Under the pieces are notes generated by a model that was not told the origin of the DNA, did no database searches, and saw nothing but the letters and a program-made list of their open reading frames with translations. This document shows positions 1 to 64,000 of a stretch of 64,000 bases of DNA, piece by piece; position 1 is the stretch's first letter; every line of letters begins with the position of its first letter. The position numbers and the translations under genes are program-made. The stretch is from Oscillospiraceae bacterium (GTDB lineage Bacteria > Bacillota > Clostridia > Oscillospirales > Ruminococcaceae), in NCBI GenBank assembly GCA_012520915.1, contig JAAYNJ010000019.1, positions 1 through 64,000 of the forward strand, written 5' to 3'.

Positions 1-153
1 CTGAAACAGGTTAATAAAGACCTGATAGATACCATAAACGAAACTATAAAGATTCAGCAGGAAGGCCGGATGAGGCGCGAAAAGGCGGAAGAGGAATTAT
101 TGGCAATTGAGGGAGAACTGAAAGATTCTTTGCTTGCCGCCAGACAGAGATAG
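1..153 (+). CDS. C-terminal end of TelA/KlaA-like toxic anion resistance protein (partial)
   Basis: An open frame enters from the left edge and ends with TAG at 151-153. The 50 visible residues are helical and charged (for example NKDLIDTINETIK and QQEGRMRREKAEEEL). This resembles the conserved C-terminus of TelA-family proteins, which are linked to tellurite and other toxic-anion resistance and to cell-envelope stress. Only the tail can be seen, so the family call rests on this short match. A hairpin terminator follows 38 bp downstream. Confidence 0.65.
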   Translation: MKQVNKDLIDTINETIKIQQEGRMRREKAEEELLAIEGELKDSLLAARQR

Positions 154-183
154 TTTTTTAAGATTAAAAGATATTTGATAACA

Positions 184-219
184 AAAAAATCTCGCAGCTT
201 CAATAGCTGCGAGATTTTC
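184..219. terminator. Bidirectional intrinsic terminator
   Basis: A perfect 9-bp stem (CTCGCAGCT at 191-199, AGCTGCGAG at 205-213) has an A-tract on its left and a T-rich run on its right. It sits between two convergent genes and can serve both. Confidence 0.8.
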
Positions 220-225
220 AACTTA

Positions 226-1227
226 TCAGGCAATATCGATGTTTTGAGAGCTTTCAGGTGAACTCCAATGCGTTTTCTTAGGTATCATGAGCGCAAGGAC
301 TATGGCGACAAGGAGCACAATACTTGTACAAATTCCACCCTCTATGCCGAAGCTGCCGCCTGAAATAAGCTCTTTGCCCTCTATAAAGTCGGTGGAGAAA
401 ACAGAGTTTGATACGGATGTTCCGCTGACGGATATGCCTAAAATATGTCCCTGCACAAAGTTCCATGAAGAATGTATGGCGCAGGCGCCCCAGAGGTCGT
501 TGTTGCGCAGCATATAAACAGCCATGAAAACCCCATAAAGACACAAATTTATAAATGCCGGGATTGTAATGCCGCTATTGGCAAGATGCAGAGCGGCAAA
601 TAGAACGGAACTCAAAGCGACAGCAACGGTTAAATGCACGACGTTTGCACAGGAAACCATAAAATATCCACGTACAAGAACCTCCTCGCTCATGCCCTGA
701 AGAAGAAAGCCCAAAAAGAAAAGTCCAACGTAAAGCCATGACACTTCCGTACAAAAACCCGTAAAACGAGAGCCGCCCAAAAGCATGGAAAGCCCTGCAG
801 CTGCAGATATCATAATTATTCCTATAAGATAACCGCAGCCGTAATTTTTTAAAAAACCTTTTTTTCTCATACCCATGGATGCTAAGGAGCGCCCCTCTAT
901 CTTTAGACAGTAAATAATTGCGCATATAGTGCCCGCCGCTGTTAAAAAAAGCATCAGCACACTAAACCATTCGGGCAAGGCGTCAAGGGCTTCCATTGCG
1001 TAATCAAAAACATTTGCAGCGTCCCCGCCCGCTATGAGGGAGGCATTAACGGATTTAAATATCTCTATTACCATTATAGGAACGATTATAATTCCTGTTA
1101 TAACGCTTGAAGATAAAAACACCGCAATAAAAATAAGTATCTGCAATACTATGTTCGGTTTGCGTTTCGCTTTCCTTGCCTCGGAAAGCAAAGGCGCATT
1201 TCCAAGTTTTACCATATTTATGACCAT
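226..1227 (-). CDS. CPBP family intramembrane glutamic endopeptidase (CAAX protease-like)
   Basis: This is a 333-residue multi-spanning membrane protein. It carries the three CPBP signatures: EExxxR (E181, E182, R186 in SEEVLVRGYF), FxxxH (F210 to H214) and HxxxN (H252 to N256 in HSSWNF). The family comprises intramembrane glutamate/metal-dependent proteases related to Rce1. In Firmicutes members serve in bacteriocin self-immunity or in processing of membrane proteins. All catalytic residues are present, so it should be active. The gene stands alone and converges on the TelA-like gene. The start could be the first Met or the Met four codons later. Its substrate cannot be told from sequence. 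Confidence 0.9.
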   Translation of the reverse strand: MVINMVKLGNAPLLSEARKAKRKPNIVLQILIFIAVFLSSSVITGIIIVPIMVIEIFKSVNASLIAGGDAANVFDYAMEALDALPEWFSVLMLFLTAAGTICAIIYCLKIEGRSLASMGMRKKGFLKNYGCGYLIGIIMISAAAGLSMLLGGSRFTGFCTEVSWLYVGLFFLGFLLQGMSEEVLVRGYFMVSCANVVHLTVAVALSSVLFAALHLANSGITIPAFINLCLYGVFMAVYMLRNNDLWGACAIHSSWNFVQGHILGISVSGTSVSNSVFSTDFIEGKELISGGSFGIEGGICTSIVLLVAIVLALMIPKKTHWSSPESSQNIDIA

Positions 1228-1764
1228 GCCTTTCTTCTGTAATCTGTTTTGTATACAGTAAGATTCTGTTCTGAAAATCGATTAAAGTTAAATTGTTGAG
1301 ATAAAATTATTTGGTTTTGGTTCCTTTTATAAAGTATAGTCGGATTTTTAAAAATCCGACTATACTTATATACTTTTTCTTATTGGATTTCAAGGACGTC
1401 CGATCTGAATGCAGTTTGTTTTTATGAGATAATATGAAACCGTAAAAAACACCATACTGCGTACAATAGAATAAAAGCATACAAGACAGCGCTTCTTTCA
1501 GTAGGATTTTGAAGAATTCTGTGAAAATAGAAAGGTTTTATTTACAGGTAAAACCCAACAACCGTTTGGATATAACGGGTTTTGATTTAAGTGAGATAGG
1601 ATGCGTACCCGAGTGGAGGATATGAAACGAATTCATGATTTCGGCATGCTGTTTTAAAATTGTACTTGAAATATTTATAATATTGTGCATAAATATTAGA
1701 TATAATGATATGCATCGGATATGATGATACAATCTGCAAAGTTGCGTGAACGGAGGAAAAGCAA
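1228..1764. other. 537-bp intergenic region with a perfect palindrome
   Basis: This spacer lies between the divergent CPBP and PPK2 genes and holds no convincing ORF. Its main feature is a 36-bp perfect palindrome at 1332-1367. The rest is AT-rich. A TATAAT hexamer near 1721 could be a -10 element for the PPK2 gene, but I see no convincing -35 partner. Confidence 0.6.
1332..1367. repeat. 36-bp perfect palindrome without loop
   Basis: The 18-bp arms meet at 1349/1350 (left arm begins AAGTATAGTCGG, right arm is its exact reverse complement). Perfect two-fold symmetry without a loop suits either a cruciform or terminator-like hairpin, or a dimeric protein site. It lies about 105 bp upstream of the CPBP start and 400 bp upstream of the PPK2 gene. 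Confidence 0.75.
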
Positions 1765-3255
1765 ATGTTTTCAGAGAACGACAAATCCTATCAAATGAGC
1801 AAGGAAGAATACGATGAGATAAAAGAGCGCATGAAGGTGGAACTTTCCGTTTTGCAGCAGCAGGTGATTGCGGCAAAGATTCCCGTAGTTATTCTGTTTG
1901 AAGGCTTCAGCGCATCGGGAAAGGGTTCGGCGATTTCTTCTCTGATACTGAATTTTGATCCGCGCGGCTATGCGGTTTATTCTATGCGGGAACCTGTCGG
2001 ACGGGAATTGCGCAAACCGTGGGTTACACGGTTTGTTGAGCGGTGTCCTGCGGCGGGGCGCATTTCAGTATTTGACCGTTCCTGGTATTCGGGATTGACC
2101 TGGACCAGAGAAGGCATAATAGACAAGGAAGATTGGCATGCCGACCTGGAGGAGCTGAGACTGTTTGAGACGCGGTTGGCGGACGACGGATGCGTGATTA
2201 TAAAATTCTTTTTGTATATTTCCAAGAAGGAACAAAAAAGGAGACTAAAAGAGCTGCGCAAGAATGAAGAGACCGCCTGGCGTGTGACGAAGGCCGATAT
2301 GAAAAAATTAAAAGATTACGATAAGTACCTTAAGTATTATAAAAGCGTAATCGAGATAACGGATTGCCCGCACGCGCGATGGGTGGTCGTAAATTCGGAA
2401 GACAGGCGCTACAGGCGTGCAACGGTGATGCAAACGGTTGCGGAGGAGTTGCGGACGGCGCTTGAAAAACGCGCGGCTGCTCAGCCCATGCAGGAGGCAG
2501 TGGGGATACCTTATGTGAGCAAAAAGCATAAACTGCTGCACTCCCCCAGGATAGAGGAATATAATCTGAACCGTGAGATAACACGGGAGGAATACGATAT
2601 AAAACTCAAGGATTTGACCGGTAAACTTCAAAAGATGCATAACAGCATATATTTAAGGAAAATTCCCGTCGTTATTGTATTTGAGGGAAATGATGCGGCC
2701 GGAAAGGGCGGCAGCATCCGGCGATTGACAAGGGCGCTTGATCCCCGCGGGTACGAAGTGATTCCTATTTCAGCTCCGACGCGGGAGGAACTGGCTCGCC
2801 ACTATTTGTGGCGGTTTCATATGCGGTTGCCCGTTACGGGACATTTTGCAATCTTTGACCGCAGCTGGTACGGCCGTGTGCTTGTTGAGCGGGTGGAGAA
2901 GCTGACTCCGCCGCAGCGAATCTTGCAGGCATATAATGAGTTAAACGGATTCGAGTATGTGCTGCACAATTGGGGCGCGATTATTGTAAAGTTTTGGATG
3001 GCGATCGACAAGGATGAACAGTTAAATCGGTTCAAAGCGAGGGAGAGCACGCCGGAGAAGAGCTGGAAGCTTACTGAAGAAGATTGGCGCAACCGCGATA
3101 AGTGGGAGGTTTATGAGGACGCGATAAACGACATGTTGCGTTACACCAATACGGAGTTTGCGCCGTGGACGGTGGTGGAGTCAAACTCTAAGCTGTTCGC
3201 CCGGATAAAGGTGCTTGAGACAGTCGTAGATGCGCTCGAAAAACGGCTGGGCTGA
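1765..3255 (+). CDS. Two-domain polyphosphate kinase 2 (polyphosphate:AMP phosphotransferase type)
   Basis: This 496-residue protein is made of two tandem PPK2 domains, roughly residues 10-225 and 245-490. PPK2 enzymes move phosphate between polyphosphate and nucleotides; double-domain members are usually polyphosphate:AMP phosphotransferases (PAP). Both domains have a P-loop (GFSASGKG at 47-54; GNDAAGKG at about 308-315) and a Walker B-like FDRSWY motif. The N-terminal P-loop has Ser where the active family has Asp (GxD), whereas the C-terminal loop is canonical, so the second domain is probably the catalytic one. A CGGAGG ribosome site lies 8-13 bp before the ATG. The gene is monocistronic. 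Confidence 0.92.
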   Translation: MFSENDKSYQMSKEEYDEIKERMKVELSVLQQQVIAAKIPVVILFEGFSASGKGSAISSLILNFDPRGYAVYSMREPVGRELRKPWVTRFVERCPAAGRISVFDRSWYSGLTWTREGIIDKEDWHADLEELRLFETRLADDGCVIIKFFLYISKKEQKRRLKELRKNEETAWRVTKADMKKLKDYDKYLKYYKSVIEITDCPHARWVVVNSEDRRYRRATVMQTVAEELRTALEKRAAAQPMQEAVGIPYVSKKHKLLHSPRIEEYNLNREITREEYDIKLKDLTGKLQKMHNSIYLRKIPVVIVFEGNDAAGKGGSIRRLTRALDPRGYEVIPISAPTREELARHYLWRFHMRLPVTGHFAIFDRSWYGRVLVERVEKLTPPQRILQAYNELNGFEYVLHNWGAIIVKFWMAIDKDEQLNRFKARESTPEKSWKLTEEDWRNRDKWEVYEDAINDMLRYTNTEFAPWTVVESNSKLFARIKVLETVVDALEKRLG

Positions 3256-3363
3256 GCGGCATAAGATATCGACGGTTCTTCAGACAGACTACAATCAAAG
3301 CAATGCTGTCGCCCGTCAAACCCTGACCCTGACCATTGACTGAAATCAGAATTTACAAACATT

Positions 3364-3397
3364 GCTCCCGAAACATAAAATCGGGAGCAGATTGTTG
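3364..3397 (+). terminator. Likely intrinsic terminator after the PPK2 gene
   Basis: An 8-bp stem (GCTCCCGA at 3364-3371, TCGGGAGC at 3381-3388) is followed by a weak T-rich stretch. It lies 109 bp after the PPK2 stop codon. Confidence 0.5.
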
Positions 3398-3453
3398 TCG
3401 CCCGAAAAAAGCTGTTAGAAGATTTTAGGTCCGCATGTTAAAAGGTGGTTAAA

Positions 3454-4005
3454 TTGGGACATGTAAAACCATTTGAACAGGAGAAGCTTGTCGTCGGAAT
3501 AATGTATACCGGGGACGATTATTACCGAATCGCCTTAAACGAAATAAGCGACTTGTTCGGCAAGATTGACAGTCAATCGGAAGAGTACTCATTCTCGGAT
3601 TTTTCAAACTATTATGACAAAGAGATGCGCGGAACAGTAATGAAACGGTTTGTCAGTCTTGAAAAACTTGTGGACCCTTCATTACTGCCTGAAATCAAAA
3701 CACGCACCAACAAAATAGAGGAAGTAAACTCCCAAAAAGAATTAAGAAACATAAACATCGACCCGTGCCTTCTTGGACACGGAAAATTTGTAATGGCAAC
3801 TACAAAAAACGCGAGTTTTAGGATACCGCTTTCAAAAGGGATTTATGCCGATATATCATTGGTTTATGCAAGAAACCGCTGGACGGATTTTTTCTGGACG
3901 TACCCCGATGTCAAATCCGAGATGATAAAAGACTATCTCAGCCATGTAAGAGATATCTATTTAGAGCAAAGAAAAACTTTGAATAATGTTTTTGGAGCAT
4001 TATAG
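3454..4005 (+). CDS. DUF4416 family protein
   Basis: The protein resembles the DUF4416 family throughout: an N-terminal GHVKP..KLVVGIMY strand, a YYDKEMRG segment, RFVSLEKLVDP, NIDPCLLG and a C-terminal WTYPD motif. The biochemical role of the family is unknown. I prefer the TTG start at 3454, because AAGGTGG lies five bases upstream and the resulting MGHVKP start fits the family. An in-frame GTG at 3445 would overlap that ribosome site. It is followed by a strong hairpin terminator and appears monocistronic. Confidence 0.85.
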   Translation: MGHVKPFEQEKLVVGIMYTGDDYYRIALNEISDLFGKIDSQSEEYSFSDFSNYYDKEMRGTVMKRFVSLEKLVDPSLLPEIKTRTNKIEEVNSQKELRNINIDPCLLGHGKFVMATTKNASFRIPLSKGIYADISLVYARNRWTDFFWTYPDVKSEMIKDYLSHVRDIYLEQRKTLNNVFGAL

Positions 4006-4094
4006 TATTCAACGCAATCGTCAACTTAGAACCTGTGGGTACTCGTTTGCGCCCATTGACGGAAATTCTATAATATGGTTTTTTCAAAATAGGG

Positions 4095-4131
4095 CAGCAG
4101 ACTTTGATAGAAAGTCTGCTGTATTGTTTTT
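4095..4131 (+). terminator. Intrinsic terminator
   Basis: CAGCAGACTTT (4095-4105) pairs with AAAGTCTGCTG (4111-4121) and a T-rich tract follows. A nearly identical hairpin ends the DHH gene at 8033-8070. Confidence 0.8.
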
Positions 4132-4183
4132 ATGCAAAAATCCCTTTATTTCAATGGTTTTGAGCATTAAAACCCATAAATCA

Positions 4184-4213
4184 ATCCGCTCCGGATTTAT
4201 TTCCGGAGCGGAT
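4184..4213. terminator. Second hairpin, terminator for the prepilin gene or dyad
   Basis: ATCCGCTCCGG (4184-4194) pairs with CCGGAGCGGAT (4203-4213), an 11-bp perfect stem with an 8-nt loop. It lies between the convergent DUF4416 and prepilin genes. Confidence 0.55.
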
Positions 4214-4284
4214 ATTTATTCTTTGAGTCAAAGCGGATTTGGCATAAACGCTCTGTCATATGTTATTACATAAAAGGCTGAAAA

Positions 4285-4848
4285 TCAGAACGAAGTCTCC
4301 ACACCCCCAACCGGAGCGGTGGCGGTGGCATTGACCAATACATCCCGTTCCCAGGGCGCCATTCTTGTAATTGTGCCTTTTGTGAGATTGATAACAAGGG
4401 CGTAGTCGCAGGATGCGATTACGGGATTTCCTTCGCTGTCGTTATAGCCGGTGCCGAATCTGGGAAGAAAACCGATCTCAAGCTCGGCTATTACGTAATA
4501 GTCTCCATATGAATGTCCGATATTGGAGTAATCAACATGATACTGCGTTACATTGGTAACCTTGGAGAAATATTCTCCGGCTTTGTTGTTGACCCGGTTT
4601 CTGAACGCCCCGTATTCGCCGCTTACACCGTCAGCTCCGCCATAATCGGATAATTCGCCGCCGGACAGCTTATACATATTTGCTTCCGACAAAAGTGTTC
4701 TTGCGTTGCTTTCAAACGTTCTCATCTTCGCCGTGGTAACGACTTTTGAAAGCGCCGGGATTGCGATAGATACGAGTACGGCTATGATAGCTACGACTAT
4801 CAGGACTTCCATTAATGTAAAGCCTTTTTGTCTGTTAACTCTTTTCAT
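4285..4848 (-). CDS. Type IV pilin-like prepilin (N-methylation motif protein)
   Basis: This 187-residue protein starts with a short basic leader and a classic prepilin peptidase site, cutting between Gly9 and Phe10 (KG/FTLMEV) with the conserved Glu at position 5 of the mature chain. A hydrophobic helix of about 20 residues follows, then a soluble head. The layout matches major or minor type IV pilins and type II secretion pseudopilins. No assembly ATPase, PilC-like protein, PilD or other pilin is near, so it is an orphan whose machinery must be encoded elsewhere. The head domain is not one I recognise. Confidence 0.85.
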   Translation of the reverse strand: MKRVNRQKGFTLMEVLIVVAIIAVLVSIAIPALSKVVTTAKMRTFESNARTLLSEANMYKLSGGELSDYGGADGVSGEYGAFRNRVNNKAGEYFSKVTNVTQYHVDYSNIGHSYGDYYVIAELEIGFLPRFGTGYNDSEGNPVIASCDYALVINLTKGTITRMAPWERDVLVNATATAPVGGVETSF

Positions 4849-5048
4849 TTTTCACTTCCGATTGTCTTTCAAAACAACTCCTATTATATACTTTTTCAAA
4901 TGAGATAATCAATCGACCGTCTTTTTAAGCAAAATCCTTTGATTCTTCACAAAAAAATTACATAGATTTTTCAGTAAATTAATGAAGATATGTAAAAATA
5001 AATATGCAGCAATTCAAATAGCCCTTTAAGATTGAAAGGAGATTTGCT

Positions 5049-5651
5049 TTGAATATTGTAACGCATCTGCAAATGGGCGGCGAGCTATATGAAGAGCTAT
5101 ACGGGGTTGTGGAGTTGGACCGAAAGTCTTTTGTCTACGGAAATATTAAACCGGATTGTGCCGTGAAGACTCTCTTGCCGCCCCATACGATGACAAACTA
5201 TTTTGAGTGGGTATTGGATCTATCTGAATATTTGATAGAAAAGGATTTGCCGAGAACCGTCTTGTCCGAGGGTTTAGGCGTTTTATGCCATTTTTTATCA
5301 GACTTTTGTTGTCTGTATCATGCCAAAGAAGAGAAATTTAACAACTTAATAGGCCACATAATCTACGAAAAAAGGCTCCACAATCATCATATGAAAAAGG
5401 AGTCTTCATTTTTTAAAGAGGTTTTTTCTTGCAAGCCGGAACCGGTTCGGGATTTAAGGCAGACTATCATAGATTTCCGGGAAGAATATTTTTCTCAACC
5501 TCACTCTCTGGATTTAGACTTATTTTATGCCTACAGGCTTTGCAATCTGATTTGTCAATCAGTTGCCTACTACCGCTGCGGTGGTATAATTTATGATGAA
5601 ACGGTATATTATGCGCAGCCGGGGTATGTAAAATTGGGAGGTGTGAAATGA
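5049..5651 (+). CDS. Zinc-dependent phospholipase C-like protein
   Basis: This 200-residue protein has the histidine/aspartate pattern of the zinc-dependent phospholipase C family: an N-terminal THLQMG, then GNIKPD, HFLSDF and HAKEEKFN. In the family these ligands form a metal site that cleaves phospholipid headgroups. Many short clostridial members are uncharacterised. No signal peptide is seen. The start is TTG at 5049, with GAAAGGAG upstream. The stop codon overlaps the start of the glycosyltransferase gene (ATGA), so the two are translationally coupled and may act on the same membrane lipid pool. That link is inference. Confidence 0.75.
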   Translation: MNIVTHLQMGGELYEELYGVVELDRKSFVYGNIKPDCAVKTLLPPHTMTNYFEWVLDLSEYLIEKDLPRTVLSEGLGVLCHFLSDFCCLYHAKEEKFNNLIGHIIYEKRLHNHHMKKESSFFKEVFSCKPEPVRDLRQTIIDFREEYFSQPHSLDLDLFYAYRLCNLICQSVAYYRCGGIIYDETVYYAQPGYVKLGGVK

Positions 5652-6787
5652 AAATCGCCCTGTTTACAGACACGTTTTTGCCCCAGGTCAACGGTGTAAC
5701 CAATACGGTATTGAAGATGATAGATTATTTTCAAAGCAAGGATATAGAGTACAAAGTCTTTGCTCCCAAATATGATGATTTGGAAATGCCCGATACCGTT
5801 GAACAATACTACAGTATTAAATTTTTCCTTTACCCGGATTGTCGGCTGGCCTTTCCGAACTTTTTTCGCATAAACAAGACCTTTGAGGAATTTCAACCTG
5901 ACCTAGTTCACAATATGACTGAATTCGGTATGGGCAAAGCAGGTGTGTTCCATGCTAAAAAATTTGGAATTCCTTCTATTTCCACCTACACCACAAATTT
6001 TTCCAAATACTTGAAACACTATAATTGGGAAATACTCGAGGATTTTGCAAACAGGTATATATCCGGCTTCCACAATAAAAACCTGCTGACTCTCTGCGCC
6101 ACGGCGGGTACCGAAAAGCTTCTCCGGGATATAGGTATTTCCAGAATTGCACGCTTCTCGCGTGGAGTTGATACCGAATTCTTCAACCCGGCAAAGAGGA
6201 GTACGGAGTTTCGAAGGACTCACGGCTTGGAGGATAAACTGGTTTTTACATACGTGGGAAGGATTGCAGCCGAGAAAAGTTTGGATATTTTGATAGACGC
6301 CTATTGCAGGCTCTACGATATGTATGGCGAAAAAGTAGCCCTGGTCATGACGGGCGACGGCCCCTGTCTGGACATGTGCAGGGAAAAACTACCCCGAGAT
6401 ACAGTCTATACGGGCTTTTTAACGGGAGAGGATTTGGCGGTTGCCTACGCTTCCGCGGACGTTTTTGTATGTACTTCCGCCACCGAAACCTTCGGCAACG
6501 TGGTCTTGGAAGCCATGGCATCGGGTCTGGCTGTCTTAGGTGCGGACGCGGGAGGCGTGGGAGAGAATATCCGGCACGGCAAGACGGGTCTTTCTTTTGA
6601 AAGCGGGAATGCGGATGCCCTTTATTCGGATATGGTCTCGCTTTTGCTTGACGAGAATAAAAGAAAGGCTTTGGCCTCGGAAGGCAGGGTGCATGCCTTA
6701 ACAAGGACTTGGGATTCCGTATTCAGCGAATTAATTGAACACTATCGTTTTGCAATAGAACAAGCGGAAATTAAATTGTCGGCTTAG
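5648..6787 (+). CDS. GT4 family glycosyltransferase (diacylglycerol/mannosyl type)
   Basis: This 379-residue GT-B fold protein opens with ALFTDTFLPQVNGVT, typical of GT4 enzymes that glycosylate lipids or make glycolipid anchors. Its C-terminal half has the EX7E retaining motif (ETFGNVVLE) followed by AMASG, the nucleotide-sugar donor site. Likely reaction: transfer of a hexose from a UDP- or GDP-sugar to a membrane lipid such as diacylglycerol. Acceptor and sugar are not determinable here. It starts inside the stop codon of the phospholipase-like gene. A GC-rich hairpin lies about 110 bp downstream. Confidence 0.88.
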   Translation: MKIALFTDTFLPQVNGVTNTVLKMIDYFQSKDIEYKVFAPKYDDLEMPDTVEQYYSIKFFLYPDCRLAFPNFFRINKTFEEFQPDLVHNMTEFGMGKAGVFHAKKFGIPSISTYTTNFSKYLKHYNWEILEDFANRYISGFHNKNLLTLCATAGTEKLLRDIGISRIARFSRGVDTEFFNPAKRSTEFRRTHGLEDKLVFTYVGRIAAEKSLDILIDAYCRLYDMYGEKVALVMTGDGPCLDMCREKLPRDTVYTGFLTGEDLAVAYASADVFVCTSATETFGNVVLEAMASGLAVLGADAGGVGENIRHGKTGLSFESGNADALYSDMVSLLLDENKRKALASEGRVHALTRTWDSVFSELIEHYRFAIEQAEIKLSA

Positions 6788-6894
6788 ACAGATGAGTGAG
6801 GGAAAATAATCGGAGTATTGAGCGCCGACGCAGGAAATTTCCATGTCCGCTATTCTAAAAATCAAAGTTTCAGACTGCATATCTCATAAAACAA

Positions 6895-6925
6895 CCCGCT
6901 CCGGATTCCTTTCCGCGGCGGGCTT
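6895..6925 (+). terminator. Hairpin after the glycosyltransferase gene
   Basis: CCCGCTCCGGA pairs imperfectly with TTCCGCGGCGGG around 6895-6922. There is no long T-tract, so this is a weak terminator call. The rest of 6788-7053 holds nothing else I can support. Confidence 0.4.
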
Positions 6926-7053
6926 TCCGTTTACTATCGCTACAGGCTATGAAATGAGTTGTTTTTTAACAGTAACAACTCTTTTGCTTCTCATAAATAT
7001 AGTTTTACTGTATAATTTACATGCCGAGTAAACTAATAATATAGGAGAGTTAA

Positions 7054-8010
7054 ATGAAAAAAGAAATTTTTAAATATGATAAGTATTCTCTTGTAACACG
7101 TTCGGATTTCGACGGCCTTGTATGCGCCATGATATTAAAAGAAATCGGAATATTGGATGATATAAAATTCGTGCATCCCAAAGACGTACAGGACGGCAAG
7201 GTTGAATTGAGCGATAAGGATATTACCACGAACCTTCCTTACGACAGCAGGGCGGGGATAGTATTTGACCACCATGAATCGGAGACAGTAAGAAATAAAG
7301 AGGCTCTCGGAAAAAACAACTATATCATAGACGGAAATGCAAAGAGCGCAGCGAGAGTGGTGTTTGACTTTTTCGGAGGCAGAGAAAACCCGAAGCTAAA
7401 CCGCATCACCGATGAAATAATGGAATATGTGGATAAAGCCGACTCCGCCGAATTTTCAAAAGAAGATATATTGAACCCTCAAGGCTGGGATTTGCTGAGC
7501 TTTTTAATGGATGCAAGGACGGGACTCGGAAGATTCCGCAATTTTACAATATCCAACTACAACCTTATGATGGAGCTTATAGATTATTGTCTGGATAATG
7601 ATATAGATGCGATTCTGGAACTTCCAAACGTAAAAGAGAGGGTCGATTTATACAACGAATACAGCGAGAAATTCAAAGAGCAGCTTGAAGAAATATCCAC
7701 AGTACACGGCAAGGTGGTTGTCGTGGACCAGAGAAACCTTGAAACAATATATCCGGGCAACAGGTTCTATATATACGCGATGTATCCCGAGACGGAAATA
7801 TCCATACACCTTACAAAAGGATTCAGAGGTATGAACACGCCTATTATGATAGGGAAATCCATAATCAACAAAGCCTCGCAGATAGATATAGGCAAGATTT
7901 GTCTCAAATACGGCGGCGGAGGCCATAAAAACGCCGGCACATGCCAGGTCGATAACGACAAAGCCGACGAAGTAACCAAAGAGATAGTTGAATATATAAA
8001 TAACAATTAA
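7054..8010 (+). CDS. DHH family phosphoesterase (exopolyphosphatase/nanoRNase-like)
   Basis: The 318-residue protein has DHH-family motifs: SDFDG near the N-terminus (metal-binding DxD-type motif), DHHESE (the DHH signature) and a C-terminal DHHA1-like GGGGHKNAGT substrate loop. The family hydrolyses phosphoester or phosphoanhydride bonds in nanoRNA, pAp, cyclic dinucleotides or polyphosphate. The exact substrate is not clear. It lacks GGDEF or PAS extensions, so it is a minimal soluble type. The ribosome site is TAGGAGAG. A strong terminator follows. Confidence 0.85.
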   Translation: MKKEIFKYDKYSLVTRSDFDGLVCAMILKEIGILDDIKFVHPKDVQDGKVELSDKDITTNLPYDSRAGIVFDHHESETVRNKEALGKNNYIIDGNAKSAARVVFDFFGGRENPKLNRITDEIMEYVDKADSAEFSKEDILNPQGWDLLSFLMDARTGLGRFRNFTISNYNLMMELIDYCLDNDIDAILELPNVKERVDLYNEYSEKFKEQLEEISTVHGKVVVVDQRNLETIYPGNRFYIYAMYPETEISIHLTKGFRGMNTPIMIGKSIINKASQIDIGKICLKYGGGGHKNAGTCQVDNDKADEVTKEIVEYINNN

Positions 8011-8032
8011 TATTAATCCGTTTCCGGATAAG

Positions 8033-8070
8033 AACAGCAGACTTTGATAAAAGTCTGCTGTTCCTTTTTA
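8033..8070 (+). terminator. Intrinsic terminator of the DHH gene
   Basis: AACAGCAGACTTT pairs with AAAGTCTGCTGTT around a 4-nt loop, followed by TTCCTTTTT. It shares its stem sequence with the terminator at 4095-4131. Confidence 0.85.
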
Positions 8071-8277
8071 TATGAAGTATCTTGATTTTAAGATGGCTTT
8101 GAAATACTCAAGCCAAGTTCTAGATTATAGAATTTTTAGTTGTAAGCATTTAACCCTTACCTTATAATGAAATTACTATATCCTGCAAAGGACATAGTAA
8201 TATTAGATAACTATTAACTTAACGTAATTAATTTGGATGTCTTTATCCACGATAAGATAAAATAATTAGGCTATGAG

Positions 8278-9150
8278 ATGAATAATATTGAAAGAGAGAA
8301 ACAGATTCAGCAAGTTCAAAGGCAAATCAGATTTGTAAAAAAGGTGTTTAGTAGTGGCAATTTATATTACATATGGGATGCGTTGGGAGTGGATGTACCA
8401 AAAATTCAGAGCAGACCTATTCTCCGGAATTACGGTATTACTCAGACCGATGTTGACCGAATTCCTTATGAACAGAAAGCAAATAAAGAAAAATTAGAAA
8501 AGCGAAAAAGGATTATCACTTTGATATGCATTACAATCGGTATATTGATTGGATTAGTTTCTGCATATCTATATGCAATAGAGAGTGCTATCAGTAGTTC
8601 AGGGATAGGAGTTGGAGAAGTTATAGGACTATGTTTGATTCATGGTGTGATAGGAGCGGCTGGTGGTGGATTCTTATTAGCAATTGTTACGACTACACAT
8701 TTATGGAAGAAAAATCCTGAGAAAAGCGAAAATGAAAAAAAGTATGATCAATATAGGATGGATTTGAATCACTATGAGTATTGGCAATGGAAGAAGCAAA
8801 AGGTGTATTGGCTATCGTTAAACGGAGAAGAGTTTGAACACGCCTTAGCTGCGTTATATCGAAATTTGGGATACCAGGCTGAAGTCACAAAAAGCGGTGG
8901 CGATAAGGGAATAGATATTATCGTAAGAGGGGCAGGGAAACCTGATTTTATCGTGCAATGCAAGGCCCATAAAAACAAAATTTCACCATCGCCAATCCGA
9001 GATTTTTACGGAACCATGGTTCATGGCAACTATAGTAAAGGAGTATTCGCTTCTTTAAGTGGATTTACATCCGGAGCAAAAGAATTTGCAGTAGATAAAA
9101 ACATCATCTTAATCGATGTTAACAATATAATCGATGGGGAAATTTTATAA
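8278..9150 (+). CDS. Membrane-anchored Mrr-type restriction endonuclease domain protein
   Basis: The 290-residue protein has a charged N-terminal region of about 80 residues, two hydrophobic helices (about 82-102 and 112-140), and a C-terminal PD-(D/E)xK fold of the Mrr_cat type. The catalytic signature is visible as GGDKGIDIIV followed by FIVQCKAHK (Asp, then QxK). Related Mrr domains cut modified DNA or act as stress nucleases. The two membrane helices suggest that this one is tethered to the membrane, as in some anti-phage proteins. No strong ribosome site precedes the ATG. It opens an AT-rich three-gene block. Confidence 0.85.
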   Translation: MNNIEREKQIQQVQRQIRFVKKVFSSGNLYYIWDALGVDVPKIQSRPILRNYGITQTDVDRIPYEQKANKEKLEKRKRIITLICITIGILIGLVSAYLYAIESAISSSGIGVGEVIGLCLIHGVIGAAGGGFLLAIVTTTHLWKKNPEKSENEKKYDQYRMDLNHYEYWQWKKQKVYWLSLNGEEFEHALAALYRNLGYQAEVTKSGGDKGIDIIVRGAGKPDFIVQCKAHKNKISPSPIRDFYGTMVHGNYSKGVFASLSGFTSGAKEFAVDKNIILIDVNNIIDGEIL

Positions 9151-9314
9151 AACGAGATTCAGTTATATTTGCTGCAGTTATTTAGAGGTTGAGAAATTAG
9201 TTAGATAGTAACGTATATCAAGGTAAATTGTAATATGCTAATGTGAAACCAGGTAAATTTTCTTATTTAATTATTTCTTTTGGTTCGTAAGTACAAACGT
9301 TAGGAGGAAATATC

Positions 9315-9512
9315 GTGTCAAAAAATAGTCATATTATTTCACCGACAAAAGATGGCTCGTGGGTAGTTCAAAAAAACGGATCCGATAATAGAAGTATTCA
9401 AACAAAAACTAAAGTTGAAGCGATTATCATAGGTAAAGTTATAAGCCTGCGCTCAGGAGATGAGTGGATTATAGATGAGACAGCCAAGGATTCTCATCAA
9501 AATAAAGAGTGA
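9315..9512 (+). CDS. Small DUF2188-like protein
   Basis: This 65-residue protein matches the DUF2188 pattern: an N-terminal HIISPTKDGSWVVQKNG strand pair, a helix rich in Lys/Glu/Ala and a terminal strand (DEWIID). Function is unknown. The GTG start is supported by TAGGAGGAAAT just upstream, one of the strongest ribosome sites in this block. It lies between the Mrr-like and HAD genes on the same strand. Confidence 0.75.
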   Translation: MSKNSHIISPTKDGSWVVQKNGSDNRSIQTKTKVEAIIIGKVISLRSGDEWIIDETAKDSHQNKE

Positions 9513-9539
9513 ATATTTTTTAAGAAAGTCAGATTTAAT

Positions 9540-10388
9540 ATGGAAAAGACGATTATCGCACTGATGTATGATTTTGACAAAACTCTTTGTACAAAAGATA
9601 TGCAAGAATATAGTTTTATTAACCAGATTGGCATGGAACCCGAAAATTTTTGGATGGAGTCTAATTCTCTTGCAAAGGAGAAGAAAATGGATCCCATTCT
9701 TGCATATATGTACACTATGTTAAGAAAAGCTAAATCGGAGGGACGATCAATTAGCAGAGAAAGTTTTGTTAAATTGGGGAGAGACTTGGAATATTTTAAA
9801 GGTGTTGAAGAATGGTTTTCAAGAATTAATTATTTTGCTGGTGAAATGGAAATAGAGATTGAGCACTACATCATTTCGTCAGGTCTTTTGGAAATAATTG
9901 AAGGATCAACAATTTATAAAAATTTTAAAGATGTATTTGCCTGTGAGTTTTTATATGATGTAGACAGTATTGCTGTATGGCCCAAAAATGTCGTCAATTA
10001 TACAACGAAAACACAGTTTCTTTTTCGCATTAATAAAGGTGTGCTGGACCTATCGAATGATGCGGATCTAAATAAATATACTCCTGAAGATGAGAGACGT
10101 ATTCCTTTTCGTAATATGATCTATATAGGTGATGGTTTAACTGATGTACCTTGTATGAAGTTGGTAAAAGTGAATGGCGGATATTCAATAGCTATTTATT
10201 CAGAAGGAAACGAAGATAAAGTTAAGGATTTAATTATACATGGAAGGGTTGATTTTTTAGTACCTGCGGATTTTTCAAATGGAAGCGAACTTGATAAAGT
10301 TGTGAAAGATATCATTATGAAGATGGCAATGGTTGATAACTTGACAAAAAAGAATAGAAATCAAATAAATAAATATAGGAGAGTGTAA
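9540..10388 (+). CDS. HAD superfamily hydrolase (phosphoserine phosphatase-like)
   Basis: The 282-residue protein has HAD motif I (DFDKT at about 11-15) and motif IV (GDGLTD at about 196-201), with a helical cap between them. It probably dephosphorylates a small molecule through an aspartyl-phosphate intermediate. The residues around the motifs resemble SerB-like members. Only 27 bp separate it from the DUF2188 gene, so the two are likely co-transcribed. The ribosome site is weak. Its substrate is unknown. Confidence 0.85.
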   Translation: MEKTIIALMYDFDKTLCTKDMQEYSFINQIGMEPENFWMESNSLAKEKKMDPILAYMYTMLRKAKSEGRSISRESFVKLGRDLEYFKGVEEWFSRINYFAGEMEIEIEHYIISSGLLEIIEGSTIYKNFKDVFACEFLYDVDSIAVWPKNVVNYTTKTQFLFRINKGVLDLSNDADLNKYTPEDERRIPFRNMIYIGDGLTDVPCMKLVKVNGGYSIAIYSEGNEDKVKDLIIHGRVDFLVPADFSNGSELDKVVKDIIMKMAMVDNLTKKNRNQINKYRRV

Positions 10389-10606
10389 ACTGGATTTGGG
10401 ATATTAGGAAAGAAGTAAAAACAATTAAATCTCCGCAGTAGTTACCCATAGAGAAATACAGTATGGGAAAACTTAAACATCGAAAAAGTAAGGGAGAACA
10501 TTTTAATGAGGGTTATAAAGAAAAAGGGGCAATAATTTGTTATAGGCAAAAGATTGGATTCTGATTTTTTAATCAGCCCCGGCTGCCAAGTAATGTCACA
10601 TCTTTT

Positions 10607-10897
10607 TCATTTCGGAACTTTGTGCCAGTGGGTTTTTAGGAATTTCTGTTCTCTTTCGGTGACTTTGCAGCGGCTTCTTCCCCTGACAAATGGCGTTATG
10701 ATATACCTGTCGAGTCTGTGGGTAAAGTATGGGGCGAAATACGCTTCGAGCCCCTTGGGTTCGCAGGCGACGTCTATAAGCAGACAGCCGTCAAATCCTA
10801 ACTGAACCGAGCCGTCGCTTATTTCGTCGAGCATGTCGAAAAAGCTTTCATCGGGCGCGTTTTCGTCATAAAAGTGATAGCTGATGTGATAAAGCAA
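10607..10897 (-). CDS. Hypothetical protein, translationally linked to dinB
   Basis: A 96-residue acidic-to-basic protein that I do not recognise (MLYHISYHFYDEN...). It starts with TTG seven bases after the dinB stop codon, and AGGTAGG, overlapping that stop, acts as its ribosome site. This tight spacing argues for a real gene in the SOS-controlled dinB operon. No membrane segment or known motif is visible. Confidence 0.65.
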   Translation of the reverse strand: MLYHISYHFYDENAPDESFFDMLDEISDGSVQLGFDGCLLIDVACEPKGLEAYFAPYFTHRLDRYIITPFVRGRSRCKVTEREQKFLKTHWHKVPK

Positions 10898-10904
10898 ATT
10901 GCAC

Positions 10905-12194
10905 CTACCTTTGGGGCGTCAGGTCGTACATTCCGGCGCCTTTTTTTCTGCTGTCTTCGGGACTTATAACCGGCAGGGAAGGGTCTCTCATCTCTATTCC
11001 GGTCATTATCGAATGATATCCGTACTTTCTCCGCATGCGGTCCACCGCAAACGCGAGGTTTTCGAGCTTCATTCTCGTCGCTTCGTTCATAAACAAATCG
11101 GTCTGTGTTTCACCGTAGAGAGGGGAGAGGTCCTTTGCCCTGACCCCGACGCTTCTTAGCGGAAGCCTGCGTGTCAAATCGTAGTTTTCAAGAAAAAGGC
11201 TGTACGCCGTTTCGGCTATCTTTCTCGACAGACATGTCGGACTGTCAATCTTCCGCTGTCTTACAAATCCGTTGAGGTCGTTTCCCCTCATCCAAATCTC
11301 GACTGTCTGCGCTCTGAAACCGCTGTCCCGAAGCCTCGAGGCGACGCTGTCGCTCAGCATATAGAGCGTTTCCTTCACCTCTTCGTTGGTGAGGAGGTCT
11401 CTCGGGGTGGTGGTGCTGTTTCCGACCGACTTAATCGGGGCGTATTCCTTTCCGACGGTTCTGACGGCGGATCTGTCAAATCCGTTTGCATAGGACCAGA
11501 GCTGTCCGCCGACCTTGCCGAATTTGCTTTCTAAAATTTTCCGGTCGCAGAGCGCGAGATCGCCTATCGTATATATCCCCATTCCGTTTAATTTTTTAGT
11601 CGTCGCCCTGCCGACAAAAAGCAGTTCCGAAACGTCTATCTCCCAAACCGTGCTTTTAAAATCCTTTTTTGAAAATACGGTTGTCGCGTCCGGCTTTTTA
11701 TAGTCGCTCCCGAGCTTTGCGAATATTTTATTGTAGCTGACCCCTATCGATACGGTGAGGTCGAGTTTTTCCTTTATCTCCCGTCTGATTTTTTCGGCTA
11801 TCTCAAACCCGTTTCCGAAAAGCCTCACGCTTCCCGTGACATCTAGCCACCCCTCATCTATCCCGAAAGGCTCAAACATATCGCTGTAGCTATAGTAAAT
11901 CTCCCTCGCCTTTCTGCTGTAGGCGATATAGCTCTCCATATCCGCGGGGAGAAATACGATGTCGGGGGAGAGAAGGCGCGCTTCCCAAAGAGGCTGTGCA
12001 GTCTTGACGCCGGCTTTTTTTGCAAGGTTGTTTTTCGCAAGCACTATTCCGTGCCGCTTCTCCGGGTCTCCGCAAACCGCCATCGGACGGTTCCGAAGTT
12101 TAGGATACCGTATCTCCTCAACCGACGCATAGAACGCGTTCAAGTCTATATGCAAAATCCACCTGTCATCGCCCCAATCGGAAAAATCAGACAC
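10905..12194 (-). CDS. dinB: DNA polymerase IV, Y-family translesion polymerase
   Basis: The 429-residue protein has the Y-family catalytic core: HIDLNAFYASVE near residue 17 (first metal-binding Asp) and FGIDEGWLDV near 110-120 (second Asp-Glu pair). Thumb, helix-hairpin-helix (LLFVGRATTKKLNGMGI) and little-finger domains follow. QTDLF near residue 370 fits a sliding-clamp-binding motif. It copies past damaged bases with low fidelity. The GTG start is supported by GGGGTGG upstream. A textbook promoter with an SOS box lies upstream, so LexA control is expected. The 96-residue gene follows in the same operon. Confidence 0.93.
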   Translation of the reverse strand: MSDFSDWGDDRWILHIDLNAFYASVEEIRYPKLRNRPMAVCGDPEKRHGIVLAKNNLAKKAGVKTAQPLWEARLLSPDIVFLPADMESYIAYSRKAREIYYSYSDMFEPFGIDEGWLDVTGSVRLFGNGFEIAEKIRREIKEKLDLTVSIGVSYNKIFAKLGSDYKKPDATTVFSKKDFKSTVWEIDVSELLFVGRATTKKLNGMGIYTIGDLALCDRKILESKFGKVGGQLWSYANGFDRSAVRTVGKEYAPIKSVGNSTTTPRDLLTNEEVKETLYMLSDSVASRLRDSGFRAQTVEIWMRGNDLNGFVRQRKIDSPTCLSRKIAETAYSLFLENYDLTRRLPLRSVGVRAKDLSPLYGETQTDLFMNEATRMKLENLAFAVDRMRRKYGYHSIMTGIEMRDPSLPVISPEDSRKKGAGMYDLTPQR

Positions 12195-12279
12195 CTTTAT
12201 CCACCCCTGAAAAAAATATTTACCTCCGAACCTTTAAGGCGAACCGCCCTCTCTAAAAAGGAAAAGTGAGACTTTTATC

Positions 12280-12308
12280 ATTATAGAACATATGTTCTAA
12301 AGGGTCAA
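12280..12308 (-). promoter_or_regulatory. SOS-regulated promoter of dinB (LexA box between -35 and -10)
   Basis: Read on the minus strand, TTGACC (12303-12308) and TATAAT (12280-12285) are exactly 17 bp apart. The spacer contains AGAACATATGTTCT (palindrome 12284-12299 including flanks), which matches the Gram-positive LexA consensus GAAC-N4-GTTC. LexA bound here would block RNA polymerase directly. Confidence 0.88.
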
Positions 12309-12666
12309 TAACAGCATTTTACAGATTTATCGATGCAATTTTGTGCAGTTTTTTATACAGGAAAATTATTGCGGGGATAAAGATACAGAGAGGGAAAGAG
12401 GAAAATGGTATAATGTTAACCGATGTAGAGAAAGATATGAATTTGAATTCGCAAAAAGCATAGGAGTTACGGCTGTTTTTAGATTTTTAATGAAGTCGTC
12501 TTAAACCCTTGATAGCAAATAGCTTTTTGCGACCCGGCGAAAATAGTTGTTTCCCTGTCGCGCCCGTGTGCACCGGGTAGGGAGGAGCCGGGCTGAAAGA
12601 AAAGGATTTGAGGTGCTGAAAAAAGCGGTGCAGCCGGCGAAAGCTATAAAAATGAGAGGAAAGAAG
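12309..12666. other. Intergenic region upstream of the cbiK-like gene
   Basis: About 360 bp. The left part is AT-rich. From 12535 to 12650 there is a GC-richer stretch with possible stems, but it lacks the conserved boxes of a cobalamin riboswitch. An open frame from 12547 runs into the CbiK-like gene and may be a decayed upstream extension, but nothing in it resembles the missing CbiK N-terminal half. Confidence 0.4.
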
Positions 12667-13053
12667 ATGGGACAGGCATTGATTCTGGTAGGACATGGAG
12701 CAGGTGAAGAAGCATTGGTATTTTACCGAATGTTGGCGGAAGATATCCGCAGAGAATATTCATACACATGGTTAGCCATGCTGCATGGGGAGCCGACAGC
12801 TGAAGAGGCTGCAAAAGAGGCGAGTGAAGCAGGCGTTAAAAAGGCGTTGATTCTTCCGTTGCTGCTGGCGCCGGGTCTTCACCTGTCAAAAAATATTGCG
12901 GCAGAGGACAGCGAGATACGCCGCGCTTTTTCGCAGGCAGGGATTGAGACGGAAGTAATCAACGAAGGTCTGCTGCAGGCGCCGCCGATGCGCGAGGCTG
13001 TTGCGGCGCACTGCCTGAAGGCTATAGGGAAATCGACGGATTTCAAAGATTAA
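12667..13053 (+). CDS. Half-size sirohydrochlorin cobaltochelatase-like protein (CbiK C-terminal domain)
   Basis: The 128-residue protein aligns by eye with the C-terminal half of CbiK-type chelatases, which insert Co2+ into sirohydrochlorin for B12 synthesis. It has the first metal histidine (VGHG) and the second (PGLHLSKN, equivalent to AGDHAxND in CbiK). The N-terminal half of about 130 residues is missing. The start at 12667 is supported by GAGGAAAG upstream; an in-frame extension back to 12547 is not convincing. It may work as a dimer like short CbiX proteins, or be a remnant. No other cobalamin genes are near. Confidence 0.65.
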   Translation: MGQALILVGHGAGEEALVFYRMLAEDIRREYSYTWLAMLHGEPTAEEAAKEASEAGVKKALILPLLLAPGLHLSKNIAAEDSEIRRAFSQAGIETEVINEGLLQAPPMREAVAAHCLKAIGKSTDFKD

Positions 13054-13087
13054 GACAGACGAAATGGAAGTTGTGGGAGATTTTTGA

Positions 13088-13312
13088 ATGAAAAAGAAAA
13101 CCCTGTTGTGTATTTTTTTGATTGTATTTATTACTATTTATATGATGCTTTGTTTTGCCGTTCCCGGATTGAGAATAAAATTAGAAGCGGAACCCGTGGA
13201 GTATTTTTTAGCGAGTATCAGCCATATGGTGTTTTTTAAAACCGTGATATCCTCGGCTGTTGCACTGATATCAATGATGATTCCTATATTGATTAAAAGA
13301 AAGAGAAATTGA
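13088..13312 (+). CDS. Small two-helix membrane protein
   Basis: A 74-residue protein with two hydrophobic segments (about 5-24 and 48-67) and a basic C-terminal tail (IKRKRN). The ribosome site is a weak GGGAG. It lies 35 bp after the CbiK-like gene and could be co-transcribed. Not recognised as a named family. Confidence 0.6.
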   Translation: MKKKTLLCIFLIVFITIYMMLCFAVPGLRIKLEAEPVEYFLASISHMVFFKTVISSAVALISMMIPILIKRKRN

Positions 13313-13386
13313 TTTTGACACCTTGAGAAAAGCGGTTATGAGAGCGGAAACAAAAGGAGAGTTTAAAAAAATACAGTAAATAAAAA

Positions 13387-13409
13387 ACCCGGACGATTGT
13401 CCGGGTTTT
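13387..13409. terminator. Bidirectional intrinsic terminator
   Basis: ACCCGGAC (13387-13394), loop GATT, GTCCGGGT (13399-13406), with A-tract left and TTT right. It lies between the 74-residue gene on the plus strand and a tiny gene on the minus strand. Confidence 0.8.
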
Positions 13410-13412
13410 GTG

Positions 13413-13514
13413 TCATTTCATTCTCTTTATTAACTCAAAACAAAATTTAAAAGGTGTGATAATTATCATCGCTATTACCCATAAAATTGTATATATCGCT
13501 TGTTTCCCGGTCAT
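13413..13514 (-). CDS. 33-residue single-pass membrane peptide
   Basis: A short reading frame on the minus strand encodes MTGKQAIYTILWVIAM..., followed by more hydrophobic residues and ending with ELIKRMK. This gives one membrane helix (about residues 6-25) with a basic tail. A good ribosome site, AAGAGGTG, lies five bases before the ATG. The stop sits immediately beside a bidirectional terminator, as expected for a true gene end. I do not know a family for it. Hydrophobic peptides of this size include toxins and membrane-enzyme helpers; which applies is unknown. Confidence 0.6.
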   Translation of the reverse strand: MTGKQAIYTILWVIAMIIITPFKFCFELIKRMK

Positions 13515-13554
13515 TATTTCACCTCTTAATAGGAATATCTTTAATTAAGTTTAC

Positions 13555-14040
13555 CACATTTTGCCGAATTTTCACATGCTCCGTAATTCTTCCTCTCCGC
13601 AACAGGTTGTCAGCGAAGAAAAACCTTAAGCGGTGCACAAAAAGCCCCACTCGGACCCCCTTTTCCCTCTCTCCGTCACAGCTAAAGCTGTGCCACCTCC
13701 CCCATCCGGAGGAGGCTTTTTTATACTTCGCTTAAGCTTTAAACGTTATCTCTGGCTCCCTCATACTCACAGAGTACAGGTACCTGAAGGTTTTTTTCGC
13801 TGTTACTTTGTATTAAATCCTAAGGCTCCCTCGGCTGAGGGAGCTGGCTGCGTAGCAGGCTGCCTGTACTCGGAGAGTAAGGGAGGGAAGGATTTTAGCC
13901 AAACTCTTTTTATTTATAATAAGCTTGTTACAATGTAATACTCTTTCTCTTTTCCCTCCCCCCGAGTCGGCTCCGCCAATCCACCCCCCTCGTACCCGCA
14001 GGGCACAGGTCTGAATGGGGCTTTTTTATACTTCGCAATA
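13555..14040. repeat. Cluster of dispersed hairpin repeats
   Basis: No gene. It holds a partial copy of the 82-bp stem-loop element in reverse (about 13565-13630), the CTCCGTCACAGC...GCTGTGCCACCTCC hairpin (about 13672-13725), the CTCCCTCGG...GAGGGAG type (about 13822-13890), and the CCCTCCCCCC...GAATGGGG type (about 13954-14030). These modules recur across the window in both orientations. The stretch from 14041 to 14154 has no further feature besides the ABC gene's ribosome site. Confidence 0.75.
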
Positions 14041-14154
14041 TGAAAACTTTGGCAATTGGGGCGGCCTAACCGGCAAGATGCGTTTTGAGATGTTGATTTT
14101 AAACGGGAGGTCTTTTTAAATTGGGATATAAAGCAGGCTAAAAGGAGATAAACC

Positions 14155-15003
14155 ATGATTCGATGTGTGGACATTTATAAAAGCTTTGCCGATAAGCTTG
14201 TTTTGTCGGGAATAAATTTTGATATCCAAAGCGGAGAGATATTCGGACTGCTCGGCCCATCCGGCGCCGGGAAAACCACCCTGATAAAAATACTGACCGG
14301 ACAACTTCCCTTTGAATCGGGTTACGCCTTTACTTTGGGTAAAAATGTCGGAGACCTTTCGGGTGAAGACAAGAGGAATATCGGAATTATGATGGACGAG
14401 TTCGGCGTATACGAAAGATTTTCATGTATTGAAAACTTAAAGATATTCGCGGATATTTACGGCGTTGCTCACGTCAAAATTAAAGACACACTGGAAATCG
14501 TCGGGTTGGGGGATGCGGTGAAGGTGAAGGCTAAAAATCTCTCCAAAGGAATGCGGACGAGGCTTCAGCTTGCGAGGGTCTTTTTGCACTCGCCGAAAAT
14601 CATTTTTTTAGACGAGCCCACAAGCGGTCTGGATCCGCAGACTATGAAGTCGATACACAGGATTATTCTGGATAAGAAAAAGAGCGGGGCGACCATATTT
14701 CTCACGACCCACAACATGGAGGAAGCGGCGGCGTTATGCGATACCGTGGCTCTTTTGAATGAGGGGGTTATTGTTGAAAAAGGGTCTCCGAAGGAAATAT
14801 GCAGGAAATACAATCATCAGAAAAAGATAGAGCTGCACCTTTCGTCGGGCGAGGATGTGCTGCTGCCGCACGGAAAAGAGTCCGCAGGCGAGATTTATAA
14901 ATTATTCGAAGCAGAAAGCGTTGAAACGATACATTCATCGGAACCGAATCTGGAGACGGTGTTTCTGGAACTGACGGGAAGAAAACTTCAGGAGGACGCG
15001 TAA
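14155..15003 (+). CDS. ABC transporter ATP-binding protein
   Basis: A 282-residue nucleotide-binding domain with Walker A (GPSGAGKT at about 34-41), a variant signature (LSKGMRTRLQLAR), Walker B (IIFLDEPTSGLDP) and the His switch (TTHNMEEA). The C-terminal extension resembles those of ABC-2 drug or peptide exporters. It pairs with the membrane gene that starts directly after its stop codon. A strong AAAGGAGAT ribosome site precedes the ATG. With the LytTR and DUF3021 genes it forms a four-gene operon. Confidence 0.93.
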   Translation: MIRCVDIYKSFADKLVLSGINFDIQSGEIFGLLGPSGAGKTTLIKILTGQLPFESGYAFTLGKNVGDLSGEDKRNIGIMMDEFGVYERFSCIENLKIFADIYGVAHVKIKDTLEIVGLGDAVKVKAKNLSKGMRTRLQLARVFLHSPKIIFLDEPTSGLDPQTMKSIHRIILDKKKSGATIFLTTHNMEEAAALCDTVALLNEGVIVEKGSPKEICRKYNHQKKIELHLSSGEDVLLPHGKESAGEIYKLFEAESVETIHSSEPNLETVFLELTGRKLQEDA

Positions 15004-15693
15004 ATGAAAAATGTAATTGTCATCATAAAAAAACAAATCAAGGATACGATAAAAAACAAGACGGTGCTGATTCAATTTGTTCTCTTTCCCGTAATGACGC
15101 TGATTATGGAAAACGCCATGAAGATAAAAGACATGCCAGAACTGTTTATCACCAAACTGTTTTCCGTGATGTATATAGGTATGGCTCCCTTAACAGCTGT
15201 GGCGGCGATTATTTCGGAAGAAAAGGAAAAAAATACCCTTAGAGTGCTGATGATGGCTAATGTTGCGCCGGGGCAGTATCTGACGGGCGTCGGCATATAT
15301 GTCTGGACAGTCTGCATGGCCGGCGCGGCGGTGATGGCGACGGGTTTTGAACAAAAGGACATACTGTTATATTTGGCGACTATGGGAATCGGCTTTGCGA
15401 TATCGATAGTGCTGGGCGGATGTATAGGGATATTCGCGAATAATCAGATGGCGGCGACATCCCTTGTCATGCCTGTGATGGCGGTTTTGAGTTTCGGACC
15501 GATGCTGGCTTTATTTAACGATACAATAGAAAAAGCGGCAAGATTCCTATATACTCAACAAATAAGGGTATTTTTGGACAACATGACCGTTGACCGGAGT
15601 ACGGGGAAAGGCGCCGTGATAATTGCGGTAAATGCGGCAGTGCTCATATTGTTGTTTTTTACGGCGTTCAAAAGAAAAGAGCTTGGCAAATGA
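15004..15693 (+). CDS. ABC-2 type transporter permease
   Basis: The 229-residue protein has about six hydrophobic segments and a cytoplasmic motif after the second (EEKEKNTLRVLMMAN), typical of ABC-2 permeases where the EExxxRTL-like stretch contacts the ATPase. The start codon touches the stop of the ATPase gene, with AGGAGGA as the ribosome site inside it. Cargo is unknown; exporters of this layout often handle antimicrobial peptides or lipids. Confidence 0.88.
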   Translation: MKNVIVIIKKQIKDTIKNKTVLIQFVLFPVMTLIMENAMKIKDMPELFITKLFSVMYIGMAPLTAVAAIISEEKEKNTLRVLMMANVAPGQYLTGVGIYVWTVCMAGAAVMATGFEQKDILLYLATMGIGFAISIVLGGCIGIFANNQMAATSLVMPVMAVLSFGPMLALFNDTIEKAARFLYTQQIRVFLDNMTVDRSTGKGAVIIAVNAAVLILLFFTAFKRKELGK

Positions 15694-16130
15694 AGATAGA
15701 AATAGATATCGATGATAAATATCGGGAAACGGAAGTTGTAATCCGCGCGCCGAAACTCACACAGGATATCGAAAAAATAGTTGCGCTTATGAGGATGATA
15801 AATATGCAGATCGGCGTTAAGGATAACGACGAAACATATTTATTGGATATAGAAAAAATTCTGTATATAGAAACGGTCGACAGGAAGACGTTTGTATATA
15901 CGGACGATAAAGTCTATGAATCGGAGCTCAGACTATACGAAATGGAGTCGGAGCTTGTGGAACAGGGCTTCCTTCGCATAAGCAAACAGAGCATAGTAAA
16001 TTTAAGAAAGGTGAAAAGCCTCAGAGCGGAAATCGACAGGAAAATCAGAGTGACTTTACAAAACGGCGAACAGATCGTCGCATCGCGCATGTACTCGGAT
16101 GAATTGAGAAGAAAGCTGGGGTTGAAATAG
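15690..16130 (+). CDS. LytTR-type DNA-binding transcriptional regulator
   Basis: The 146-residue protein has a short N-terminal region and a C-terminal LytTR domain (about 45-146: LLDIEKILYIET, FLRISKQSIVNLRKV, IVASRMYSDELRRKLG). There is no receiver domain. Such short LytTR proteins are usually encoded next to a DUF3021 membrane protein, as here, and regulate an adjacent ABC transporter. The start overlaps the permease stop (ATGA). It probably autoregulates the operon. Confidence 0.9.
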   Translation: MKIEIDIDDKYRETEVVIRAPKLTQDIEKIVALMRMINMQIGVKDNDETYLLDIEKILYIETVDRKTFVYTDDKVYESELRLYEMESELVEQGFLRISKQSIVNLRKVKSLRAEIDRKIRVTLQNGEQIVASRMYSDELRRKLGLK

Positions 16131-16132
16131 AA

Positions 16133-16600
16133 ATGGAAAAGAGAAAGACGATTTTTAACTATATCTCCGAAGTGTTTGCCGTTTACGGAATTATAGTGAC
16201 CATTTACGTTCTGCTGAGTTTGTTTATCGGAGATTATGTGGGCGAGTATTCATCGATGTTCCGATTGGGAAATAAAGGGTTGTCAAACGCGACTTTGCTT
16301 CAGTTATTGCTGCTCGCAACTATAATAATCGCGGTTCGGAATGTTTTTCTCACAGACAGATGGATAAAAAGAATGTCCATTATTTTGAGAAACATCCTGT
16401 TTTTTATAACTATTATTGTTGTAATGATTATTATGATTGTTTCGTTCGACTGGTTCCCCGTAAACGATTGGCAAGCCTGGGTCGGTTTCCTTATATCATA
16501 TACGGTAAGCATGGGTGTCAGCGTTTTGGTAAGCAGGCTGAAGGAGCGCGCCGAAAACGACAAGCTACAGGTAGCATTGGATAAATATAATAAAAAATAA
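16133..16600 (+). CDS. DUF3021 family membrane protein
   Basis: The 155-residue protein has four hydrophobic helices (about 12-32, 54-72, 84-104 and 116-138) and a basic C-terminus. The context, two bases after a LytTR gene, is the standard arrangement for DUF3021 proteins. In such pairs the membrane protein is thought to restrain or sense for the LytTR regulator. Confidence 0.85.
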   Translation: MEKRKTIFNYISEVFAVYGIIVTIYVLLSLFIGDYVGEYSSMFRLGNKGLSNATLLQLLLLATIIIAVRNVFLTDRWIKRMSIILRNILFFITIIVVMIIMIVSFDWFPVNDWQAWVGFLISYTVSMGVSVLVSRLKERAENDKLQVALDKYNKK

Positions 16601-16625
16601 CTAAAATACCGATTTTAATATAAAA

Positions 16626-17045
16626 CAAAAAGCCCCCCTCAGACTGCCTGTACCCTCTGTGAGTACCTGTGCCCTGCGGGTACGAGGGGGAAACAAGTCG
16701 AAGGGTTAATCAAAGATTTAAAATTTGATTAAGATATAAAGATTTGAGTTTATCCCTCCCTTACTCTCCGAGCAAAGTGCCCTGCGGGTACGGGCAGTCA
16801 TCTTACGATGCCAGCTCCCCCATCTGGAGGAGCCTAAGATAAAGATTTGAACGAAGCGCAAAAAAGCCCACCTCAGACGAGGGGGGTGGTGAAGGCGAAG
16901 CCTGAACCGGGGGGAGGGACAAGCGAAGAGTAGAATTTTATTCAATTGCCGGATTTGAACAAAGTGCAGTTTGTCCTGACGACGGAGGGGGAGATGAACA
17001 AAGTAGAATATTTGAGCTAAGCGCAGTTTATCCTGACGGCAGAGG
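16626..17045. repeat. Cluster of dispersed hairpin repeats
   Basis: No gene. It contains the AAAAAGCCCCCCTCAG hairpin type, a roughly 70-bp AT-rich spacer (about 16692-16765) that is repeated identically near 33563-33637, the CCCTCCCTTACTC...CTCCCC type, and a GAGGGGGGTGGTGAAGG...GGGGGGAGGG type. The remainder to 17161 is AT-rich leader sequence for the next gene. Confidence 0.75.
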
Positions 17046-17161
17046 AAATTTTTTTCTTTTAAACATACAATTTATGAAAATGTAACACACATGTAATAAT
17101 CATGCGGTATCATCATTTCAGTTTAATGCTCTGCTCCTTTCGGCAGGCCTGAGAGGTCCAT

Positions 17162-17491
17162 ATGTTCTATCTCAAAATATCCCTTCTGGCGGTTTTCGCC
17201 GTACTCATCGTATCGGTTATTCTGTGGGAAAAGAGAAAGAAAAAACGCACGGATAGTAAAACGGTGAAAGAGGCGAAAATTAAAGAAAAAGACGCGGAAG
17301 AGGTTTCCGAAGAAAAAGAGAACGGTGAAGAGGACTATATGACCTTGGGCATGTCCATCGGCATGAGTCTTGGTGCGGCTATAGGTGTGATAATCGCAGA
17401 AGACAACTCCATTGCTTTAGGTATTAGCTTGGGAATGCTGATTGGCATGGTGACAGGCATGATGGTAGGACAGAACGTTAAAAAGAGATAG
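17162..17491 (+). CDS. Membrane protein with glycine-zipper C-terminus
   Basis: The 109-residue protein has an N-terminal helix (about 4-22), a highly charged Lys/Glu linker (about 23-58), and a C-terminal segment rich in GMS, GAAIG and GMLIGMVTG repeats. That pattern is typical of tightly packed glycine-zipper membrane helices. GAGAGGT before the ATG is the ribosome site. Family and function are not known. Confidence 0.7.
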   Translation: MFYLKISLLAVFAVLIVSVILWEKRKKKRTDSKTVKEAKIKEKDAEEVSEEKENGEEDYMTLGMSIGMSLGAAIGVIIAEDNSIALGISLGMLIGMVTGMMVGQNVKKR

Positions 17492-17516
17492 GATTTAGCC
17501 GTCCTGAATATAAAAA

Positions 17517-17557
17517 GAGCTCCCCGGCGGATGTAAGCCGATAGGGAGTGTTTTTTT
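17517..17557 (+). terminator. Intrinsic terminator
   Basis: CTCCCCGGC pairs with GCCGATAGGGAG across a small internal bulge, followed by seven T residues. Confidence 0.75.
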
Positions 17558-17565
17558 GCGCTACT

Positions 17566-18348
17566 TTAAAGAATATTTATGACTTCTCCCGCCTTTTCCA
17601 TTCTGTCGAGTTCGACGAAAGAATCGAGCGCTATCCTTATCTGTCTTTCCATTGAGCTTTCATAGAGTTTTCGCGCCTCCTTTGCGGTGTCGTCGCTTCC
17701 GCAGGTGCAGATGCATCCGCCCCTTATTCCGTAACGCTGGCAGGTTGTTATGACGGCGGAGGATTCCATCTCTATATTCATTATGTTTATATCTTTGAGC
17801 TTCTGCAAAAATTCCGGCGTCTCGCCGTAAAACCCGTCGACGGTCGCGGTTATTCCGGTATGGACCTTTGCATCGGTGCCCTCAACATATTTCCTGGCGG
17901 TTTTTACGAGCGCCGTCACCAAATCCAAATCGGCTATGGCGGGATATCCCTTCGGCACGAAAAATTCGGTCGTTCCTTCGTATTTTGCGCTGCCGAGGGT
18001 TACCGCGATGTCTCCCTCCTTTATATCATCCCGGAGAAGGAAACCGCTTCCGGTCCTGAGCAAAACCTTTGCGCCTATCTGGGCGAGCTCCTCACAGACA
18101 ATGGCGGCGGAGGGACAGCCCATTCCGGTGGAACACACCGAAACCGAAAGCCCCTTGTAGCTGCCGGTATATATTTTTATCTCCCGGTTATGTGAGATGA
18201 GCTTCGATTCGTCGAAAAATGACGCAACCAAATCGCACCTGAAAGGGTCTCCGGGGACTATGACGTATTCCCCGATGTCGCCTCTTCGCGCCTGAAGGTG
18301 TAAACGCAGGGGATTCGGGTCCGAAGGATCGTATTTTATCGTACTCAT
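17566..18348 (-). CDS. Nucleoside phosphorylase (uridine phosphorylase-like)
   Basis: About 260 residues in the PNP/UDP family. Visible are VIVPGDPFRC (phosphate-binding Gly-Asp-Pro), STGMGCPS, LRTGSG and the ribose-binding NIMNIEMES motif. It cleaves the glycosidic bond of a nucleoside with phosphate, giving ribose-1-phosphate and a free base. The EMES context and overall layout favour uridine phosphorylase. I prefer the Met at 18348, which has GCGAGG five bases upstream; the frame extends five codons further. The gene lies downstream of the uxaA-like pair and may share its transcript. Confidence 0.87.
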   Translation of the reverse strand: MSTIKYDPSDPNPLRLHLQARRGDIGEYVIVPGDPFRCDLVASFFDESKLISHNREIKIYTGSYKGLSVSVCSTGMGCPSAAIVCEELAQIGAKVLLRTGSGFLLRDDIKEGDIAVTLGSAKYEGTTEFFVPKGYPAIADLDLVTALVKTARKYVEGTDAKVHTGITATVDGFYGETPEFLQKLKDINIMNIEMESSAVITTCQRYGIRGGCICTCGSDDTAKEARKLYESSMERQIRIALDSFVELDRMEKAGEVINIL

Positions 18349-18390
18349 ATTAAACCTCGCCAAATAGCTGTTCGTTTACCGCCGTTTATT

Positions 18391-19554
18391 TTAAATAACG
18401 GGGCCTTTGACCCATATATCGATATGTCTGTAATATCCAATCGCCTCGTTTTTGGTGGGCATGCCGGAAAGAACTTTAAGCATAAATTCAAAAGCTTCTT
18501 CGCCGACCTCCTCCACGGATTTTTCGCCGCTTAAAATTAACCCCGCATTTATATCCATGTCGTTGCTCATGTTTCTATAGGTTATCGGGTTTCCGCAAAT
18601 CTTTATAACCGGCATTGTCGGAAATCCCTGCGGTGCGCCTCTGCCGGTTGAAAAAAGCATAACCTGAGATCCCGTAGCGGCCATCCCCGTCAGTATTTCG
18701 GGCTCTCTTCCGGGGGTGTCCTTTATCCAAAGTCCTTTTCTTTTGCCTATCGGCTCGTGGTATTCGAGAATGCCCTGTATGGGCCTGTGCCCCGATTTAA
18801 CAATCGCGCCCAAACTTTTTTCTTCTATCGAGCTGAGCCCACCCTTTATATTGCCGGGAGTGGGCTGACCTTTTCTCATATCCACGCCTACCGCATTTGC
18901 CCGCTCTTCCAAATCCTTTACCAGTTTTATGATATTTTTGCCGACTTCTTCGCTTACGGCGCGTTTTGCCAATATATGTTCCGCCCCTATAAATTCGGTA
19001 ACCTCTCCGAAGACCACCGTTCCGCCCAGGTCGACGATTTTATCTGCGACATAACCGATAACGAGGTTTGAAGCCATCCCCGAGGTTGCGTCGGAGCCGC
19101 CGCATTTTATGGACATGACTATATTTGAAAGATCCGCGTCTTCCCTGGTCATTCCGCCTATTGCCTGCGCCAGCTTTTGCGCTTTGTTTATTCCCTCCGC
19201 AACGGCATTGCTGTAACCGCCCAGTTCCTGAATGCAGATAATTTCCACCGGTTTCCCCGTTGCAGTAAGTTCGTTATACAGCCTTTCGGTGTCGGTTCCC
19301 TCGCATCCGAGGCTCACTATCAGCACCGCGCCCGCATTCGGGGATTTTCCCAGCGAAATGAGCGTTTCGCTAACTGTTTTCAAGTCCGGTTCGAGCTGGC
19401 AGCATCCCTGATGGTGAAAGAAACCCCGCGTGTTCGGCACGTTGTCAACTATGGTGTCGACCACGTCGTTTGCACACATTACGCTGGGAATTACGGCTAC
19501 TAAATTTCTTGAACCGAAGGTGTTGTCGCTTCTTTTATATCCCTTAAACTTCAT
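18391..19554 (-). CDS. UxaA family hydro-lyase, large domain (altronate/galactarate dehydratase type)
   Basis: The 387-residue protein matches the C-terminal domain of altronate dehydratase (UxaA) and galactarate dehydratase: GFFHHQGCCQ, LGCEGTD, SIKCGGSDATSG and a C-terminal FSTGRGAPQGFPTMPVIK stretch. These enzymes remove water from sugar acids to give 2-keto-3-deoxy acids. Here the catalytic domain is separate from the small N-terminal domain, whose stop overlaps this start (ATGA). No uronate isomerase or kinase is adjacent, so the exact substrate is unknown. Confidence 0.87.
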   Translation of the reverse strand: MKFKGYKRSDNTFGSRNLVAVIPSVMCANDVVDTIVDNVPNTRGFFHHQGCCQLEPDLKTVSETLISLGKSPNAGAVLIVSLGCEGTDTERLYNELTATGKPVEIICIQELGGYSNAVAEGINKAQKLAQAIGGMTREDADLSNIVMSIKCGGSDATSGMASNLVIGYVADKIVDLGGTVVFGEVTEFIGAEHILAKRAVSEEVGKNIIKLVKDLEERANAVGVDMRKGQPTPGNIKGGLSSIEEKSLGAIVKSGHRPIQGILEYHEPIGKRKGLWIKDTPGREPEILTGMAATGSQVMLFSTGRGAPQGFPTMPVIKICGNPITYRNMSNDMDINAGLILSGEKSVEEVGEEAFEFMLKVLSGMPTKNEAIGYYRHIDIWVKGPVI

Positions 19555-19862
19555 ATCCTTTTCTCTCCCGCCAAATCTCCCCGCCCGCGCAGACTCTCAA
19601 GATTATGCAGATGAACATAATCTCCCTTTTTTATATCCGAGCTGGCGCCGCCGATGCTCTCTCCGTATTTAACGATATTGTCGCCGGTATTGATATCGCA
19701 AACGGCGATTTTATGTCCGTAGGGTATATCGTCCGATGATATAATGCTTTCTTCCTTTCCCGACTTGTCCAGTACGGTTATCAAATCGCCTTTTTTTACG
19801 TCGCGGAATATTGTCGCAACATTATCCCTGTCGCTCGCTTTTATACCGATTATTCTCTCCAT
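19551..19862 (-). CDS. UxaA family hydro-lyase, small SAF domain subunit
   Basis: The 103-residue protein corresponds to the N-terminal SAF-like domain of altronate dehydratase, with the conserved IPYGHKIAV segment and GESIG further on. It should assemble with the large subunit made from the overlapping gene downstream. It is the first gene of the operon. The region 19863-20118 separates it from a divergent GNAT gene; it is AT-rich and presumably holds both promoters, but I could not fix convincing hexamers. Confidence 0.85.
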   Translation of the reverse strand: MERIIGIKASDRDNVATIFRDVKKGDLITVLDKSGKEESIISSDDIPYGHKIAVCDINTGDNIVKYGESIGGASSDIKKGDYVHLHNLESLRGRGDLAGEKRI

Positions 19863-20118
19863 TTAACCCTCCCGGCTTTATTGCATGGGTGTTGCGATAC
19901 CGCAGTTTCGAAAGAAATTTCGAGTTTTATATTTAACCGCTTCTTATAATCTTTTCTCAATTATCATAATATCACGAATATGGGATTATTCGGCAACGGA
20001 TTGAGAATTTGTTGCCGGGATTTCGGTAAAACACGGGGAGAAAAAGGATATATGAGATAAAAAACCTCAAATATGTGTTATCATTTCCGAAAAGGAAAGA
20101 TTAAAGGCGGGACAGGAT

Positions 20119-20559
20119 ATGCAACTGACGGTTAAAAAGTTTGACGAGCTGGAGACGGATGAGCTTTTTTCGATATATAAACTGCGCATGGAGGTGTTTA
20201 TAGTCGAGCAGAACTGTCCCTACCGGGATATAGACGACTATGACAAAGAGGCATACCACGTTTATCTTAAAGAGGACGGGGATATAGTTGCGTATCTAAG
20301 ACTCCTGCCAAAAGGCGTGAGGTTTAGCGAAGTCTCAATCGGAAGGGTCATAGCCGTAAAACGCCGGATGGGATACGGAAGCCGTATAGTAAAAGCCGGC
20401 ATAGATGCCGCGAAGGAAAAACTGGACCCCGATAGGATAATCATAGAGGCGCAGGTTTACGCAAAGGGACTCTACGAAAAACTCGGATTTGTAAAGACTT
20501 CCGAAGAATTTTTGGAGGACGACATCCCTCATATTCAGATGACCCTAAATCTTAAATAA
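20119..20559 (+). CDS. GNAT family N-acetyltransferase, ElaA type
   Basis: The 146-residue protein fits ElaA-like GNATs: LRMEVFIVEQNCPY near residue 22-35, DIDDYDKEAYH, then IGRVIAVKRRMGYGS, which includes the acetyl-CoA-binding Arg/Gly loop, and GLYEKLGF. It transfers an acetyl group from acetyl-CoA to an unknown amine. The gene is monocistronic with a clear terminator. Confidence 0.88.
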   Translation: MQLTVKKFDELETDELFSIYKLRMEVFIVEQNCPYRDIDDYDKEAYHVYLKEDGDIVAYLRLLPKGVRFSEVSIGRVIAVKRRMGYGSRIVKAGIDAAKEKLDPDRIIIEAQVYAKGLYEKLGFVKTSEEFLEDDIPHIQMTLNLK

Positions 20560-20565
20560 CGGGAA

Positions 20566-20602
20566 ATAAAAAAGAGAGGGCGGTTTGCCCTCTCTTTTTT
20601 GA
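20566..20602. terminator. Bidirectional intrinsic terminator
   Basis: AAGAGAGGGC (20572-20581) pairs with GCCCTCTCTT (20587-20596), with A-rich sequence on the left and T on the right. It lies between convergent genes. A near copy sits at 21091-21130. Confidence 0.85.
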
Positions 20603-20643
20603 AAATGATTCTAAAATAATCAAACCCGATTATCCGCCGGATT

Positions 20644-20877
20644 TCAGGACTTCGGTTTTGTGAAAAAGTCGAACATTTCATTTGCCGCTTCCTTATCCTC
20701 TTCCGACAATTCCGACTTGCCGAAGACATCGTTCATAACGTCCTTTACATCATCCGCAGATTCGCCGCCTTCCCAGGCGGAATAGTCATCCAGTTTACCC
20801 GCCACGCAACCTTTAAGGTTTGAAAAAATACTCATAATCATCAATGCGGTCAAACAGAAAATCACCATTTTTCTCAT
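20644..20877 (-). CDS. Small putative lipoprotein
   Basis: About 77 residues with a signal peptide and a lipobox-like LKGC, then a short acidic mature part rich in Asp/Glu/Ser. Three ATG codons follow GAGGAGG in a row; the third (20877) has the best spacing. Function unknown. Confidence 0.65.
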   Translation of the reverse strand: MRKMVIFCLTALMIMSIFSNLKGCVAGKLDDYSAWEGGESADDVKDVMNDVFGKSELSEEDKEAANEMFDFFTKPKS

Positions 20878-21090
20878 CATCATTTCCTCCTCAATTCAAA
20901 CGGGGAAATCGGCGGTTTACGGGTTTTTTGATATTTTCGTTCACCATTAAAATTTAAATCGACAGTCAATCCCGCAAACACCGAATAACATCGTACAACG
21001 CTGTTGATTTTCAGATTATATGATAAGTTGATTATCTGACGGGACAATTATTCTTAAATTAATTTTATCAGGAAACAGAGTATTTTCAAT

Positions 21091-21130
21091 AAAAAAATAA
21101 AAGAGAGGGCGGTTTGTCCTCTCTTTTATA
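21091..21130 (-). terminator. Terminator of the 775-residue lipoprotein gene
   Basis: AAGAGAGG (21101-21108) pairs with CCTCTCTT (21118-21125). The A-tract on the left is the U-tract for minus-strand transcription. Confidence 0.8.
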
Positions 21131-21148
21131 TTTAACGGTGTTAAAGGC

Positions 21149-23476
21149 TTATTCCAGATACTTTAGCTCATTTAAAGCGTTGAAGACCGCCTTTTCGAGG
21201 GGAGCCCCGCCGAATACATAATCCACGGTGTTTCTGAAAAGAATATCATGTCTCTCGTAATCGATGAGTATCGGAGTTTTGAGGTTGTCATAAAGGGGTT
21301 CGAAGTCATATTCGTAAGGTTTAAAACCGCCTTTTAAGTTGTAGTATTCTTCGTTGAAAATGAGTTTGTCAAAATGTTCCTTTCTTTCGTTCGCTTCATC
21401 GGGAGAGAGGGGGAAGTAATCGTAGGTATAATTGTCTGTCTGATAATCGCTGTAGAGAAATTCAACAAACGCCCTGGCTTCGTCGGGAACTTCAGTTTTT
21501 GCATTTATGACGGCCGCGTCAACCGGCAGGAAGACATCGGGTCTTAACAGCTTCAGAGAATAATCTTTCAGGGGATAGGGAACGTTAAACATCGTTTCCT
21601 CGTCCATTTTGAAGCCGTGGAGGGAGTATATAAAATCGGGGATATTTCCGCTGAAGACTATTGCAATCGGGAAAACCGTCTCGGTTTCTCCCGTAAAATA
21701 GGTTTTGTCCGGTCCGAACACCCCGGTGCCCATAAAGTGAAGACCCATTATATCGCGACCGGTGAGGTCGTAGTAGAGGTTTTCCGGACTCGTCGCCGCG
21801 AGTACTAACTTTTCGGTATCCTTCATGAAATCCTCAATCAGTTTTTCGTCGGGCATGCCGCTATTAAGCCTGTCGGCATAATAAATATAAGCGGTGTCGA
21901 AAAGCGTCTCCGGCTGGGTGTATTCAACCGCGGGGAAAGCCGTTTCGCAGTATGAAATAAGAGAATCGAGATCCTTTATCTTGTCGAGGTCGGCGGGTTT
22001 GCCGTATATAATCGGCAATCTGATGTTTAAGGGTGCGCCGAAACGGCCTTTGTCGTTTGCGAGAGCGTTGCCGACGGCTTTCGGGATGTCGTCGTCGAAT
22101 TTATCGCCGAGTTCGAGGAAAAGGCCCTTATCTATTCCGCCTTTAAAGACTCCCGCCGGCGCGATAACCACATCGGAGAAATCGCCGGACATAATATCGT
22201 TTTTAAGCTGATTAAAGTAGTCGAACCTGCTCTTTTTCTTCCCTTCGGGTTTATATTCCTCATCCATGAAGTCGTAGAGCTGAGTGTATTCCAGCGCGAT
22301 TTCGGGATGTTCGTTTCTGAAAATATCCACAGCCAGCTTGACAACATAGCAGTCGCTTAAATCGGTCAGGGTAACCTTCTTCTGGGGCAGGAGAGCCAGG
22401 TTTTGGTCATAACTGTATTTTACTACCCTGCATCCGCGTCCCGACCTGCTGATAAGAAGCAGATAGAAATCGCCTTCGCTTCCCCTTATGGCTGCGCTCG
22501 TCATCCACTCGGGCGAACCGAAAGAATGTCTCGACGCCTCGACTATAAGTTCGGGAGTGTCCCCGCCGATGGGCAGAGCATTTATCCCCGATTTGTCGAG
22601 ATAAAAAATCGTGTCCTCCGTGGGGGTTATGAGGTATGAAATTTCGGTATCGGGTTTTTGTGTTCTCGAAAGCTCCTTGCCGTTCTCGGCGGAAATTTCC
22701 AAAATATCGTCGCCGTCAATATAGAAGAGGCAGTTGTCGCTTACGGCAACAACTCCCGGTTTTCTGCCTTCTGTCAATGACTTATACGGCATGGAAAATT
22801 CGTCGCTGTAAATAACCTCTCCGGATTCGGTGTCCAATATCAATATTAAGGCATCGATGGTTGCCGAAAAACCGGTCGAAAAGCCGCAATAGAGCGACAC
22901 TATTCTGCTGTCGGAGATGGGATATAAACCGGCGACCTGCCAATAATTCTCATTGTCTTTAATAGTGTGGGTGAATTCAGATGTCTCTCCCATGTAGACG
23001 GTTTTCCAGTATAAAGTTGTATCTATAACGACTTCGTTGTATTCGTGCGCAAAGGTGTATATGGCGCCGTCCTTTGAGGAGCCGATGCCCATCGGAATAT
23101 ATTTTTTGTCGTAGGCGCCGGGAATGATATCCCACCAGCTTACCTCCTCGGTTGTAAAGTCCTCGCCCCACTCAAAAAAGCGGGAAACGAAATATTCGGG
23201 CATTACCGCCGATTCACCGAAGATAAACTCATCGGGATAGCAAAACACCCTGAGTCCGTTGTCGCCGAAGCGGTTTATGCTCTCTACCGAATAGGGCGCA
23301 TCGCTTGTATACAGATCCTTTTCGACATAACCGCCTTGTGACTGAAGGTCAAAGCTCGGTTTTTCTCCTCCCCATACCGGTTTGGGAGGGTCTTTTGCGG
23401 GCGGTTTAAGAAGATGACAACCCGAAAACAGAGTCAAAATCATTACTATCGCAAGCAAAAAAGCAATTTTTTTCAT
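21149..23476 (-). CDS. Large lipoprotein with solute-binding-like C-terminal domain
   Basis: This 775-residue protein has a signal peptide with lipobox (TLFSGC, Cys about 19). The region about 60-370 has repeating strands with short turns (VVAVSDNCLFYIDGDDIL, TPTEDTIFYLDKSG), suggesting a beta-propeller. From about residue 385 the sequence looks like a family 1 extracellular solute-binding protein: a VDIFRNEHPEIALEY strand/helix start, a hinge region and VPDEARAFVEFLYSD near the end. No permease or ATPase is adjacent. The fusion of propeller and binding protein is unusual, and the ligand is unknown. Probably anchored on the outer face of the membrane. Confidence 0.7.
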   Translation of the reverse strand: MKKIAFLLAIVMILTLFSGCHLLKPPAKDPPKPVWGGEKPSFDLQSQGGYVEKDLYTSDAPYSVESINRFGDNGLRVFCYPDEFIFGESAVMPEYFVSRFFEWGEDFTTEEVSWWDIIPGAYDKKYIPMGIGSSKDGAIYTFAHEYNEVVIDTTLYWKTVYMGETSEFTHTIKDNENYWQVAGLYPISDSRIVSLYCGFSTGFSATIDALILILDTESGEVIYSDEFSMPYKSLTEGRKPGVVAVSDNCLFYIDGDDILEISAENGKELSRTQKPDTEISYLITPTEDTIFYLDKSGINALPIGGDTPELIVEASRHSFGSPEWMTSAAIRGSEGDFYLLLISRSGRGCRVVKYSYDQNLALLPQKKVTLTDLSDCYVVKLAVDIFRNEHPEIALEYTQLYDFMDEEYKPEGKKKSRFDYFNQLKNDIMSGDFSDVVIAPAGVFKGGIDKGLFLELGDKFDDDIPKAVGNALANDKGRFGAPLNIRLPIIYGKPADLDKIKDLDSLISYCETAFPAVEYTQPETLFDTAYIYYADRLNSGMPDEKLIEDFMKDTEKLVLAATSPENLYYDLTGRDIMGLHFMGTGVFGPDKTYFTGETETVFPIAIVFSGNIPDFIYSLHGFKMDEETMFNVPYPLKDYSLKLLRPDVFLPVDAAVINAKTEVPDEARAFVEFLYSDYQTDNYTYDYFPLSPDEANERKEHFDKLIFNEEYYNLKGGFKPYEYDFEPLYDNLKTPILIDYERHDILFRNTVDYVFGGAPLEKAVFNALNELKYLE

Positions 23477-23549
23477 ACAAACACCAATATCGAGGTTTAT
23501 AACTTCTGAATCCTGAATTACATAATACCAAATAGACGAAAAATAAAAA

Positions 23550-24065
23550 AGCCCGACAGATATCTAAGGAGGCGGTTCGAAAACTAAAACCCCGCAACTG
23601 GTTGCAACGAAGATAAACCTTAAGCGAAGTACACAAAAACCTCCACCGGACGGGGGAGGTGGCACAGCTTCAGCTGTGACGGAGGGGGGAGAAAAGAGAA
23701 GGTTGGAACCTTATCTTATTGTGTTAACTAAAGTATTAAGCTGTTATAAAAGTCCCTCCCTCAGTCTGCTTCGCAGACAGCTCCCTCGGTCAGAGGGAGC
23801 CTTGGCAAAGGTTTAAGCTTTAGCGAATAGCTCCAAAGCCCACCTCGGACCTGTGCCCTGTGGGTACGAGGGGGTGGGTCTAAACTAAAACCCCGCAACT
23901 GGTTGGTAGCGAAGTTAAACCGTAGCGAGAGCGTTTACAAACGAGCAGGTTTAACGAGCGTGACCTGTTGCGGAGAGGAAGGACAACGGAGCATGTGAAA
24001 ATTCGGCAAAAAATGCATATTAAATTGTCGGATTTGAACGAAGCGTAGTCTGTCCTGACGACGGA
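23550..24065. repeat. Cluster of dispersed hairpin repeats
   Basis: No gene. It includes the GGTGGCACAGCTTCAGCTGTGACGG type (about 23640-23690), the CCCTCCCTCAGTCTG...CTCCCTCGG type (about 23755-23805), and the first 82-bp stem-loop element with its conserved downstream flank. Confidence 0.75.
23892..23974. repeat. 82-bp stem-loop element, copy A
   Basis: The element begins CCGCAACTGGTTGG and ends ACCTGTTGCGG. Inner arms (TTAAACC / GGTTTAA) and a GCG/GCG pair extend the pairing, so the whole unit folds as one imperfect hairpin. Copies B and C lie at 24368-24449 and 34021-34102; a shared flank (GACAACGGAGCATGTGAAAA) follows all three. Confidence 0.8.
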
Positions 24066-24070
24066 GGGAG

Positions 24071-24290
24071 AGATAATTCATACTTTTGACTGCAAAAGTA
24101 TGCAAAACATGGGGGAGTTCCGACTCTCCCCCATACCCCTAAACGGATTTAAAGCTTCGGCTGAAAAGTTCTAACTGGCTTAAGTCTATTCTCAATCTTT
24201 CTGGAATTGTTTAATCTGAATAACTAATACATTTGCATAAAGTTACACCGAGAACTTTTCTAAACGCCGAAGCAGTTTAGGGGTTTTATA
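24071..24290 (+). ncRNA. Candidate structured RNA element, copy 1
   Basis: About 220 bp with several perfect helices. Hairpin A pairs 24079-24088 with 24093-24102. Hairpin B pairs 24109-24117 with 24126-24134 around the loop TTCCGACT. A long-range closing stem pairs 24136-24144, 24154-24161 and 24164-24172 with 24275-24283, 24266-24273 and 24251-24259. A T-rich run follows the last arm, as in an intrinsic terminator. A second copy at 37604-37825 keeps the helices with compensatory changes. The strand is assumed from the T-run. It could instead be a MITE-like DNA element. Confidence 0.5.
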
Positions 24291-24367
24291 AAATGATAAT
24301 TTACTCAATAAAGATAAATAGCCAAAAGCCCCCTTCAGATTCCGAGGGGGTGGGTCTAAACTAAAAA

Positions 24368-24449
24368 CCCGCAACAGGTTGGTAGCGAAATTAAACCGTA
24401 GCGAGAGCGTTTACAAACGAGCAGGTTTAACGAGCGTGACCTGTTGCGG
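24368..24449. repeat. 82-bp stem-loop element, copy B
   Basis: Nearly identical to copies A and C, with perfect outer arms CCGCAACAGGT / ACCTGTTGCGG. It is followed by the same flank (about 24450-24545), including a GAAGCGCAGTTTGTCCTGACG stretch that also occurs alone elsewhere in the window. Confidence 0.8.
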
Positions 24450-24605
24450 AGAGGAAGGACAACGGAGCATGTGAAAATTCGGCAAAGAATATATGTTAAA
24501 TTGCCAGATTTGAACGAAGCGCAGTTTGTCCTGACGACGGGGGGAGGGACGAGCGAAACAGGGTATTTGAACAAAACGCAGTTTATCCTGACGACGGAGA
24601 GAAGG

Positions 24606-24642
24606 CAAATAAAAACCCCCGCCGGATTAAAACCGGCGGGGA
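24606..24642 (-). terminator. Terminator of clpB
   Basis: CCCCGCCGG (24617-24625) pairs with CCGGCGGGG (24633-24641), preceded on its left by an A-tract that gives the U-tract on the minus strand. Confidence 0.8.
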
Positions 24643-24653
24643 TAATATTATTT

Positions 24654-27254
24654 TTATTCCGCTTTTATTACCAAATTATTGTCATTGTCGAGGTCGACGT
24701 CGACCACCGTGCCGGGTTCGGGGTTTTCGGCGATTATAAACTTCGCTATGAGGGTTTCGAGTTTGCTCTCGATAAACCTCTTGAGCGGTCTCGCGCCGAA
24801 CGCCTCGTCGTATCCCGCATCGGCGATATAGTCCTTAGCCCTCTCTTCAACCTTAAGATTAAGCTGTCTTTCCTCCATTCTCCTTGCGAGGTCGCCGAGC
24901 ATCAATTCCACTATGCTCCTTATCTGCGTTTTGGAGAGGGGAGTGAAGTAGATGATTTCGTCTATTCTGTTGAGGAATTCGGGTCTGAATTTCAGTTTGA
25001 GCAGGGAATCGACCTTCTCTCTCGCCTCATCGCTTATTTTACCGTCCTCGATGCCTTCAAGTATAAACTCGCTTCCGAGGTTTGAGGTCATAATGATTAT
25101 GGTATTTTTAAAGTCGACCGTTCTGCCGAGACTGTCGGTTATCCTGCCGTCGTCAAGTATCTGCAGAAGCAGGTTGAAGACTTCGGGGTGCGCCTTTTCT
25201 ATCTCGTCGAAAAGCACTATCGAGAAGGGCTTTCTCCTTACAGCTTCGGTCAGCTGGCCGCCCTCTTCATATCCGACATATCCCGGGGGAGCGCCTATAA
25301 GCCTGCTCACCGAGAATTTTTCCATATATTCGCTCATGTCTATGCGAACCATGCTCTTTTCGTCGTCAAACAGCGCCTCCGCCAAAGTCTTGGCGAGTTC
25401 GGTTTTTCCGACGCCGGTCGGTCCGAGGAATATAAAGCTTCCTATCGGTCTGCCCTCGTCCTGAATGCCCGATCTGCTGCGCAGTATCGCTTCGAAAACT
25501 TTTGTAACCGCCTCGTCCTGTCCGACAACTCTGCGATGGAGAATCTCCTCCATATTGAGCAGTTTTTCCCTCTCGCCTTCGACAAGCTTGGACAGGGGAA
25601 TACCCGTCTTTCTCGACACGACCTTTGCTATCTCTTCGTCGGTCACCCTGTCGTGAATCATTCCGACGCTGTCGCCGTCCTCGGCCTTCGCCTCCATCTC
25701 CTCAAGTTCCTTTAAAAGGGCGGGAAGTTTGCCGTATTTGAGTTCGGCGGCCTTGTTGAGGTCATACTCCCTCTCGGCTTTCGCAATCTCGCCGTTTAGG
25801 TTTTCGAGTTCTTCCCTTAGATTTCTGACGTCGGATATTATCTTTTTCTGGTTATCCCACGCCACTTTCATGGCGGAATACTCTTCCCGCATCTCCGAGA
25901 GTTTATGCCTTATTTCTTCAAGGTGTTCCGCACTCAGTTTGTCCGTCTCCTTTTTAAGCGCCGCCTCCTCGATTTCAAGCTGCATTATTCTTCTGCCGAG
26001 ATCGTCCATCTCCGCCGGACTTGTATCCATCTCGGTTCTTATCATCGCCGAAGCCTCGTCCACGAGGTCTATTGCCTTGTCGGGCAGGAACCGGTCGGAA
26101 ATATATCTGTTTGAGAGAACCGCCGCCGATATCAGAGCGCTGTCGGTTATCTTTACGCCGTGGAAGACCTCGTATCTCTCCTTTATGCCTCTGAGAATCG
26201 AAATGGTGTCCTCCACCGTCGGCTCATCGATTAAAACGGGTTGGAAACGCCTCTCGAGCGCAGCGTCCTTTTCGATATACTGTCGGTATTCGTCGAGGGT
26301 GGTCGCGCCTATCATGTGGAGCTCTCCGCGCGCCAGCATCGGCTTTAACAGGTTTCCGGCATCCATCGCGCCGTCTGTTCTGCCCGCTCCGACCACGGTA
26401 TGGAGTTCGTCTATGAACATTATAATCTGTCCGTCGGAACTTGAAACCTCGTTCAATACGCTTTTTAGTCTCTCTTCAAAATCGCCTCTGTACTTTGCGC
26501 CGGCAATCAACGCGCCCATATCAAGTGCGAATATCTTTCTGTCCCGAAGGGAATCCGGAACATCGCCGGCGACTATCCTCTGGGCAAGCCCCTCCGCTAT
26601 CGCGGTTTTGCCGACGCCGGGTTCGCCTATAAGAACGGGGTTGTTTTTCGTCTTTCTCGAGAGTATCCGGATGACGTTTCTTATCTCGGCATCCCTGCCG
26701 ATAACCGGCTCGAGTTTGCCGCGCCTTGCGAGTTCAACGAGCTCCTGCCCGTATTTTAAAAGCACGTCGTATGTATCTTCGGGGTTGTCGCTTAAAACCC
26801 TCGCGTTTCCGCGCACCGTGACCAGAGCCTCAAGAAAACGGTTTTTGTCTATACCGTATATCCTGAAGATTTCTTTCAGCTTGTCGTTCGGTTTTTCGAT
26901 AAGTCCGAGCGCTAAGTGTTCCACGCTGACGAACTCGTCCTTCATCGCCGCGGCCTCGTCTCTTGCCGCTATAAGCGCCCTGTCGAGGGAATCGCTTATA
27001 TAAATCCTGTCCGGCTCGCGGTTTGACACCGTGACGGAGGGGAGTTGTCTAACCGCCTCATAAACGGCGGTTTTAATTCCCTCGGCTTTTGAACCCATTT
27101 TGTCAAAAAGTCCGTATATCAGACTGTTTTCGATATCCAAAAGAGCGTACAAAAGATGCTGCTGCTCGAGAGCCTGGTTTCTATGCTCAACCGCCACGCT
27201 CTGAGCCGCCAAAATCGCATCGCGGGATTTTTCCGTAAATTTATTTAAATCCAT
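24654..27254 (-). CDS. clpB: ATP-dependent chaperone ClpB
   Basis: This 866-residue protein has the complete ClpB plan. An N-terminal Clp_N domain (about 1-145) comes first. NBD1 has Walker A GEPGVGKT near 205. A long coiled-coil middle domain, about 400-520, is rich in Glu/Lys and distinguishes ClpB from ClpA and ClpC. NBD2 has GPTGVGKT near 600, followed by the C-terminal domain. It disentangles protein aggregates with DnaK. No HrcA/CIRCE site is seen upstream; instead a ribbon-helix-helix-like gene precedes it on the same strand, 39 bp away, so the two are probably co-transcribed. Confidence 0.96.
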
Positions 27255-27293
27255 ATTTATTCCTTTCGCTTTGAAATATTCAAAGCAGGTTTA

Positions 27294-27923
27294 TTACCTT
27301 AATTTGAGTTTTAAAATGCTGTCGAAATAGGTGCTCGAAACCTTTGCCTCGCAGTTGTCGTCCAGGTTTTTAAAAAATGTCTTTATACAGCTGTCAAACA
27401 GCGAGAGATACTGCGCCGCATGCCTGCCGGCATCCTTCTTTTCGACTTCATCGGGGTATTTCATAAACCGCGTATAAACGCCGTTGCTTATCTCGTGCCT
27501 CTCCTCGTCGTAATCGGAGCGGTTGCTCTCGAGAGAAAGCCAGATGTGATAAAAATCGTCGAGGTGTTTCTGAAGCGCGGGATTGCTGCTCCTCACGCTC
27601 ACCCTTATCTTTGCGCAGTAGTCTCCGCGCTCGTTCGCCTCAAACCTGTATCTCAGGGTGGGGTTATAGAGATAGGAAAACTTGGTCATTAAAACCGCGG
27701 AGCAGTCGGTGTTTCGATTTGCGGAAAGCCCCCGGCTCTTCGCTTCGTCGACAAAAGCCTCCGCCATCTCGCCCGCCTTGAATCGGGGGGTATCGAGTCC
27801 GAAATATTCCGCCAAAACCGCATTGAGATAGGACGACCTGTTAAGCCCGCACCTTTCTGCATTTTTATCCACGACGGAAATAATCTCGTCGTAGAGTGTT
27901 AAACTGTAGATTGATTTACTCAT
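27294..27923 (-). CDS. Hypothetical protein with ribbon-helix-helix-like N-terminus
   Basis: A 209-residue protein. The first 45 residues (SIYSLTLYDEIISVVDKNAERCG, then NRSSYLNAVLAEYFG) fit a CopG/MetJ-type ribbon-helix-helix, a strand followed by two helices. The remaining 160 residues are not recognised; they are mixed alpha/beta, with a segment resembling FEANERGDYCAKIRV. Just upstream is an array of three AT-rich 10-mers spaced exactly 20 bp, which could be its own operator. Being upstream of clpB in one transcript, it may control chaperone expression. That is inference. Confidence 0.65.
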   Translation of the reverse strand: MSKSIYSLTLYDEIISVVDKNAERCGLNRSSYLNAVLAEYFGLDTPRFKAGEMAEAFVDEAKSRGLSANRNTDCSAVLMTKFSYLYNPTLRYRFEANERGDYCAKIRVSVRSSNPALQKHLDDFYHIWLSLESNRSDYDEERHEISNGVYTRFMKYPDEVEKKDAGRHAAQYLSLFDSCIKTFFKNLDDNCEAKVSSTYFDSILKLKLR

Positions 27924-27960
27924 ATTTTACCTGCTTGGGTGTGGTTAAATTGTATCAAAT

Positions 27961-28011
27961 ATTTAATAAAATGTCAAACGATTTAATAAAATGAATTACA
28001 ATTTATTAAAT
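27961..28011. promoter_or_regulatory. Three phased AT-rich 10-mers, candidate operator
   Basis: ATTTAATAAA at 27961 and 27981 and ATTTATTAAA at 28001 are spaced exactly 20 bp, about two helical turns. The last two also form an 11-bp inverted repeat (GATTTAATAAA / TTTATTAAATC). They lie 38 bp upstream of the ribbon-helix-helix-like gene. Confidence 0.6.
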
Positions 28012-28394
28012 CAAACTAACAAAGTTCAAACGGTCTTCGCTTTTAAAAACGGAATGTTTTTCAGAAGTTTTTAAATACGGGGATTTAACTCATAAAAAAT
28101 CAACCGCATCGGTGTTTTATCCGATTCCGACAGGGAAATTAACATAGATGTAATTTTAATTTAAAGAGACAGGGATAAATTTATATTAAAGCTAAGAAAA
28201 CTTCAGAGAAAGAAAATCCGCCTTTGAGCGGAAACAAAAAAACCTCCTCACACACCCGCAGGGCAAGGTATCCACCGGGATACAGGCGGGTGGCTTGTTT
28301 ATAGGCTCCCCCTGACCTCTTTCCCCACAGCCGGCACAATTATCTGTGGGTTGGGGGAGCCGAAGAAAAAATTAAGTATTTGGCAATAAACATA
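28012..28394. other. Intergenic region with a short repeat cluster
   Basis: No ORF with support. About 28235-28365 holds degenerate copies of the hairpin repeat modules (CCCGCAGGGCA, GGCTCCCCCTGACC, GGGGGAGCC). The remainder is AT-rich. Confidence 0.6.
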
Positions 28395-28432
28395 CCCGGC
28401 GGGATTTAATCCCGCCGGGCGTATTTGTTTTT
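28395..28432. terminator. Strong intrinsic terminator hairpin
   Basis: CCCGGCGGGA (28395-28404) pairs with TCCCGCCGGG (28410-28419). It lies beyond the end of the flavoprotein gene on the minus strand; a T-rich tract on its right would favour plus-strand transcripts. Confidence 0.7.
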
Positions 28433-28462
28433 TAACGCTGACTATAAAGCTGAACCGATAAA

Positions 28463-29815
28463 TTAAGCGTTCTTAAGTTTTAATACCGCAGCTTCCGCCG
28501 CCTTGATAAGCGGATAGGCCGCAGGAGAAGCCGTCAATAACGGCTGTGTTCCGATCTGCATCATGATTAGGTCGTAAACCGTCATGTTGTTTTGGATTGC
28601 AAAACCTATTACGTTTATAAGTTCTCCCGCATCTTTTCCTCCGAGAACCTGACCGCCGAGTATAACGCCCGAGAGCTTCGACACTATCAGCTTAACCGTT
28701 TCTTTGTGGGCGTCCTCTATTTTGCCCGGATGGCGGTTTACTCCCGTAAAGGTGGCGGTTATAAAATCGAAGCCTTCCTTCGCCGCCTGTTTCTCAATAA
28801 GTCCCGCAACGCCGAAAGCCGTTTCACCGATACAGGTGGAATAAATACCGATAGTGCCGCGGAAAGCCGAAAATGTATTTAGTTCATATAGGTTAAGTCC
28901 CGCTGTACGCGCTTCGGTACATGCAGTCGAAGCAAGCATTATTTTGCTGAGTTTGCCGGTGGAAAAATCCACCTTTTCGGCACAGTCGCCGGCTGCATAT
29001 ATATCGGGAATACTGGTGCGGCGATATTGATCTGCGCGGATAAAGCCGTACTCGTTGAGTTCGAGACCCATGTTCTTTGCGAGCTCGGTATTCGGCTTGT
29101 AGCCGATTGATAAAATAACGGCATCGGCATCTAAAACTTCACCGGAACTGAGCTTGACCTGTTTAACTTCGGTATCGCCGATAATTTCCTCAATACCGCA
29201 GCCTGTTTTTACCGTCACGCCGCGTTCTTTAAGCATCGTTTCAGCAACCGTTGCATACTCTTCGTCAAATGTCGCACCCAACACATTCGGGAGCAACTCA
29301 ACCAATGTAACCTGTTTGCCCTCTTTATTCAGTTCATCGGAAACCTCAACGCCGATAAAACCTGCGCCGACAACCACGACTTTATTAAGTCCCTCAAGTT
29401 TGCCTTGGATTTTATCGAGGTAAACCTTGTCTTTCGGAACGGTAAATACATTTTTAAGTTCCGTGCCTTTGAGCCATGCGGGAATATGCGGCATGGAACC
29501 GATTCCGAGAATCAGTTTATCAAACTGAAATTTTTCGCCGTTTTTTGTTATGCAGGTTTTTTCCTTTGCGTCTACCGAAAGAACCTCGTCAATAAGAATT
29601 TCGACGCCGAGATTGCGCAATCCTTCATCAGGCAGGATATTATTGTCGGTCGTTTCCACCGTGCTGAAAATGTAGGGAATCCCGCAGGGAATCATTACTT
29701 TTTCTTCCTTGCGAATCATGGTTACGCTTTTGTCGGGATAGTTGCTTTTTGCCGTCATTGCGGCAACAAGGCCGGTTGCGCTTCCGCCAATAACCAGAAC
29801 ATCAGTTTTTCTCAA
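28463..29815 (-). CDS. CoA-disulfide reductase / NADH oxidase family flavoprotein
   Basis: The 450-residue protein has an FAD-binding GGSATG at the N-terminus, a single redox Cys in MIPCGIPY (about residue 44), an NAD(P)-binding VVGAGFIGVE near 150-160, and AGDCAEK near 280. The C-terminal dimerisation domain has GGQVLGGKDAGE. This layout is shared by CoA-disulfide reductases, NADH oxidases and persulfide reductases. The position of the Cys in IPCGIPY supports that group but does not separate the activities. Likely role: thiol or oxygen stress defence in an anaerobe. Monocistronic. Confidence 0.87.
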   Translation of the reverse strand: MRKTDVLVIGGSATGLVAAMTAKSNYPDKSVTMIRKEEKVMIPCGIPYIFSTVETTDNNILPDEGLRNLGVEILIDEVLSVDAKEKTCITKNGEKFQFDKLILGIGSMPHIPAWLKGTELKNVFTVPKDKVYLDKIQGKLEGLNKVVVVGAGFIGVEVSDELNKEGKQVTLVELLPNVLGATFDEEYATVAETMLKERGVTVKTGCGIEEIIGDTEVKQVKLSSGEVLDADAVILSIGYKPNTELAKNMGLELNEYGFIRADQYRRTSIPDIYAAGDCAEKVDFSTGKLSKIMLASTACTEARTAGLNLYELNTFSAFRGTIGIYSTCIGETAFGVAGLIEKQAAKEGFDFITATFTGVNRHPGKIEDAHKETVKLIVSKLSGVILGGQVLGGKDAGELINVIGFAIQNNMTVYDLIMMQIGTQPLLTASPAAYPLIKAAEAAVLKLKNA

Positions 29816-29999
29816 GATAGTGCTCCTTTCTTTTTAGATGCGTTTGTATTTCTAAATCCGGATAATAAAAAGCTTTAAAATCCGAACCCGTTTGCTGAAA
29901 AAACCTTGCTCATTAATTATATCATAGTAAGCAAGCGGCATTATGCTATAATAATTTACTGTTGAGAGGAGATTAAAGAAATCTGAATATGGAGGAAAT

Positions 30000-30755
30000 A
30001 TGCCAAAATATAATGCGGAAGAAGCAAGAGAGATAATTCGCGACAGGATAATTCAGGTTGCAAGGCCGGATTCGAGGTTTTGCTTTGATTTTGCCGAGTT
30101 TATTACCGACTATATCGGAAGCGAAAAATGCGCAAAACTGCTTGCGGAAACAAAGATTTATAAAAAAGCAGAGGTCATATTCATAACCCCCGACAACAAC
30201 CTCGAAAAGCTGAGGGAACGCGCCTTTCTCGACAGAAAGACGGTTATAATGACGAACTACGGCATAACGAGAGGTTTTTTTCTCATCCGCCCCGGCGACA
30301 TACCCGAAGGAAAAGAAGAAGTTGCCTCGCTTTTGGACGGCATCGACAGATACTGGAATCATAAAACCTTAAAGGAACTGAAAGAAGAAGTAAAAAGAAT
30401 AGATATGATGGTTACGGGCGCATCGGCAATGACGCCCGGAGGGCTCCGGTTCGGAAAGGGCCACGGATTTTTCGATTTGGAATGGGCGATGACAAGGAGC
30501 TTCGGGCTTGTGGACGAATCCACCCCCGTTTTCGGCGTGGGGCACAGCTGTCAGGTTATGGACGCCGATGTCGCAAGAGAGGAATTCGACACGGTTATGG
30601 ACTATATCGTAACCGAAAAAGAGATAATAGCTACCGACAGGAAGGTTAAAAAACCCGATTGCGGAATAGTCTGGGAAAAACTTGCGCCCGGAATGTTTGA
30701 GAGCATCCCGCCTTTGAGAGAAGTTAAAGAAGCGACACAGGACGACACGATTTAA
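30000..30755 (+). CDS. 5-formyltetrahydrofolate cyclo-ligase family protein
   Basis: The 251-residue protein resembles the larger MTHFS-like group (COG0212). The GKGHGFFDLE segment corresponds to the GxGxGYYD loop that binds ATP/folate in cyclo-ligases. The N-terminal half has an FDFAEFITDYIGS helix and KTVIMTNYGITRGFFL. Whether it makes 5,10-methenyl-THF is uncertain, since this subgroup is largely uncharacterised. The ribosome site GGAGGAAAT directly precedes the ATG. Confidence 0.75.
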   Translation: MPKYNAEEAREIIRDRIIQVARPDSRFCFDFAEFITDYIGSEKCAKLLAETKIYKKAEVIFITPDNNLEKLRERAFLDRKTVIMTNYGITRGFFLIRPGDIPEGKEEVASLLDGIDRYWNHKTLKELKEEVKRIDMMVTGASAMTPGGLRFGKGHGFFDLEWAMTRSFGLVDESTPVFGVGHSCQVMDADVAREEFDTVMDYIVTEKEIIATDRKVKKPDCGIVWEKLAPGMFESIPPLREVKEATQDDTI

Positions 30756-30794
30756 AAAATAAAGCAAACGGTTATTTTTAAAAGCAAAAAAACC

Positions 30795-30854
30795 TGATAA
30801 TGATAATGAAACTGATATTGAGAATGGGATTGAAACTGATACTGACACTGACAC
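30795..30854. repeat. Hexanucleotide microsatellite, 10 units
   Basis: Ten consecutive 6-bp units match TGANAC-like variants (TGATAA, TGATAA, TGAAAC, TGATAT, TGAGAA, TGGGAT, TGAAAC, TGATAC, TGACAC, TGACAC). The array begins 40 bp after the stop codon of the preceding gene. Confidence 0.8.
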
Positions 30855-31239
30855 TCATTCCCGAAGCTTAAAAACATCTTTCTGTTTAAAAAAGGTTTAA
30901 AACTAAAATATTTATTCTTCATAAGTTGATACGGCGCTTTACCGGACAAACTTGATTTATTGACTGTTTGCTTATAAGATTAAATTGAACCTTGACAATT
31001 ATTAATAAAAGGCCGCTTCCGGCCGAAAACAGGAGGAAAATAAAAATTATTTAAATTTGCATTTTTCGCCTCTCCTATCAGCTTTTTGATATACGTCATT
31101 AATTCGCGCAAAAAAAGCCGATTCCGAGTTAATCCCGGTTCCGGGAAAATCCGGTTAACTAAGTGTTTGCCTGTGTGATACATTTGGCCTGCTTAATATA
31201 AAGATTAATGAACGATGACAATTAAGTTGGAGGTAAAAA
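30855..31239. other. Intergenic region without recognised feature
   Basis: AT-rich, with no ORF that has a ribosome site and no strong terminator. The ribosome site of the first paralogous lipoprotein (TTGGAGGT) lies at its right edge. Confidence 0.5.
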
Positions 31240-32190
31240 ATGAAGAAGATTATTGCGATTTTGCTTGTTGTCGCCGTAATATTTGCTCTCTCCGCATGCG
31301 GAAAGTTAAAAAAGATGGAATCCGTTATTTCCGAAATCGCGGACGAGATTGAGTTTGGTGACGACATGAATTTTGACGATTCGGACGAGGACGGGGGGAA
31401 ACCGTCAGAACCCAAGGCAAAAGGGATGTATACGATATCGAACGAAGTGCTGGTAGATAACGAATATCTTACCGTCACCGTTGTTGAAGCCTATGAAAAT
31501 GACGATGACGATTTCATCTTGAATATCCTCATCGAAAACAAGTGCGATAACCATGTTCAATTAACAAACAGCGGACTTTTGTCCTATAACGGTTATATGG
31601 TAACCTCATGGTGGGACAAGAATGTTGCACCCGGGGAAAAGGTTAATTCCGAGATGCTTGCTTACAGTGGTGAACTTGAACTGATTGATGCAGGCGTTGC
31701 GGAAGAATTAATATTCGAATTAAAAGCTTATAATTCCGATGACTTTGAAGAAGAATACTATATCGATGATTATTTCGCCGTTTACCCGACAGGCCTTGAC
31801 GCGGACTCGGTAACCTACCCCGACAGGGTTTCCCCGCCGGGAGGGAAGGTTATTGTCGACAATGAGGATTTGAAATTTACAATTGAAAGTGCCAACGAAG
31901 ACGATTATTGGGGCTATATGCTTCATTTGTATGTAGAAAACAGAACCGAGGCTACCATATATCTCGCCTGGTCCGATCTGTCAGTAAACGGATTTGGGGT
32001 GGTCCCCAACTGGAACGATACGGTTTTAAGCGGTAAGAGAAAATTGAGTTTTACATACATTTCACCCGGCTACCTTGATGCAAACGGAATAACCAATGTC
32101 GAAGAGGTAGAATTTCAACTCGTAGTGCGGGACTTAAATGACTACTATGATAAAATCTATTTGGATGAAACATTCACCTTTAATCCCTGA
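31240..32190 (+). CDS. Paralogous two-module lipoprotein 1
   Basis: The 316-residue protein has a signal peptide with lipobox (FALSACG, Cys about 20), then an acidic linker and two similar modules of about 110 residues. Each module has a D/N-x-L/Y-x-V opening strand, an EN-K/R-T turn, a YNGY/VNGF strand with a Trp about five residues later, a GK turn, and a closing GI/V-x-x-V/A-E-E-hydrophobic strand. A YPTGLDADSV-YPDR motif joins the modules. The fold is probably an immunoglobulin-like sandwich of the DUF4352/DUF5067 kind, which is inference. It is the first of six paralogs. Anchored outside the cell; ligand unknown. Confidence 0.75.
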   Translation: MKKIIAILLVVAVIFALSACGKLKKMESVISEIADEIEFGDDMNFDDSDEDGGKPSEPKAKGMYTISNEVLVDNEYLTVTVVEAYENDDDDFILNILIENKCDNHVQLTNSGLLSYNGYMVTSWWDKNVAPGEKVNSEMLAYSGELELIDAGVAEELIFELKAYNSDDFEEEYYIDDYFAVYPTGLDADSVTYPDRVSPPGGKVIVDNEDLKFTIESANEDDYWGYMLHLYVENRTEATIYLAWSDLSVNGFGVVPNWNDTVLSGKRKLSFTYISPGYLDANGITNVEEVEFQLVVRDLNDYYDKIYLDETFTFNP

Positions 32191-32225
32191 GCCTGAAAAG
32201 ATATGAGTATATACCAATAAACATT

Positions 32226-32260
32226 TCCCCGGGTCTTCTTTTGAGGTCCGGGGGTTATTT
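32226..32260 (+). terminator. Intrinsic terminator after lipoprotein 1
   Basis: CCCCGGGTC pairs imperfectly with GGTCCGGGGG, followed by TTATTTT. The same CCCGGG core recurs after paralogs 2, 3 and 5. Confidence 0.75.
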
Positions 32261-32414
32261 TGTTTGCCTTTACATGTGAAATCCCGCAACCGTTTAACGC
32301 GGATTTTAAAATGTTAACTTGATTAATCGCATCTTTATCTGTAGAATATCTTCAGGTTCTCTAGAGCAAGGGAATAATAAACGAGTTGGAAAGGTCGAAA
32401 AAACAGGAGGAAAA

Positions 32415-33341
32415 ATGAAAAAGATACTGGCAATTTTACTTGTTATCGCCATTGTATTTGCTCTTTCCGCGTGTGGAAATTTAAAGAAAATAAAATCGGC
32501 TATATCCGATATTGCGGACGGGCAAGTGCTCGATGGCGACGGCATGATTAAGGAAGATTCGGGCGGAAAACCGAGGTCTAAATCAAAAGGCTATACGATT
32601 TCAAACGAAGTGCTGTATGATGACGATGATCTCACCATCACCGTTACCGAAGTCGGCGAAAGCGATTACGGCGATGTGCTTGTAAAGCTTCTCGTTGAAA
32701 ACAAGAGCGACGACAACATGATTTTGTATTCCGAAGAAACCATCTATAACGGCTATATGATTAAGTCATATTGGTATGCCGAAGTTGCCGCAGGTAAAAA
32801 GTCGAATACCGAAATGACCTTTTATGAAGACGATCTTTTAATGGCCGGTGTCGGTTCCGCGGACGAAATTGTATTTAAACTCGTCGGCTATTCCGATGAC
32901 TATGAAGAAGATTATCTCGATGATTATTTCGTCATCTACCCGACCGGACTTGATGCCGGCTCGGTAATCTATCCCGAAAGAGCTCCCGTAAAGGGCGAAA
33001 CCGTTCTTGTCGACAACGACGCTCTGACAGTTATCATAGAAAGCGCAGATCCCGACGGATTGTGGGGCTACACTCTGCAGATATATGTCGAAAACAAAAC
33101 CGGTGTTGATATGTATATCTCTACGGATGACGAATCGGTAAACGGTTTTATGACGGATATCTATTGGGGTGAAACGGTTTTAAGCGGTGCGAAGTCCGTA
33201 AGTAAAATGACAATTTATGATGACGACCTCGAAGCAAACGGAATAGATAAAATCGAAGAGATAGAGCTTTATCTCGAAGCCTATAATCTCGACGACTGGA
33301 ACGATGTCATATTTGAGGACACAATTATCTACAATCCCTAA
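32415..33341 (+). CDS. Paralogous two-module lipoprotein 2
   Basis: 308 residues, closest in sequence to paralog 1 (shared N-terminus MKKI.AILLV.A..FALSACG.LKK). It has two Ig-like modules joined by YPTGLDAGSVIYPER. The linker after the lipid Cys is shorter and less acidic. The start at 32415 is fixed by CAGGAGG seven bases upstream; the frame is open 96 bp further but has no ribosome site there. It probably arose by tandem duplication with paralog 1. Transcribed alone, between two terminators. Confidence 0.75.
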   Translation: MKKILAILLVIAIVFALSACGNLKKIKSAISDIADGQVLDGDGMIKEDSGGKPRSKSKGYTISNEVLYDDDDLTITVTEVGESDYGDVLVKLLVENKSDDNMILYSEETIYNGYMIKSYWYAEVAAGKKSNTEMTFYEDDLLMAGVGSADEIVFKLVGYSDDYEEDYLDDYFVIYPTGLDAGSVIYPERAPVKGETVLVDNDALTVIIESADPDGLWGYTLQIYVENKTGVDMYISTDDESVNGFMTDIYWGETVLSGAKSVSKMTIYDDDLEANGIDKIEEIELYLEAYNLDDWNDVIFEDTIIYNP

Positions 33342-33363
33342 AAACTAAAGTCGATAAACACAA

Positions 33364-33400
33364 CCCCGGGTTTTGAAAAAAGACCCGGGGTTTATTTTTT
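33364..33400 (+). terminator. Intrinsic terminator after lipoprotein 2
   Basis: CCCCGGGT (33364-33371) pairs with ACCCGGGG (33383-33390), followed by TTTATTTTTT. Confidence 0.85.
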
Positions 33401-34235
33401 GGAAATAAAAAAGCCCACCTCAGCTAACCTGTACCCTCCGGGGCACTTTACTCACAGGGCACAGGGTCCGAGGGAGCTAAAGAAAAATTGAAATTTAAGC
33501 GTAAAACAAAAAAGCCCCCCCTCAGAATTCGAGGGGGTGGGTCGGCGGAGCCGAGCCGGGGGGAAACAAGTCGAAGGGTTAATCAAAGATTTAAAATTTG
33601 ATTAAGATATAAAGATTTGAGTTTATCCCTCCCTCAGTCTGCTTCGCAGACAGCTCCCCCGTCCGGAGGAGCCAAAAAACTGAAACCTAAGTGAAACACA
33701 AAAAAGCCCCCCTCAGAATTCGAGGGGGGTGGTGAAGGCGAAGCCTGAACCGGGGGGAGGGACGAGCGAAGCAGGTATTTGAACAAAGCGCAGTTTGTCC
33801 TGGCGATGGGAAAAGTGACAAGCCAAAGGCTAAATCATAGATTAAAATTGATTAAGAGATAAATTTTTGTGTTTCTCTCTCCCTCAGACACGGCAAGCCG
33901 TGCCAGCTCCCTCGTACCCACAGGGCACAGGGTCCGAGGGAGCTAAAGAAAAATTGAAATTTAAGCGAAAAACAAAAAAGCCCCCCCTCAGAATTCGAGG
34001 GGGTGGGTCTAAACAAAAAACCCGCAACGGGTTGGTAGCGAAGATAAACCGTCGCGAGAGCGTTTACAAACGAGCAGGTTTAACAAGCGTGACCAGTTGC
34101 GGAGAGGAAGGACAACGTAGCATGTGAAAATTCGGCAAGCAATATTAAATGAATTGTCGGATTTGAACGAAGCGCAGTTTGTCCTGACGACGGAGAGAGG
34201 GAAAAGGGGGGTACGAGGGAGCTTAAGATAAAGAT
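33401..34235. repeat. Large cluster of dispersed hairpin repeats
   Basis: No gene in 33342-34379. At least three composite units occur here. One at about 33508-33672 consists of a CCCCCCTC...GAGGGGG hairpin, a roughly 70-bp AT-rich spacer and a CCCTCCCTCAG...GGAGG hairpin. Its spacer is identical to the one at 16692-16765. A related unit with a diverged spacer is at about 33700-33960, and 82-bp stem-loop copy C is at 34021-34102. The stretch 34236-34379 is leader sequence of paralog 3. Confidence 0.75.
34021..34102. repeat. 82-bp stem-loop element, copy C
   Basis: Third copy of the unit at 23892 and 24368, with slightly eroded arms (CCGCAACGGGT / ACCAGTTGCGG) and the same downstream flank. 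Confidence 0.8.
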
Positions 34236-34379
34236 TAAAGTTAGAGGAGAAAGCCGCTTTTTAATCGCCGCATATATAATAAAAACATTGATTTATAAGC
34301 CGGGCACCTATACAATGAACTAGAGCTCTTTATGAGCCGGATTTATTTTAAAAAAACCGGTTGAGAAGAGGAGGATGGA

Positions 34380-35291
34380 ATGAAAAAGATACTTGCGCTT
34401 TTGATGATCTTCGCTGTGCTGATTTCTTTCTCTGCCTGCGGAGAAAGCGATTTAACGGACGAGTCTCTGCCCGATGCGGGCGGGTTGATTTTAAACGCAG
34501 GGGAAAAACCGACGCAAACCCCTCCCGAAACGGTATACACCATATCCGACGAACCTCTCGCAGAGAACGAATATCTTACCGCGACCCTTTCCGAAGTTTA
34601 TGAAAATGTAAACGGCGATATTATTTTAAGACTTATCCTCGAAAACAAGACGGACGACGTTATGGACTTTTATTTTGACAGCGCGTCCTGCAACGGTTAT
34701 ATGCTTGATACGGATTGGAGACTGGAACTCGACGCCGGGAAAACGGCGAGATCCCTGATAACCTTTTCCGCCGAGGATCTTGAAATGGCGGGTATAGAAA
34801 CCGCGGAGGAAATCTCATTCGAGTTCGGAGCTTACCACTTCTTGGATAATATTGATTATTTGATTAAAGATATCACGATTTACCCCACCGGTCTTGACGA
34901 AGATTCCGTTACCTACCCCGAAAGACCTCCCGCAAAGGGCGAATATATTCTTTTCGAGAGCGATGATTTGAAGGTTTCAATAGAAGATGTGGACGAAGAC
35001 GGAGAAGACGGCTACAACCTTTATATGTATGCCGAAAACAAATCCGACAAAGATATTTATATCTACACTTATTCCGTATCCGTAAACGGATATATGATGG
35101 ATTCCGGCTGGTATCAATGGATTTTAAGCGGGAAGAAAGCCGCGAAGTGCATGACAATTTCAAATTACGGTCTCGACTTAAGCGGAATAGAGAAAGTCGG
35201 GGAGATAGAATTCGGGATGTCGGCGTATGAAGATGAAGGAGATACTCTCTTTGACGAGACGCTCACCATAAATCCGGAAATCATCGGTTAA
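34380..35291 (+). CDS. Paralogous two-module lipoprotein 3
   Basis: 303 residues. Lipobox ISFSACG, short linker, first module from YTISDEPLAENEYL, the joining motif YPTGLDEDSVTYPER, then the second module ending in a DETLTINP strand. GAGGAGG lies close before the ATG. In this copy the Trp after the second VNGY strand is kept (MMDSGWYQW). It differs from paralogs 1 and 2 enough to suggest an older duplication. Confidence 0.75.
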   Translation: MKKILALLMIFAVLISFSACGESDLTDESLPDAGGLILNAGEKPTQTPPETVYTISDEPLAENEYLTATLSEVYENVNGDIILRLILENKTDDVMDFYFDSASCNGYMLDTDWRLELDAGKTARSLITFSAEDLEMAGIETAEEISFEFGAYHFLDNIDYLIKDITIYPTGLDEDSVTYPERPPAKGEYILFESDDLKVSIEDVDEDGEDGYNLYMYAENKSDKDIYIYTYSVSVNGYMMDSGWYQWILSGKKAAKCMTISNYGLDLSGIEKVGEIEFGMSAYEDEGDTLFDETLTINPEIIG

Positions 35292-35294
35292 ATA

Positions 35295-35326
35295 CTCCGG
35301 GCAATGAAACAAACCCGGGGTTTTCC
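35295..35326 (+). terminator. Probable terminator after lipoprotein 3
   Basis: CTCCGGG pairs with CCCGGGG across a 12-nt loop, followed by TTTT. Confidence 0.55.
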
Positions 35327-35391
35327 TATATCATCGGCACGTGAAAAAAGCTTTTTATCAGTATAAATCCCGTTCAAAAAGGAGGGAGATA

Positions 35392-36444
35392 ATGAAAAGG
35401 ACAGTTGCGATTCTGCTCATTTTCGCTTTGATGCTTGCGCTTTCTTCCTGCTGGTCTTCCTGCAGCGATGCTGAAAGTGAAAAACAAAAGATTGAAGATA
35501 AACCTATAGAATCCGCACCCGGCAAAAAAATCGATTTCAAAAAGATATTCGATCTGATAACGGGAGAAAAGCGGAATATCGACGAATGGGATTTAATTAC
35601 CGGAACGGAGTTGGAAGATGTAACGCTTAAACCCGGCACCGGAAAGTGGACGGAACCGGGAAAAAAGCCTAAACCCGATTCGGTATATACCATATCCGAT
35701 GAAGTCATCGAGGACAACAGTTATGTTACTCTGAGCGTTGTCAAAGCATATACCGATGAAAGCGGAAACTTCAGATTGAAAATGCTCTGCAAAAATAAAA
35801 CCGCCGACCCTATAATCGCCTTCTGTTATAATCCGTCGGTAAACGGATATATGATTTACCCCGAATGGTATTCGGAAACCGAGGCCAACAGCAGCAGCGA
35901 GTCCGAAATGGTGTTTTATGCCGACAAACTAAAGGAGGCGGGCATAACCGTCGTGGAGGAAGCCAATATCTTTATCGATGTATATTCTTTAGGTGATTCG
36001 GGCGGTAAAAGTTATGTCTCGGGGTACTACACCGTTTATCCGACAGGTCTCGATGCAAAAACGGTCACCTACCCGAGCAAACCCCATGCCGATAAAGGAG
36101 TGGTTATCGACGATAACGCAAACTTCAAATTTGTAATCGAAGGCGTGGACGAAGACGGGGAACTTGGCTACACACTGAAGCTGTATATTGAAAATTACAA
36201 GCCCACCTTGGATTTGTATTTCTGTTGGTATAATGAGTCGGTAAACGGGATCAGTATGGACTCCTATTGGGGACAGGTGGTTACAAGCGAAAAAAGAGCT
36301 GTTTGCGACGCTCCGTTTATGCGTGAGGATTTTGACAAAAACGGAATAACTAAAGTAAATGAGATAGAATTTACGTTGCGAATAGTTAATAACAACAACT
36401 GGGACGAAGTTTTTTATGAGAAAGTGTTCAAATACAACCCCTAA
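35392..36444 (+). CDS. Paralogous two-module lipoprotein 4
   Basis: 350 residues, the longest of the set because of a linker of about 80 residues (about 25-105, rich in Lys/Glu/Pro) between the lipid Cys and module 1. The lipobox is LALSSC (Cys about 20). The modules are joined by YPTGLDAKTVTYPSK. The ATG at 35392 has AAGGAGGGAG just upstream; a further in-frame GTG at 35341 lacks one. No clear terminator separates it from paralog 5, 67 bp downstream, so these two may form one transcript. Confidence 0.75.
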   Translation: MKRTVAILLIFALMLALSSCWSSCSDAESEKQKIEDKPIESAPGKKIDFKKIFDLITGEKRNIDEWDLITGTELEDVTLKPGTGKWTEPGKKPKPDSVYTISDEVIEDNSYVTLSVVKAYTDESGNFRLKMLCKNKTADPIIAFCYNPSVNGYMIYPEWYSETEANSSSESEMVFYADKLKEAGITVVEEANIFIDVYSLGDSGGKSYVSGYYTVYPTGLDAKTVTYPSKPHADKGVVIDDNANFKFVIEGVDEDGELGYTLKLYIENYKPTLDLYFCWYNESVNGISMDSYWGQVVTSEKRAVCDAPFMREDFDKNGITKVNEIEFTLRIVNNNNWDEVFYEKVFKYNP

Positions 36445-36511
36445 ACCGGATTAAAGAAATTACGGAACATGAAGTTTATAGATAAATCCCGGCTTGGAAA
36501 GGGAGGAGATA

Positions 36512-37477
36512 ATGAAAAGGATAGTTGCGGTTTTGCTTATAGTCGCTGCGGTGATTTTTCTCTTCGCGTGCGAAAAAAAAGATGAATCGGATGAGCCTGT
36601 TTCCGATAAGACGGAAGTAGTCCTGCCGGGCGAAAAAGGCGCGGACAAAAATGAAACAAAACCCGGGGAAGAGAAAAAGGAAGAGGAGAAAAAAACCGAA
36701 CCCAAAGTAAAGTACCCCCTGTCCGATTTAACCCTCGTGGACAACAAGGATATGACTGTAGAAATAATTGAAACTTATGTAAACGACGAGGGCGATTTCA
36801 TTTTTAAAGTATTCTGCGACAATAAGTCGGGTAAAAAGATGAATCTGTACACCGCCAACACCACGGTTAACGGATATATGGTGAGTGGATTCTTGCATCT
36901 GTCAGATGTCGAACCCGGGAAAAAGATGTATACCGAGATGATATTTAAAAAAAATGAACTGGAACAAGCGTATATCGAAGTCGTGGAAAAAGTCGAATTC
37001 GATTTGTGGGTGACTAGTTACGACGGCACTTCCTGGAGCGATATCGCTGATAAATCCTTCATCGTTTATCCGACCGGTCTCGACGCGGGTTCCTATAAAG
37101 AAACCGAAAGACCTCCCGTAAAAGGAGAGCTGGTTGCCCTCGACGATAAAGGTCTTAAGCTTACAATCGAGAAGGCATATGTGAACAAAGAGAGGTTAAG
37201 CTACACGTTGCAGATTTATACTGAAAACGAAACCGACAGGGAATTGAGCTTTGAATTCAGCGATGTAACGGTAAACGGCGTTGATATGGAACCATTCTGG
37301 ATACAATATGTTAACGCAGGAAGAAAAGCCGTGAGCGAGGCAGAGTTTTACCTGGGTTATTTTGAAGATAGCGGAATAACCGAAGTCGAGAAGATAGAAT
37401 TTAAACTTATAGTGTCGGGCACGGAAATTTTCGGCGATGTCCTCTATGAAGGGGAATATGTCCTTACCATGAAATAA
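36512..37477 (+). CDS. Paralogous two-module lipoprotein 5
   Basis: 321 residues. Signal MKRIVAVLLIVAAVIF with lipobox LFACE, followed by a strongly charged Lys/Glu/Pro linker (about 21-70) and the two modules joined by YPTGLDAGSYKETER. The second module lacks the Asp-rich turn seen in the others (here AYVNKERLSYTL). The start is set by GGGAGGAGAT upstream. Confidence 0.75.
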   Translation: MKRIVAVLLIVAAVIFLFACEKKDESDEPVSDKTEVVLPGEKGADKNETKPGEEKKEEEKKTEPKVKYPLSDLTLVDNKDMTVEIIETYVNDEGDFIFKVFCDNKSGKKMNLYTANTTVNGYMVSGFLHLSDVEPGKKMYTEMIFKKNELEQAYIEVVEKVEFDLWVTSYDGTSWSDIADKSFIVYPTGLDAGSYKETERPPVKGELVALDDKGLKLTIEKAYVNKERLSYTLQIYTENETDRELSFEFSDVTVNGVDMEPFWIQYVNAGRKAVSEAEFYLGYFEDSGITEVEKIEFKLIVSGTEIFGDVLYEGEYVLTMK

Positions 37478-37498
37478 ATCCCGAAACTTTAAATTATA

Positions 37499-37537
37499 CC
37501 CCCGGGTCTTGATAAAAGACCCGGGGGTTTATTTTTT
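37499..37537 (+). terminator. Intrinsic terminator after lipoprotein 5
   Basis: CCCCCGGGTCTT (37499-37510) pairs with AAGACCCGGGGG (37516-37527), followed by TTTATTTTTT. Confidence 0.9.
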
Positions 37538-37603
37538 AAAACATTAGAGCTCCCCATAACCGCAGTATATAGGTAAACCGTTCAGAAATAATTTTTTGAT
37601 TGG

Positions 37604-37825
37604 AGATAATTCATACTTTTGATTGCAAAAGTATGCAAAACGTGGGGAATTCCGACTTTCCCCACACCCCTGAACGGATTTAAAGCTTCGGCTGAAAAGT
37701 TCTAACTGGCTTAAGTTTTATCACAATCCTTCAGGAATTATTCTGTCTATTTAAATTATGAAGCTGTATAAAGTCACACCGAGAACTTTTCTAAACGCCG
37801 AAGCGGTTTAAAGGTTAAATAAAAT
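37604..37825 (+). ncRNA. Candidate structured RNA element, copy 2
   Basis: This is the second copy of the element at 24071-24290. It has hairpin A (CATACTTTTG / CAAAAGTATG), hairpin B with the identical loop TTCCGACT but changed arms (GTGGGGAA / TTCCCCAC), and the long-range GCTTCGGC / GCCGAAGC and AAAAGTTCT / AGAACTTTT helices. The interior of about 75 nt is much more diverged than the helices. The outermost helix is weaker here. Confidence 0.5.
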
Positions 37826-37849
37826 GATAATTTTTTCAAATATTAGCAC

Positions 37850-38095
37850 ATAGAAAAATTCTTTAAGCCCACCTCGGCCGAGGGGGGTGAGTCGGCAGAG
37901 CCGACTCGGGGGGAGGGAAAGCGAATCTCAAAGCAAAGTTACGGGGGGATAAGTGAAAGACAAAACCTTGTTTTTATGATGTTAATTAAAAGGTAAGTTC
38001 TTATAACTTCCCTCCCTTACTCTCCGAGCACAGGCAGTCATCTGTCGATGACAGCTCCCCCGTCCGGAGGAGCCAAAAAAACTGAAACTTAAGCG
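37850..38095. repeat. Cluster of dispersed hairpin repeats
   Basis: No gene. It has a GAGGGGGGTGAGTCGG...GACTCGGGGGGAGGG unit and a CCCTCCCTTACTC...CTCCCCCGTCCGGAGG unit around an AT-rich spacer. From 38096 to 38290 the sequence is AT-rich with no further feature. Confidence 0.75.
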
Positions 38096-38290
38096 AACAA
38101 GCCTAACCCCCGCATTAAAAGCTTAACAATCCCCAAGATAAAAATATTCATTTATTCATGTGATTTTGCATAAAAGCAAGGGCTTAAAAACATCAAAAAT
38201 TCGTATGAAAGTATATTGTATTTTTAATATAAGAAGAATATATTTCAACTGTAAAACCTTCATTTTTGAAGGTAAAAAGAGGTAAAGCCG

Positions 38291-38326
38291 AAAGGAGTAT
38301 ATCACTTTATTTAAGTGAGCTTTGAT
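38291..38326 (+). promoter_or_regulatory. Ribosome site separated from the start codon by a hairpin
   Basis: AAAGGAG (38291-38297) lies 29 bases before the likely ATG at 38327, too far for normal initiation. Between them a perfect 6-bp hairpin (TCACTT 38302-38307, AAGTGA 38313-38318) would bring the two together when folded. The in-frame GTG at 38315 lies within the stem. Confidence 0.5.
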
Positions 38327-39259
38327 ATGAAAAGAATTTTAATATTCGCGCTTGTTGCCGTTTTGATTTTATCGGTCACGGCATGCGGGGCTAAAAAGGA
38401 ATCGCCGGAAAAAGAAAGTCCCGGGACTGAAAAAACACAGCAACCTGAAGAGGAAGGACCCCCGAAGTCGGAAGAAACCGCTATAGAATATCCGATAAAG
38501 GACGAGGTGATAATCGACGACGAGTTCATAAAGCTGACCGTTTCGAGTCTTAAAATCAACGAATACGGAGATTTGGAGATTGATTTCCTGTGTGAAAACA
38601 AGTCCGACATAAAACTGAGCGTTTATGTAAAAAACGGCTCGGTCTGCGGTTACGGCATTGTGGGACTGTATTGGAACCAGGAAGTCACGGCGGGAAAGAA
38701 AATCAATTCCGTCATGACAATAAGAAAGGATGACCTCGAACTTGCGAACATCGAAGTTATAGAGGAAATGACTTTGAGGGTGGGTATAAAAGATATGGAG
38801 GAAACCTATGACGACGTTATGGAAGAGACGGTTTCTTTCTATCCCACGGGGCTCGATGCGGCAAGCGTCGTGTTTAAGGACAGGGAGCCTGTCGAAGGCG
38901 AACGTGTTTTGGTGGATAACGAACAGTTTAAGTATGTAATAGACTCTGTTGAATACGACCCCGATAACGGATATGTCGCCCATATCTACATACATAATAA
39001 AACCTCGGAATATATGTGGTTAAGCTGGGAGGAAGTCTCGGTAAACGATTTTATGGTCTACACCACTTGGGGCCAGGAAGTTTTGCCCGGAATCCGTCTC
39101 TATACGAAGGCGATAGTAATTGAATACAATAAAGTCGATGAACTCGGCATAGATGAGCTCGAGAACTTCGAATTCGTGCTTAACGCACGGATCGGAACCG
39201 ACTACTTTGAGGCGACCGACTGCTTTGACGAGAGGCTTACCTATGAAGTAACGGCGTAA
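38327..39259 (+). CDS. Paralogous two-module lipoprotein 6
   Basis: 310 residues. Signal peptide MKRILIFALVAVLIL with lipobox SVTACG (Cys about 21), a Pro/Glu-rich linker, and two modules joined by YPTGLDAASVVFKDR. It is the most diverged paralog, set apart from the other five by a repeat cluster and the structured element. ATG 38327 gives the best signal peptide; an in-frame GTG at 38315 would add four residues. Translation may depend on the hairpin between ribosome site and start. Confidence 0.75.
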   Translation: MKRILIFALVAVLILSVTACGAKKESPEKESPGTEKTQQPEEEGPPKSEETAIEYPIKDEVIIDDEFIKLTVSSLKINEYGDLEIDFLCENKSDIKLSVYVKNGSVCGYGIVGLYWNQEVTAGKKINSVMTIRKDDLELANIEVIEEMTLRVGIKDMEETYDDVMEETVSFYPTGLDAASVVFKDREPVEGERVLVDNEQFKYVIDSVEYDPDNGYVAHIYIHNKTSEYMWLSWEEVSVNDFMVYTTWGQEVLPGIRLYTKAIVIEYNKVDELGIDELENFEFVLNARIGTDYFEATDCFDERLTYEVTA

Positions 39260-39282
39260 CATCCGTTAATTTAAAGAGACTA

Positions 39283-39319
39283 AAAGACCGAATCCGACTT
39301 AAGGATCCGGTCTTTTTTT
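39283..39319 (+). terminator. Intrinsic terminator after lipoprotein 6
   Basis: AAAGACCG...ATCC pairs with GGAT...CGGTCTTT, followed by a T run. Confidence 0.85.
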
Positions 39320-39344
39320 GAGGAATAATTCTTTGATTGGAATA

Positions 39345-39800
39345 ATTTATTTTCCCTCCCTCAGTCATCTTACGATGACAGCTCCCTCGGTCCGAGGGAG
39401 CCTAAGAAAAAGTACAAAAAAGCCCACCTCAGCCACGAGGGGGGTGGTGAAGACGAAGTCTGAGCCGGGGGGAGGGACGTGCGAAGCAGAGAATTTGAAT
39501 AAACCGCAGTTTGTCCTGAAGACGGGGGGAGGGACAAGTCAAAGGCTAAATCATAGATTAAAAACTGGATTAAGAGATAAATTTTCCTGTTTATCCCTCC
39601 CTTACTCTCCGAGCAAAGTGCCCTGCGGGTACAGGCAGTCTGCTTCGCAGACAGCTCCCCCGGCCGGAGGAATCTTTAAAAGAACATAGCTCAGGTGAAC
39701 CGCTCTAAATTCCTCCCTTACTCTCCGGATGCAGACAGTCTTCTTACGAAACCGGCTCCCTCATCTGAGGGAGCCTAATATAAAGATTTGAACTTAAGCG
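39345..39800. repeat. Cluster of dispersed hairpin repeats
   Basis: No gene. Several units of the CCCTCCCTCAG...GAGGGAG and GAGGGGGGTGGTGAAG...GGGGGGAGGG types. Around 39530-39595 is a spacer closely related to that at about 33815-33880. Confidence 0.75.
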
Positions 39801-39829
39801 AAGCTTAAAAGATGCAACGGGCCTTTCGC

Positions 39830-40672
39830 TTACCTCATAAGCTCGTTCATAAATGCGACGGAGTAGGGAAACTCAGTTTCATCACGCATGCCGTGGATGA
39901 TAATCGAGCCGTTGTAACCTATGTCGTCGAGCAGCTCCAACATGCGCTCGAAGGGGACTATTCCCCGACCCGCAGAGGTGAAGCTTATGCCGTCTCCTGC
40001 GTGTATATCTTTGCCGTGGACGATTACGATATAGTCTTTTAGCAGGGCGAAAGCTTCCTCGATTACCTTAACGGCATTCTCAGGTTTAGCCATACCCTTG
40101 CGGAACAGGTTTGCGGGGTCGAATATTATCTTCAGCCTGTCGGTCTCAAAGCTGTTTATCAGCTTCAGCGCTTTTTCGGGCGTATTTACGACATTCGAAG
40201 CTTCGGTTTCAATACCGAGGATTACATCGTATTTGTCGGCTATCGGTATAAGTTTTTCCGTGGTATCCAGCAGATCGTCCCATGCATCCGGTTTTTCGTT
40301 GTCGTCGTGCCAGCGCCACATAAGGTCGCGATCGCGCGTGCCGGTGCAGAGGGTTATAACCTTGCAGTCGAGTATGGAGCATATTGCCGCAATCTGTTCA
40401 AAGCGGACGACGCCCTCGGCTCTTACGGCAGGGTCGGGATGTATCATATTGAAGGTTCCGCTGACCGCGCTTATAACTATACCTCTGTCGTCGGCGGCCT
40501 TTTTAATGCGGGCGGCAAACTCCGGTTCAATTTTTTCGGGCATCTCCTCGCCGCAGACAGAAGAAAAGTTCAACTGCATCTCCTTGAATCCGTATATACT
40601 GACGGCATCAAAAAGTCTTTCAACGGTATCGCGCTTTATTTCAGGGGAATACATGCCTAGGGGATATACCAT
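39830..40672 (-). CDS. Sugar phosphate isomerase/epimerase-like TIM-barrel protein
   Basis: The 280-residue protein belongs to the xylose isomerase-like (AP endonuclease family 2) barrel group. Metal-ligand positions are recognisable: an ILGIETEA strand (Glu), a KIIFDPANL strand (Asp), a VHGKDIH strand (His/Asp) and a final GSIIIHGMRDE (Glu). The likely role is isomerisation or epimerisation of a sugar or polyol, but the substrate is not predictable. The ribosome site TTGGAGGT precedes the ATG. It is divergent from the deacetylase-like gene, with a GC-moderate gap of about 250 bp that likely holds both promoters. Confidence 0.82.
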   Translation of the reverse strand: MVYPLGMYSPEIKRDTVERLFDAVSIYGFKEMQLNFSSVCGEEMPEKIEPEFAARIKKAADDRGIVISAVSGTFNMIHPDPAVRAEGVVRFEQIAAICSILDCKVITLCTGTRDRDLMWRWHDDNEKPDAWDDLLDTTEKLIPIADKYDVILGIETEASNVVNTPEKALKLINSFETDRLKIIFDPANLFRKGMAKPENAVKVIEEAFALLKDYIVIVHGKDIHAGDGISFTSAGRGIVPFERMLELLDDIGYNGSIIIHGMRDETEFPYSVAFMNELMR

Positions 40673-40929
40673 TTTTTACCTCCAATCTTTTAAGTCTTAA
40701 GGTTTGTTTGGCGGTACACTTTAAGACGGGTTTTTCCGAAGCGGCTTTCGACTATATTTCCAGTGTATCGTTTCGCTGTAGAATGTCAATGTTTAAAAGA
40801 AAAGCTCGATTTTACCCACGGGACGATTTAAAGTTTTAAATATCTGTTTCGGCGGGTATAATGGAAATAAGGCGTTTTAAGACAGGAGAAACATCGGTAG
40901 GGGATACCTTCAGTTTTAAGGAGAGAGAT

Positions 40930-42357
40930 ATGAAGCTTATAACCGGAGTATATGAAAACAGGAAGATGAGCGGAGGATTCCTGCAGTTTTTGAGACAGGA
41001 AAAGACCCCGTTCGTTATGACAAAAGAGAGGGGAGACTTTCCCGTCTTCTTTTTTGAAGAGGATTTTCCCGACTGGGGGCTGGACTATGTTACCGCGGGA
41101 GGCGTGGCGTTTGTTTCCTCCGCCGATAAACATACCTTTGATTTTGAAAGCGGATATCTCACAAAGGCAAATCTCGAATATGCGGATTTCTCTTTCTGCG
41201 GTGAGGGGAAGGCGAGGATAGTTTCTCTGGTATCGATATTCGAGGGGGAAGGGATAGGAAAACTCACCACACACGAAAACCGCGCGATAAGGGACAACCG
41301 TTATCCCGGATTTTATCCCGTGATTATTAAAAAGGAAATCGGAAAGGGAACGCTTTTTTATACCGGAATACCGATGGCGGAGATTTTGACGGCGGAGGGA
41401 AGCACCCTGCGCAACACAACCGACCTCTTTGACTTCGACGAGAGGATAGTTTCGACGGATAAGGAGAAGATAGAATCGGCTCTTCGGCATATAATCCGCC
41501 TCTGCTTCAAAACGGCAAATCTCCCTTATGTCAGGCTCGGCTACTATCCCGACGGCGCGGAGAACATTTTTGCCTACCGCATTGACGGCGACGGAATGAG
41601 CGAACCCGGCACCTCGGATCTTATAGAGGCTGCGAAGATTGCGGATTGTCCCTTTACCGTCTATATGTCGGGCGAACACAATGTCGGAAATGAACTGTAT
41701 ATAGAAAATATGAAAAGAACGGCCGAGGGCAACGAAATAGCCTGCCACAACTACATCCACAACGCTATGGACAGTCTTGAGGAAAACCTCGAAAGCCTCG
41801 ATAAGTTCGACGAGTGGATGGAGAGCATTGGCCTGCCGTTTGAAAGGGTGTTTTGCGCTCCGAGGGGAATGTACGGAGTTAATATGGCAAAGGCCCTCTC
41901 GTTGAGAGGTTACAGACACTCTTCCGATTTCGGCTTTAAAAACGGCGGTCTGCCCTTTTACCCCTACCTTGACGGCGAGCAGATAGGCCCTCTTCAGGTT
42001 CCGGTCGACGGATTTAACATCTGCAGGCTCTGGGTCAGCTGCAGAGAGAGGGGAGTTGAGAGAACCTCCGCCGAAGAGATACTTAAACTCTATAAAATCT
42101 CGATGGACGACAAACTCAAAAAGGGAATGCCCCTTATTTACTTCTGCCACCCGAACTATTTCGGGGAGATTTCTTTGGACATCTACCCCGATATGGTGGA
42201 ATACGCAAGGGCAAACGGCGCGGTTCCGACCACTATGACGATTTACGGCGATTTCTGGATAAAAAGGGACGCAGTTGAATACAGCGCGGAATATACCGGT
42301 GGAGAGGTGAGGATAACCGGCGACATCCCCGAAAGCGTGAGCGTGATTATAGAGTGA
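40930..42357 (+). CDS. Polysaccharide deacetylase-like protein
   Basis: About 475 residues. The central and C-terminal part resembles the NodB-type deacetylase barrel: FAYRIDGDGMSEPG (metal Asp pair), EIACHNYIHNA (the HxxxH-type metal motif), FCAPRGMYG and a late YFCHPNYFGE His. The N-terminal 200 residues form an unrecognised beta-rich domain. I place the start at 40930, where AAGGAG lies six bases upstream; the frame extends 23 codons further without a ribosome site. No signal peptide is seen, so it may act in the cytoplasm, which is unusual for the family. Confidence 0.7.
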   Translation: MKLITGVYENRKMSGGFLQFLRQEKTPFVMTKERGDFPVFFFEEDFPDWGLDYVTAGGVAFVSSADKHTFDFESGYLTKANLEYADFSFCGEGKARIVSLVSIFEGEGIGKLTTHENRAIRDNRYPGFYPVIIKKEIGKGTLFYTGIPMAEILTAEGSTLRNTTDLFDFDERIVSTDKEKIESALRHIIRLCFKTANLPYVRLGYYPDGAENIFAYRIDGDGMSEPGTSDLIEAAKIADCPFTVYMSGEHNVGNELYIENMKRTAEGNEIACHNYIHNAMDSLEENLESLDKFDEWMESIGLPFERVFCAPRGMYGVNMAKALSLRGYRHSSDFGFKNGGLPFYPYLDGEQIGPLQVPVDGFNICRLWVSCRERGVERTSAEEILKLYKISMDDKLKKGMPLIYFCHPNYFGEISLDIYPDMVEYARANGAVPTTMTIYGDFWIKRDAVEYSAEYTGGEVRITGDIPESVSVIIE

Positions 42358-42715
42358 TATTTTCAAAAGTGGGAGATAAGAGAAAGAGTATTACATTGTA
42401 ACAAGCTTTTATAAATAGAAAGAGCTTGGCTAAATCATTCCCTCCCTTACTCTCCGAGTAAAGTGCCCTGCGGGTGCAGGCAGTCATCTTACGATGCCAG
42501 CTCCCTCGGTCCCTGTGCCCTTTGGGTACCTGTGCTCTGTGAGTACGAGGGAGCCAGGAAAAAAATAGAAAGCCCCCTCAGATTCCGAGGGGGGTGGTGA
42601 AGGCGAAGCCGAGCCGGGGGGAGTGAACTAAAAAAAGCCTCCACCGGACGGGGGAGGTGGCACAGCTTTAGCTGTGACGGAGGGGGAGAAAAGTTAAGAT
42701 AAAGCACTCAACCTG
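42358..42715. repeat. Cluster of dispersed hairpin repeats
   Basis: No gene. It starts with a segment (about 42378-42412) that is the reverse complement of 13915-13950, followed by CCCTCCCTTACTC...GAGGGAG, GAGGGGGGTGGTGAAG...GGGGGGAG and GGGGGAGGTGGCACAGC...GACGG types. Confidence 0.75.
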
Positions 42716-42733
42716 ATTTTATATAGGAGAAAC

Positions 42734-43048
42734 ATGAACAAAGTTAAAATTACCGTTATGAGGAAGGCGAGTTATCCGGATTTGATTGAGAAATACGAAA
42801 ATCCGATAGAAAATCCCTGCGATATTGTCGAGGGAAGCGTCTATATCGCAAACGGCTGGCAGAAGCCGGAAGGGTTTTGCGACAGCGCATGGGAGAGCCT
42901 TTCTCCCTTCGTGATGATGCTCGCAAACGGCAGAGGGGATTTTTATGAGGGCTGGATGAAGGACCCCATGTCCGCGATGATATCCTGCAACGACGGCTTC
43001 CGCCCCGTCAGCTTTTTGGTGGAAGCTATGGATGAGGTGGCGGATTAA
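42734..43048 (+). CDS. TIGR04076 family protein
   Basis: 104 residues matching the TIGR04076 pattern: KITVMRKASYPDLIEKYEN, WQKPEGFCDSAWESLSPFVMMLA and SCNDGFRPVSFLVE, with conserved Cys at the start of each block. Function unknown; many members look like small cysteine-containing anaerobe proteins. The ribosome site TAGGAG precedes the ATG. Confidence 0.82.
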   Translation: MNKVKITVMRKASYPDLIEKYENPIENPCDIVEGSVYIANGWQKPEGFCDSAWESLSPFVMMLANGRGDFYEGWMKDPMSAMISCNDGFRPVSFLVEAMDEVAD

Positions 43049-43082
43049 GGGATAAAACCTTAGGTGCACTAAAACAGTTTAT

Positions 43083-43110
43083 TTGAAACATATCCCCTAT
43101 ATGATAAAAT
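43083..43110 (+). promoter_or_regulatory. Possible sigma-A promoter for the gene pair at 43266
   Basis: TTGAAA (43083-43088) and TAAAAT (43105-43110) are 16 bp apart, leaving an untranslated leader of about 150 bases. Confidence 0.4.
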
Positions 43111-43265
43111 TATATGATAAGGCTGAATTCGGCTTTATAAAAAACACCGCTTTAAAGTCCGTACTAAGGGACAGGGCTTGCGGTATGATAAGGGCGTTAA
43201 ATAAAAGAAGCTGCCTTTATCATAAAGATAATCGAAACCGGAGTTTAATTTAACCGAGGTAGATT

Positions 43266-43910
43266 GTGGCAGTAATTCAGAAACCGTTTTTCATTCCGAC
43301 CGATTTTGTGGGCGGAATGATGTCGGAAAAATTTAAAAAAGTGGGCGTCGCCGTGGGCAATGCCGTCAGGACGAAAACAGGGCAACCCATAAAGTATTTA
43401 AGGCCTATTGATTACGATATCGCCGAAAGGCTAAGGCATTTGGGTACCGAGGCGCTTGTTTTTACAAAGAGAAACGAGGGCAAACTCTTCCTTGCCGGTT
43501 TGGGTATGGGCCTGGTTGCGCTGGGAAGCGGTTTGTATATAAGGATAAAGAACCTCGAGATGGCGGCGCTTAAGAGATATAAGTCTCTTTTAAAGAGATA
43601 TATCGTTAAAATCAGAAAAGGAAAGCTGGATTTAAAGACGATAGAACTCGTAAATCGCGCGGCGGACAAAATTATAGGACACGAGAAGTACGACACTTTT
43701 ATAAAACACCTCAAATCCGAGGAATACGACGAACTCGTCAACAGGATGGAAGAATACACGATAGAGCTTGCGGAGCTTAATTCAATCGAGCTTACCGAAG
43801 AGGAAAAGAATATAAAAAACCTCCCCGACGAACTCCTCCTTAAATTCCGCGCGCTTATTCTTACGCAAAAACGCATATTCCAGGCGGGGGAGGGGGAGCT
43901 TAAGTTCTGA
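43266..43910 (+). CDS. Hypothetical single-pass membrane protein
   Basis: 214 residues, start GTG with GAGGTAG upstream. One hydrophobic segment (about 74-92: LFLAGLGMGLVALGSGLYI) separates a short basic N-terminal part from a long helical, charged C-terminal part. Not a family I know. A fragment of the same C-terminus (KNLLDKLLPKFRA) lies at 47134-47190, so a second copy of this gene once existed. It is adjacent to the AlbA/Schlafen gene, and the two are duplicated as a pair in the fossil. Confidence 0.6.
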   Translation: MAVIQKPFFIPTDFVGGMMSEKFKKVGVAVGNAVRTKTGQPIKYLRPIDYDIAERLRHLGTEALVFTKRNEGKLFLAGLGMGLVALGSGLYIRIKNLEMAALKRYKSLLKRYIVKIRKGKLDLKTIELVNRAADKIIGHEKYDTFIKHLKSEEYDELVNRMEEYTIELAELNSIELTEEEKNIKNLPDELLLKFRALILTQKRIFQAGEGELKF

Positions 43911-43947
43911 GATGAGCTATAAGAATCAAATGAAGGGAGGGAGTTTT

Positions 43948-45366
43948 TTGAATCTGGAAGATTATTTGGGAGAAACAAATTTCTATGACAAAAAAGAAAA
44001 GGTAGAAAGAAACAGACCCAAATCTTGGTTAAAGAGTGTGTCCGCTTTTGCAAACGGTCGTGGTGGAAAGCTTTTATTCGGAGTTAAAGAGGATAATACG
44101 ATTGCAGGCTTAAAAGATTTTCAAGGGGACGCAGAGTTCGTCAGCGAAGCCATAAAAACAAAAATAGATCCCATCCCCGAGGTTGATATTGAAATAGAGG
44201 AGTTTGAAGAGAAGTTCGTACTTATCTTAACTGTTTTTTCGGGAAGAAATACACCGTATTTCTTTGTAGAAAGCGGTTCAAGAACCGCATATAAACGAGT
44301 CGGAAACCAAAGTGTTAATGCTTCCCAAATGGATATAGTCAATCTATCCCTAAAAGGACAAAACCGCACCTATGATTCTTTGCTGTCAGAAAAACGATTA
44401 GAGGAAGTTTCTTTTAAAGGACTCAAGTTGGAGTATCTCAATAGAGTTGGAAAACCACTTGAAGGCAGAGACTTAAAGTCATTTGGTTTAGTAAATGAGG
44501 AAGGAATTCTGACGATAGCGGGTACTCTTTTTGCAGATGGGTATCAAGTTTATCAATCTAGAGTATTTTGTACGAGATGGAATGGACTTGAAAAGACTCA
44601 TGGACTTATGGAGGCTTTAGACGACAAAGAGTTTGAAGGAAATCTCCTATACCTGCTCAATGCGTCTTTAGATTTTGTAAAAAGAAACAGCAAAAAAATG
44701 TGGAAAAAAGGACCTGTGTATAGAGTAGAGTATCCCGAATATCCGGAACGAGCAGTTCAGGAGGCGATAGTCAATGCGCTGATTCACAGAGATTATTCAG
44801 TGATTGGTAGTGAAGTTCATATTGATATTTATGATGACAGATTAGAAGTTTACTCACCAGGCGGTATGTATGATGGTACTTTTATCCAGGATATAGACAT
44901 ATATAATATTGCGTCTACCAGAAGAAATCCTGTTTTAGCTGATGTTTTTGCAAGAATGGACTTAATGGAAAGACGAGGCTCGGGATTGAGAAACATTATC
45001 GAAACCTATGAGTCAGAAGAGAACTTTAAGGAAAATTTAAAACCCGAATTCAGATCAACAGAGACTTCGTTTTTTGCAGTTTTGAAAAATTTAAATTATG
45101 AGGGTCAAAGTGACGGTCAAAATGAGGGTCAAAGTGACGGTCAAAAACTAACACCTGTTGAAAGACGAAATAAATTACTTGAAATTATAAATAAAAATCC
45201 AAAAACAACAGCTTTACAACTATCTCAAACTCTTAACGTATCTATAAGCACAGTTGAACGAGATTTAGCAAAGCTAACAAAAGACGGCAATATAGAATAT
45301 GTAGGAAGTTCCAAAGCCGGAGAGTGGATAGTTAAAACGAATTTGTCCGGAAAAGACACTAACTGA
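43948..45366 (+). CDS. Schlafen AlbA_2 domain ATP-binding regulator with winged helix
   Basis: 472 residues from a TTG start with AGGGAGGGAG five bases upstream. Domain order: AlbA_2/Schlafen-type domain (about 1-120, KSVSAFANGRGGKLLFGV), a linker, a GHKL-type HATPase_c_4 domain (about 245-330, EAIVNALIHRDYS, then VYSPGG), and a C-terminal winged helix (about 405-470). A Gly-Gln-Ser/Asn-Asp repeat linker (GQSDGQNEGQSDGQ) precedes the winged helix. Such proteins are often encoded in defence islands beside restriction systems. The linker plus helix start is repeated as a fossil at 47191-47314. Confidence 0.85.
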   Translation: MNLEDYLGETNFYDKKEKVERNRPKSWLKSVSAFANGRGGKLLFGVKEDNTIAGLKDFQGDAEFVSEAIKTKIDPIPEVDIEIEEFEEKFVLILTVFSGRNTPYFFVESGSRTAYKRVGNQSVNASQMDIVNLSLKGQNRTYDSLLSEKRLEEVSFKGLKLEYLNRVGKPLEGRDLKSFGLVNEEGILTIAGTLFADGYQVYQSRVFCTRWNGLEKTHGLMEALDDKEFEGNLLYLLNASLDFVKRNSKKMWKKGPVYRVEYPEYPERAVQEAIVNALIHRDYSVIGSEVHIDIYDDRLEVYSPGGMYDGTFIQDIDIYNIASTRRNPVLADVFARMDLMERRGSGLRNIIETYESEENFKENLKPEFRSTETSFFAVLKNLNYEGQSDGQNEGQSDGQKLTPVERRNKLLEIINKNPKTTALQLSQTLNVSISTVERDLAKLTKDGNIEYVGSSKAGEWIVKTNLSGKDTN

Positions 45367-45391
45367 AGTAATTATCTAGAAGAGGTAATAT

Positions 45392-45469
45392 TTGTTAGAC
45401 AGAAACTTTTCCGGAGTCTGCGAGGCGATAGATTTCGTTGTAAACCTTTCCCTCGAAAACAAAGAGTGA
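45392..45469 (+). pseudogene. Fossil C-terminus of a DUF559 protein
   Basis: A 25-codon frame ending TGA reads LLDRNFSGVCEAIDFVVN and then LSLENKE. This matches the end of the intact DUF559 protein 500 bp downstream (DKNFSGVCEAIDLAVN, then RFLENKER). It is a leftover 3' end of another copy. Confidence 0.8.
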
Positions 45470-45474
45470 ATACA

Positions 45475-45540
45475 AAAAGCCCCACTCAGACGAGGGGGGT
45501 GGTGAAGGCGAAGCCTGAACCGGGGGGAGGGAACATTAAA
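45475..45540. repeat. Dispersed hairpin repeat unit
   Basis: A single unit of the GAGGGGGGTGGTGAAGGCG...GGGGGGAGGG type, between the DUF559 fossil and the intact gene. Confidence 0.7.
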
Positions 45541-45600
45541 GCATATTTAAATACATGGATGTGCACTTAATCCGAAACAAAGTGCCAAACGGTAAAAACT

Positions 45601-45969
45601 ATGAAGACATATAACAAAGCGAATATTCCTTTGGCGAAGGAAATGAGAAAAAATATGACGCCGTGGGAGCGTAAGCTTTGGTATGATTATTTAAGAAATC
45701 ATACTTATCGTTTTCAAAGACAAAAAGCGATAGGAAATTATATAGTCGATTTTTATTGTGCAAAAGCGAAGCTGTGTATAGAACTCGACGGCGGCGGACA
45801 TTACGAAGAAGAACAGATAGAAAAGGACAAAAAGAGAACATCGGAACTTGAAGCTATGGGCTTTAAAATCTTTAGAGTGAGCAATCTCGATATAGACAAA
45901 AACTTTTCCGGAGTCTGCGAAGCAATAGATTTGGCTGTAAATCGCTTCCTCGAAAACAAAGAAAGATAG
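45601..45969 (+). CDS. DUF559 domain protein (Vsr/PD-(D/E)xK-like endonuclease fold)
   Basis: 122 residues: LRKNMTPWERKLWYDYLRN, FQRQKAIGNYIVDFYC, LCIELDGGGHY and a final FRVSNLDIDKNF. The pattern Asp (VDFYC), then Glu-Leu-Asp-Gly, matches DUF559/Vsr-like nuclease folds. Proteins of this family are widespread beside restriction and mobile genes; a cellular role has not been fixed. No strong ribosome site precedes the ATG. Confidence 0.8.
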   Translation: MKTYNKANIPLAKEMRKNMTPWERKLWYDYLRNHTYRFQRQKAIGNYIVDFYCAKAKLCIELDGGGHYEEEQIEKDKKRTSELEAMGFKIFRVSNLDIDKNFSGVCEAIDLAVNRFLENKER

Positions 45970-46110
45970 CGTTTATCCCTCCCTCAGGTTGCGTTGCAAC
46001 CAGCTCCCTCGGTCTGAGGGAGCCTAGATAAAGAAAATATAAAGCCTCCACCGGACGGGGGAGGTGGCACAGCTTTAGCTGTGACGGAGGGGGAGAAAAG
46101 TGAAGATAAA
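45965..46110. repeat. Dispersed hairpin repeats
   Basis: A CCCTCCCTCAGGTTGCG...CTCCCTCGG unit and a CCACCGGACGGGGGAGGTGGCAC...GACGGAGG unit. Confidence 0.7.
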
Positions 46111-46146
46111 TCTACCAAACCCGATATTTATAAATACAGGAGAAAT

Positions 46147-47088
46147 ATGGAAAAGATAAAAGACATTAAAATAAAAACGCCGATAGATATTGATCTTCGG
46201 CTTCTCGAAATTTTGTTGGCGGACAGGACGACGGGCCAAAATATTATCTGGTCCGACAGCGAATATGAGCTTTTGGGAGAAGAATATGATTCCCGCTCTC
46301 CGATAATGCCGGAGCTTATCAGAGGGAGCAATTTCGAACTTATCAAGCCGAGGGCGATGTTGTATGGGGGTCGCGCAGAGGGTTTCAGTCCGGAAGAGGC
46401 GGAAAAGTTTGTGCCGGCGTGGCTGTGCAACGAGCGAAACAACCTCTTAGACGAGGAATGGTTCGGCAGGAAAAATGTTTTTAACGAACCCTGGAGCAAG
46501 CATTGGGAACCGGCGGAACCGCCGATAAAGTTTCCGGACTATCCGGAAGAAACGGATAAAAACTGGCAGGACTATGTTGACGAGCGGAGAATAGAGATAA
46601 ACTGCGGAGAGGCGCCTCATCTGACAAGCCGATACGACGTAATCTCGGGGAAATACATAAAGGTAAAAAACCGAATCGGAATTCTGGATAGAAAATTCCG
46701 CGTTGTAAGTGAAAACGTGAGAAACGAAATTGAGTGGCGGAAGTGGTCGAAACGGGCTGTTCAGAGTGTCTATGGCTACGAGTTTCAGGGGGACTACCTG
46801 CTTATAGCGCGCCTGAACCTGTTCTACAGCTATGTCGACTTTTCGCACAAAATAATGTGGACTGATCCGACGGAAGAGGATCTCAGGGAAATCGCGGAGA
46901 TAATCTCCTGGAACATCTGGCAGATGGACGGCGAAAATATGACTCCGCCCTACATAGGGGATAGGGATAAGTTCAGACAGACATCGCTTTTCGGGGGAGA
47001 AAACGAAGAAAAAAAGACAACCTACTGCCGGATAATGGATTGGCAAAAGGGAAAGGAAACGGACTTTATCGAGTTTGCCAAAGGCTGA
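46147..47088 (+). CDS. SAM-binding half of a split adenine methyltransferase, paralog A (motif X altered)
   Basis: 313 residues, start at 46147 with ACAGGAG upstream. It is about half identical to the next gene. Family members are often labelled restriction endonuclease subunit M. By eye the order of adenine-methyltransferase motifs can be followed: a motif X-like stretch (KFVPAWLCN, about 87), a motif I-like INCGEAPHL (about 150-160), a motif II-like YGYEFQGDYLLIARLNL, and a motif III-like ISWNIWQMDG. There is no NPPY catalytic motif. In this copy the usual FTP of motif X is FVP, suggesting altered or weaker SAM binding. It sits upstream of paralog B and the large helicase-methylase. Confidence 0.7.
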   Translation: MEKIKDIKIKTPIDIDLRLLEILLADRTTGQNIIWSDSEYELLGEEYDSRSPIMPELIRGSNFELIKPRAMLYGGRAEGFSPEEAEKFVPAWLCNERNNLLDEEWFGRKNVFNEPWSKHWEPAEPPIKFPDYPEETDKNWQDYVDERRIEINCGEAPHLTSRYDVISGKYIKVKNRIGILDRKFRVVSENVRNEIEWRKWSKRAVQSVYGYEFQGDYLLIARLNLFYSYVDFSHKIMWTDPTEEDLREIAEIISWNIWQMDGENMTPPYIGDRDKFRQTSLFGGENEEKKTTYCRIMDWQKGKETDFIEFAKG

Positions 47089-47133
47089 GGCGTTTTGATT
47101 AACTAAAGTACGGACAAACAGGTTTAAGAGTTT

Positions 47134-47314
47134 AAAAACCTTCTCGATAAACTCCTTCCGAAGTTTCGGGCGGGGAGAGTAGGGGAGTAAATTTAGAAAA
47201 ATGACGGTCAAAGTGACGGTCGAAATGTGGGTCAAAATGACGGTCAAAAATTAACACCTGTTGAAAGACGAAATAAATTGCTTGAAATTATAAATAAAAA
47301 TCCAAAAACAACAG
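47134..47314 (+). pseudogene. Fossil of the 214-residue gene / AlbA gene pair
   Basis: 47134-47190 reads KNLLDKLLPKFRA and a short tail before a stop, resembling the end of the 43266 gene (KNLPDELLLKFRA). Right after it, 47191-47314 matches the Gly-Gln repeat linker and winged-helix start of the AlbA gene (near-identical to 45090-45212, including CACCTGTTGAAAGACGAAAT). The order is the same as in the intact pair, so this is a collapsed duplicate. The similarity stops at ACAACAG, close to the start of paralog B. Confidence 0.78.
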
Positions 47315-47344
47315 AGATTATTCTTAGGAAACAAATTTTATGGA

Positions 47345-48295
47345 TTGCATATGAAAAACGGCATAGATATTGATGAACAAAAATTAATAGATATTAACCC
47401 TAAGCTTCTCGATGTCCTGCTAATAGACAGGACATCGGGTCAAAATATTATTTGGGGAACCGAAGACTACATAGATTTGGGATATTCCTATAATTCACAT
47501 TATCCGATAACAGCAGAGCTTATTTCGGGGAAAAATTCCGGGGTTATAAAGCCGAGAGTGGTCAAGTCGAAAGAACTCCAAGGGGATAGAACCAAAGAAA
47601 AGGCGGAGGTTTTTACCCCCTCCTGGTTGTGCAACGAACAGAACAATCTCATAGATGAAGCCTGGTTCGGCAGGAAAGAAGTTTTTAACATTTCGGGAGA
47701 TAAAAGCTGGAAAACGGTAAAGGGGAAAATAGAGTTCCCTGAAGAAAAAGGCAAAAGCTGGAAAGACTATGTAGACGAGCGGAGGCTGGAAATAACCTGT
47801 GGTGAGGCGCCTTACCTGGTGAGCCGCTATGACACCACTACGGGTGAATTTATAAAGGTTAACAACCGAATCGGATTGTTGGACAGAAAAATGCGGATAG
47901 TTTCTGAAAATACCGAAACGGAAGAGGAATGGTTAAAATGGTCTGAACGGGCATTTCAGAGTATCTACGGCTTTGAATTTCAGGGAGACAGTCTGCTTTT
48001 AGCGCGAGAAAATCTGCTCTACAGTTATGTTGACTATATGAAAAATCATATTGAGAGAGAGCCGACGGAAAAGGAACTGATGACTATTGCGAAGATAATC
48101 TCATGGAATATTTGGCAGATGGACGGTCTTACCATGACGATACCCTATAAAAAGGTGGTAGAACAGTTTGAGCAGATTTCGCTTTTTGAAGAAGAGAACG
48201 AAGAAAAAGAGATATCCTATTGCAAAATAAGGGATTGGCGCAGCAAGAAGGACATAGAGTTTTTCAAGTTAACAGAGGGTGAGGTAGGTCAGTGA
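47345..48295 (+). CDS. SAM-binding half of a split adenine methyltransferase, paralog B
   Basis: 316 residues. The motif X-like VFTPSWLCN is intact here (about 89-97), followed by a motif I-like ITCGEAPYL (Cys about 152), a motif II-like YGFEFQGDSLLLARENLL (Tyr about 208) and a motif III-like ISWNIWQMDGL (Asn about 255). The NPPY motif is missing and is found instead in the downstream protein. The stop overlaps the start of that gene (GTGA), so translation is coupled. Start: TTG at 47345 or ATG at 47351; neither has a good ribosome site, probably because the upstream sequence is a recombination scar. Motif assignments are my reading by eye. Confidence 0.7.
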   Translation: MHMKNGIDIDEQKLIDINPKLLDVLLIDRTSGQNIIWGTEDYIDLGYSYNSHYPITAELISGKNSGVIKPRVVKSKELQGDRTKEKAEVFTPSWLCNEQNNLIDEAWFGRKEVFNISGDKSWKTVKGKIEFPEEKGKSWKDYVDERRLEITCGEAPYLVSRYDTTTGEFIKVNNRIGLLDRKMRIVSENTETEEEWLKWSERAFQSIYGFEFQGDSLLLARENLLYSYVDYMKNHIEREPTEKELMTIAKIISWNIWQMDGLTMTIPYKKVVEQFEQISLFEEENEEKEISYCKIRDWRSKKDIEFFKLTEGEVGQ

Positions 48296-51200
48296 AACAA
48301 AGCATTTTAGGTCTAAACGAATTAGAAGACTTAATAATCGGAAGGGTGACGCCCCGAGTATACGCTTTTACGACGAATACCGTACCGAACTATACCAAAG
48401 TGGGGGATACATACCGCCCCGTTTCTTTGCGCTTAAAAGAATGGTCGATGCATTATCCGGGGCTTGAAAAAACTTTTGAAGATAAGGCGATGGTGTCGGA
48501 AGACATTTATTTCAGAGACTTTTCGGTTCATTCCTATCTTGAAAATGACCTTGAAAAACCACGTTTGACTGAATCTGAATTTCCTCATGCACACTATAGC
48601 AGAGAGTTTTTTAGAGAAACGTCATCTAAAGATATTAAAGAAGCGATAGACGATATAAAAATAAATTACGAAAAGAATACCGATAAATATACCTATTACA
48701 GATCAAAAGATCGCCTGCCTGAAGTATATGAATATTCTCGAGGTGAGAGCTGGGAGTTAAGGCCTAACCAGAAGGAAGCAGTCGAGAATTTTATAAAAGC
48801 GATTAAATCGGGTAGAAAAAACCTGCTTATGTACGCCGTTATGCGCTTCGGTAAATCATTTACCTCGCTTTGTTGCGCCAAGGCTATGGATGCTAAGCTT
48901 GTAGTAGTTGTTTCTGCTAAAGCCGATGTAAAAGAGGAATGGAAAAAGACGGTGGAAAGCGCCGGAAATTTCAAGAATTATGTATTTTTAACCGAGAAGA
49001 AACTAAAAGAAAGTGAAAAAGCGATTAAAGAGGTATTAGAAGAGGGCAAAACCGCAGTTGTTTTTCTCACCCTTCAGGATTTACAGGGTGAAGAAAAAAA
49101 AGATAAACATAGGGAGGTCTTTGAAAGTCAGATTGACCTTCTGATAGTGGACGAAACCCATTTCGGAGCAAGGGCTGAATCTTTTGGCGCTGTCCTAATG
49201 GTAAGCAAATCTGAGCAAAAATACCTTACCAAATTAGAGGACGAATGCGTATTGCAAGATGAAGCTGATGAAGTAATTAAGACTTTGAATTCAAAAGTCC
49301 GGATTCACCTATCCGGAACTCCGTATAGGATTTTGATGGGAGGCGAATTTCAGGAAGATGATATAATCTCCTTTGTTCAATTTCCGGATATTGTTAATGA
49401 GAAAGAAAAATGGGATGAAGAAAACTTAATGAAGGATGGTGTGGAAGAATGGGATAACCCATATTATGGATTTCCACAGATGATAAGATTCGCTTTTATG
49501 CCTAACGAATCTTCTATTGAAAAAATGAGAGCTCTTAAAGAGTCCGGAGTATCTATAGGACTAACTGGATTGTTCAGTCCCCAAAGTATTAGAAAAGACA
49601 ATAGAGAAAATAAGCACAGGAAATTTATTAATGAAAATGAGGTTTTGGCTTTATTAAAAGCAATCGATGGCACAGAACAAGATGAGAATATTTTTCCTTT
49701 TTTAGATTATGACAAAATTAAAAAAGGCCAAATGTGTAGGCATATGGTTATGGTTTTACCACGCTGTGCTTCATGCGATGCTATGGAAGAACTATTAATC
49801 CAAAATAAAGAGAATTTTAAGCATCTCGGAGAATATCAAATTGTAAATATTTCTGGACTAGACGCTCACAATAAATATCCCGAACCGTCTGACATTAAGA
49901 GAACGATTAAACAGTTAGAAAAAGAAAATAAAAAGACTATTACCTTAACTGTAAATCGCATGTTAACGGGATCAACTGTTGAAGAATGGGATACGATGAT
50001 TTTTCTGAAAGATACTGCATCGCCACAAGAATATGATCAGGCGATTTTTAGGCTTCAAAACCAATTTATTAGGACTTTATACAGTGAAGCGGGTGCTATT
50101 AAAGAAAATAAGAAACCTCAAACTTTATTGGTAGACTTTAGTCCCCATAGGTTATTTAGTTTGCAAGAACAGAAGTCCTTGATTTTTAACGCAAATATAG
50201 AAGAAAGAGGTAATTTGCGATTAAAAGAAAGAATAGATGAAGAATTACACATATCTCCTGTAATAACTATGAATCAAAACCAGATTCAAAGAGTCAAAGC
50301 AACAGATATTTTAAAACATATAAGCCAATATAACAGTGAAAGAAGTATATCTGATGAAGTAACGGATATACCATTTGATTTTGCTTTATTGAATAATGAA
50401 TTAATTAAAGAGATAATAGCAAGACAAGCTGACTTTAACTCTAAAGAGGGTTTATCATTTGATGTGCATGAAGGGGAAGAAAGAGATTTAGATGTGGATA
50501 AAACAACTCCAGAGATAGATGATTCGCCTGCGCCTTCTGATTCAAAAGAAGATTATGAAGGATATGAAGAAGAGGAGATTGATTTCTGCAAGAAATTCCA
50601 AACATACTATCAAAGAATATTGTTTTATACATTTTTAATTGACAAACAGATATATTCTCTAGATGACATTATTAAAAGCATTCCTGAAGAAAATAATAAA
50701 AGAATACTGAAAAACCTTGGATTACGTGAAGATGTTCTAATTGAAATAGCTAAGCACATGGATCCATTTGTTAGAAATGCTCTGGATTACAAGATTCAGA
50801 ATATATCTAACCTGTCTTTTGATGAGACAAAGACTGCTCTAGAAAGAGCAGAAACATCTTTAAATAAGTTTAATAGGTTATCAGAATCTGAAATAATCAC
50901 TCCTAAATCTACATGTGATGAAATGGTTGCGCTCATCCCGGAAGATGGGTTTAAGAGAATTTTAGAGAATGGAGAAGTGTTTTTAGATATAGCAAGTAAG
51001 GCGGCAGAGTATCCGGTAGCTATTTATAAGAGGCTAATTGGATTAGGATATAAACATGATGAAATAAAAGACAGAATATTCGCTATCCCGACTTCTCCTC
51101 CTGCATATGAATTGACAAGAAAGTTTTACGAGATATTAGGACTTAATACGGACAATATAGCTAAAGAGTTTACGTCATACGATTTATTGGATATAAAAGA

Positions 51201-52329
51201 CGAAAAGGCTAATATCGACTACGACAGGGTGAGTTTACTGCTTAGACAGAATAAACCCTTTAATGAAATAACTCTTAAAGAAGATATAAACGAGGGAGGT
51301 GAGAGGGTGAAGTTTGGAGCAGTGGTAGGCAATCCGCCATATAATGTAAGAGATGGAGGTGCAGCAGCAAGTGCAAAACCTATCTATCATGAGTTTGTTT
51401 TATTATCAAAAAAAATTTCGACTAATTATATGTCTTTTGTAACTCCTACTCGTTGGTTTGCAGGAGGTAAGGGGCTGGATTCATTTAGAGACCAAATGCT
51501 TTCAGATAATACTATTCGAGAATTGCATGATGTGCTAACTCCAGAGGATATTTTTCCTGGAACTAACAATAGAGGCGGTATATGTTATTATTTAATGGAT
51601 AGCGAAAAAATATCTAATGTTGTAAGGGTTGTCACACATAGGAATAATAAAATTGTTTACGATAAATTAAGAACGATGAAGCAAAAAGGGATAGACATTT
51701 TTATTAGAGATTCAATAGGTGTTTTAATAGCTGAAAAGATATTTAAGTTAGAACATAAAAGCTTTTCTGATATTGTTTCTTCGAGAAAACCATTTGGACT
51801 GGAAGGTAACTTAATTAATAGTACCTTATTTAAAAAATCTAAAAAGGGACTTTTGAATCCGGTTAAATGCTACGGGAAGGCAAATGCAGTAGGATTTATT
51901 GAAAAAGAACTAATTACTAAAAACATATCCTGGATAGATTCTTGGAAGGTATATGCTCCTTATGCTAATAACATAGGAACAGAATTGAATGACGATAATC
52001 AAAATAGTTTTGTTGGAGAGCCATCTTCAGCTTCTACAGAGACCTTCCTTGTATTTGGAGCAGACTTGGACTTGTCGGAAACATCGGCTAATTATTTATC
52101 TAAATATATGAAAACAAAGTTTGCAAGGTTTTTGCATGGACTATCTAAGATAAGTCAACATGGTACTAAACAAACATATAGATTTGTTCCAATGCAGGAT
52201 TTCACGAGCTCATCAGATATTGTTTGGTCTAAATCTATTGATGAAGTCGACGAACAACTTTTTGATAAGTATGGACTTACAGAAGAAGAAAAAACACACA
52301 TAAAGACTTCGATTAAAAAAATGGATTAG
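48292..52329 (+). CDS. GIY-YIG-like nuclease / SF2 helicase / NPPY methyltransferase restriction protein
   Basis: 1345 residues. Region 1 (about 15-125) looks like a GIY-YIG nuclease: RVYAFT (Tyr24), YTKVGDTYRPVSLRL, a VHSYL strand and SREFF (Glu105). Region 2 (about 150-650) is an SF2 helicase/translocase: MRFGKSFT (Lys188), DETH at 287-290, LSGTPYR near 341, and a late YDQAIFRLQNQ arginine motif. Region 3 (about 740-990) is a helical coupler. Region 4 has VVGNPPYN (NPPY 1014-1017), the catalytic motif of an N6-adenine methyltransferase, then a probable target-recognition part to the end. SAM-binding motifs are absent and lie in the upstream subunit. It resembles single-chain ISP/IIG restriction enzymes, but with a split methylase. 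The start is GTG with GAGGTAGG upstream. Confidence 0.82.
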   Translation: MKQSILGLNELEDLIIGRVTPRVYAFTTNTVPNYTKVGDTYRPVSLRLKEWSMHYPGLEKTFEDKAMVSEDIYFRDFSVHSYLENDLEKPRLTESEFPHAHYSREFFRETSSKDIKEAIDDIKINYEKNTDKYTYYRSKDRLPEVYEYSRGESWELRPNQKEAVENFIKAIKSGRKNLLMYAVMRFGKSFTSLCCAKAMDAKLVVVVSAKADVKEEWKKTVESAGNFKNYVFLTEKKLKESEKAIKEVLEEGKTAVVFLTLQDLQGEEKKDKHREVFESQIDLLIVDETHFGARAESFGAVLMVSKSEQKYLTKLEDECVLQDEADEVIKTLNSKVRIHLSGTPYRILMGGEFQEDDIISFVQFPDIVNEKEKWDEENLMKDGVEEWDNPYYGFPQMIRFAFMPNESSIEKMRALKESGVSIGLTGLFSPQSIRKDNRENKHRKFINENEVLALLKAIDGTEQDENIFPFLDYDKIKKGQMCRHMVMVLPRCASCDAMEELLIQNKENFKHLGEYQIVNISGLDAHNKYPEPSDIKRTIKQLEKENKKTITLTVNRMLTGSTVEEWDTMIFLKDTASPQEYDQAIFRLQNQFIRTLYSEAGAIKENKKPQTLLVDFSPHRLFSLQEQKSLIFNANIEERGNLRLKERIDEELHISPVITMNQNQIQRVKATDILKHISQYNSERSISDEVTDIPFDFALLNNELIKEIIARQADFNSKEGLSFDVHEGEERDLDVDKTTPEIDDSPAPSDSKEDYEGYEEEEIDFCKKFQTYYQRILFYTFLIDKQIYSLDDIIKSIPEENNKRILKNLGLREDVLIEIAKHMDPFVRNALDYKIQNISNLSFDETKTALERAETSLNKFNRLSESEIITPKSTCDEMVALIPEDGFKRILENGEVFLDIASKAAEYPVAIYKRLIGLGYKHDEIKDRIFAIPTSPPAYELTRKFYEILGLNTDNIAKEFTSYDLLDIKDEKANIDYDRVSLLLRQNKPFNEITLKEDINEGGERVKFGAVVGNPPYNVRDGGAAASAKPIYHEFVLLSKKISTNYMSFVTPTRWFAGGKGLDSFRDQMLSDNTIRELHDVLTPEDIFPGTNNRGGICYYLMDSEKISNVVRVVTHRNNKIVYDKLRTMKQKGIDIFIRDSIGVLIAEKIFKLEHKSFSDIVSSRKPFGLEGNLINSTLFKKSKKGLLNPVKCYGKANAVGFIEKELITKNISWIDSWKVYAPYANNIGTELNDDNQNSFVGEPSSASTETFLVFGADLDLSETSANYLSKYMKTKFARFLHGLSKISQHGTKQTYRFVPMQDFTSSSDIVWSKSIDEVDEQLFDKYGLTEEEKTHIKTSIKKMD

Positions 52330-52379
52330 ACCAGGAAGAAATTGACTTTATTGAAAGCAAAATCCAGCCGATGGAATGA
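52323..52379 (+). pseudogene. Fossil alternative C-terminus of the restriction protein
   Basis: In the +1 frame across the stop codon, 18 codons ending TGA read GLDQEEIDFIESKIQPME. The intact protein ends GLTEEEKTHIKTSIKKMD, also 18 residues with the same spacing of Gly-Leu, Glu-Glu and the Ile residues. The extra tail is best explained as the end of another allele. Confidence 0.7.
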
Positions 52380-52423
52380 ATAATCGTTAAAGCTTAAAGA
52401 ATGAAGTTTTAAGATTACACAGT

Positions 52424-52460
52424 AACCCGAGGAAATATAACCCCTCGGGTTTGAATTTTA
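52424..52460 (+). terminator. Intrinsic terminator of the restriction operon
   Basis: AACCCGAGG (52424-52432) pairs with CCTCGGGTT (52443-52451), followed by a TGAATTTT tract. The rest of 52461-52751 is strongly AT-rich and presumably holds the CBASS promoter; I could not settle on hexamers. Confidence 0.8.
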
Positions 52461-52751
52461 AATTCTTTAAACTCACTTTTGCAATGGGCAGTCTAATTTC
52501 TACTCTTCTGCTCAGATTGGAGTTTATATAGAAGCAAACTAAAATGAATTATATTTATTGTATTCGTAGCATATGGAGAAAAACAAAAAAGTATTTATAA
52601 TTACAATATAACTACTCTGATATCTTTTATCTTTACACTGTTAGATTCCCTACCTTAACAATATTTAGATATGATTTTTAATGAAATGATTAATCTTTGA
52701 ATTTTGTAGGATAAAAATGATATAGAGGTTAAACAACAATAGGAGCAAATT

Positions 52752-53708
52752 ATGAAGTTCTCAGAAGAACAACTTAAATGGTATGCTGAACCAATAAGTG
52801 ATACAGAAGATGAGCAATGCAAAAATGCTGTTCGTATGGTCGGAGATGCATTAAAAGAATTAGGGTTTAGAGATAAAGACTCTATCCGAAGAGCGTATGA
52901 TGATTCTTCATCTTATGAATTAAGAATGTTAGGAGCTAACGGCTATGATGTAAAGATTTTTATGCAAGGCTCTTATGCTAACAACACTAATGTGAGAGGA
53001 TATAGTGATGTAGACATTGCCGTAGTACAGGAAGATATATTTCAAACAGAATATAGGATTGGAGCTGGTGATGATAATTATGGCATTGTAAGCGCAGGCC
53101 GAAAAGATAGATCTTTTAAAGATGTAGTGGAAGAAGCCTTGATTAAAAAGTTTGGGGATGACGTAGAAAGAAAAAACAAATCGATAAAAATTTATGGCAA
53201 TAATTATCGTAAAGATGCAGATTCAGTTCCGGCTATGAGATATAGAAATTATTCGATGGATTATAGTAATAACATAGATAATTATATCCCGGGCATTATT
53301 ATTGTTCCTGACTATGGTGAAAGAATTATTAATTATCCCGAAGTTCACCTAAAAAATGGCATAGAAAAAAATAAAAGTACAAATTATTATTTTAAAAAAA
53401 TGGTTAGGATAGCAAAAGAAATGAGATGCCAGATGGAGGAAAAGGGATATAATTATGCAAAAAAAGCGACCTCTTTTAATGTAGAGTGTTTATTATGGAA
53501 CATTCCTGATGGTGAATTTTTAAAACATGATAGCTACAGAATGAAATTTAAAAATATCGTTGACTACTTATATATAACTAGACTATTCATGTTTTACTTC
53601 AAGGAGGTTAATGACATAAAATACATAGGAGAAGATGATAAAGAAAGAGAGCGTGTGTGTAAAGGATTTATAGAAGAACTAGAGAGGTTTTATGAATATG
53701 AATTCTAA
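52752..53708 (+). CDS. CBASS CD-NTase (cyclic oligonucleotide synthase)
   Basis: 318 residues of the CD-NTase family. The nucleotidyltransferase signature is clear: GSY (Gly73-Ser74) followed by SDVDIAV with metal Asp86 and Asp88. A third acidic strand follows in DADSVPAMRY. The C-terminal half is helical. On phage infection such enzymes make a cyclic di- or trinucleotide that activates a partner effector. The product cannot be told from sequence. The next gene overlaps its 3' end and encodes a Cap15-like effector, so this is a minimal two-gene system without Cap2/Cap3 or HORMA/TRIP13. Composition is markedly AT-rich, suggesting transfer. Confidence 0.92.
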   Translation: MKFSEEQLKWYAEPISDTEDEQCKNAVRMVGDALKELGFRDKDSIRRAYDDSSSYELRMLGANGYDVKIFMQGSYANNTNVRGYSDVDIAVVQEDIFQTEYRIGAGDDNYGIVSAGRKDRSFKDVVEEALIKKFGDDVERKNKSIKIYGNNYRKDADSVPAMRYRNYSMDYSNNIDNYIPGIIIVPDYGERIINYPEVHLKNGIEKNKSTNYYFKKMVRIAKEMRCQMEEKGYNYAKKATSFNVECLLWNIPDGEFLKHDSYRMKFKNIVDYLYITRLFMFYFKEVNDIKYIGEDDKERERVCKGFIEELERFYEYEF

Positions 53709-54243
53709 TATGAAATCTTTGGTAAAATTTTCAGGATATATATCTTTAATCGTTTACTTTTGTTTAGTTATACTGAAAAAGCCTATTGATTTAATAGAGT
53801 ATATTGAGTTGCTTTCTGAATCAGTGGGATTAGTAATATTTATAGTTTTAACATATGAAAAGTGGTTGTGGAGGTTTAACCCGTTGATTAAAACTCCTAA
53901 GTTTAAAAAAGAGTATTCTGGACTTTTAAAATATAATTATGGTGGAACCCTAGGTGAGAAGGAAGTTGAAATTTCTATTAAACAAACCCTACTATCTACA
54001 AGAATTAAAATTAAAACGGATGAAATCATTAGTAAAAGTATTACAAGTGAAATGTTAGAAGAAGATGGAGAATATGTTTTATACTACTCTTATAAAACCA
54101 ATCCGTTGAGCGAGTATAGTGATAAGAACCCCATTCAGTTTGGAACTTGTCGACTCTTGATAGACGACGTTGAACAGTTCCAAGGTCAATATTGGACCAG
54201 CAGCAAAACGATAGGAGATTTATATTTCAAAGCAAAAATATAA
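53692..54243 (+). CDS. Cap15-like CBASS effector (2TM plus beta-barrel)
   Basis: 183 residues. Two hydrophobic helices (about 11-28 and 42-58) are followed by a WRFNP turn and a beta-rich domain (YNYGGTLGEKEVEISIKQTL, YVLYYSYKTNP, FGTCRLLI, QGQYWTSSKTIGD). This matches the S-2TM-beta/Cap15 architecture, in which the barrel binds the cyclic nucleotide and the helices oligomerise to break the inner membrane. It overlaps the CD-NTase gene by 17 bases; AGAGAGG lies just before the ATG, inside that gene. Two further Met codons (53698, 53710) are possible starts. Confidence 0.87.
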   Translation: MNMNSNMKSLVKFSGYISLIVYFCLVILKKPIDLIEYIELLSESVGLVIFIVLTYEKWLWRFNPLIKTPKFKKEYSGLLKYNYGGTLGEKEVEISIKQTLLSTRIKIKTDEIISKSITSEMLEEDGEYVLYYSYKTNPLSEYSDKNPIQFGTCRLLIDDVEQFQGQYWTSSKTIGDLYFKAKI

Positions 54244-54448
54244 TAGAATACAATATTTAGATTTATCAAAGCATTTAGGTTAATAAGGGAATAAACAGAG
54301 ACTAAATTTGAATTTATATTAATGTAAAAGAGGGAAGGTTATTAGTATAATACTTCCTTTTATCGTACTGTTACTTCTATTTTCGTCGTCGTTTGTCGTT
54401 TATGGGCTTTTGTATAGTTTGGATAGTGAATTATGCGGGGCGGTGGCG

Positions 54449-54775
54449 ATGGATAAGAAGAACAGTTTTATACTTTATACGGATTATAAGGAGCATATAT
54501 CGAGGCTGGACGACAGGGAAGCGAGGAGGCTTTTTAAGGCGATATTTTCGCATGTTTCGGGAGAGGAAACTTTGGAACTCGGCGCAGAGGGGGCTATGGC
54601 TTTTTCTTTTATAAAGGCGCAGCTCGACAGGGATAAAAAGAAATACTTTGAAATATGCGAGAAGAGGAGGGAGTCCGGCAAACTGGGAGGCCGTCCTCCC
54701 AAACCCAAACAGGAAGCGGACGATCCTATAAACAGGTATTTTGATTATTTGCATAAGATAAGGGAGAAGAGGTAA
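54449..54775 (+). CDS. DUF6291 domain protein
   Basis: 108 residues from the ATG at 54449 (GGCGGTGG upstream): KNSFILYTDYKEHISRLDDREARRLFKAIFSHV, then a helical region and a low-complexity KRRESGKLGGRPPKPK tail. The family occurs in phages and mobile elements with replication genes. Probably a remnant or passenger of a mobile element. The frame extends 13 codons upstream without support. Confidence 0.75.
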   Translation: MDKKNSFILYTDYKEHISRLDDREARRLFKAIFSHVSGEETLELGAEGAMAFSFIKAQLDRDKKKYFEICEKRRESGKLGGRPPKPKQEADDPINRYFDYLHKIREKR

Positions 54776-54784
54776 AGCAATAAA

Positions 54785-55110
54785 AAGGGGGGCTTATATT
54801 TATTTTTCCCTCCCCCCGTCGTCAGGACAAACTGCGCTTCGATGTTTTTTCACTCCCCCCGTCGTCAGGACAAACTGCGCTTCGCTAATCCCTCCCCCCG
54901 GTTCAGGCTTCGCCTTCACCACCCCCCTCGTACCTGTACTCTGTGAGTACCTGTGCCCTGTGGGTATGAGTGGGGCTTTATAATTTACGCTTAAACTTCG
55001 CTGCCAACCTGTTGCGGGTTTTTCCCCTCGCCTCGTCCCTGTACCCTCTGGGGCACTTTGCCCTGTGGGTACCTGTACTCTGTGAGTATGAGTGGAGCTT
55101 TTTTATATAA
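54785..55110. repeat. Cluster of dispersed hairpin repeats
   Basis: No gene. Units here are mostly reversed compared with those at 33-34 kb (CCCTCCCCCCGTCGTCAGG, GGTTCAGGCTTCGCC, CCCCCCTCGTACC), and at about 54985-55025 there is one arm of the 82-bp stem-loop element (GCCAACCTGTTGCGGG). Confidence 0.75.
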
Positions 55111-55111
55111 A

Positions 55112-55142
55112 ACAAAAAAGCTCCCTTAATGGGAGCTTATTA
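55112..55142 (-). terminator. Terminator of the Fic gene
   Basis: AAGCTCCC (55120-55127) pairs with GGGAGCTT (55133-55140). The A-tract at its left is the U-tract for minus-strand transcription. Confidence 0.8.
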
Positions 55143-55191
55143 AACGTATATATTTTTCAGATGTTGTCTGCGAGGCGGAAGTGCTCTCTGA

Positions 55192-56256
55192 TTAGCTGAT
55201 ACTATCGGCTCTGATGTAATATGTGCTTCGGCCGGCTCCTTGTTTTATAATCTTTCCTTCGTCAGTCAGCCTTTTCAGCGCGGCCAGGGCGGACGACCTT
55301 CCGATACTCGGACAATGCGCAGCAACCTCCGCGCCGGTAAATCTGCCGACCCTTTCCTCAACATATTTCTTTACAATGTCATAGGCGGTACTGCCGACCC
55401 CGGCCTTTCCCATCAATGCGACGCGGTTTTCAAACTCCGTATAGCAGGCAAGAATTACTTTCAGCATATATCGGATAAACGGCACCGTATTGTTCTTTCC
55501 CTCATGCCATCCGACATTTACCGTCTCCAGGACATCGTAATAACGATCCTTGGTCTTTTCAATTTGTTTTTCAATACTGATATACTTTCCGACTCCGTAG
55601 CCGTTTTTGTAAAGCAGCAAAAGCGTCAACAGACGGCTCATTCTTCCGTTTCCGTCATTAAACGGATGTATGCAGAGAAAATCGGCGATAAAACAGGGTA
55701 TCAGGATTAACGCGTCAATTCTTTCTTTCGCAAGCGCCTGCTCATACGCTTCGCACAACGCATCCATTGCCGCAGGCGTCTCATTCGGGGTAACAGGTAT
55801 GAAACGGGTGACGCTCGTCCCGTCGGTCCTTGTTTCGTTGATATAGTTCTGAATATTTTTAAAACTGCCGGCATGAGATGCTCCGGCACGACGCAACAAA
55901 TCACGGTGAAGCTGTAAAATATACGAAGGGCGTATAGGAATATATTCACTGCTCTCATGAATGGTATTAAGGACATCGCGATAACCCATAATCTCATTCT
56001 CGTCACGGTTTCTCGGCGTCGTCTTTTCTTCGAAGAGCTGTTTCATGCGGGCGCCGGTTGTAACGATGCCCTCAATCCTATTGGAAGCCTCGGTACTCTG
56101 TATTTTTGCAATCTCTGTCAAACGATCCAATTCTACCGGCTTTTGGCTGATGAACATATCCTGTCTGCCTTTGCGCTCATGAATTTTTGCAACAAGATTT
56201 AAAATATCCGTCGGCCATTTTTGTTCCGCCAGCTTGTTATAATCAAAACTTCTCAT
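55192..56256 (-). CDS. Fic family protein with class II inhibitory motif and C-terminal winged helix
   Basis: 354 residues. An N-terminal Fic_N-like region contains SNRIEG, which fits the class II self-inhibitory [S/T]xxxE[G/N] motif. The complete Fic active site HPFNDGNGR follows near residue 205. The C-terminal about 80 residues look like a winged helix (FTGAEVAAHC, GRSSALAALKRLTDEGKI). Fic enzymes transfer AMP or a related group to a hydroxyl of a target protein. The inhibitory helix keeps them off until displaced. The ribosome site is AAGGTG. An inverted repeat upstream fits autoregulation by the winged helix. Confidence 0.9.
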   Translation of the reverse strand: MRSFDYNKLAEQKWPTDILNLVAKIHERKGRQDMFISQKPVELDRLTEIAKIQSTEASNRIEGIVTTGARMKQLFEEKTTPRNRDENEIMGYRDVLNTIHESSEYIPIRPSYILQLHRDLLRRAGASHAGSFKNIQNYINETRTDGTSVTRFIPVTPNETPAAMDALCEAYEQALAKERIDALILIPCFIADFLCIHPFNDGNGRMSRLLTLLLLYKNGYGVGKYISIEKQIEKTKDRYYDVLETVNVGWHEGKNNTVPFIRYMLKVILACYTEFENRVALMGKAGVGSTAYDIVKKYVEERVGRFTGAEVAAHCPSIGRSSALAALKRLTDEGKIIKQGAGRSTYYIRADSIS

Positions 56257-56265
56257 AAAAGCACC

Positions 56266-56337
56266 TTTTGTCCGAAAACCCTGTTTCGTCCAATTTTAGT
56301 TAATTTTGGACGAAAAATCAATATATTGGATGAAAAA
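56266..56337 (-). promoter_or_regulatory. Inverted-repeat operator upstream of the Fic gene
   Basis: TTTCGTCCAA (56284-56293) and TTGGACGAAA (56306-56315) are perfect inverted arms, 12 bp apart. Related half-sites (TTGTCCGAAAA near 56266 and TTGGATGAAAA near 56326) flank them. They lie 28-60 bp upstream of the Fic start. Confidence 0.65.
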
Positions 56338-56354
56338 CATATTTTAACCTTTTC

Positions 56355-56815
56355 TTTACTTACCTTCACTTGTCAGGGCAAACTGCGCTTTGTTCAAATG
56401 CAGTTCCTTTATTATCCCTCCCCCCGGCTCGGCTTCGCCGACCCACCCCCCTCGTACCCACTGGGCACAGGTCTGAGGGGGGCTTTTTTGGCTCACTCCC
56501 CCCGGCTCGACTCCGCAGACCCACCCCCCTCGAAATCTGAGGGGGGCTTTGTAGCTATTCGCTAAAGCTAAAACCTTTTCCTGAGGCTCCCTCTGACCGA
56601 GGGAGCTGGTTTCGAAGAAACCTGAGGGAGAGATAAACACTAAACTTCATCTCTATTTCAAGCGTTAATCTATGATTTAGCCTTTCGCTTTCCCACCCTA
56701 ATCGTCAGGACAGACTGCGCTTCGCTAATCCCTCCCCCCGGCTCGGCTCCGCCGACCCACCCCCCCACACCCACAGGTGCCCACAGGGTATAGGTTATCT
56801 GAGGGGGGCTTTTTT
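56355..56815. repeat. Last cluster of dispersed hairpin repeats before the conjugative element
   Basis: No gene. Contains CCCTCCCCCCGGCTCGGC...CCACCCCCCTCG units in three tandem variants and a GGCTCCCTCTGACCGAGGGAGC unit. No copy of this repeat family is seen from 56816 to 64000. Confidence 0.75.
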
Positions 56816-57195
56816 GTGCTTTTTCTTTCTATCGAGAAGTCCGAAGAAAAAACCGCCCTGTCAGGCGCGCTGACATAAGAAAACATGAGAGAATGCAGTA
56901 AAATCAAGAGTTTTCTATGGCAGCGGGCAAACGGGGCAAAATCAAAAATCGAATAATCAAGCGATAAAGGGGTGTTTCCACAAGAAGCATCCCTTTTCGC
57001 ATTTGCCTGCGGCATAGATTTTCTATTAGAAGTCTATGCCGCTTTTTTCATGCCTACCGTTACGCATTGGGCGGCATTTCTGTCTTGCTGTAAGCAGTTT
57101 TCCGAGCGCAATTGCGACCGGCTAAGGGCTTTATACCTTTTCCCTCAAAATCGCTGTTCTATTGCGTAACAGAAAAATTATGAGGAGGTGACACT
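56816..57195. other. Left boundary region of the conjugative element
   Basis: No ORF with support. Two hairpins: AAAGGGGTG / CATCCCTTT (about 56966-56997) and GCGGCATAGA / TCTATGCCGC (57009-57018, 57033-57042) followed by six T residues. The region probably contains the junction between chromosome and mobile element, but I cannot identify an attachment core without the other end. Confidence 0.5.
57009..57048 (+). terminator. Strong intrinsic terminator upstream of the replication gene
   Basis: A perfect 10-bp stem with a T6 tract. It would insulate the element's first operon from chromosomal transcription or act as an attenuator. Confidence 0.8.
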
Positions 57196-58110
57196 ATGGC
57201 AGTATTTCGGGTAGAGCGAAACAAGGGCTATACCGTAATGAGCAACCATCATCTGCGGAACAGGGAGCTTTCCCTGAAAGCAAAAGGCTTGCTTTCTCAA
57301 ATGCTTTCGCTACCGGAGGATTGGGACTATACCCTTGCGGGACTTTCCCATATCAACCGAGAGAAAATCGATGCAATCCGCGAAGCAATCAAAGAGTTGG
57401 AACAGGCCGGATACATCGTCCGTTCCCGTACAAGAGATGAAAAAGGACGATTGCGCGGCGCGGACTATGTGATCTATGAACAACCGCCAGCATCGGATTT
57501 ACCTACATTGGAAAATCCAACGTTGGAAAAACCAACGCAGGAAAACCCTACGTTGGAAAATCCAATGCAATTAAATAAAGAAATACTAAATAAAGATCTA
57601 AAAAATAAAGATGGATCAATTATCGATTCCATTCCTATCCTTTCCCCTGACCCCTTCCCTTTGGAGACTGCTGTGCAGCCGGAAAGGAAAAGAACGGAAG
57701 GAAGCGATGCATATAAGGTGTATGAGGAAATAATCAAAGACAATATCGAGTATGAACATCTTATCAAGACAGAAAATCTTGACCGCGACAGGATTGATGA
57801 AATCCTTGACATCATTCTTGAAACGGTCTGTTCTTCAAGAAGGAAAATTCGCGTTGCAGGAGACGATTACCCGGCAGAGCTGGTAAAAAGCAAGTTTATG
57901 AAGCTTGACAGTGAACATATACGCTTCGTTCTTGACTGTATGCGTGATAACACCACAGAGATACGTAACATCAAGCAGTATCTAAAAGCTGCGCTGTTCA
58001 ATGCCCCATCCACCATTGGCAGCTATTACACAGCCCTTGTCAATTACGACATGTACGGAGGCGGCGCACTCTGCCGACCCAAACCTGATCTGAAGGAGGA
58101 AATCATATGA
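57196..58110 (+). CDS. Replication initiator-like helix-turn-helix protein (DUF6017-type C-terminus)
   Basis: 304 residues. The N-terminal 95 residues form a winged helix: ELSLKAKGLLSQMLSLPEDWDYTLAGL, AIREAIKELEQAGYIVR. Next is a low-complexity linker of repeated ENPT-type units (about 98-125), then a helical domain of DUF6017 type (about 165-300). This protein is usually the first gene of conjugative elements of this class, and is thought to start replication of the excised circle. GAGGAGGTG lies just upstream of the ATG. The gene overlaps the DUF5348 start. Confidence 0.85.
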   Translation: MAVFRVERNKGYTVMSNHHLRNRELSLKAKGLLSQMLSLPEDWDYTLAGLSHINREKIDAIREAIKELEQAGYIVRSRTRDEKGRLRGADYVIYEQPPASDLPTLENPTLEKPTQENPTLENPMQLNKEILNKDLKNKDGSIIDSIPILSPDPFPLETAVQPERKRTEGSDAYKVYEEIIKDNIEYEHLIKTENLDRDRIDEILDIILETVCSSRRKIRVAGDDYPAELVKSKFMKLDSEHIRFVLDCMRDNTTEIRNIKQYLKAALFNAPSTIGSYYTALVNYDMYGGGALCRPKPDLKEEII

Positions 58111-58319
58111 GACAGGGAACCCTTATTTTTGATGAGTATCGGGATCGCTATGACATCCGCTTTGATCTTGCCGAATATTACGGCGGGCTTCACTGCGGAG
58201 ACTGCCTTGAGGTGTTTACCCGCGGCAAGTGGAAGCCTGCGCGGATGGAGTACGGCGATAACTGGTATCTTGTCGGAATCCGCACCGAGGATCTAAATGG
58301 CCTTAAAGTGCGGATTTAA
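58107..58319 (+). CDS. DUF5348 family protein
   Basis: 70 residues (RQGTLIFDEYRDRYDIRFDLAEYYGG..., ending DLNGLKVRI), matching the small DUF5348 family typical of conjugative elements in Firmicutes. Role unknown. It overlaps the preceding stop (ATGA), with AAGGAGG upstream. Confidence 0.85.
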   Translation: MRQGTLIFDEYRDRYDIRFDLAEYYGGLHCGDCLEVFTRGKWKPARMEYGDNWYLVGIRTEDLNGLKVRI

Positions 58320-58358
58320 TCACTATTCTTGTAGGGCAGAGAGAAAGGAGGCCGGTAA

Positions 58359-58841
58359 ATGCAGGATGAAATCAACGAAAAAACGATCATGCTTTCTATT
58401 CAGGCAACAAAGCTGACAGCAAGGCTCTTGCAGAAAGCAATCAAGCTGCTGCTTTTGCAAGCTAAAAAAGAAATGGCGAAACAGTCCATTCCCCACGGAA
58501 AACAGACACTTAAACAGCTCATGCGGCAAAATGCCGGTGTCTCCAACATTGAGATAACCGGGGATAATATCAAAGCTTTTGAGCATACTGCAAAGAAATA
58601 CGGCATCGACTTTGCGCTGAAAAAGGACATAAGCTGTGTGCCGCCCCGCTACCTTGTATTCTTCAAGGGACGTGATGCAGATGCGCTCATGTCGGCATTT
58701 AAGGAGTTTTCTGCAAAGAAGCTGACGCAGGAGAAAAAGCCGTCGCTTACAAAAACTCTGGCTGCATTCAAGGAAATCGCCAAACAGAAAAATGCGGAGC
58801 GCGGCCAAGTTAAGAAGAAAGACAGGAGGATTGAGCGATGA
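58359..58841 (+). CDS. PcfB/DUF3801 family mobilisation protein
   Basis: 160 residues of PcfB type: INEKTIMLSIQATKLTARLLQKAI, GKQTLKQLMRQNAGV, an IEITGDNIKAFEHTAKKYGIDFAL motif and a basic C-terminus. In pheromone plasmids PcfB is a relaxosome helper that docks to the coupling protein PcfC, whose homologue overlaps its 3' end (ATGA). The ATG at 58359 has AAAGGAGG upstream. Confidence 0.88.
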   Translation: MQDEINEKTIMLSIQATKLTARLLQKAIKLLLLQAKKEMAKQSIPHGKQTLKQLMRQNAGVSNIEITGDNIKAFEHTAKKYGIDFALKKDISCVPPRYLVFFKGRDADALMSAFKEFSAKKLTQEKKPSLTKTLAAFKEIAKQKNAERGQVKKKDRRIER

Positions 58842-60610
58842 ACACAGAAACTTTGAAAAAATGGATTTTACCGAATCTGCCTTATCTGTTCTTTTTCTAT
58901 CTCTTTGATAAAGTGTCACAGGCATTCAGTCTTACCCCCGGCGCTGACCTTTCCGGAAAGGTGCTTTTCCTTGGGAAAGGTTTTGCTGCTGCCTTTGCAA
59001 GTGCTGCGCCGAGCTTTGCACCTCTTGATCTTTTCATCGGGATTACCGGTGCTGGATTGATTCGCCTTATCATCTACGTGAAAGGGAAAAACGCAAAGAA
59101 ATATCGAAAAGGAATCGAATACGGTTCTGCTCGTTGGGGAAGCGCAGCAGACATAAAGCCCTATGTCGATCCCGTCTTAGATAACAACATTCTCTTGACA
59201 CGGACAGAACGGCTGATGATGAGTAATCGCCCGAAAAATCCGAAGTACGCGAGGAATAAAAATGTGCTGGTGATTGGCGGAAGCGGCAGCGGCAAAACAA
59301 GATTTTTTGTGAAGCCCAACCTCATGCAGCTTCATTCGAGCTATGTTGTAACGGATCCAAAGGGAACGGTATTGGTCGAGTGCGGACAGCTATTACAAAG
59401 AGCCGGGTACAGGATAAAAGTGCTGAACACCATAAACTTCAAAAAATCCATGCACTATAACCCCTTTGCCTATCTGCACAGCGAAAAAGATATTTTGAAG
59501 CTGGTCAATACCATCATAGCCAACACCAAGGGAGACGGAGAACGGGCAACCGAAGATTTTTGGGTCAAAGCAGAACGTCTCTACTATACGGCGCTTATCG
59601 GCTATATCTGGTATGAAGCACCGGAAGAAGAAAAGACGTTTACGACACTACTTGACATGATAAACGCAAGCGAAGCCCGCGAGGACGACGAGGACTTTCA
59701 AAATCCCGTCGATCTCATGTTTGAACGTCTGGCGTCAAAAGATCCGGATCACTTTGCCGTGAAGCAATATGCAAAATATAAATTAGCGGCGGGAAAAACT
59801 GCGAAAAGTATATTGATTAGCTGCGGTGCCCGCCTTGCACCCTTTGACATAAGGGAGCTTAGGGAGCTTTTGGAAACGGATGAAATGGAGCTTGACACCA
59901 TAGGCGACAGGAAAACAGCACTGTTCGTTATCATCTCCGATACCGATGACACCTTTAACTTTGTTGTGAGTATCCTCTACACCCAGCTTTTCAACTTGCT
60001 TTGTGACAAGGCGGATGACGTGTATGGCGGCAGGCTGCCTGTTCATGTGCGCTGCCTTTTGGATGAGTTTGCAAATATCGGACAGATACCCAAATTTGAA
60101 AAGCTGATCGCCACGATCAGGAGCCGTGAAATATCTGCCTGCATCGTTCTTCAAAGTCAAAGCCAGCTAAAGGCAATCTACAAAGACAACGCCGATACCA
60201 TTGTGGGGAATTGTGACAGCACCTTATTTCTCGGCGGCAAGGAGAAAACGACCTTAAAAGAAATATCGGAAATACTCGGCAAAGAAACCATCGACAGCTT
60301 TAATACCTCTGAAACGAGAGGACGGGAGCTGTCCCATGGGCTGAACTATCAAAAGCTCGGTAAGGAGCTGATGACGCAGGATGAGATCGCCGTCATGGAC
60401 GGCGGCAAGTGCATCTTGCAGCTTAGGGGCGTCAGGCCGTTTTTCTCCGACAAATACGACATTACAAAGCATCCGAGGTACAAGTACCTTTCGGATTTTG
60501 ACAAGAAAAACGCTTTTGATATTGAAACGTACAGGAAGCGCCATCCGCCCATTGTAAAGCCAGATGAAATCTTTGATTACTACGAAATAGACGCAGCAAA
60601 TCTCACCTGA
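58838..60610 (+). CDS. VirD4/TraG-type coupling protein (PcfC-like)
   Basis: 590 residues. Membrane segments lie near 12-30 and 62-82. The ATPase has Walker A GGSGSGKT at 147-154, YVVTDPKG, and Walker B LLDEFANIGQIPKF followed by IRSREISACIVLQSQSQL. This hexameric ATPase delivers the relaxase-DNA complex to the type IV secretion channel. Codon overlap with pcfB shows that they are made together. Confidence 0.94.
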   Translation: MNTETLKKWILPNLPYLFFFYLFDKVSQAFSLTPGADLSGKVLFLGKGFAAAFASAAPSFAPLDLFIGITGAGLIRLIIYVKGKNAKKYRKGIEYGSARWGSAADIKPYVDPVLDNNILLTRTERLMMSNRPKNPKYARNKNVLVIGGSGSGKTRFFVKPNLMQLHSSYVVTDPKGTVLVECGQLLQRAGYRIKVLNTINFKKSMHYNPFAYLHSEKDILKLVNTIIANTKGDGERATEDFWVKAERLYYTALIGYIWYEAPEEEKTFTTLLDMINASEAREDDEDFQNPVDLMFERLASKDPDHFAVKQYAKYKLAAGKTAKSILISCGARLAPFDIRELRELLETDEMELDTIGDRKTALFVIISDTDDTFNFVVSILYTQLFNLLCDKADDVYGGRLPVHVRCLLDEFANIGQIPKFEKLIATIRSREISACIVLQSQSQLKAIYKDNADTIVGNCDSTLFLGGKEKTTLKEISEILGKETIDSFNTSETRGRELSHGLNYQKLGKELMTQDEIAVMDGGKCILQLRGVRPFFSDKYDITKHPRYKYLSDFDKKNAFDIETYRKRHPPIVKPDEIFDYYEIDAANLT

Positions 60611-60641
60611 TACGAACCTGATACGAAAAAGGAGGTAAAAA

Positions 60642-60755
60642 ATGCCATACGAAAAAACAGGATATAGGGCGCGGGCACCTACTTTTACCCGCGCGAAAGC
60701 TTTTGCCGCCGTATATGTACGGCGGTTTTTTCATACTCAGCACATCACACAATAA
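60642..60755 (+). CDS. Short leader-like peptide overlapping a terminator
   Basis: A 37-codon frame (MPYEKTGYRARAP..., ending HTQHITQ) with a near-perfect ribosome site (AAAGGAGG, six bases before ATG). Two hairpins lie inside it: GCGCGGG / CCCGCGC (60669-60694) and a terminator (60706-60731). The peptide is basic, and its second half merely follows the hairpin sequence. It looks more like a leader peptide for attenuation than a functional protein. Confidence 0.5.
   Translation: MPYEKTGYRARAPTFTRAKAFAAVYVRRFFHTQHITQ
60706..60731 (+). terminator. Intrinsic terminator inside the conjugation operon
   Basis: CCGCCGTA (60706-60713), loop TATG, TACGGCGG (60718-60725), then six T residues. It lies between the coupling protein and Maff2 genes and inside the short leader frame, so it is a likely attenuator. 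Confidence 0.82.
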
Positions 60756-60797
60756 CAATTTAACAGCCGCAAAGCGGCAGAAAGTGAGGAAATATTT

Positions 60798-61013
60798 ATG
60801 TCATTTTTCAACAGTGCAGTAGGCGTATTGCAGACCCTTGTTATCGCGCTTGGCGCAGGCCTTGGAATCTGGGGTGTCATCAACTTAATGGAGGGTTACG
60901 GAAACGATAACCCGGGCGCAAAGTCTCAGGGCATGAAGCAGCTTATGGCAGGCGGCGGTGTCGCCCTGATCGGCACGGTGCTTGTGCCGCTTCTTAGAGG
61001 TCTGTTTGGATAA
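60798..61013 (+). CDS. Maff2 family membrane protein (VirB2 pilin-like)
   Basis: 71 residues with two hydrophobic helices (about 6-28 and 46-66) separated by a GYGNDNPGAKSQG loop. This is the Maff2 pattern found between coupling protein and VirB6 genes in these elements. By position and topology it is the likely pilin-like component. A GTGAGGA ribosome site precedes the ATG. Confidence 0.87.
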   Translation: MSFFNSAVGVLQTLVIALGAGLGIWGVINLMEGYGNDNPGAKSQGMKQLMAGGGVALIGTVLVPLLRGLFG

Positions 61014-61032
61014 ACACAGGAGGTAATCGCCT

Positions 61033-61902
61033 ATGCAGAGCATACTTGACGCGATTAACGAATGGATAAAGGAGCTTTTGATCGGAGCTATCAACGGGAA
61101 TCTGTCAACTATGTTCGGGGATGTAAACGATAAGGTCGGCGCTATTGCCGCCGAGGTAGGCAAGACCCCGCAAGCGTGGAACGCAAACATTTTTTCGATG
61201 ATTAAAATGCTGTCGGAAAATGTGATCGTGCCCATTGCGGGGATAGTCATAACATACGTCCTGTGCTACGAGCTGATCAGCATGGTCATCGACAAAAACA
61301 ACATGCACGACTTTGATACATTCATGTTCTTTAAGTGGTTTTTCAAGGCGTGGGTTGCGGTGTTTCTGCTCACCCATACCTTTGACATCACGATGGCCGT
61401 ATTTGATGTTGCGCAGCACGTTGTAGCAAGGTCGGCGGGCGTCATAAGCGGCAGCACCAGCATTGATGTTGCCGCTGCCCTGTCGTCTTTGCAAGAGGGA
61501 CTTAATTCAATGGAAATCCCCGAACTGTTATTACTCACGATGGAAACAACCCTCGTCAGTTTCGGCATGAAAATCATGTCCATTGTCATTACGGTCGTAA
61601 TCTACGGGCGTATGATTCAGATTTACCTTTATTGTTCGGTATCGCCTATCCCATTTGCAACACTGACAAACCGGGAGTGGGGACAGATCGGAAACAACTT
61701 CCTGCGCGGTCTCATTGCTCTTGGCTTTCAAGGATTTCTCATCATGGTATGCGTCGGAATCTATGCAGTGCTCATAAGCAGCTTGGTTGTTGCAGATAAC
61801 TTGTCAACCGCCATCTTTTCCATTGCTGCCTACACCGTACTGCTTTGCTTCATGCTGATGAAATCCGATTCCATCGCAAAATCGCTGTTTTCAGCACATT
61901 AA
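61033..61902 (+). CDS. VirB6/TrbL-like conjugal transfer membrane protein
   Basis: 289 residues with an amphipathic N-terminus (MQSILDAINEWIKELLIGAINGNLS) and about six membrane helices between 55 and 285. This matches the CD0411/VirB6-like protein that forms the inner-membrane platform of Gram-positive type IV secretion systems. ACAGGAGG precedes the ATG. The stop codon is part of the next gene's ribosome site. Confidence 0.87.
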   Translation: MQSILDAINEWIKELLIGAINGNLSTMFGDVNDKVGAIAAEVGKTPQAWNANIFSMIKMLSENVIVPIAGIVITYVLCYELISMVIDKNNMHDFDTFMFFKWFFKAWVAVFLLTHTFDITMAVFDVAQHVVARSAGVISGSTSIDVAAALSSLQEGLNSMEIPELLLLTMETTLVSFGMKIMSIVITVVIYGRMIQIYLYCSVSPIPFATLTNREWGQIGNNFLRGLIALGFQGFLIMVCVGIYAVLISSLVVADNLSTAIFSIAAYTVLLCFMLMKSDSIAKSLFSAH

Positions 61903-61914
61903 AGGAGGAAGCAC

Positions 61915-62451
61915 ATTACAAAAAAATACAACATTATCTACGCGGATCCGCCGTGGCATTACAATCAAAAACGATTGTCCGGCGCAGCGGAACATCATTA
62001 TCCTACCATGAACATAGAAAAGCTTTGTGCGCTTCCTGTCTCTGAAATAGCAGAAAAGGACTGCGCACTTTTTCTATGGGCGACATTCCCCCAGCTTCCC
62101 GAAGCTCTGCGTCTAATCAAAGCCTGGGGCTTTACCTATAAAACGGTTGCCTTTGTCTGGCTCAAATTAAATCGAAAATCCCGCACATGGTTTTACGGGC
62201 TGGGCTTTTGGACAAGAGGAAATGCGGAAATCTGCCTCTTTTCAACCAAAGGACATCCGAAACGTAAGGCAGCAAATATTCACCAGCTCATTGTTAGCCA
62301 GATTGAGCAGCACAGCAAAAAGCCGGACGAGGCACGGGATAAAATTGTTGCCCTCATGGGCGATCTTCCCCGCATAGAGCTTTTTGCAAGACAAAAGACG
62401 CCGGGCTGGGATGTGTGGGGAAATGAAATAGAAAACAGTATCAGGCTTTAG
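61915..62451 (+). CDS. MT-A70 family adenine methyltransferase with ATT start
   Basis: About 178 residues. The catalytic DPPW is at residues 11-14 (YNIIYADPPWHY), followed by AEHHYPTM, FLWATFPQLPEAL, AEICLFSTKG and RIELFARQ. It should methylate adenine N6 in DNA, protecting the element from host restriction. The only start that keeps DPPW is ATT at 61915, six bases after AAAGGAGG. An in-frame TAA lies five codons further up (61900). The next usable start (TTG at 61975) would delete the catalytic motif. Confidence 0.85.
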   Translation: MTKKYNIIYADPPWHYNQKRLSGAAEHHYPTMNIEKLCALPVSEIAEKDCALFLWATFPQLPEALRLIKAWGFTYKTVAFVWLKLNRKSRTWFYGLGFWTRGNAEICLFSTKGHPKRKAANIHQLIVSQIEQHSKKPDEARDKIVALMGDLPRIELFARQKTPGWDVWGNEIENSIRL

Positions 62452-62466
62452 AAAGGAGGATTTTAG

Positions 62467-62859
62467 ATGGCCTATGTACCCGTACCAAAGGATCTGTCAA
62501 AAGTAAAAACAAAGGTTGCATTAAACCTTACCAAACGGCAGATCATTTGCTTTGCGGCAGCCCTTATCACAGGCTTGCCGCTTTTCTTTTTACTCAAAGG
62601 AAGCACCGGAATGAGCTTTGCCGCTTTTACCATGATTCTTATCATGCTCCCGTGCTTTCTGCTTGCCATGTATGAAAAGCATGGACAGCCCCTTGAGCAG
62701 GTGATTAAAAACATCATTCAGACAAAATACATTCGCCCAAAGGAGCGTCCCTATCAGACAAACAATTTTTATTCTGCCCTTGAAAGACAACGAAAATTAG
62801 AAAAGGAGGTAGCAGCCATTGTCAAAGGAAAAAGCAAAAACCGCAAAGGTAAAGCGTAA
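62467..62859 (+). CDS. PrgI family type IV secretion protein
   Basis: 130 residues. AYVPVPKDLSKVKTKV, then two membrane helices (about 27-45 and 50-70) and a basic C-terminal tail. This is the PrgI (VirB3-like) protein encoded directly before VirB4 in these systems. Its last 41 bases overlap the VirB4 gene. AAAGGAGG precedes the ATG. Confidence 0.9.
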   Translation: MAYVPVPKDLSKVKTKVALNLTKRQIICFAAALITGLPLFFLLKGSTGMSFAAFTMILIMLPCFLLAMYEKHGQPLEQVIKNIIQTKYIRPKERPYQTNNFYSALERQRKLEKEVAAIVKGKSKNRKGKA

Positions 62860-64000
62860 GCTGACCCGCGCGGAAAAGAAACAGATCGCCGCCGTAATCC
62901 GGCAGGCAAAGGGTGACGGAAAAGCACACAGCGCCCAAGATACCATTCCATATTTGCAGATGTTCCCGGACGGGATATGCCGCGTGACAGAGAAACGTTA
63001 CAGCAAGACCATAGCCTTTGAGGACATCAACTATCAGCTTGCACAGTCTGATGAAAAGACCGCCATTTTTGAAAATTGGTGCGACTTTCTCAACTACTTT
63101 GATTCCTCGGTTTCGGTGCAGCTATCCTTTATCAATCAGGGATCGCGCCGTGCGGAAGCAGAGCAGACCATAGATATTCCTGCAAAAGCGGATGCTTTTT
63201 CCTCTATCCGAAAGGAATATACGGAAATGCTGAAAAGTCAGCTTGCAAAGGGCAACAACGGACTTGTGAAGCATAAATACATCACTTTCTCTATCGAAGC
63301 CGAGAATATCAGCATGGCAAAATCCCGCCTTGCCCGTATCGAAACGGATATTTTAGGCAATTTCAAAGTGCTTGGCGTAGCCGCGCACCCCATGACCGGT
63401 GCGGAACGCCTAAAGATGCTGCACAGCATCTTCCACCCCGGCGGCGAGCCATTCGCCTTTTCATGGGATTGGCTGCCGCCTTCGGGACTTTCCACAAAGG
63501 ACTTTATCGCGCCGTCCTCTTTCCGTTTCGGAGAAGGACGCAGCTTTCGCATGGGCGGCAGGTTCGGCGCAGTAAGCTTTCTTGAAATTCTTGCCCCGGA
63601 GCTGAACGACCGGGTGCTGTCTGATCTGTTAGATCTTGAAACCGGAGTGATTGTAAATCTTCATATCCGCAGCATCGATCAGAGCGAGGCGATCAAGGAG
63701 ATCAAGCGGAAAATAACAGACCTCGACAAGATGAAAATAGAAGAACAAAAGAAAGCGATCCGCTCCGGCTATGACATGGATATCCTGCCTTCCGACCTTG
63801 CCACCTATGGCGGTGAGGCAAAAAATCTCTTGCAGGATTTACAGAGCAGAAATGAGCGAATGTTCCTGATTACTTTTCTGGTTGTAAACATGGCGGACAC
63901 GAAGCGAAAGCTGGATAATGACATTTTCGCAGCGGCGGGCGTTGCACAAAAATACAACTGTGCTTTGACCCGCCTTGACTATATGCAGGAAGATGGCTTT
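62819..64000 (+). CDS. VirB4-like conjugation ATPase (partial, runs off the window)
   Basis: 394 codons are visible with no stop. The start is TTG at 62819 with AAGGAGG upstream, inside prgI. The protein opens with a basic Lys-rich leader, then IPYLQMFPDGICRVTEKRYSKTIAFEDINY, a long region typical of the VirB4 N-terminal domain (GLVKHKYITFSI, MTGAERLKML, FSWDWLPPSGLSTKDFI) and GVAQKYNCALTRLDYMQEDGF at the edge. The Walker motifs would lie beyond the window. It powers pilus/channel assembly of the type IV secretion system. Confidence 0.9.
   Translation, partial: MSKEKAKTAKVKRKLTRAEKKQIAAVIRQAKGDGKAHSAQDTIPYLQMFPDGICRVTEKRYSKTIAFEDINYQLAQSDEKTAIFENWCDFLNYFDSSVSVQLSFINQGSRRAEAEQTIDIPAKADAFSSIRKEYTEMLKSQLAKGNNGLVKHKYITFSIEAENISMAKSRLARIETDILGNFKVLGVAAHPMTGAERLKMLHSIFHPGGEPFAFSWDWLPPSGLSTKDFIAPSSFRFGEGRSFRMGGRFGAVSFLEILAPELNDRVLSDLLDLETGVIVNLHIRSIDQSEAIKEIKRKITDLDKMKIEEQKKAIRSGYDMDILPSDLATYGGEAKNLLQDLQSRNERMFLITFLVVNMADTKRKLDNDIFAAAGVAQKYNCALTRLDYMQEDGF

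What the first reader, a model, noticed from the sequence alone, without database searches (positions are those of the whole stretch)
46147..52329. Restriction system with a methyltransferase split into a SAM-binding subunit and a nuclease-helicase-NPPY subunit
The 316-residue protein at 47345 shows, in order, stretches that fit motifs X (VFTPSW), I (CGEAPYL), II (YGFEFQGD...ARENLL) and III (ISWNIWQMDG) of N6-adenine methyltransferases, but has no NPPY. The 1345-residue protein whose start overlaps its stop has NPPY (1014-1017) but none of the SAM-binding motifs, and carries a GIY-YIG-like domain (Tyr24, Glu105) and an SF2 helicase at its front. Read together they make one ISP/IIG-like enzyme cut between motifs III and IV. 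Known single-chain enzymes of this kind use other nuclease folds and keep the methylase whole. Motif matches were made by eye.
Basis: partly seen in the sequence, partly recalled or inferred. Interest (0 to 1): 0.78.

Follow-up and report, generated by a model that had tools for sequence, protein, structure and literature searches.

The report
Split DNA methylase sharing its half
A bacterial anti-phage restriction system of the little-described DrdVI kind, in which the DNA-marking enzyme is cut in two and its target-reading half appears to be shared by two alternative cofactor halves, one for marking the host's own DNA and one built into the DNA-cutting motor.

Summary
The 316-aa protein (A) carries N6-adenine methyltransferase motifs X, I, II and III and no NPPY. 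It is homologous to M1 of the "split methylase" DrdVI (profile match 99.1%); M1+M2 of DrdVI and MaeIV methylate DNA when cloned. The 1345-aa chain is GIY-YIG nuclease, SF2 translocase, B, N, where N holds NPPY and the recognition domain. In 133 homologues B never has the motif II acid; A always does.

What seems undescribed: N is found fused to A, fused to B, or free. An A-N fusion also folds as a whole methyltransferase, with A in B's slot. Across 66 loci B evolves with the translocase (rho 0.87); A and N vary almost independently of it. A phage with no translocase gene keeps A and N while its B is a frameshifted relic. Best reading: A+N writes the mark; B+N reads it inside the restriction chain. 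Exchange of A for B on N is inferred, not shown. New variant of a known kind.

The parts
46081..47088 (+). Tandem paralogue of A (335 aa; ATG at 46147), probably altered in motif X
   Evidence: 54% identity to A; PADLOC PDLC03390 E=3e-91; 4 of 45 near-invariant positions broken: K94L, R102F, V109K and the motif X Thr T111V, 106/106 in other A proteins
47345..48295 (+). A: cofactor (SAM-binding) half of the split N6-adenine methyltransferase, motifs X-I-II-III, 316 aa (M1-like); ATG at 47351 may be the true start
   Evidence: PADLOC PDLC03390 E=2e-127; hhalign to M1.DrdVI-type profile prob 99.1, E=9e-19; motif counts in 106 homologues; no break at 45 near-invariant positions
47609..47626 (+). 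A motif X (VFTPSW)
   Evidence: T-P in 106/106 homologues
47786..47818 (+). A motif I (LEITCGEAPYL)
   Evidence: E, C, G, E, P each 106/106
47966..48016 (+). A motif II (YGFEFQGDSLLLARENL)
   Evidence: acidic residue at the end of beta-2 in 106/106
48098..48127 (+). A motif III (ISWNIWQMDG)
   Evidence: D in 104/105
48292..52329 (+). Large chain R-B-N, 1345 aa: GIY-YIG nuclease, SF2 translocase, B, N; its start overlaps the stop of A
   Evidence: PADLOC PDLC03626 REase_MTase_IIG over 7-1344; Pfam ResIII and Eco57I
48292..48681 (+). GIY-YIG (T5orf172-type) nuclease domain, residues 1-130, Tyr24 and Glu105
   Evidence: Pfam T5orf172 in 9 of 9 relatives scanned; window itself below threshold
48727..50211 (+). 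SF2 helicase/translocase (approximate bounds)
   Evidence: Pfam ResIII 155-346, E=1.3e-15; invariant RFGK, DExH, SGTP and QAxFR in alignment A7
50869..51306 (+). B: second motif X-III half, residues 860-1005, with altered cofactor pocket
   Evidence: AF2 model of 759-1345, pLDDT 90.6, pTM 0.87; PDB matches from residue ~106 of the model; B family conservation
50983..51015 (+). B motif I-like LDIASKAAEYP: conserved Lys kept, motif I Gly lost in the window
   Evidence: K in 132/133, G in 131/133 B domains; window is one of the two exceptions
51103..51135 (+). B motif II-like FAIPTSPPAYE, lacking the acidic residue
   Evidence: acid at this position in 0/133 B domains against 106/106 A proteins
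51304..52326 (+). N: catalytic half (motifs IV-VIII) plus target recognition domain, residues 1005-1345
   Evidence: alignment A5 with N of the main topologies; Pfam Eco57I; AF2 model
51331..51342 (+). NPPY, residues 1014-1017
   Evidence: invariant in alignments A4 and A5

Best explanation
The locus is a restriction-modification system of the DrdVI split-methylase kind made of three evolutionary units: A (cofactor half), N (NPPY plus target recognition half) and R-B (GIY-YIG nuclease, SF2 translocase, altered cofactor half). In this window N is fused to R-B and A is separate. A pairs with N to make the active N6-adenine methyltransferase that marks the host's sites (shown by published work only for the relatives DrdVI and MaeIV; inferred here). 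In the restriction chain, B takes A's place on N, giving a target-reading module that recognises the same site but is poorly equipped to methylate it; an unmodified site then licenses ATP-driven translocation and cutting by GIY-YIG (inferred). Because one N serves both partners, marking and cutting necessarily share one recognition sequence. That A displaces B from N, in time or between copies of the chain, is inferred from fusions and models and is not shown.
For: Family: hhalign of A against M1.DrdVI-type prob 99.1; pDrdVI locus reads M1, M2 (B-N), R; M1-2.DrdVI methylates GCAGCC and M1-M2.MaeIV GCACY when cloned in E. coli (PMC6430315; PMC10113651). Split point: A-N fusions join at motif III/IV. 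Sharing: the same modules occur as A|R-B-N, A|N|R-B, A|R-B|N, A-N|R-B, A|B-N|R and A|R|B-N, and these interleave in the N tree (16 changes, least possible 3). Same slot: models of B-N and of an A-N fusion both align full length with CamA (Z 20 and 17-18) and M.TaqI (Z 17 and 12.7), with B or A over the same N-terminal part. Roles: motif II acid 106/106 in A, 0/133 in B; B evolves with R (Spearman 0.87) and A does not (0.01 with R). Phages PTm1/PTm5 keep A and N, B is a frameshifted relic, and R was not found in their genomes; FNU4 has A-N and no R (positive control).
Against: No experiment on this locus, and no model of A with the window's large chain as a complex (single-chain prediction only). 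AF2 places B on N confidently, so A must displace B, use another copy of N or bind some other way. B keeps motif X, the motif I acid, and in most relatives a motif I Gly, so it may still bind SAM. The low A-R and A-N correlations come from loci chosen by similarity to A, which narrows the range. The A-N model rests on only three paired rows.
Confidence: 0.72

Rival explanations
1. B+N in the large chain is itself the working methyltransferase, and A is an accessory or regulatory protein.
For: AF2 gives B+N a complete methyltransferase fold with high confidence; B keeps motif X and a motif I acid, and in DrdVI-type M2 a near-canonical motif I DPxxKSGxFL.
Against: The motif II acid is missing in 133/133 B domains, and the window also lacks the motif I Gly. 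A keeps every cofactor residue of motifs X, I and II in 106/106. A-N fusions and phages with A and N but no intact B exist. 36 of 39 DrdVI-type B-N genes have A directly upstream; of the exceptions, one lies at a contig start, one (L184) has none upstream, and L051 has a window-type A instead.
Confidence: 0.12
2. A+N is the methyltransferase and B is only a relic or docking domain of the translocase that never takes A's place on N.
For: B tracks R rather than N and its cofactor site is altered, as for a domain kept for scaffolding.
Against: B keeps its own signature (Lys 132/133, Gly 131/133, Thr or Ser after beta-2) across four families, and a similar K-x-G-E stretch is seen by eye in jumbo-phage homologues. 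AF2 packs it on N as A does.
Confidence: 0.3
3. A Type ISP-like single-chain enzyme (as LlaGI) with a spare small protein.
For: Domain order nuclease, helicase, methyltransferase fold, recognition domain; LlaGI 5ffj aligns over 2-569 of the B-N model, Z 18.9.
Against: The nuclease is GIY-YIG, not Mrr; the cofactor site of B is altered; A also accompanies the DrdVI-type relatives, which were found through B-N and not through A (36 of 39).
Confidence: 0.05

Closest known systems
DrdVI (M1, M2, R; Deinococcus wulumuqiensis pDrdVI) and MaeIV: the 'split methylase/RM' family
   Same: M1 is homologous to A; M2 is B-N; R is GIY-YIG plus SF2 translocase (for DrdVI)
   Different: In the window R, B and N are one chain (R-B-N), A carries extra segments, and there is a second A-like gene upstream. 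The passages I read in the cited papers do not mention B or sharing of N.
Type ISP enzymes LlaGI / LlaBIII
   Same: Nuclease, translocase, methyltransferase fold and recognition domain in this order; structural match Z 18-19
   Different: Mrr-like nuclease and whole cis methylase in ISP (PMC3874165); here GIY-YIG and the competent cofactor half in a separate protein
Type IIG-like systems with separate parts, such as OspHL35III (PMC4752239)
   Same: Single recognition domain, separate translocase and GIY-YIG functions
   Different: Their methylase/specificity protein is MmeI-like and in one piece
M.AquI and M.EcoHK31I, natural two-subunit methylases (PMC3404938)
   Same: One methyltransferase fold made from two proteins
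   Different: They are C5-cytosine methylases split between other motifs, with no alternative second half described

Membership tests
DrdVI split methylase/RM family | Small M1 subunit with motifs X-I-II-III and no NPPY | tested here: met
   hhalign prob 99.1 to M1.DrdVI-type profile
DrdVI split methylase/RM family | M2 part with NPPY and target recognition domain, homologous to M2.DrdVI | tested here: met
   N of the window 40% identical to N of M2.DrdVI in alignment A5; B followed by N in both. In the window this part is fused to R, in DrdVI it is a separate protein; the fusion state varies among relatives
DrdVI split methylase/RM family | GIY-YIG nuclease joined to SF2 translocase | tested here: met
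   nuclease family shown through close relatives
DrdVI split methylase/RM family | m6A methylation needing M1 and M2 together | not testable with these tools
   Published: M1 and M2 of DrdVI and MaeIV cloned together are active (PMC6430315, PMC10113651); not tested for this locus
Type ISP (LlaGI, LlaBIII) | N-terminal Mrr-like (PD-(D/E)XK) nuclease | tested here: not met
   Relatives of the N-terminal domain hit T5orf172 (GIY-YIG type)
Type ISP (LlaGI, LlaBIII) | Single polypeptide carrying a complete competent methylase | tested here: inconclusive
   Complete fold in cis but altered cofactor motifs
Type IIG (REBASE sense: single recognition domain shared by nuclease and methylase) | One recognition module for the whole system | tested here: met
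   One N per system in the intact loci examined; PMC6430315 classes DrdVI as IIG

The most novel reading that the evidence does not exclude
One catalytic/recognition half (N) alternates between two cofactor halves that compete for the same strand of the methyltransferase fold: with A it writes m6A, with B (a conserved, altered pocket tied to the translocase) it reads the unmethylated base and fires restriction. B's conserved Lys/Gly/Thr pocket may bind SAM differently or bind another ligand as a licence to cut.
Probability: 0.4. Interest if true: 0.8.

Novelty: new variant of a known kind. Interest (0 to 1): 0.6.

Why it matters
Every restriction-modification system must keep its marking and cutting activities on the same site. 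Sharing one NPPY/recognition half between two cofactor halves would solve this inside the methyltransferase fold itself, and N would then act as a movable specificity cassette, comparable to HsdS. The family is common (at least 559 relatives of A found in one genome scan) and yet rests on brief notes in the papers I could search, so subunit exchange and the role of the altered cofactor pocket can now be tested directly.

Tried and rejected
Sequence search of the PDB with A or the large chain: nothing. Idea that phages carry orphan A genes to capture the host's N as anti-restriction: weakened, because several jumbo-phage contigs with a lone A have a distant R...N gene (1815-1928 aa) with a weakly matching B-like stretch; contigs where no N was found may be fragments, so no claim is made. 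Idea that A has no counterpart in known systems: rejected by M1.DrdVI. Idea that the large chain lacks a cofactor half: rejected. Idea that B is merely decaying: rejected by its own conserved Lys/Gly/Thr in 133 sequences. Folding the two window proteins as a complex was not possible (single-chain prediction, 1200-residue limit), so natural A-N fusions served instead.

Full report
WHAT IS THERE. The small protein shows motif X (VFTPSW), I (LEITCGEAPYL), II (YGFEFQGD...ARENL) and III (ISWNIWQMDG) and no NPPY. The large chain has Pfam ResIII (155-346) and Eco57I (929-1088) and NPPY at 1014-1017. PADLOC profiles cover both nearly end to end: PDLC03390 MTase_II (E 2e-127) and PDLC03626 REase_MTase_IIG over residues 7-1344. 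Pfam's T5orf172 (GIY-YIG type) is hit by the N-terminal domain of the nine relatives scanned but not by the window's own copy.

A KNOWN KIND. A search for relatives of the NPPY part led to plasmid pDrdVI of Deinococcus wulumuqiensis NEB 479. Its genes are a 212-aa protein with textbook motifs (VFTP, FLEPACGSGNFL, YGIELLEDN, LNLIHGDAL), a 539-aa protein with NPPY, and a GIY-YIG/helicase protein. The profile of the window's small protein aligns to the M1.DrdVI-type profile over motifs X-III with probability 99.1 and E 9e-19. Published notes call this the split methylase/RM family: M1-2.DrdVI gives m6A at GCAGCC (PMC6430315), M1-M2.MaeIV at GCACY (PMC10113651), and PMC4996451 describes DrdVI as a fused translocase and REase, with a relative that resembles M1 at one end and M2 at the other.

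A SECOND COFACTOR HALF. Between the helicase and NPPY the large chain has a stretch B (about 860-1005) with its own motif X (ITPK), motif I-like LDIASKAAEYP, motif II-like FAIPTSPPAYE and motif III-like YDLLD. AlphaFold2 on residues 759-1345 with 31 relatives gives mean pLDDT 90.6 and pTM 0.87. The model matches whole DNA adenine methyltransferases: CamA over model residues 106-571 (Z about 20), M.BseCI, M.TaqI over 110-549 (Z 17.2) and LlaGI over 2-569 (Z 18.9). So the large chain has a complete methyltransferase fold in cis. Its cofactor site is altered in a conserved way. In 133 B domains of four families the motif I Lys is in 132 and the Gly in 131 (the window is one of the two exceptions), and the motif II acid is in none. 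In 106 A proteins the motif X TP, motif I E-C-G-E-P and motif II acid are all 106/106.

THREE UNITS, MANY FUSIONS. Profiles for A, B, N and R were then laid on all ORFs. Most window-like loci are A | R-B-N (68, plus six with R interrupted). Others are A | N | R-B (L008, L087, L094, L098, L112), A | R-B | N (L131), A-N | R-B (L103, L105, L108; L107 with A interrupted), A | R | B-N (L069) and A | B-N | R (L051 and the DrdVI-type loci, 36 of 39 with A directly upstream). N is therefore fused to A in some systems and to B in others. In a maximum-likelihood tree of 63 N domains the states interleave: 16 changes against a least possible 3, with well-supported sister pairs such as L094 (N free) with L105 (A-N), and L146 (B-N) with L170 (A-N). 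In 66 A | R-B-N loci the pairwise distances of B follow those of R (Spearman 0.87), while A follows neither (0.01, 0.00) and N only weakly (0.20-0.25 for its catalytic part). Those loci were chosen by similarity to A, so A's range is narrowed.

THE OTHER PAIRING ALSO FOLDS. AlphaFold2 on the natural A-N fusion of L108 (672 aa) gives pLDDT 85.2 and pTM 0.82. It aligns with CamA over model residues 67-656 (Z 18.3) and with M.TaqI over 88-637 (Z 12.7). This rests on predicted models with few paired sequences.

A NATURAL EXPERIMENT. Tenacibaculum phages PTm1 and PTm5 carry an intact A and an N protein that begins at motif IV. Directly upstream lies a relic of B in two reading frames (E 6e-10), identical in both phages. 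R was not found in either genome nor in Fusobacterium phage FNU4, which has an A-N fusion; the same R profile finds all five positive controls. These phages thus keep A and N and lack R and an intact B, as expected if A+N is the writing enzyme and B belongs to restriction.

MECHANISM. Best reading: A+N methylates; R-B-N recognises the same site through the same N, with the altered half B in A's place, and couples an unmodified site to translocation and GIY-YIG cutting. Shown here: homology, module sharing, fold models, motif conservation, phage relics. Shown elsewhere for relatives: m6A methylation by cloned M1+M2. Inferred: exchange of A and B on N, the reading role of B, and the order of events.

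LIMITS. No experiment was run and no complex could be modelled. B may still bind SAM. Phage lone-A genes were considered as anti-restriction devices and not claimed, because several jumbo-phage contigs also carry a distant R...N gene.

Noticed in passing
window 46081-47088: Tandem paralogue of A with four near-invariant positions broken, including the motif X Thr (T111V); none of the other loci profiled has two full-length tandem A genes. Role unknown: spare, decaying or regulatory copy.
   Followed up: partly
window 52752-54243: CBASS-like pair directly downstream: oligonucleotide cyclase (PADLOC PDLC00801 E=4e-97) and Cap15-type 2TM effector (Pfam Cap15_CD_rec E=2e-18); the region looks like a defence island.
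   Followed up: no
window 43912-45366 and 45601-45969: AlbA_2/Schlafen-type protein with RecG-like C-terminal domain, and a DUF559 protein upstream.
   Followed up: no
L215 (1928 aa ORF, minus strand), L217 (1815 aa ORF): Jumbo-phage contigs of 233 and 412 kb encode very large R...N proteins with an A gene far away on the same contig; between R and N lies a weakly matching stretch with K-x-G-E (TILDFYGSKIGEIA, FVLDAYGGKIGEFA).
   Followed up: partly
L109, L111, L121, L122, L125, L126: Virus contigs with a well-conserved A gene and no detectable N on the contig; fragments are possible, but capture of the host's N by a phage A would be worth a test.
   Followed up: partly
L188-L193, L197, L200, L202, L207-L214: A different set of virus loci in which an N-like protein precedes a small A-like protein, the reverse order; not classified.
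   Followed up: no
L010 12131-14189: The Enterococcus faecium plasmid copy of the system is followed by a DUF262 protein and a hypothetical protein.
   Followed up: no
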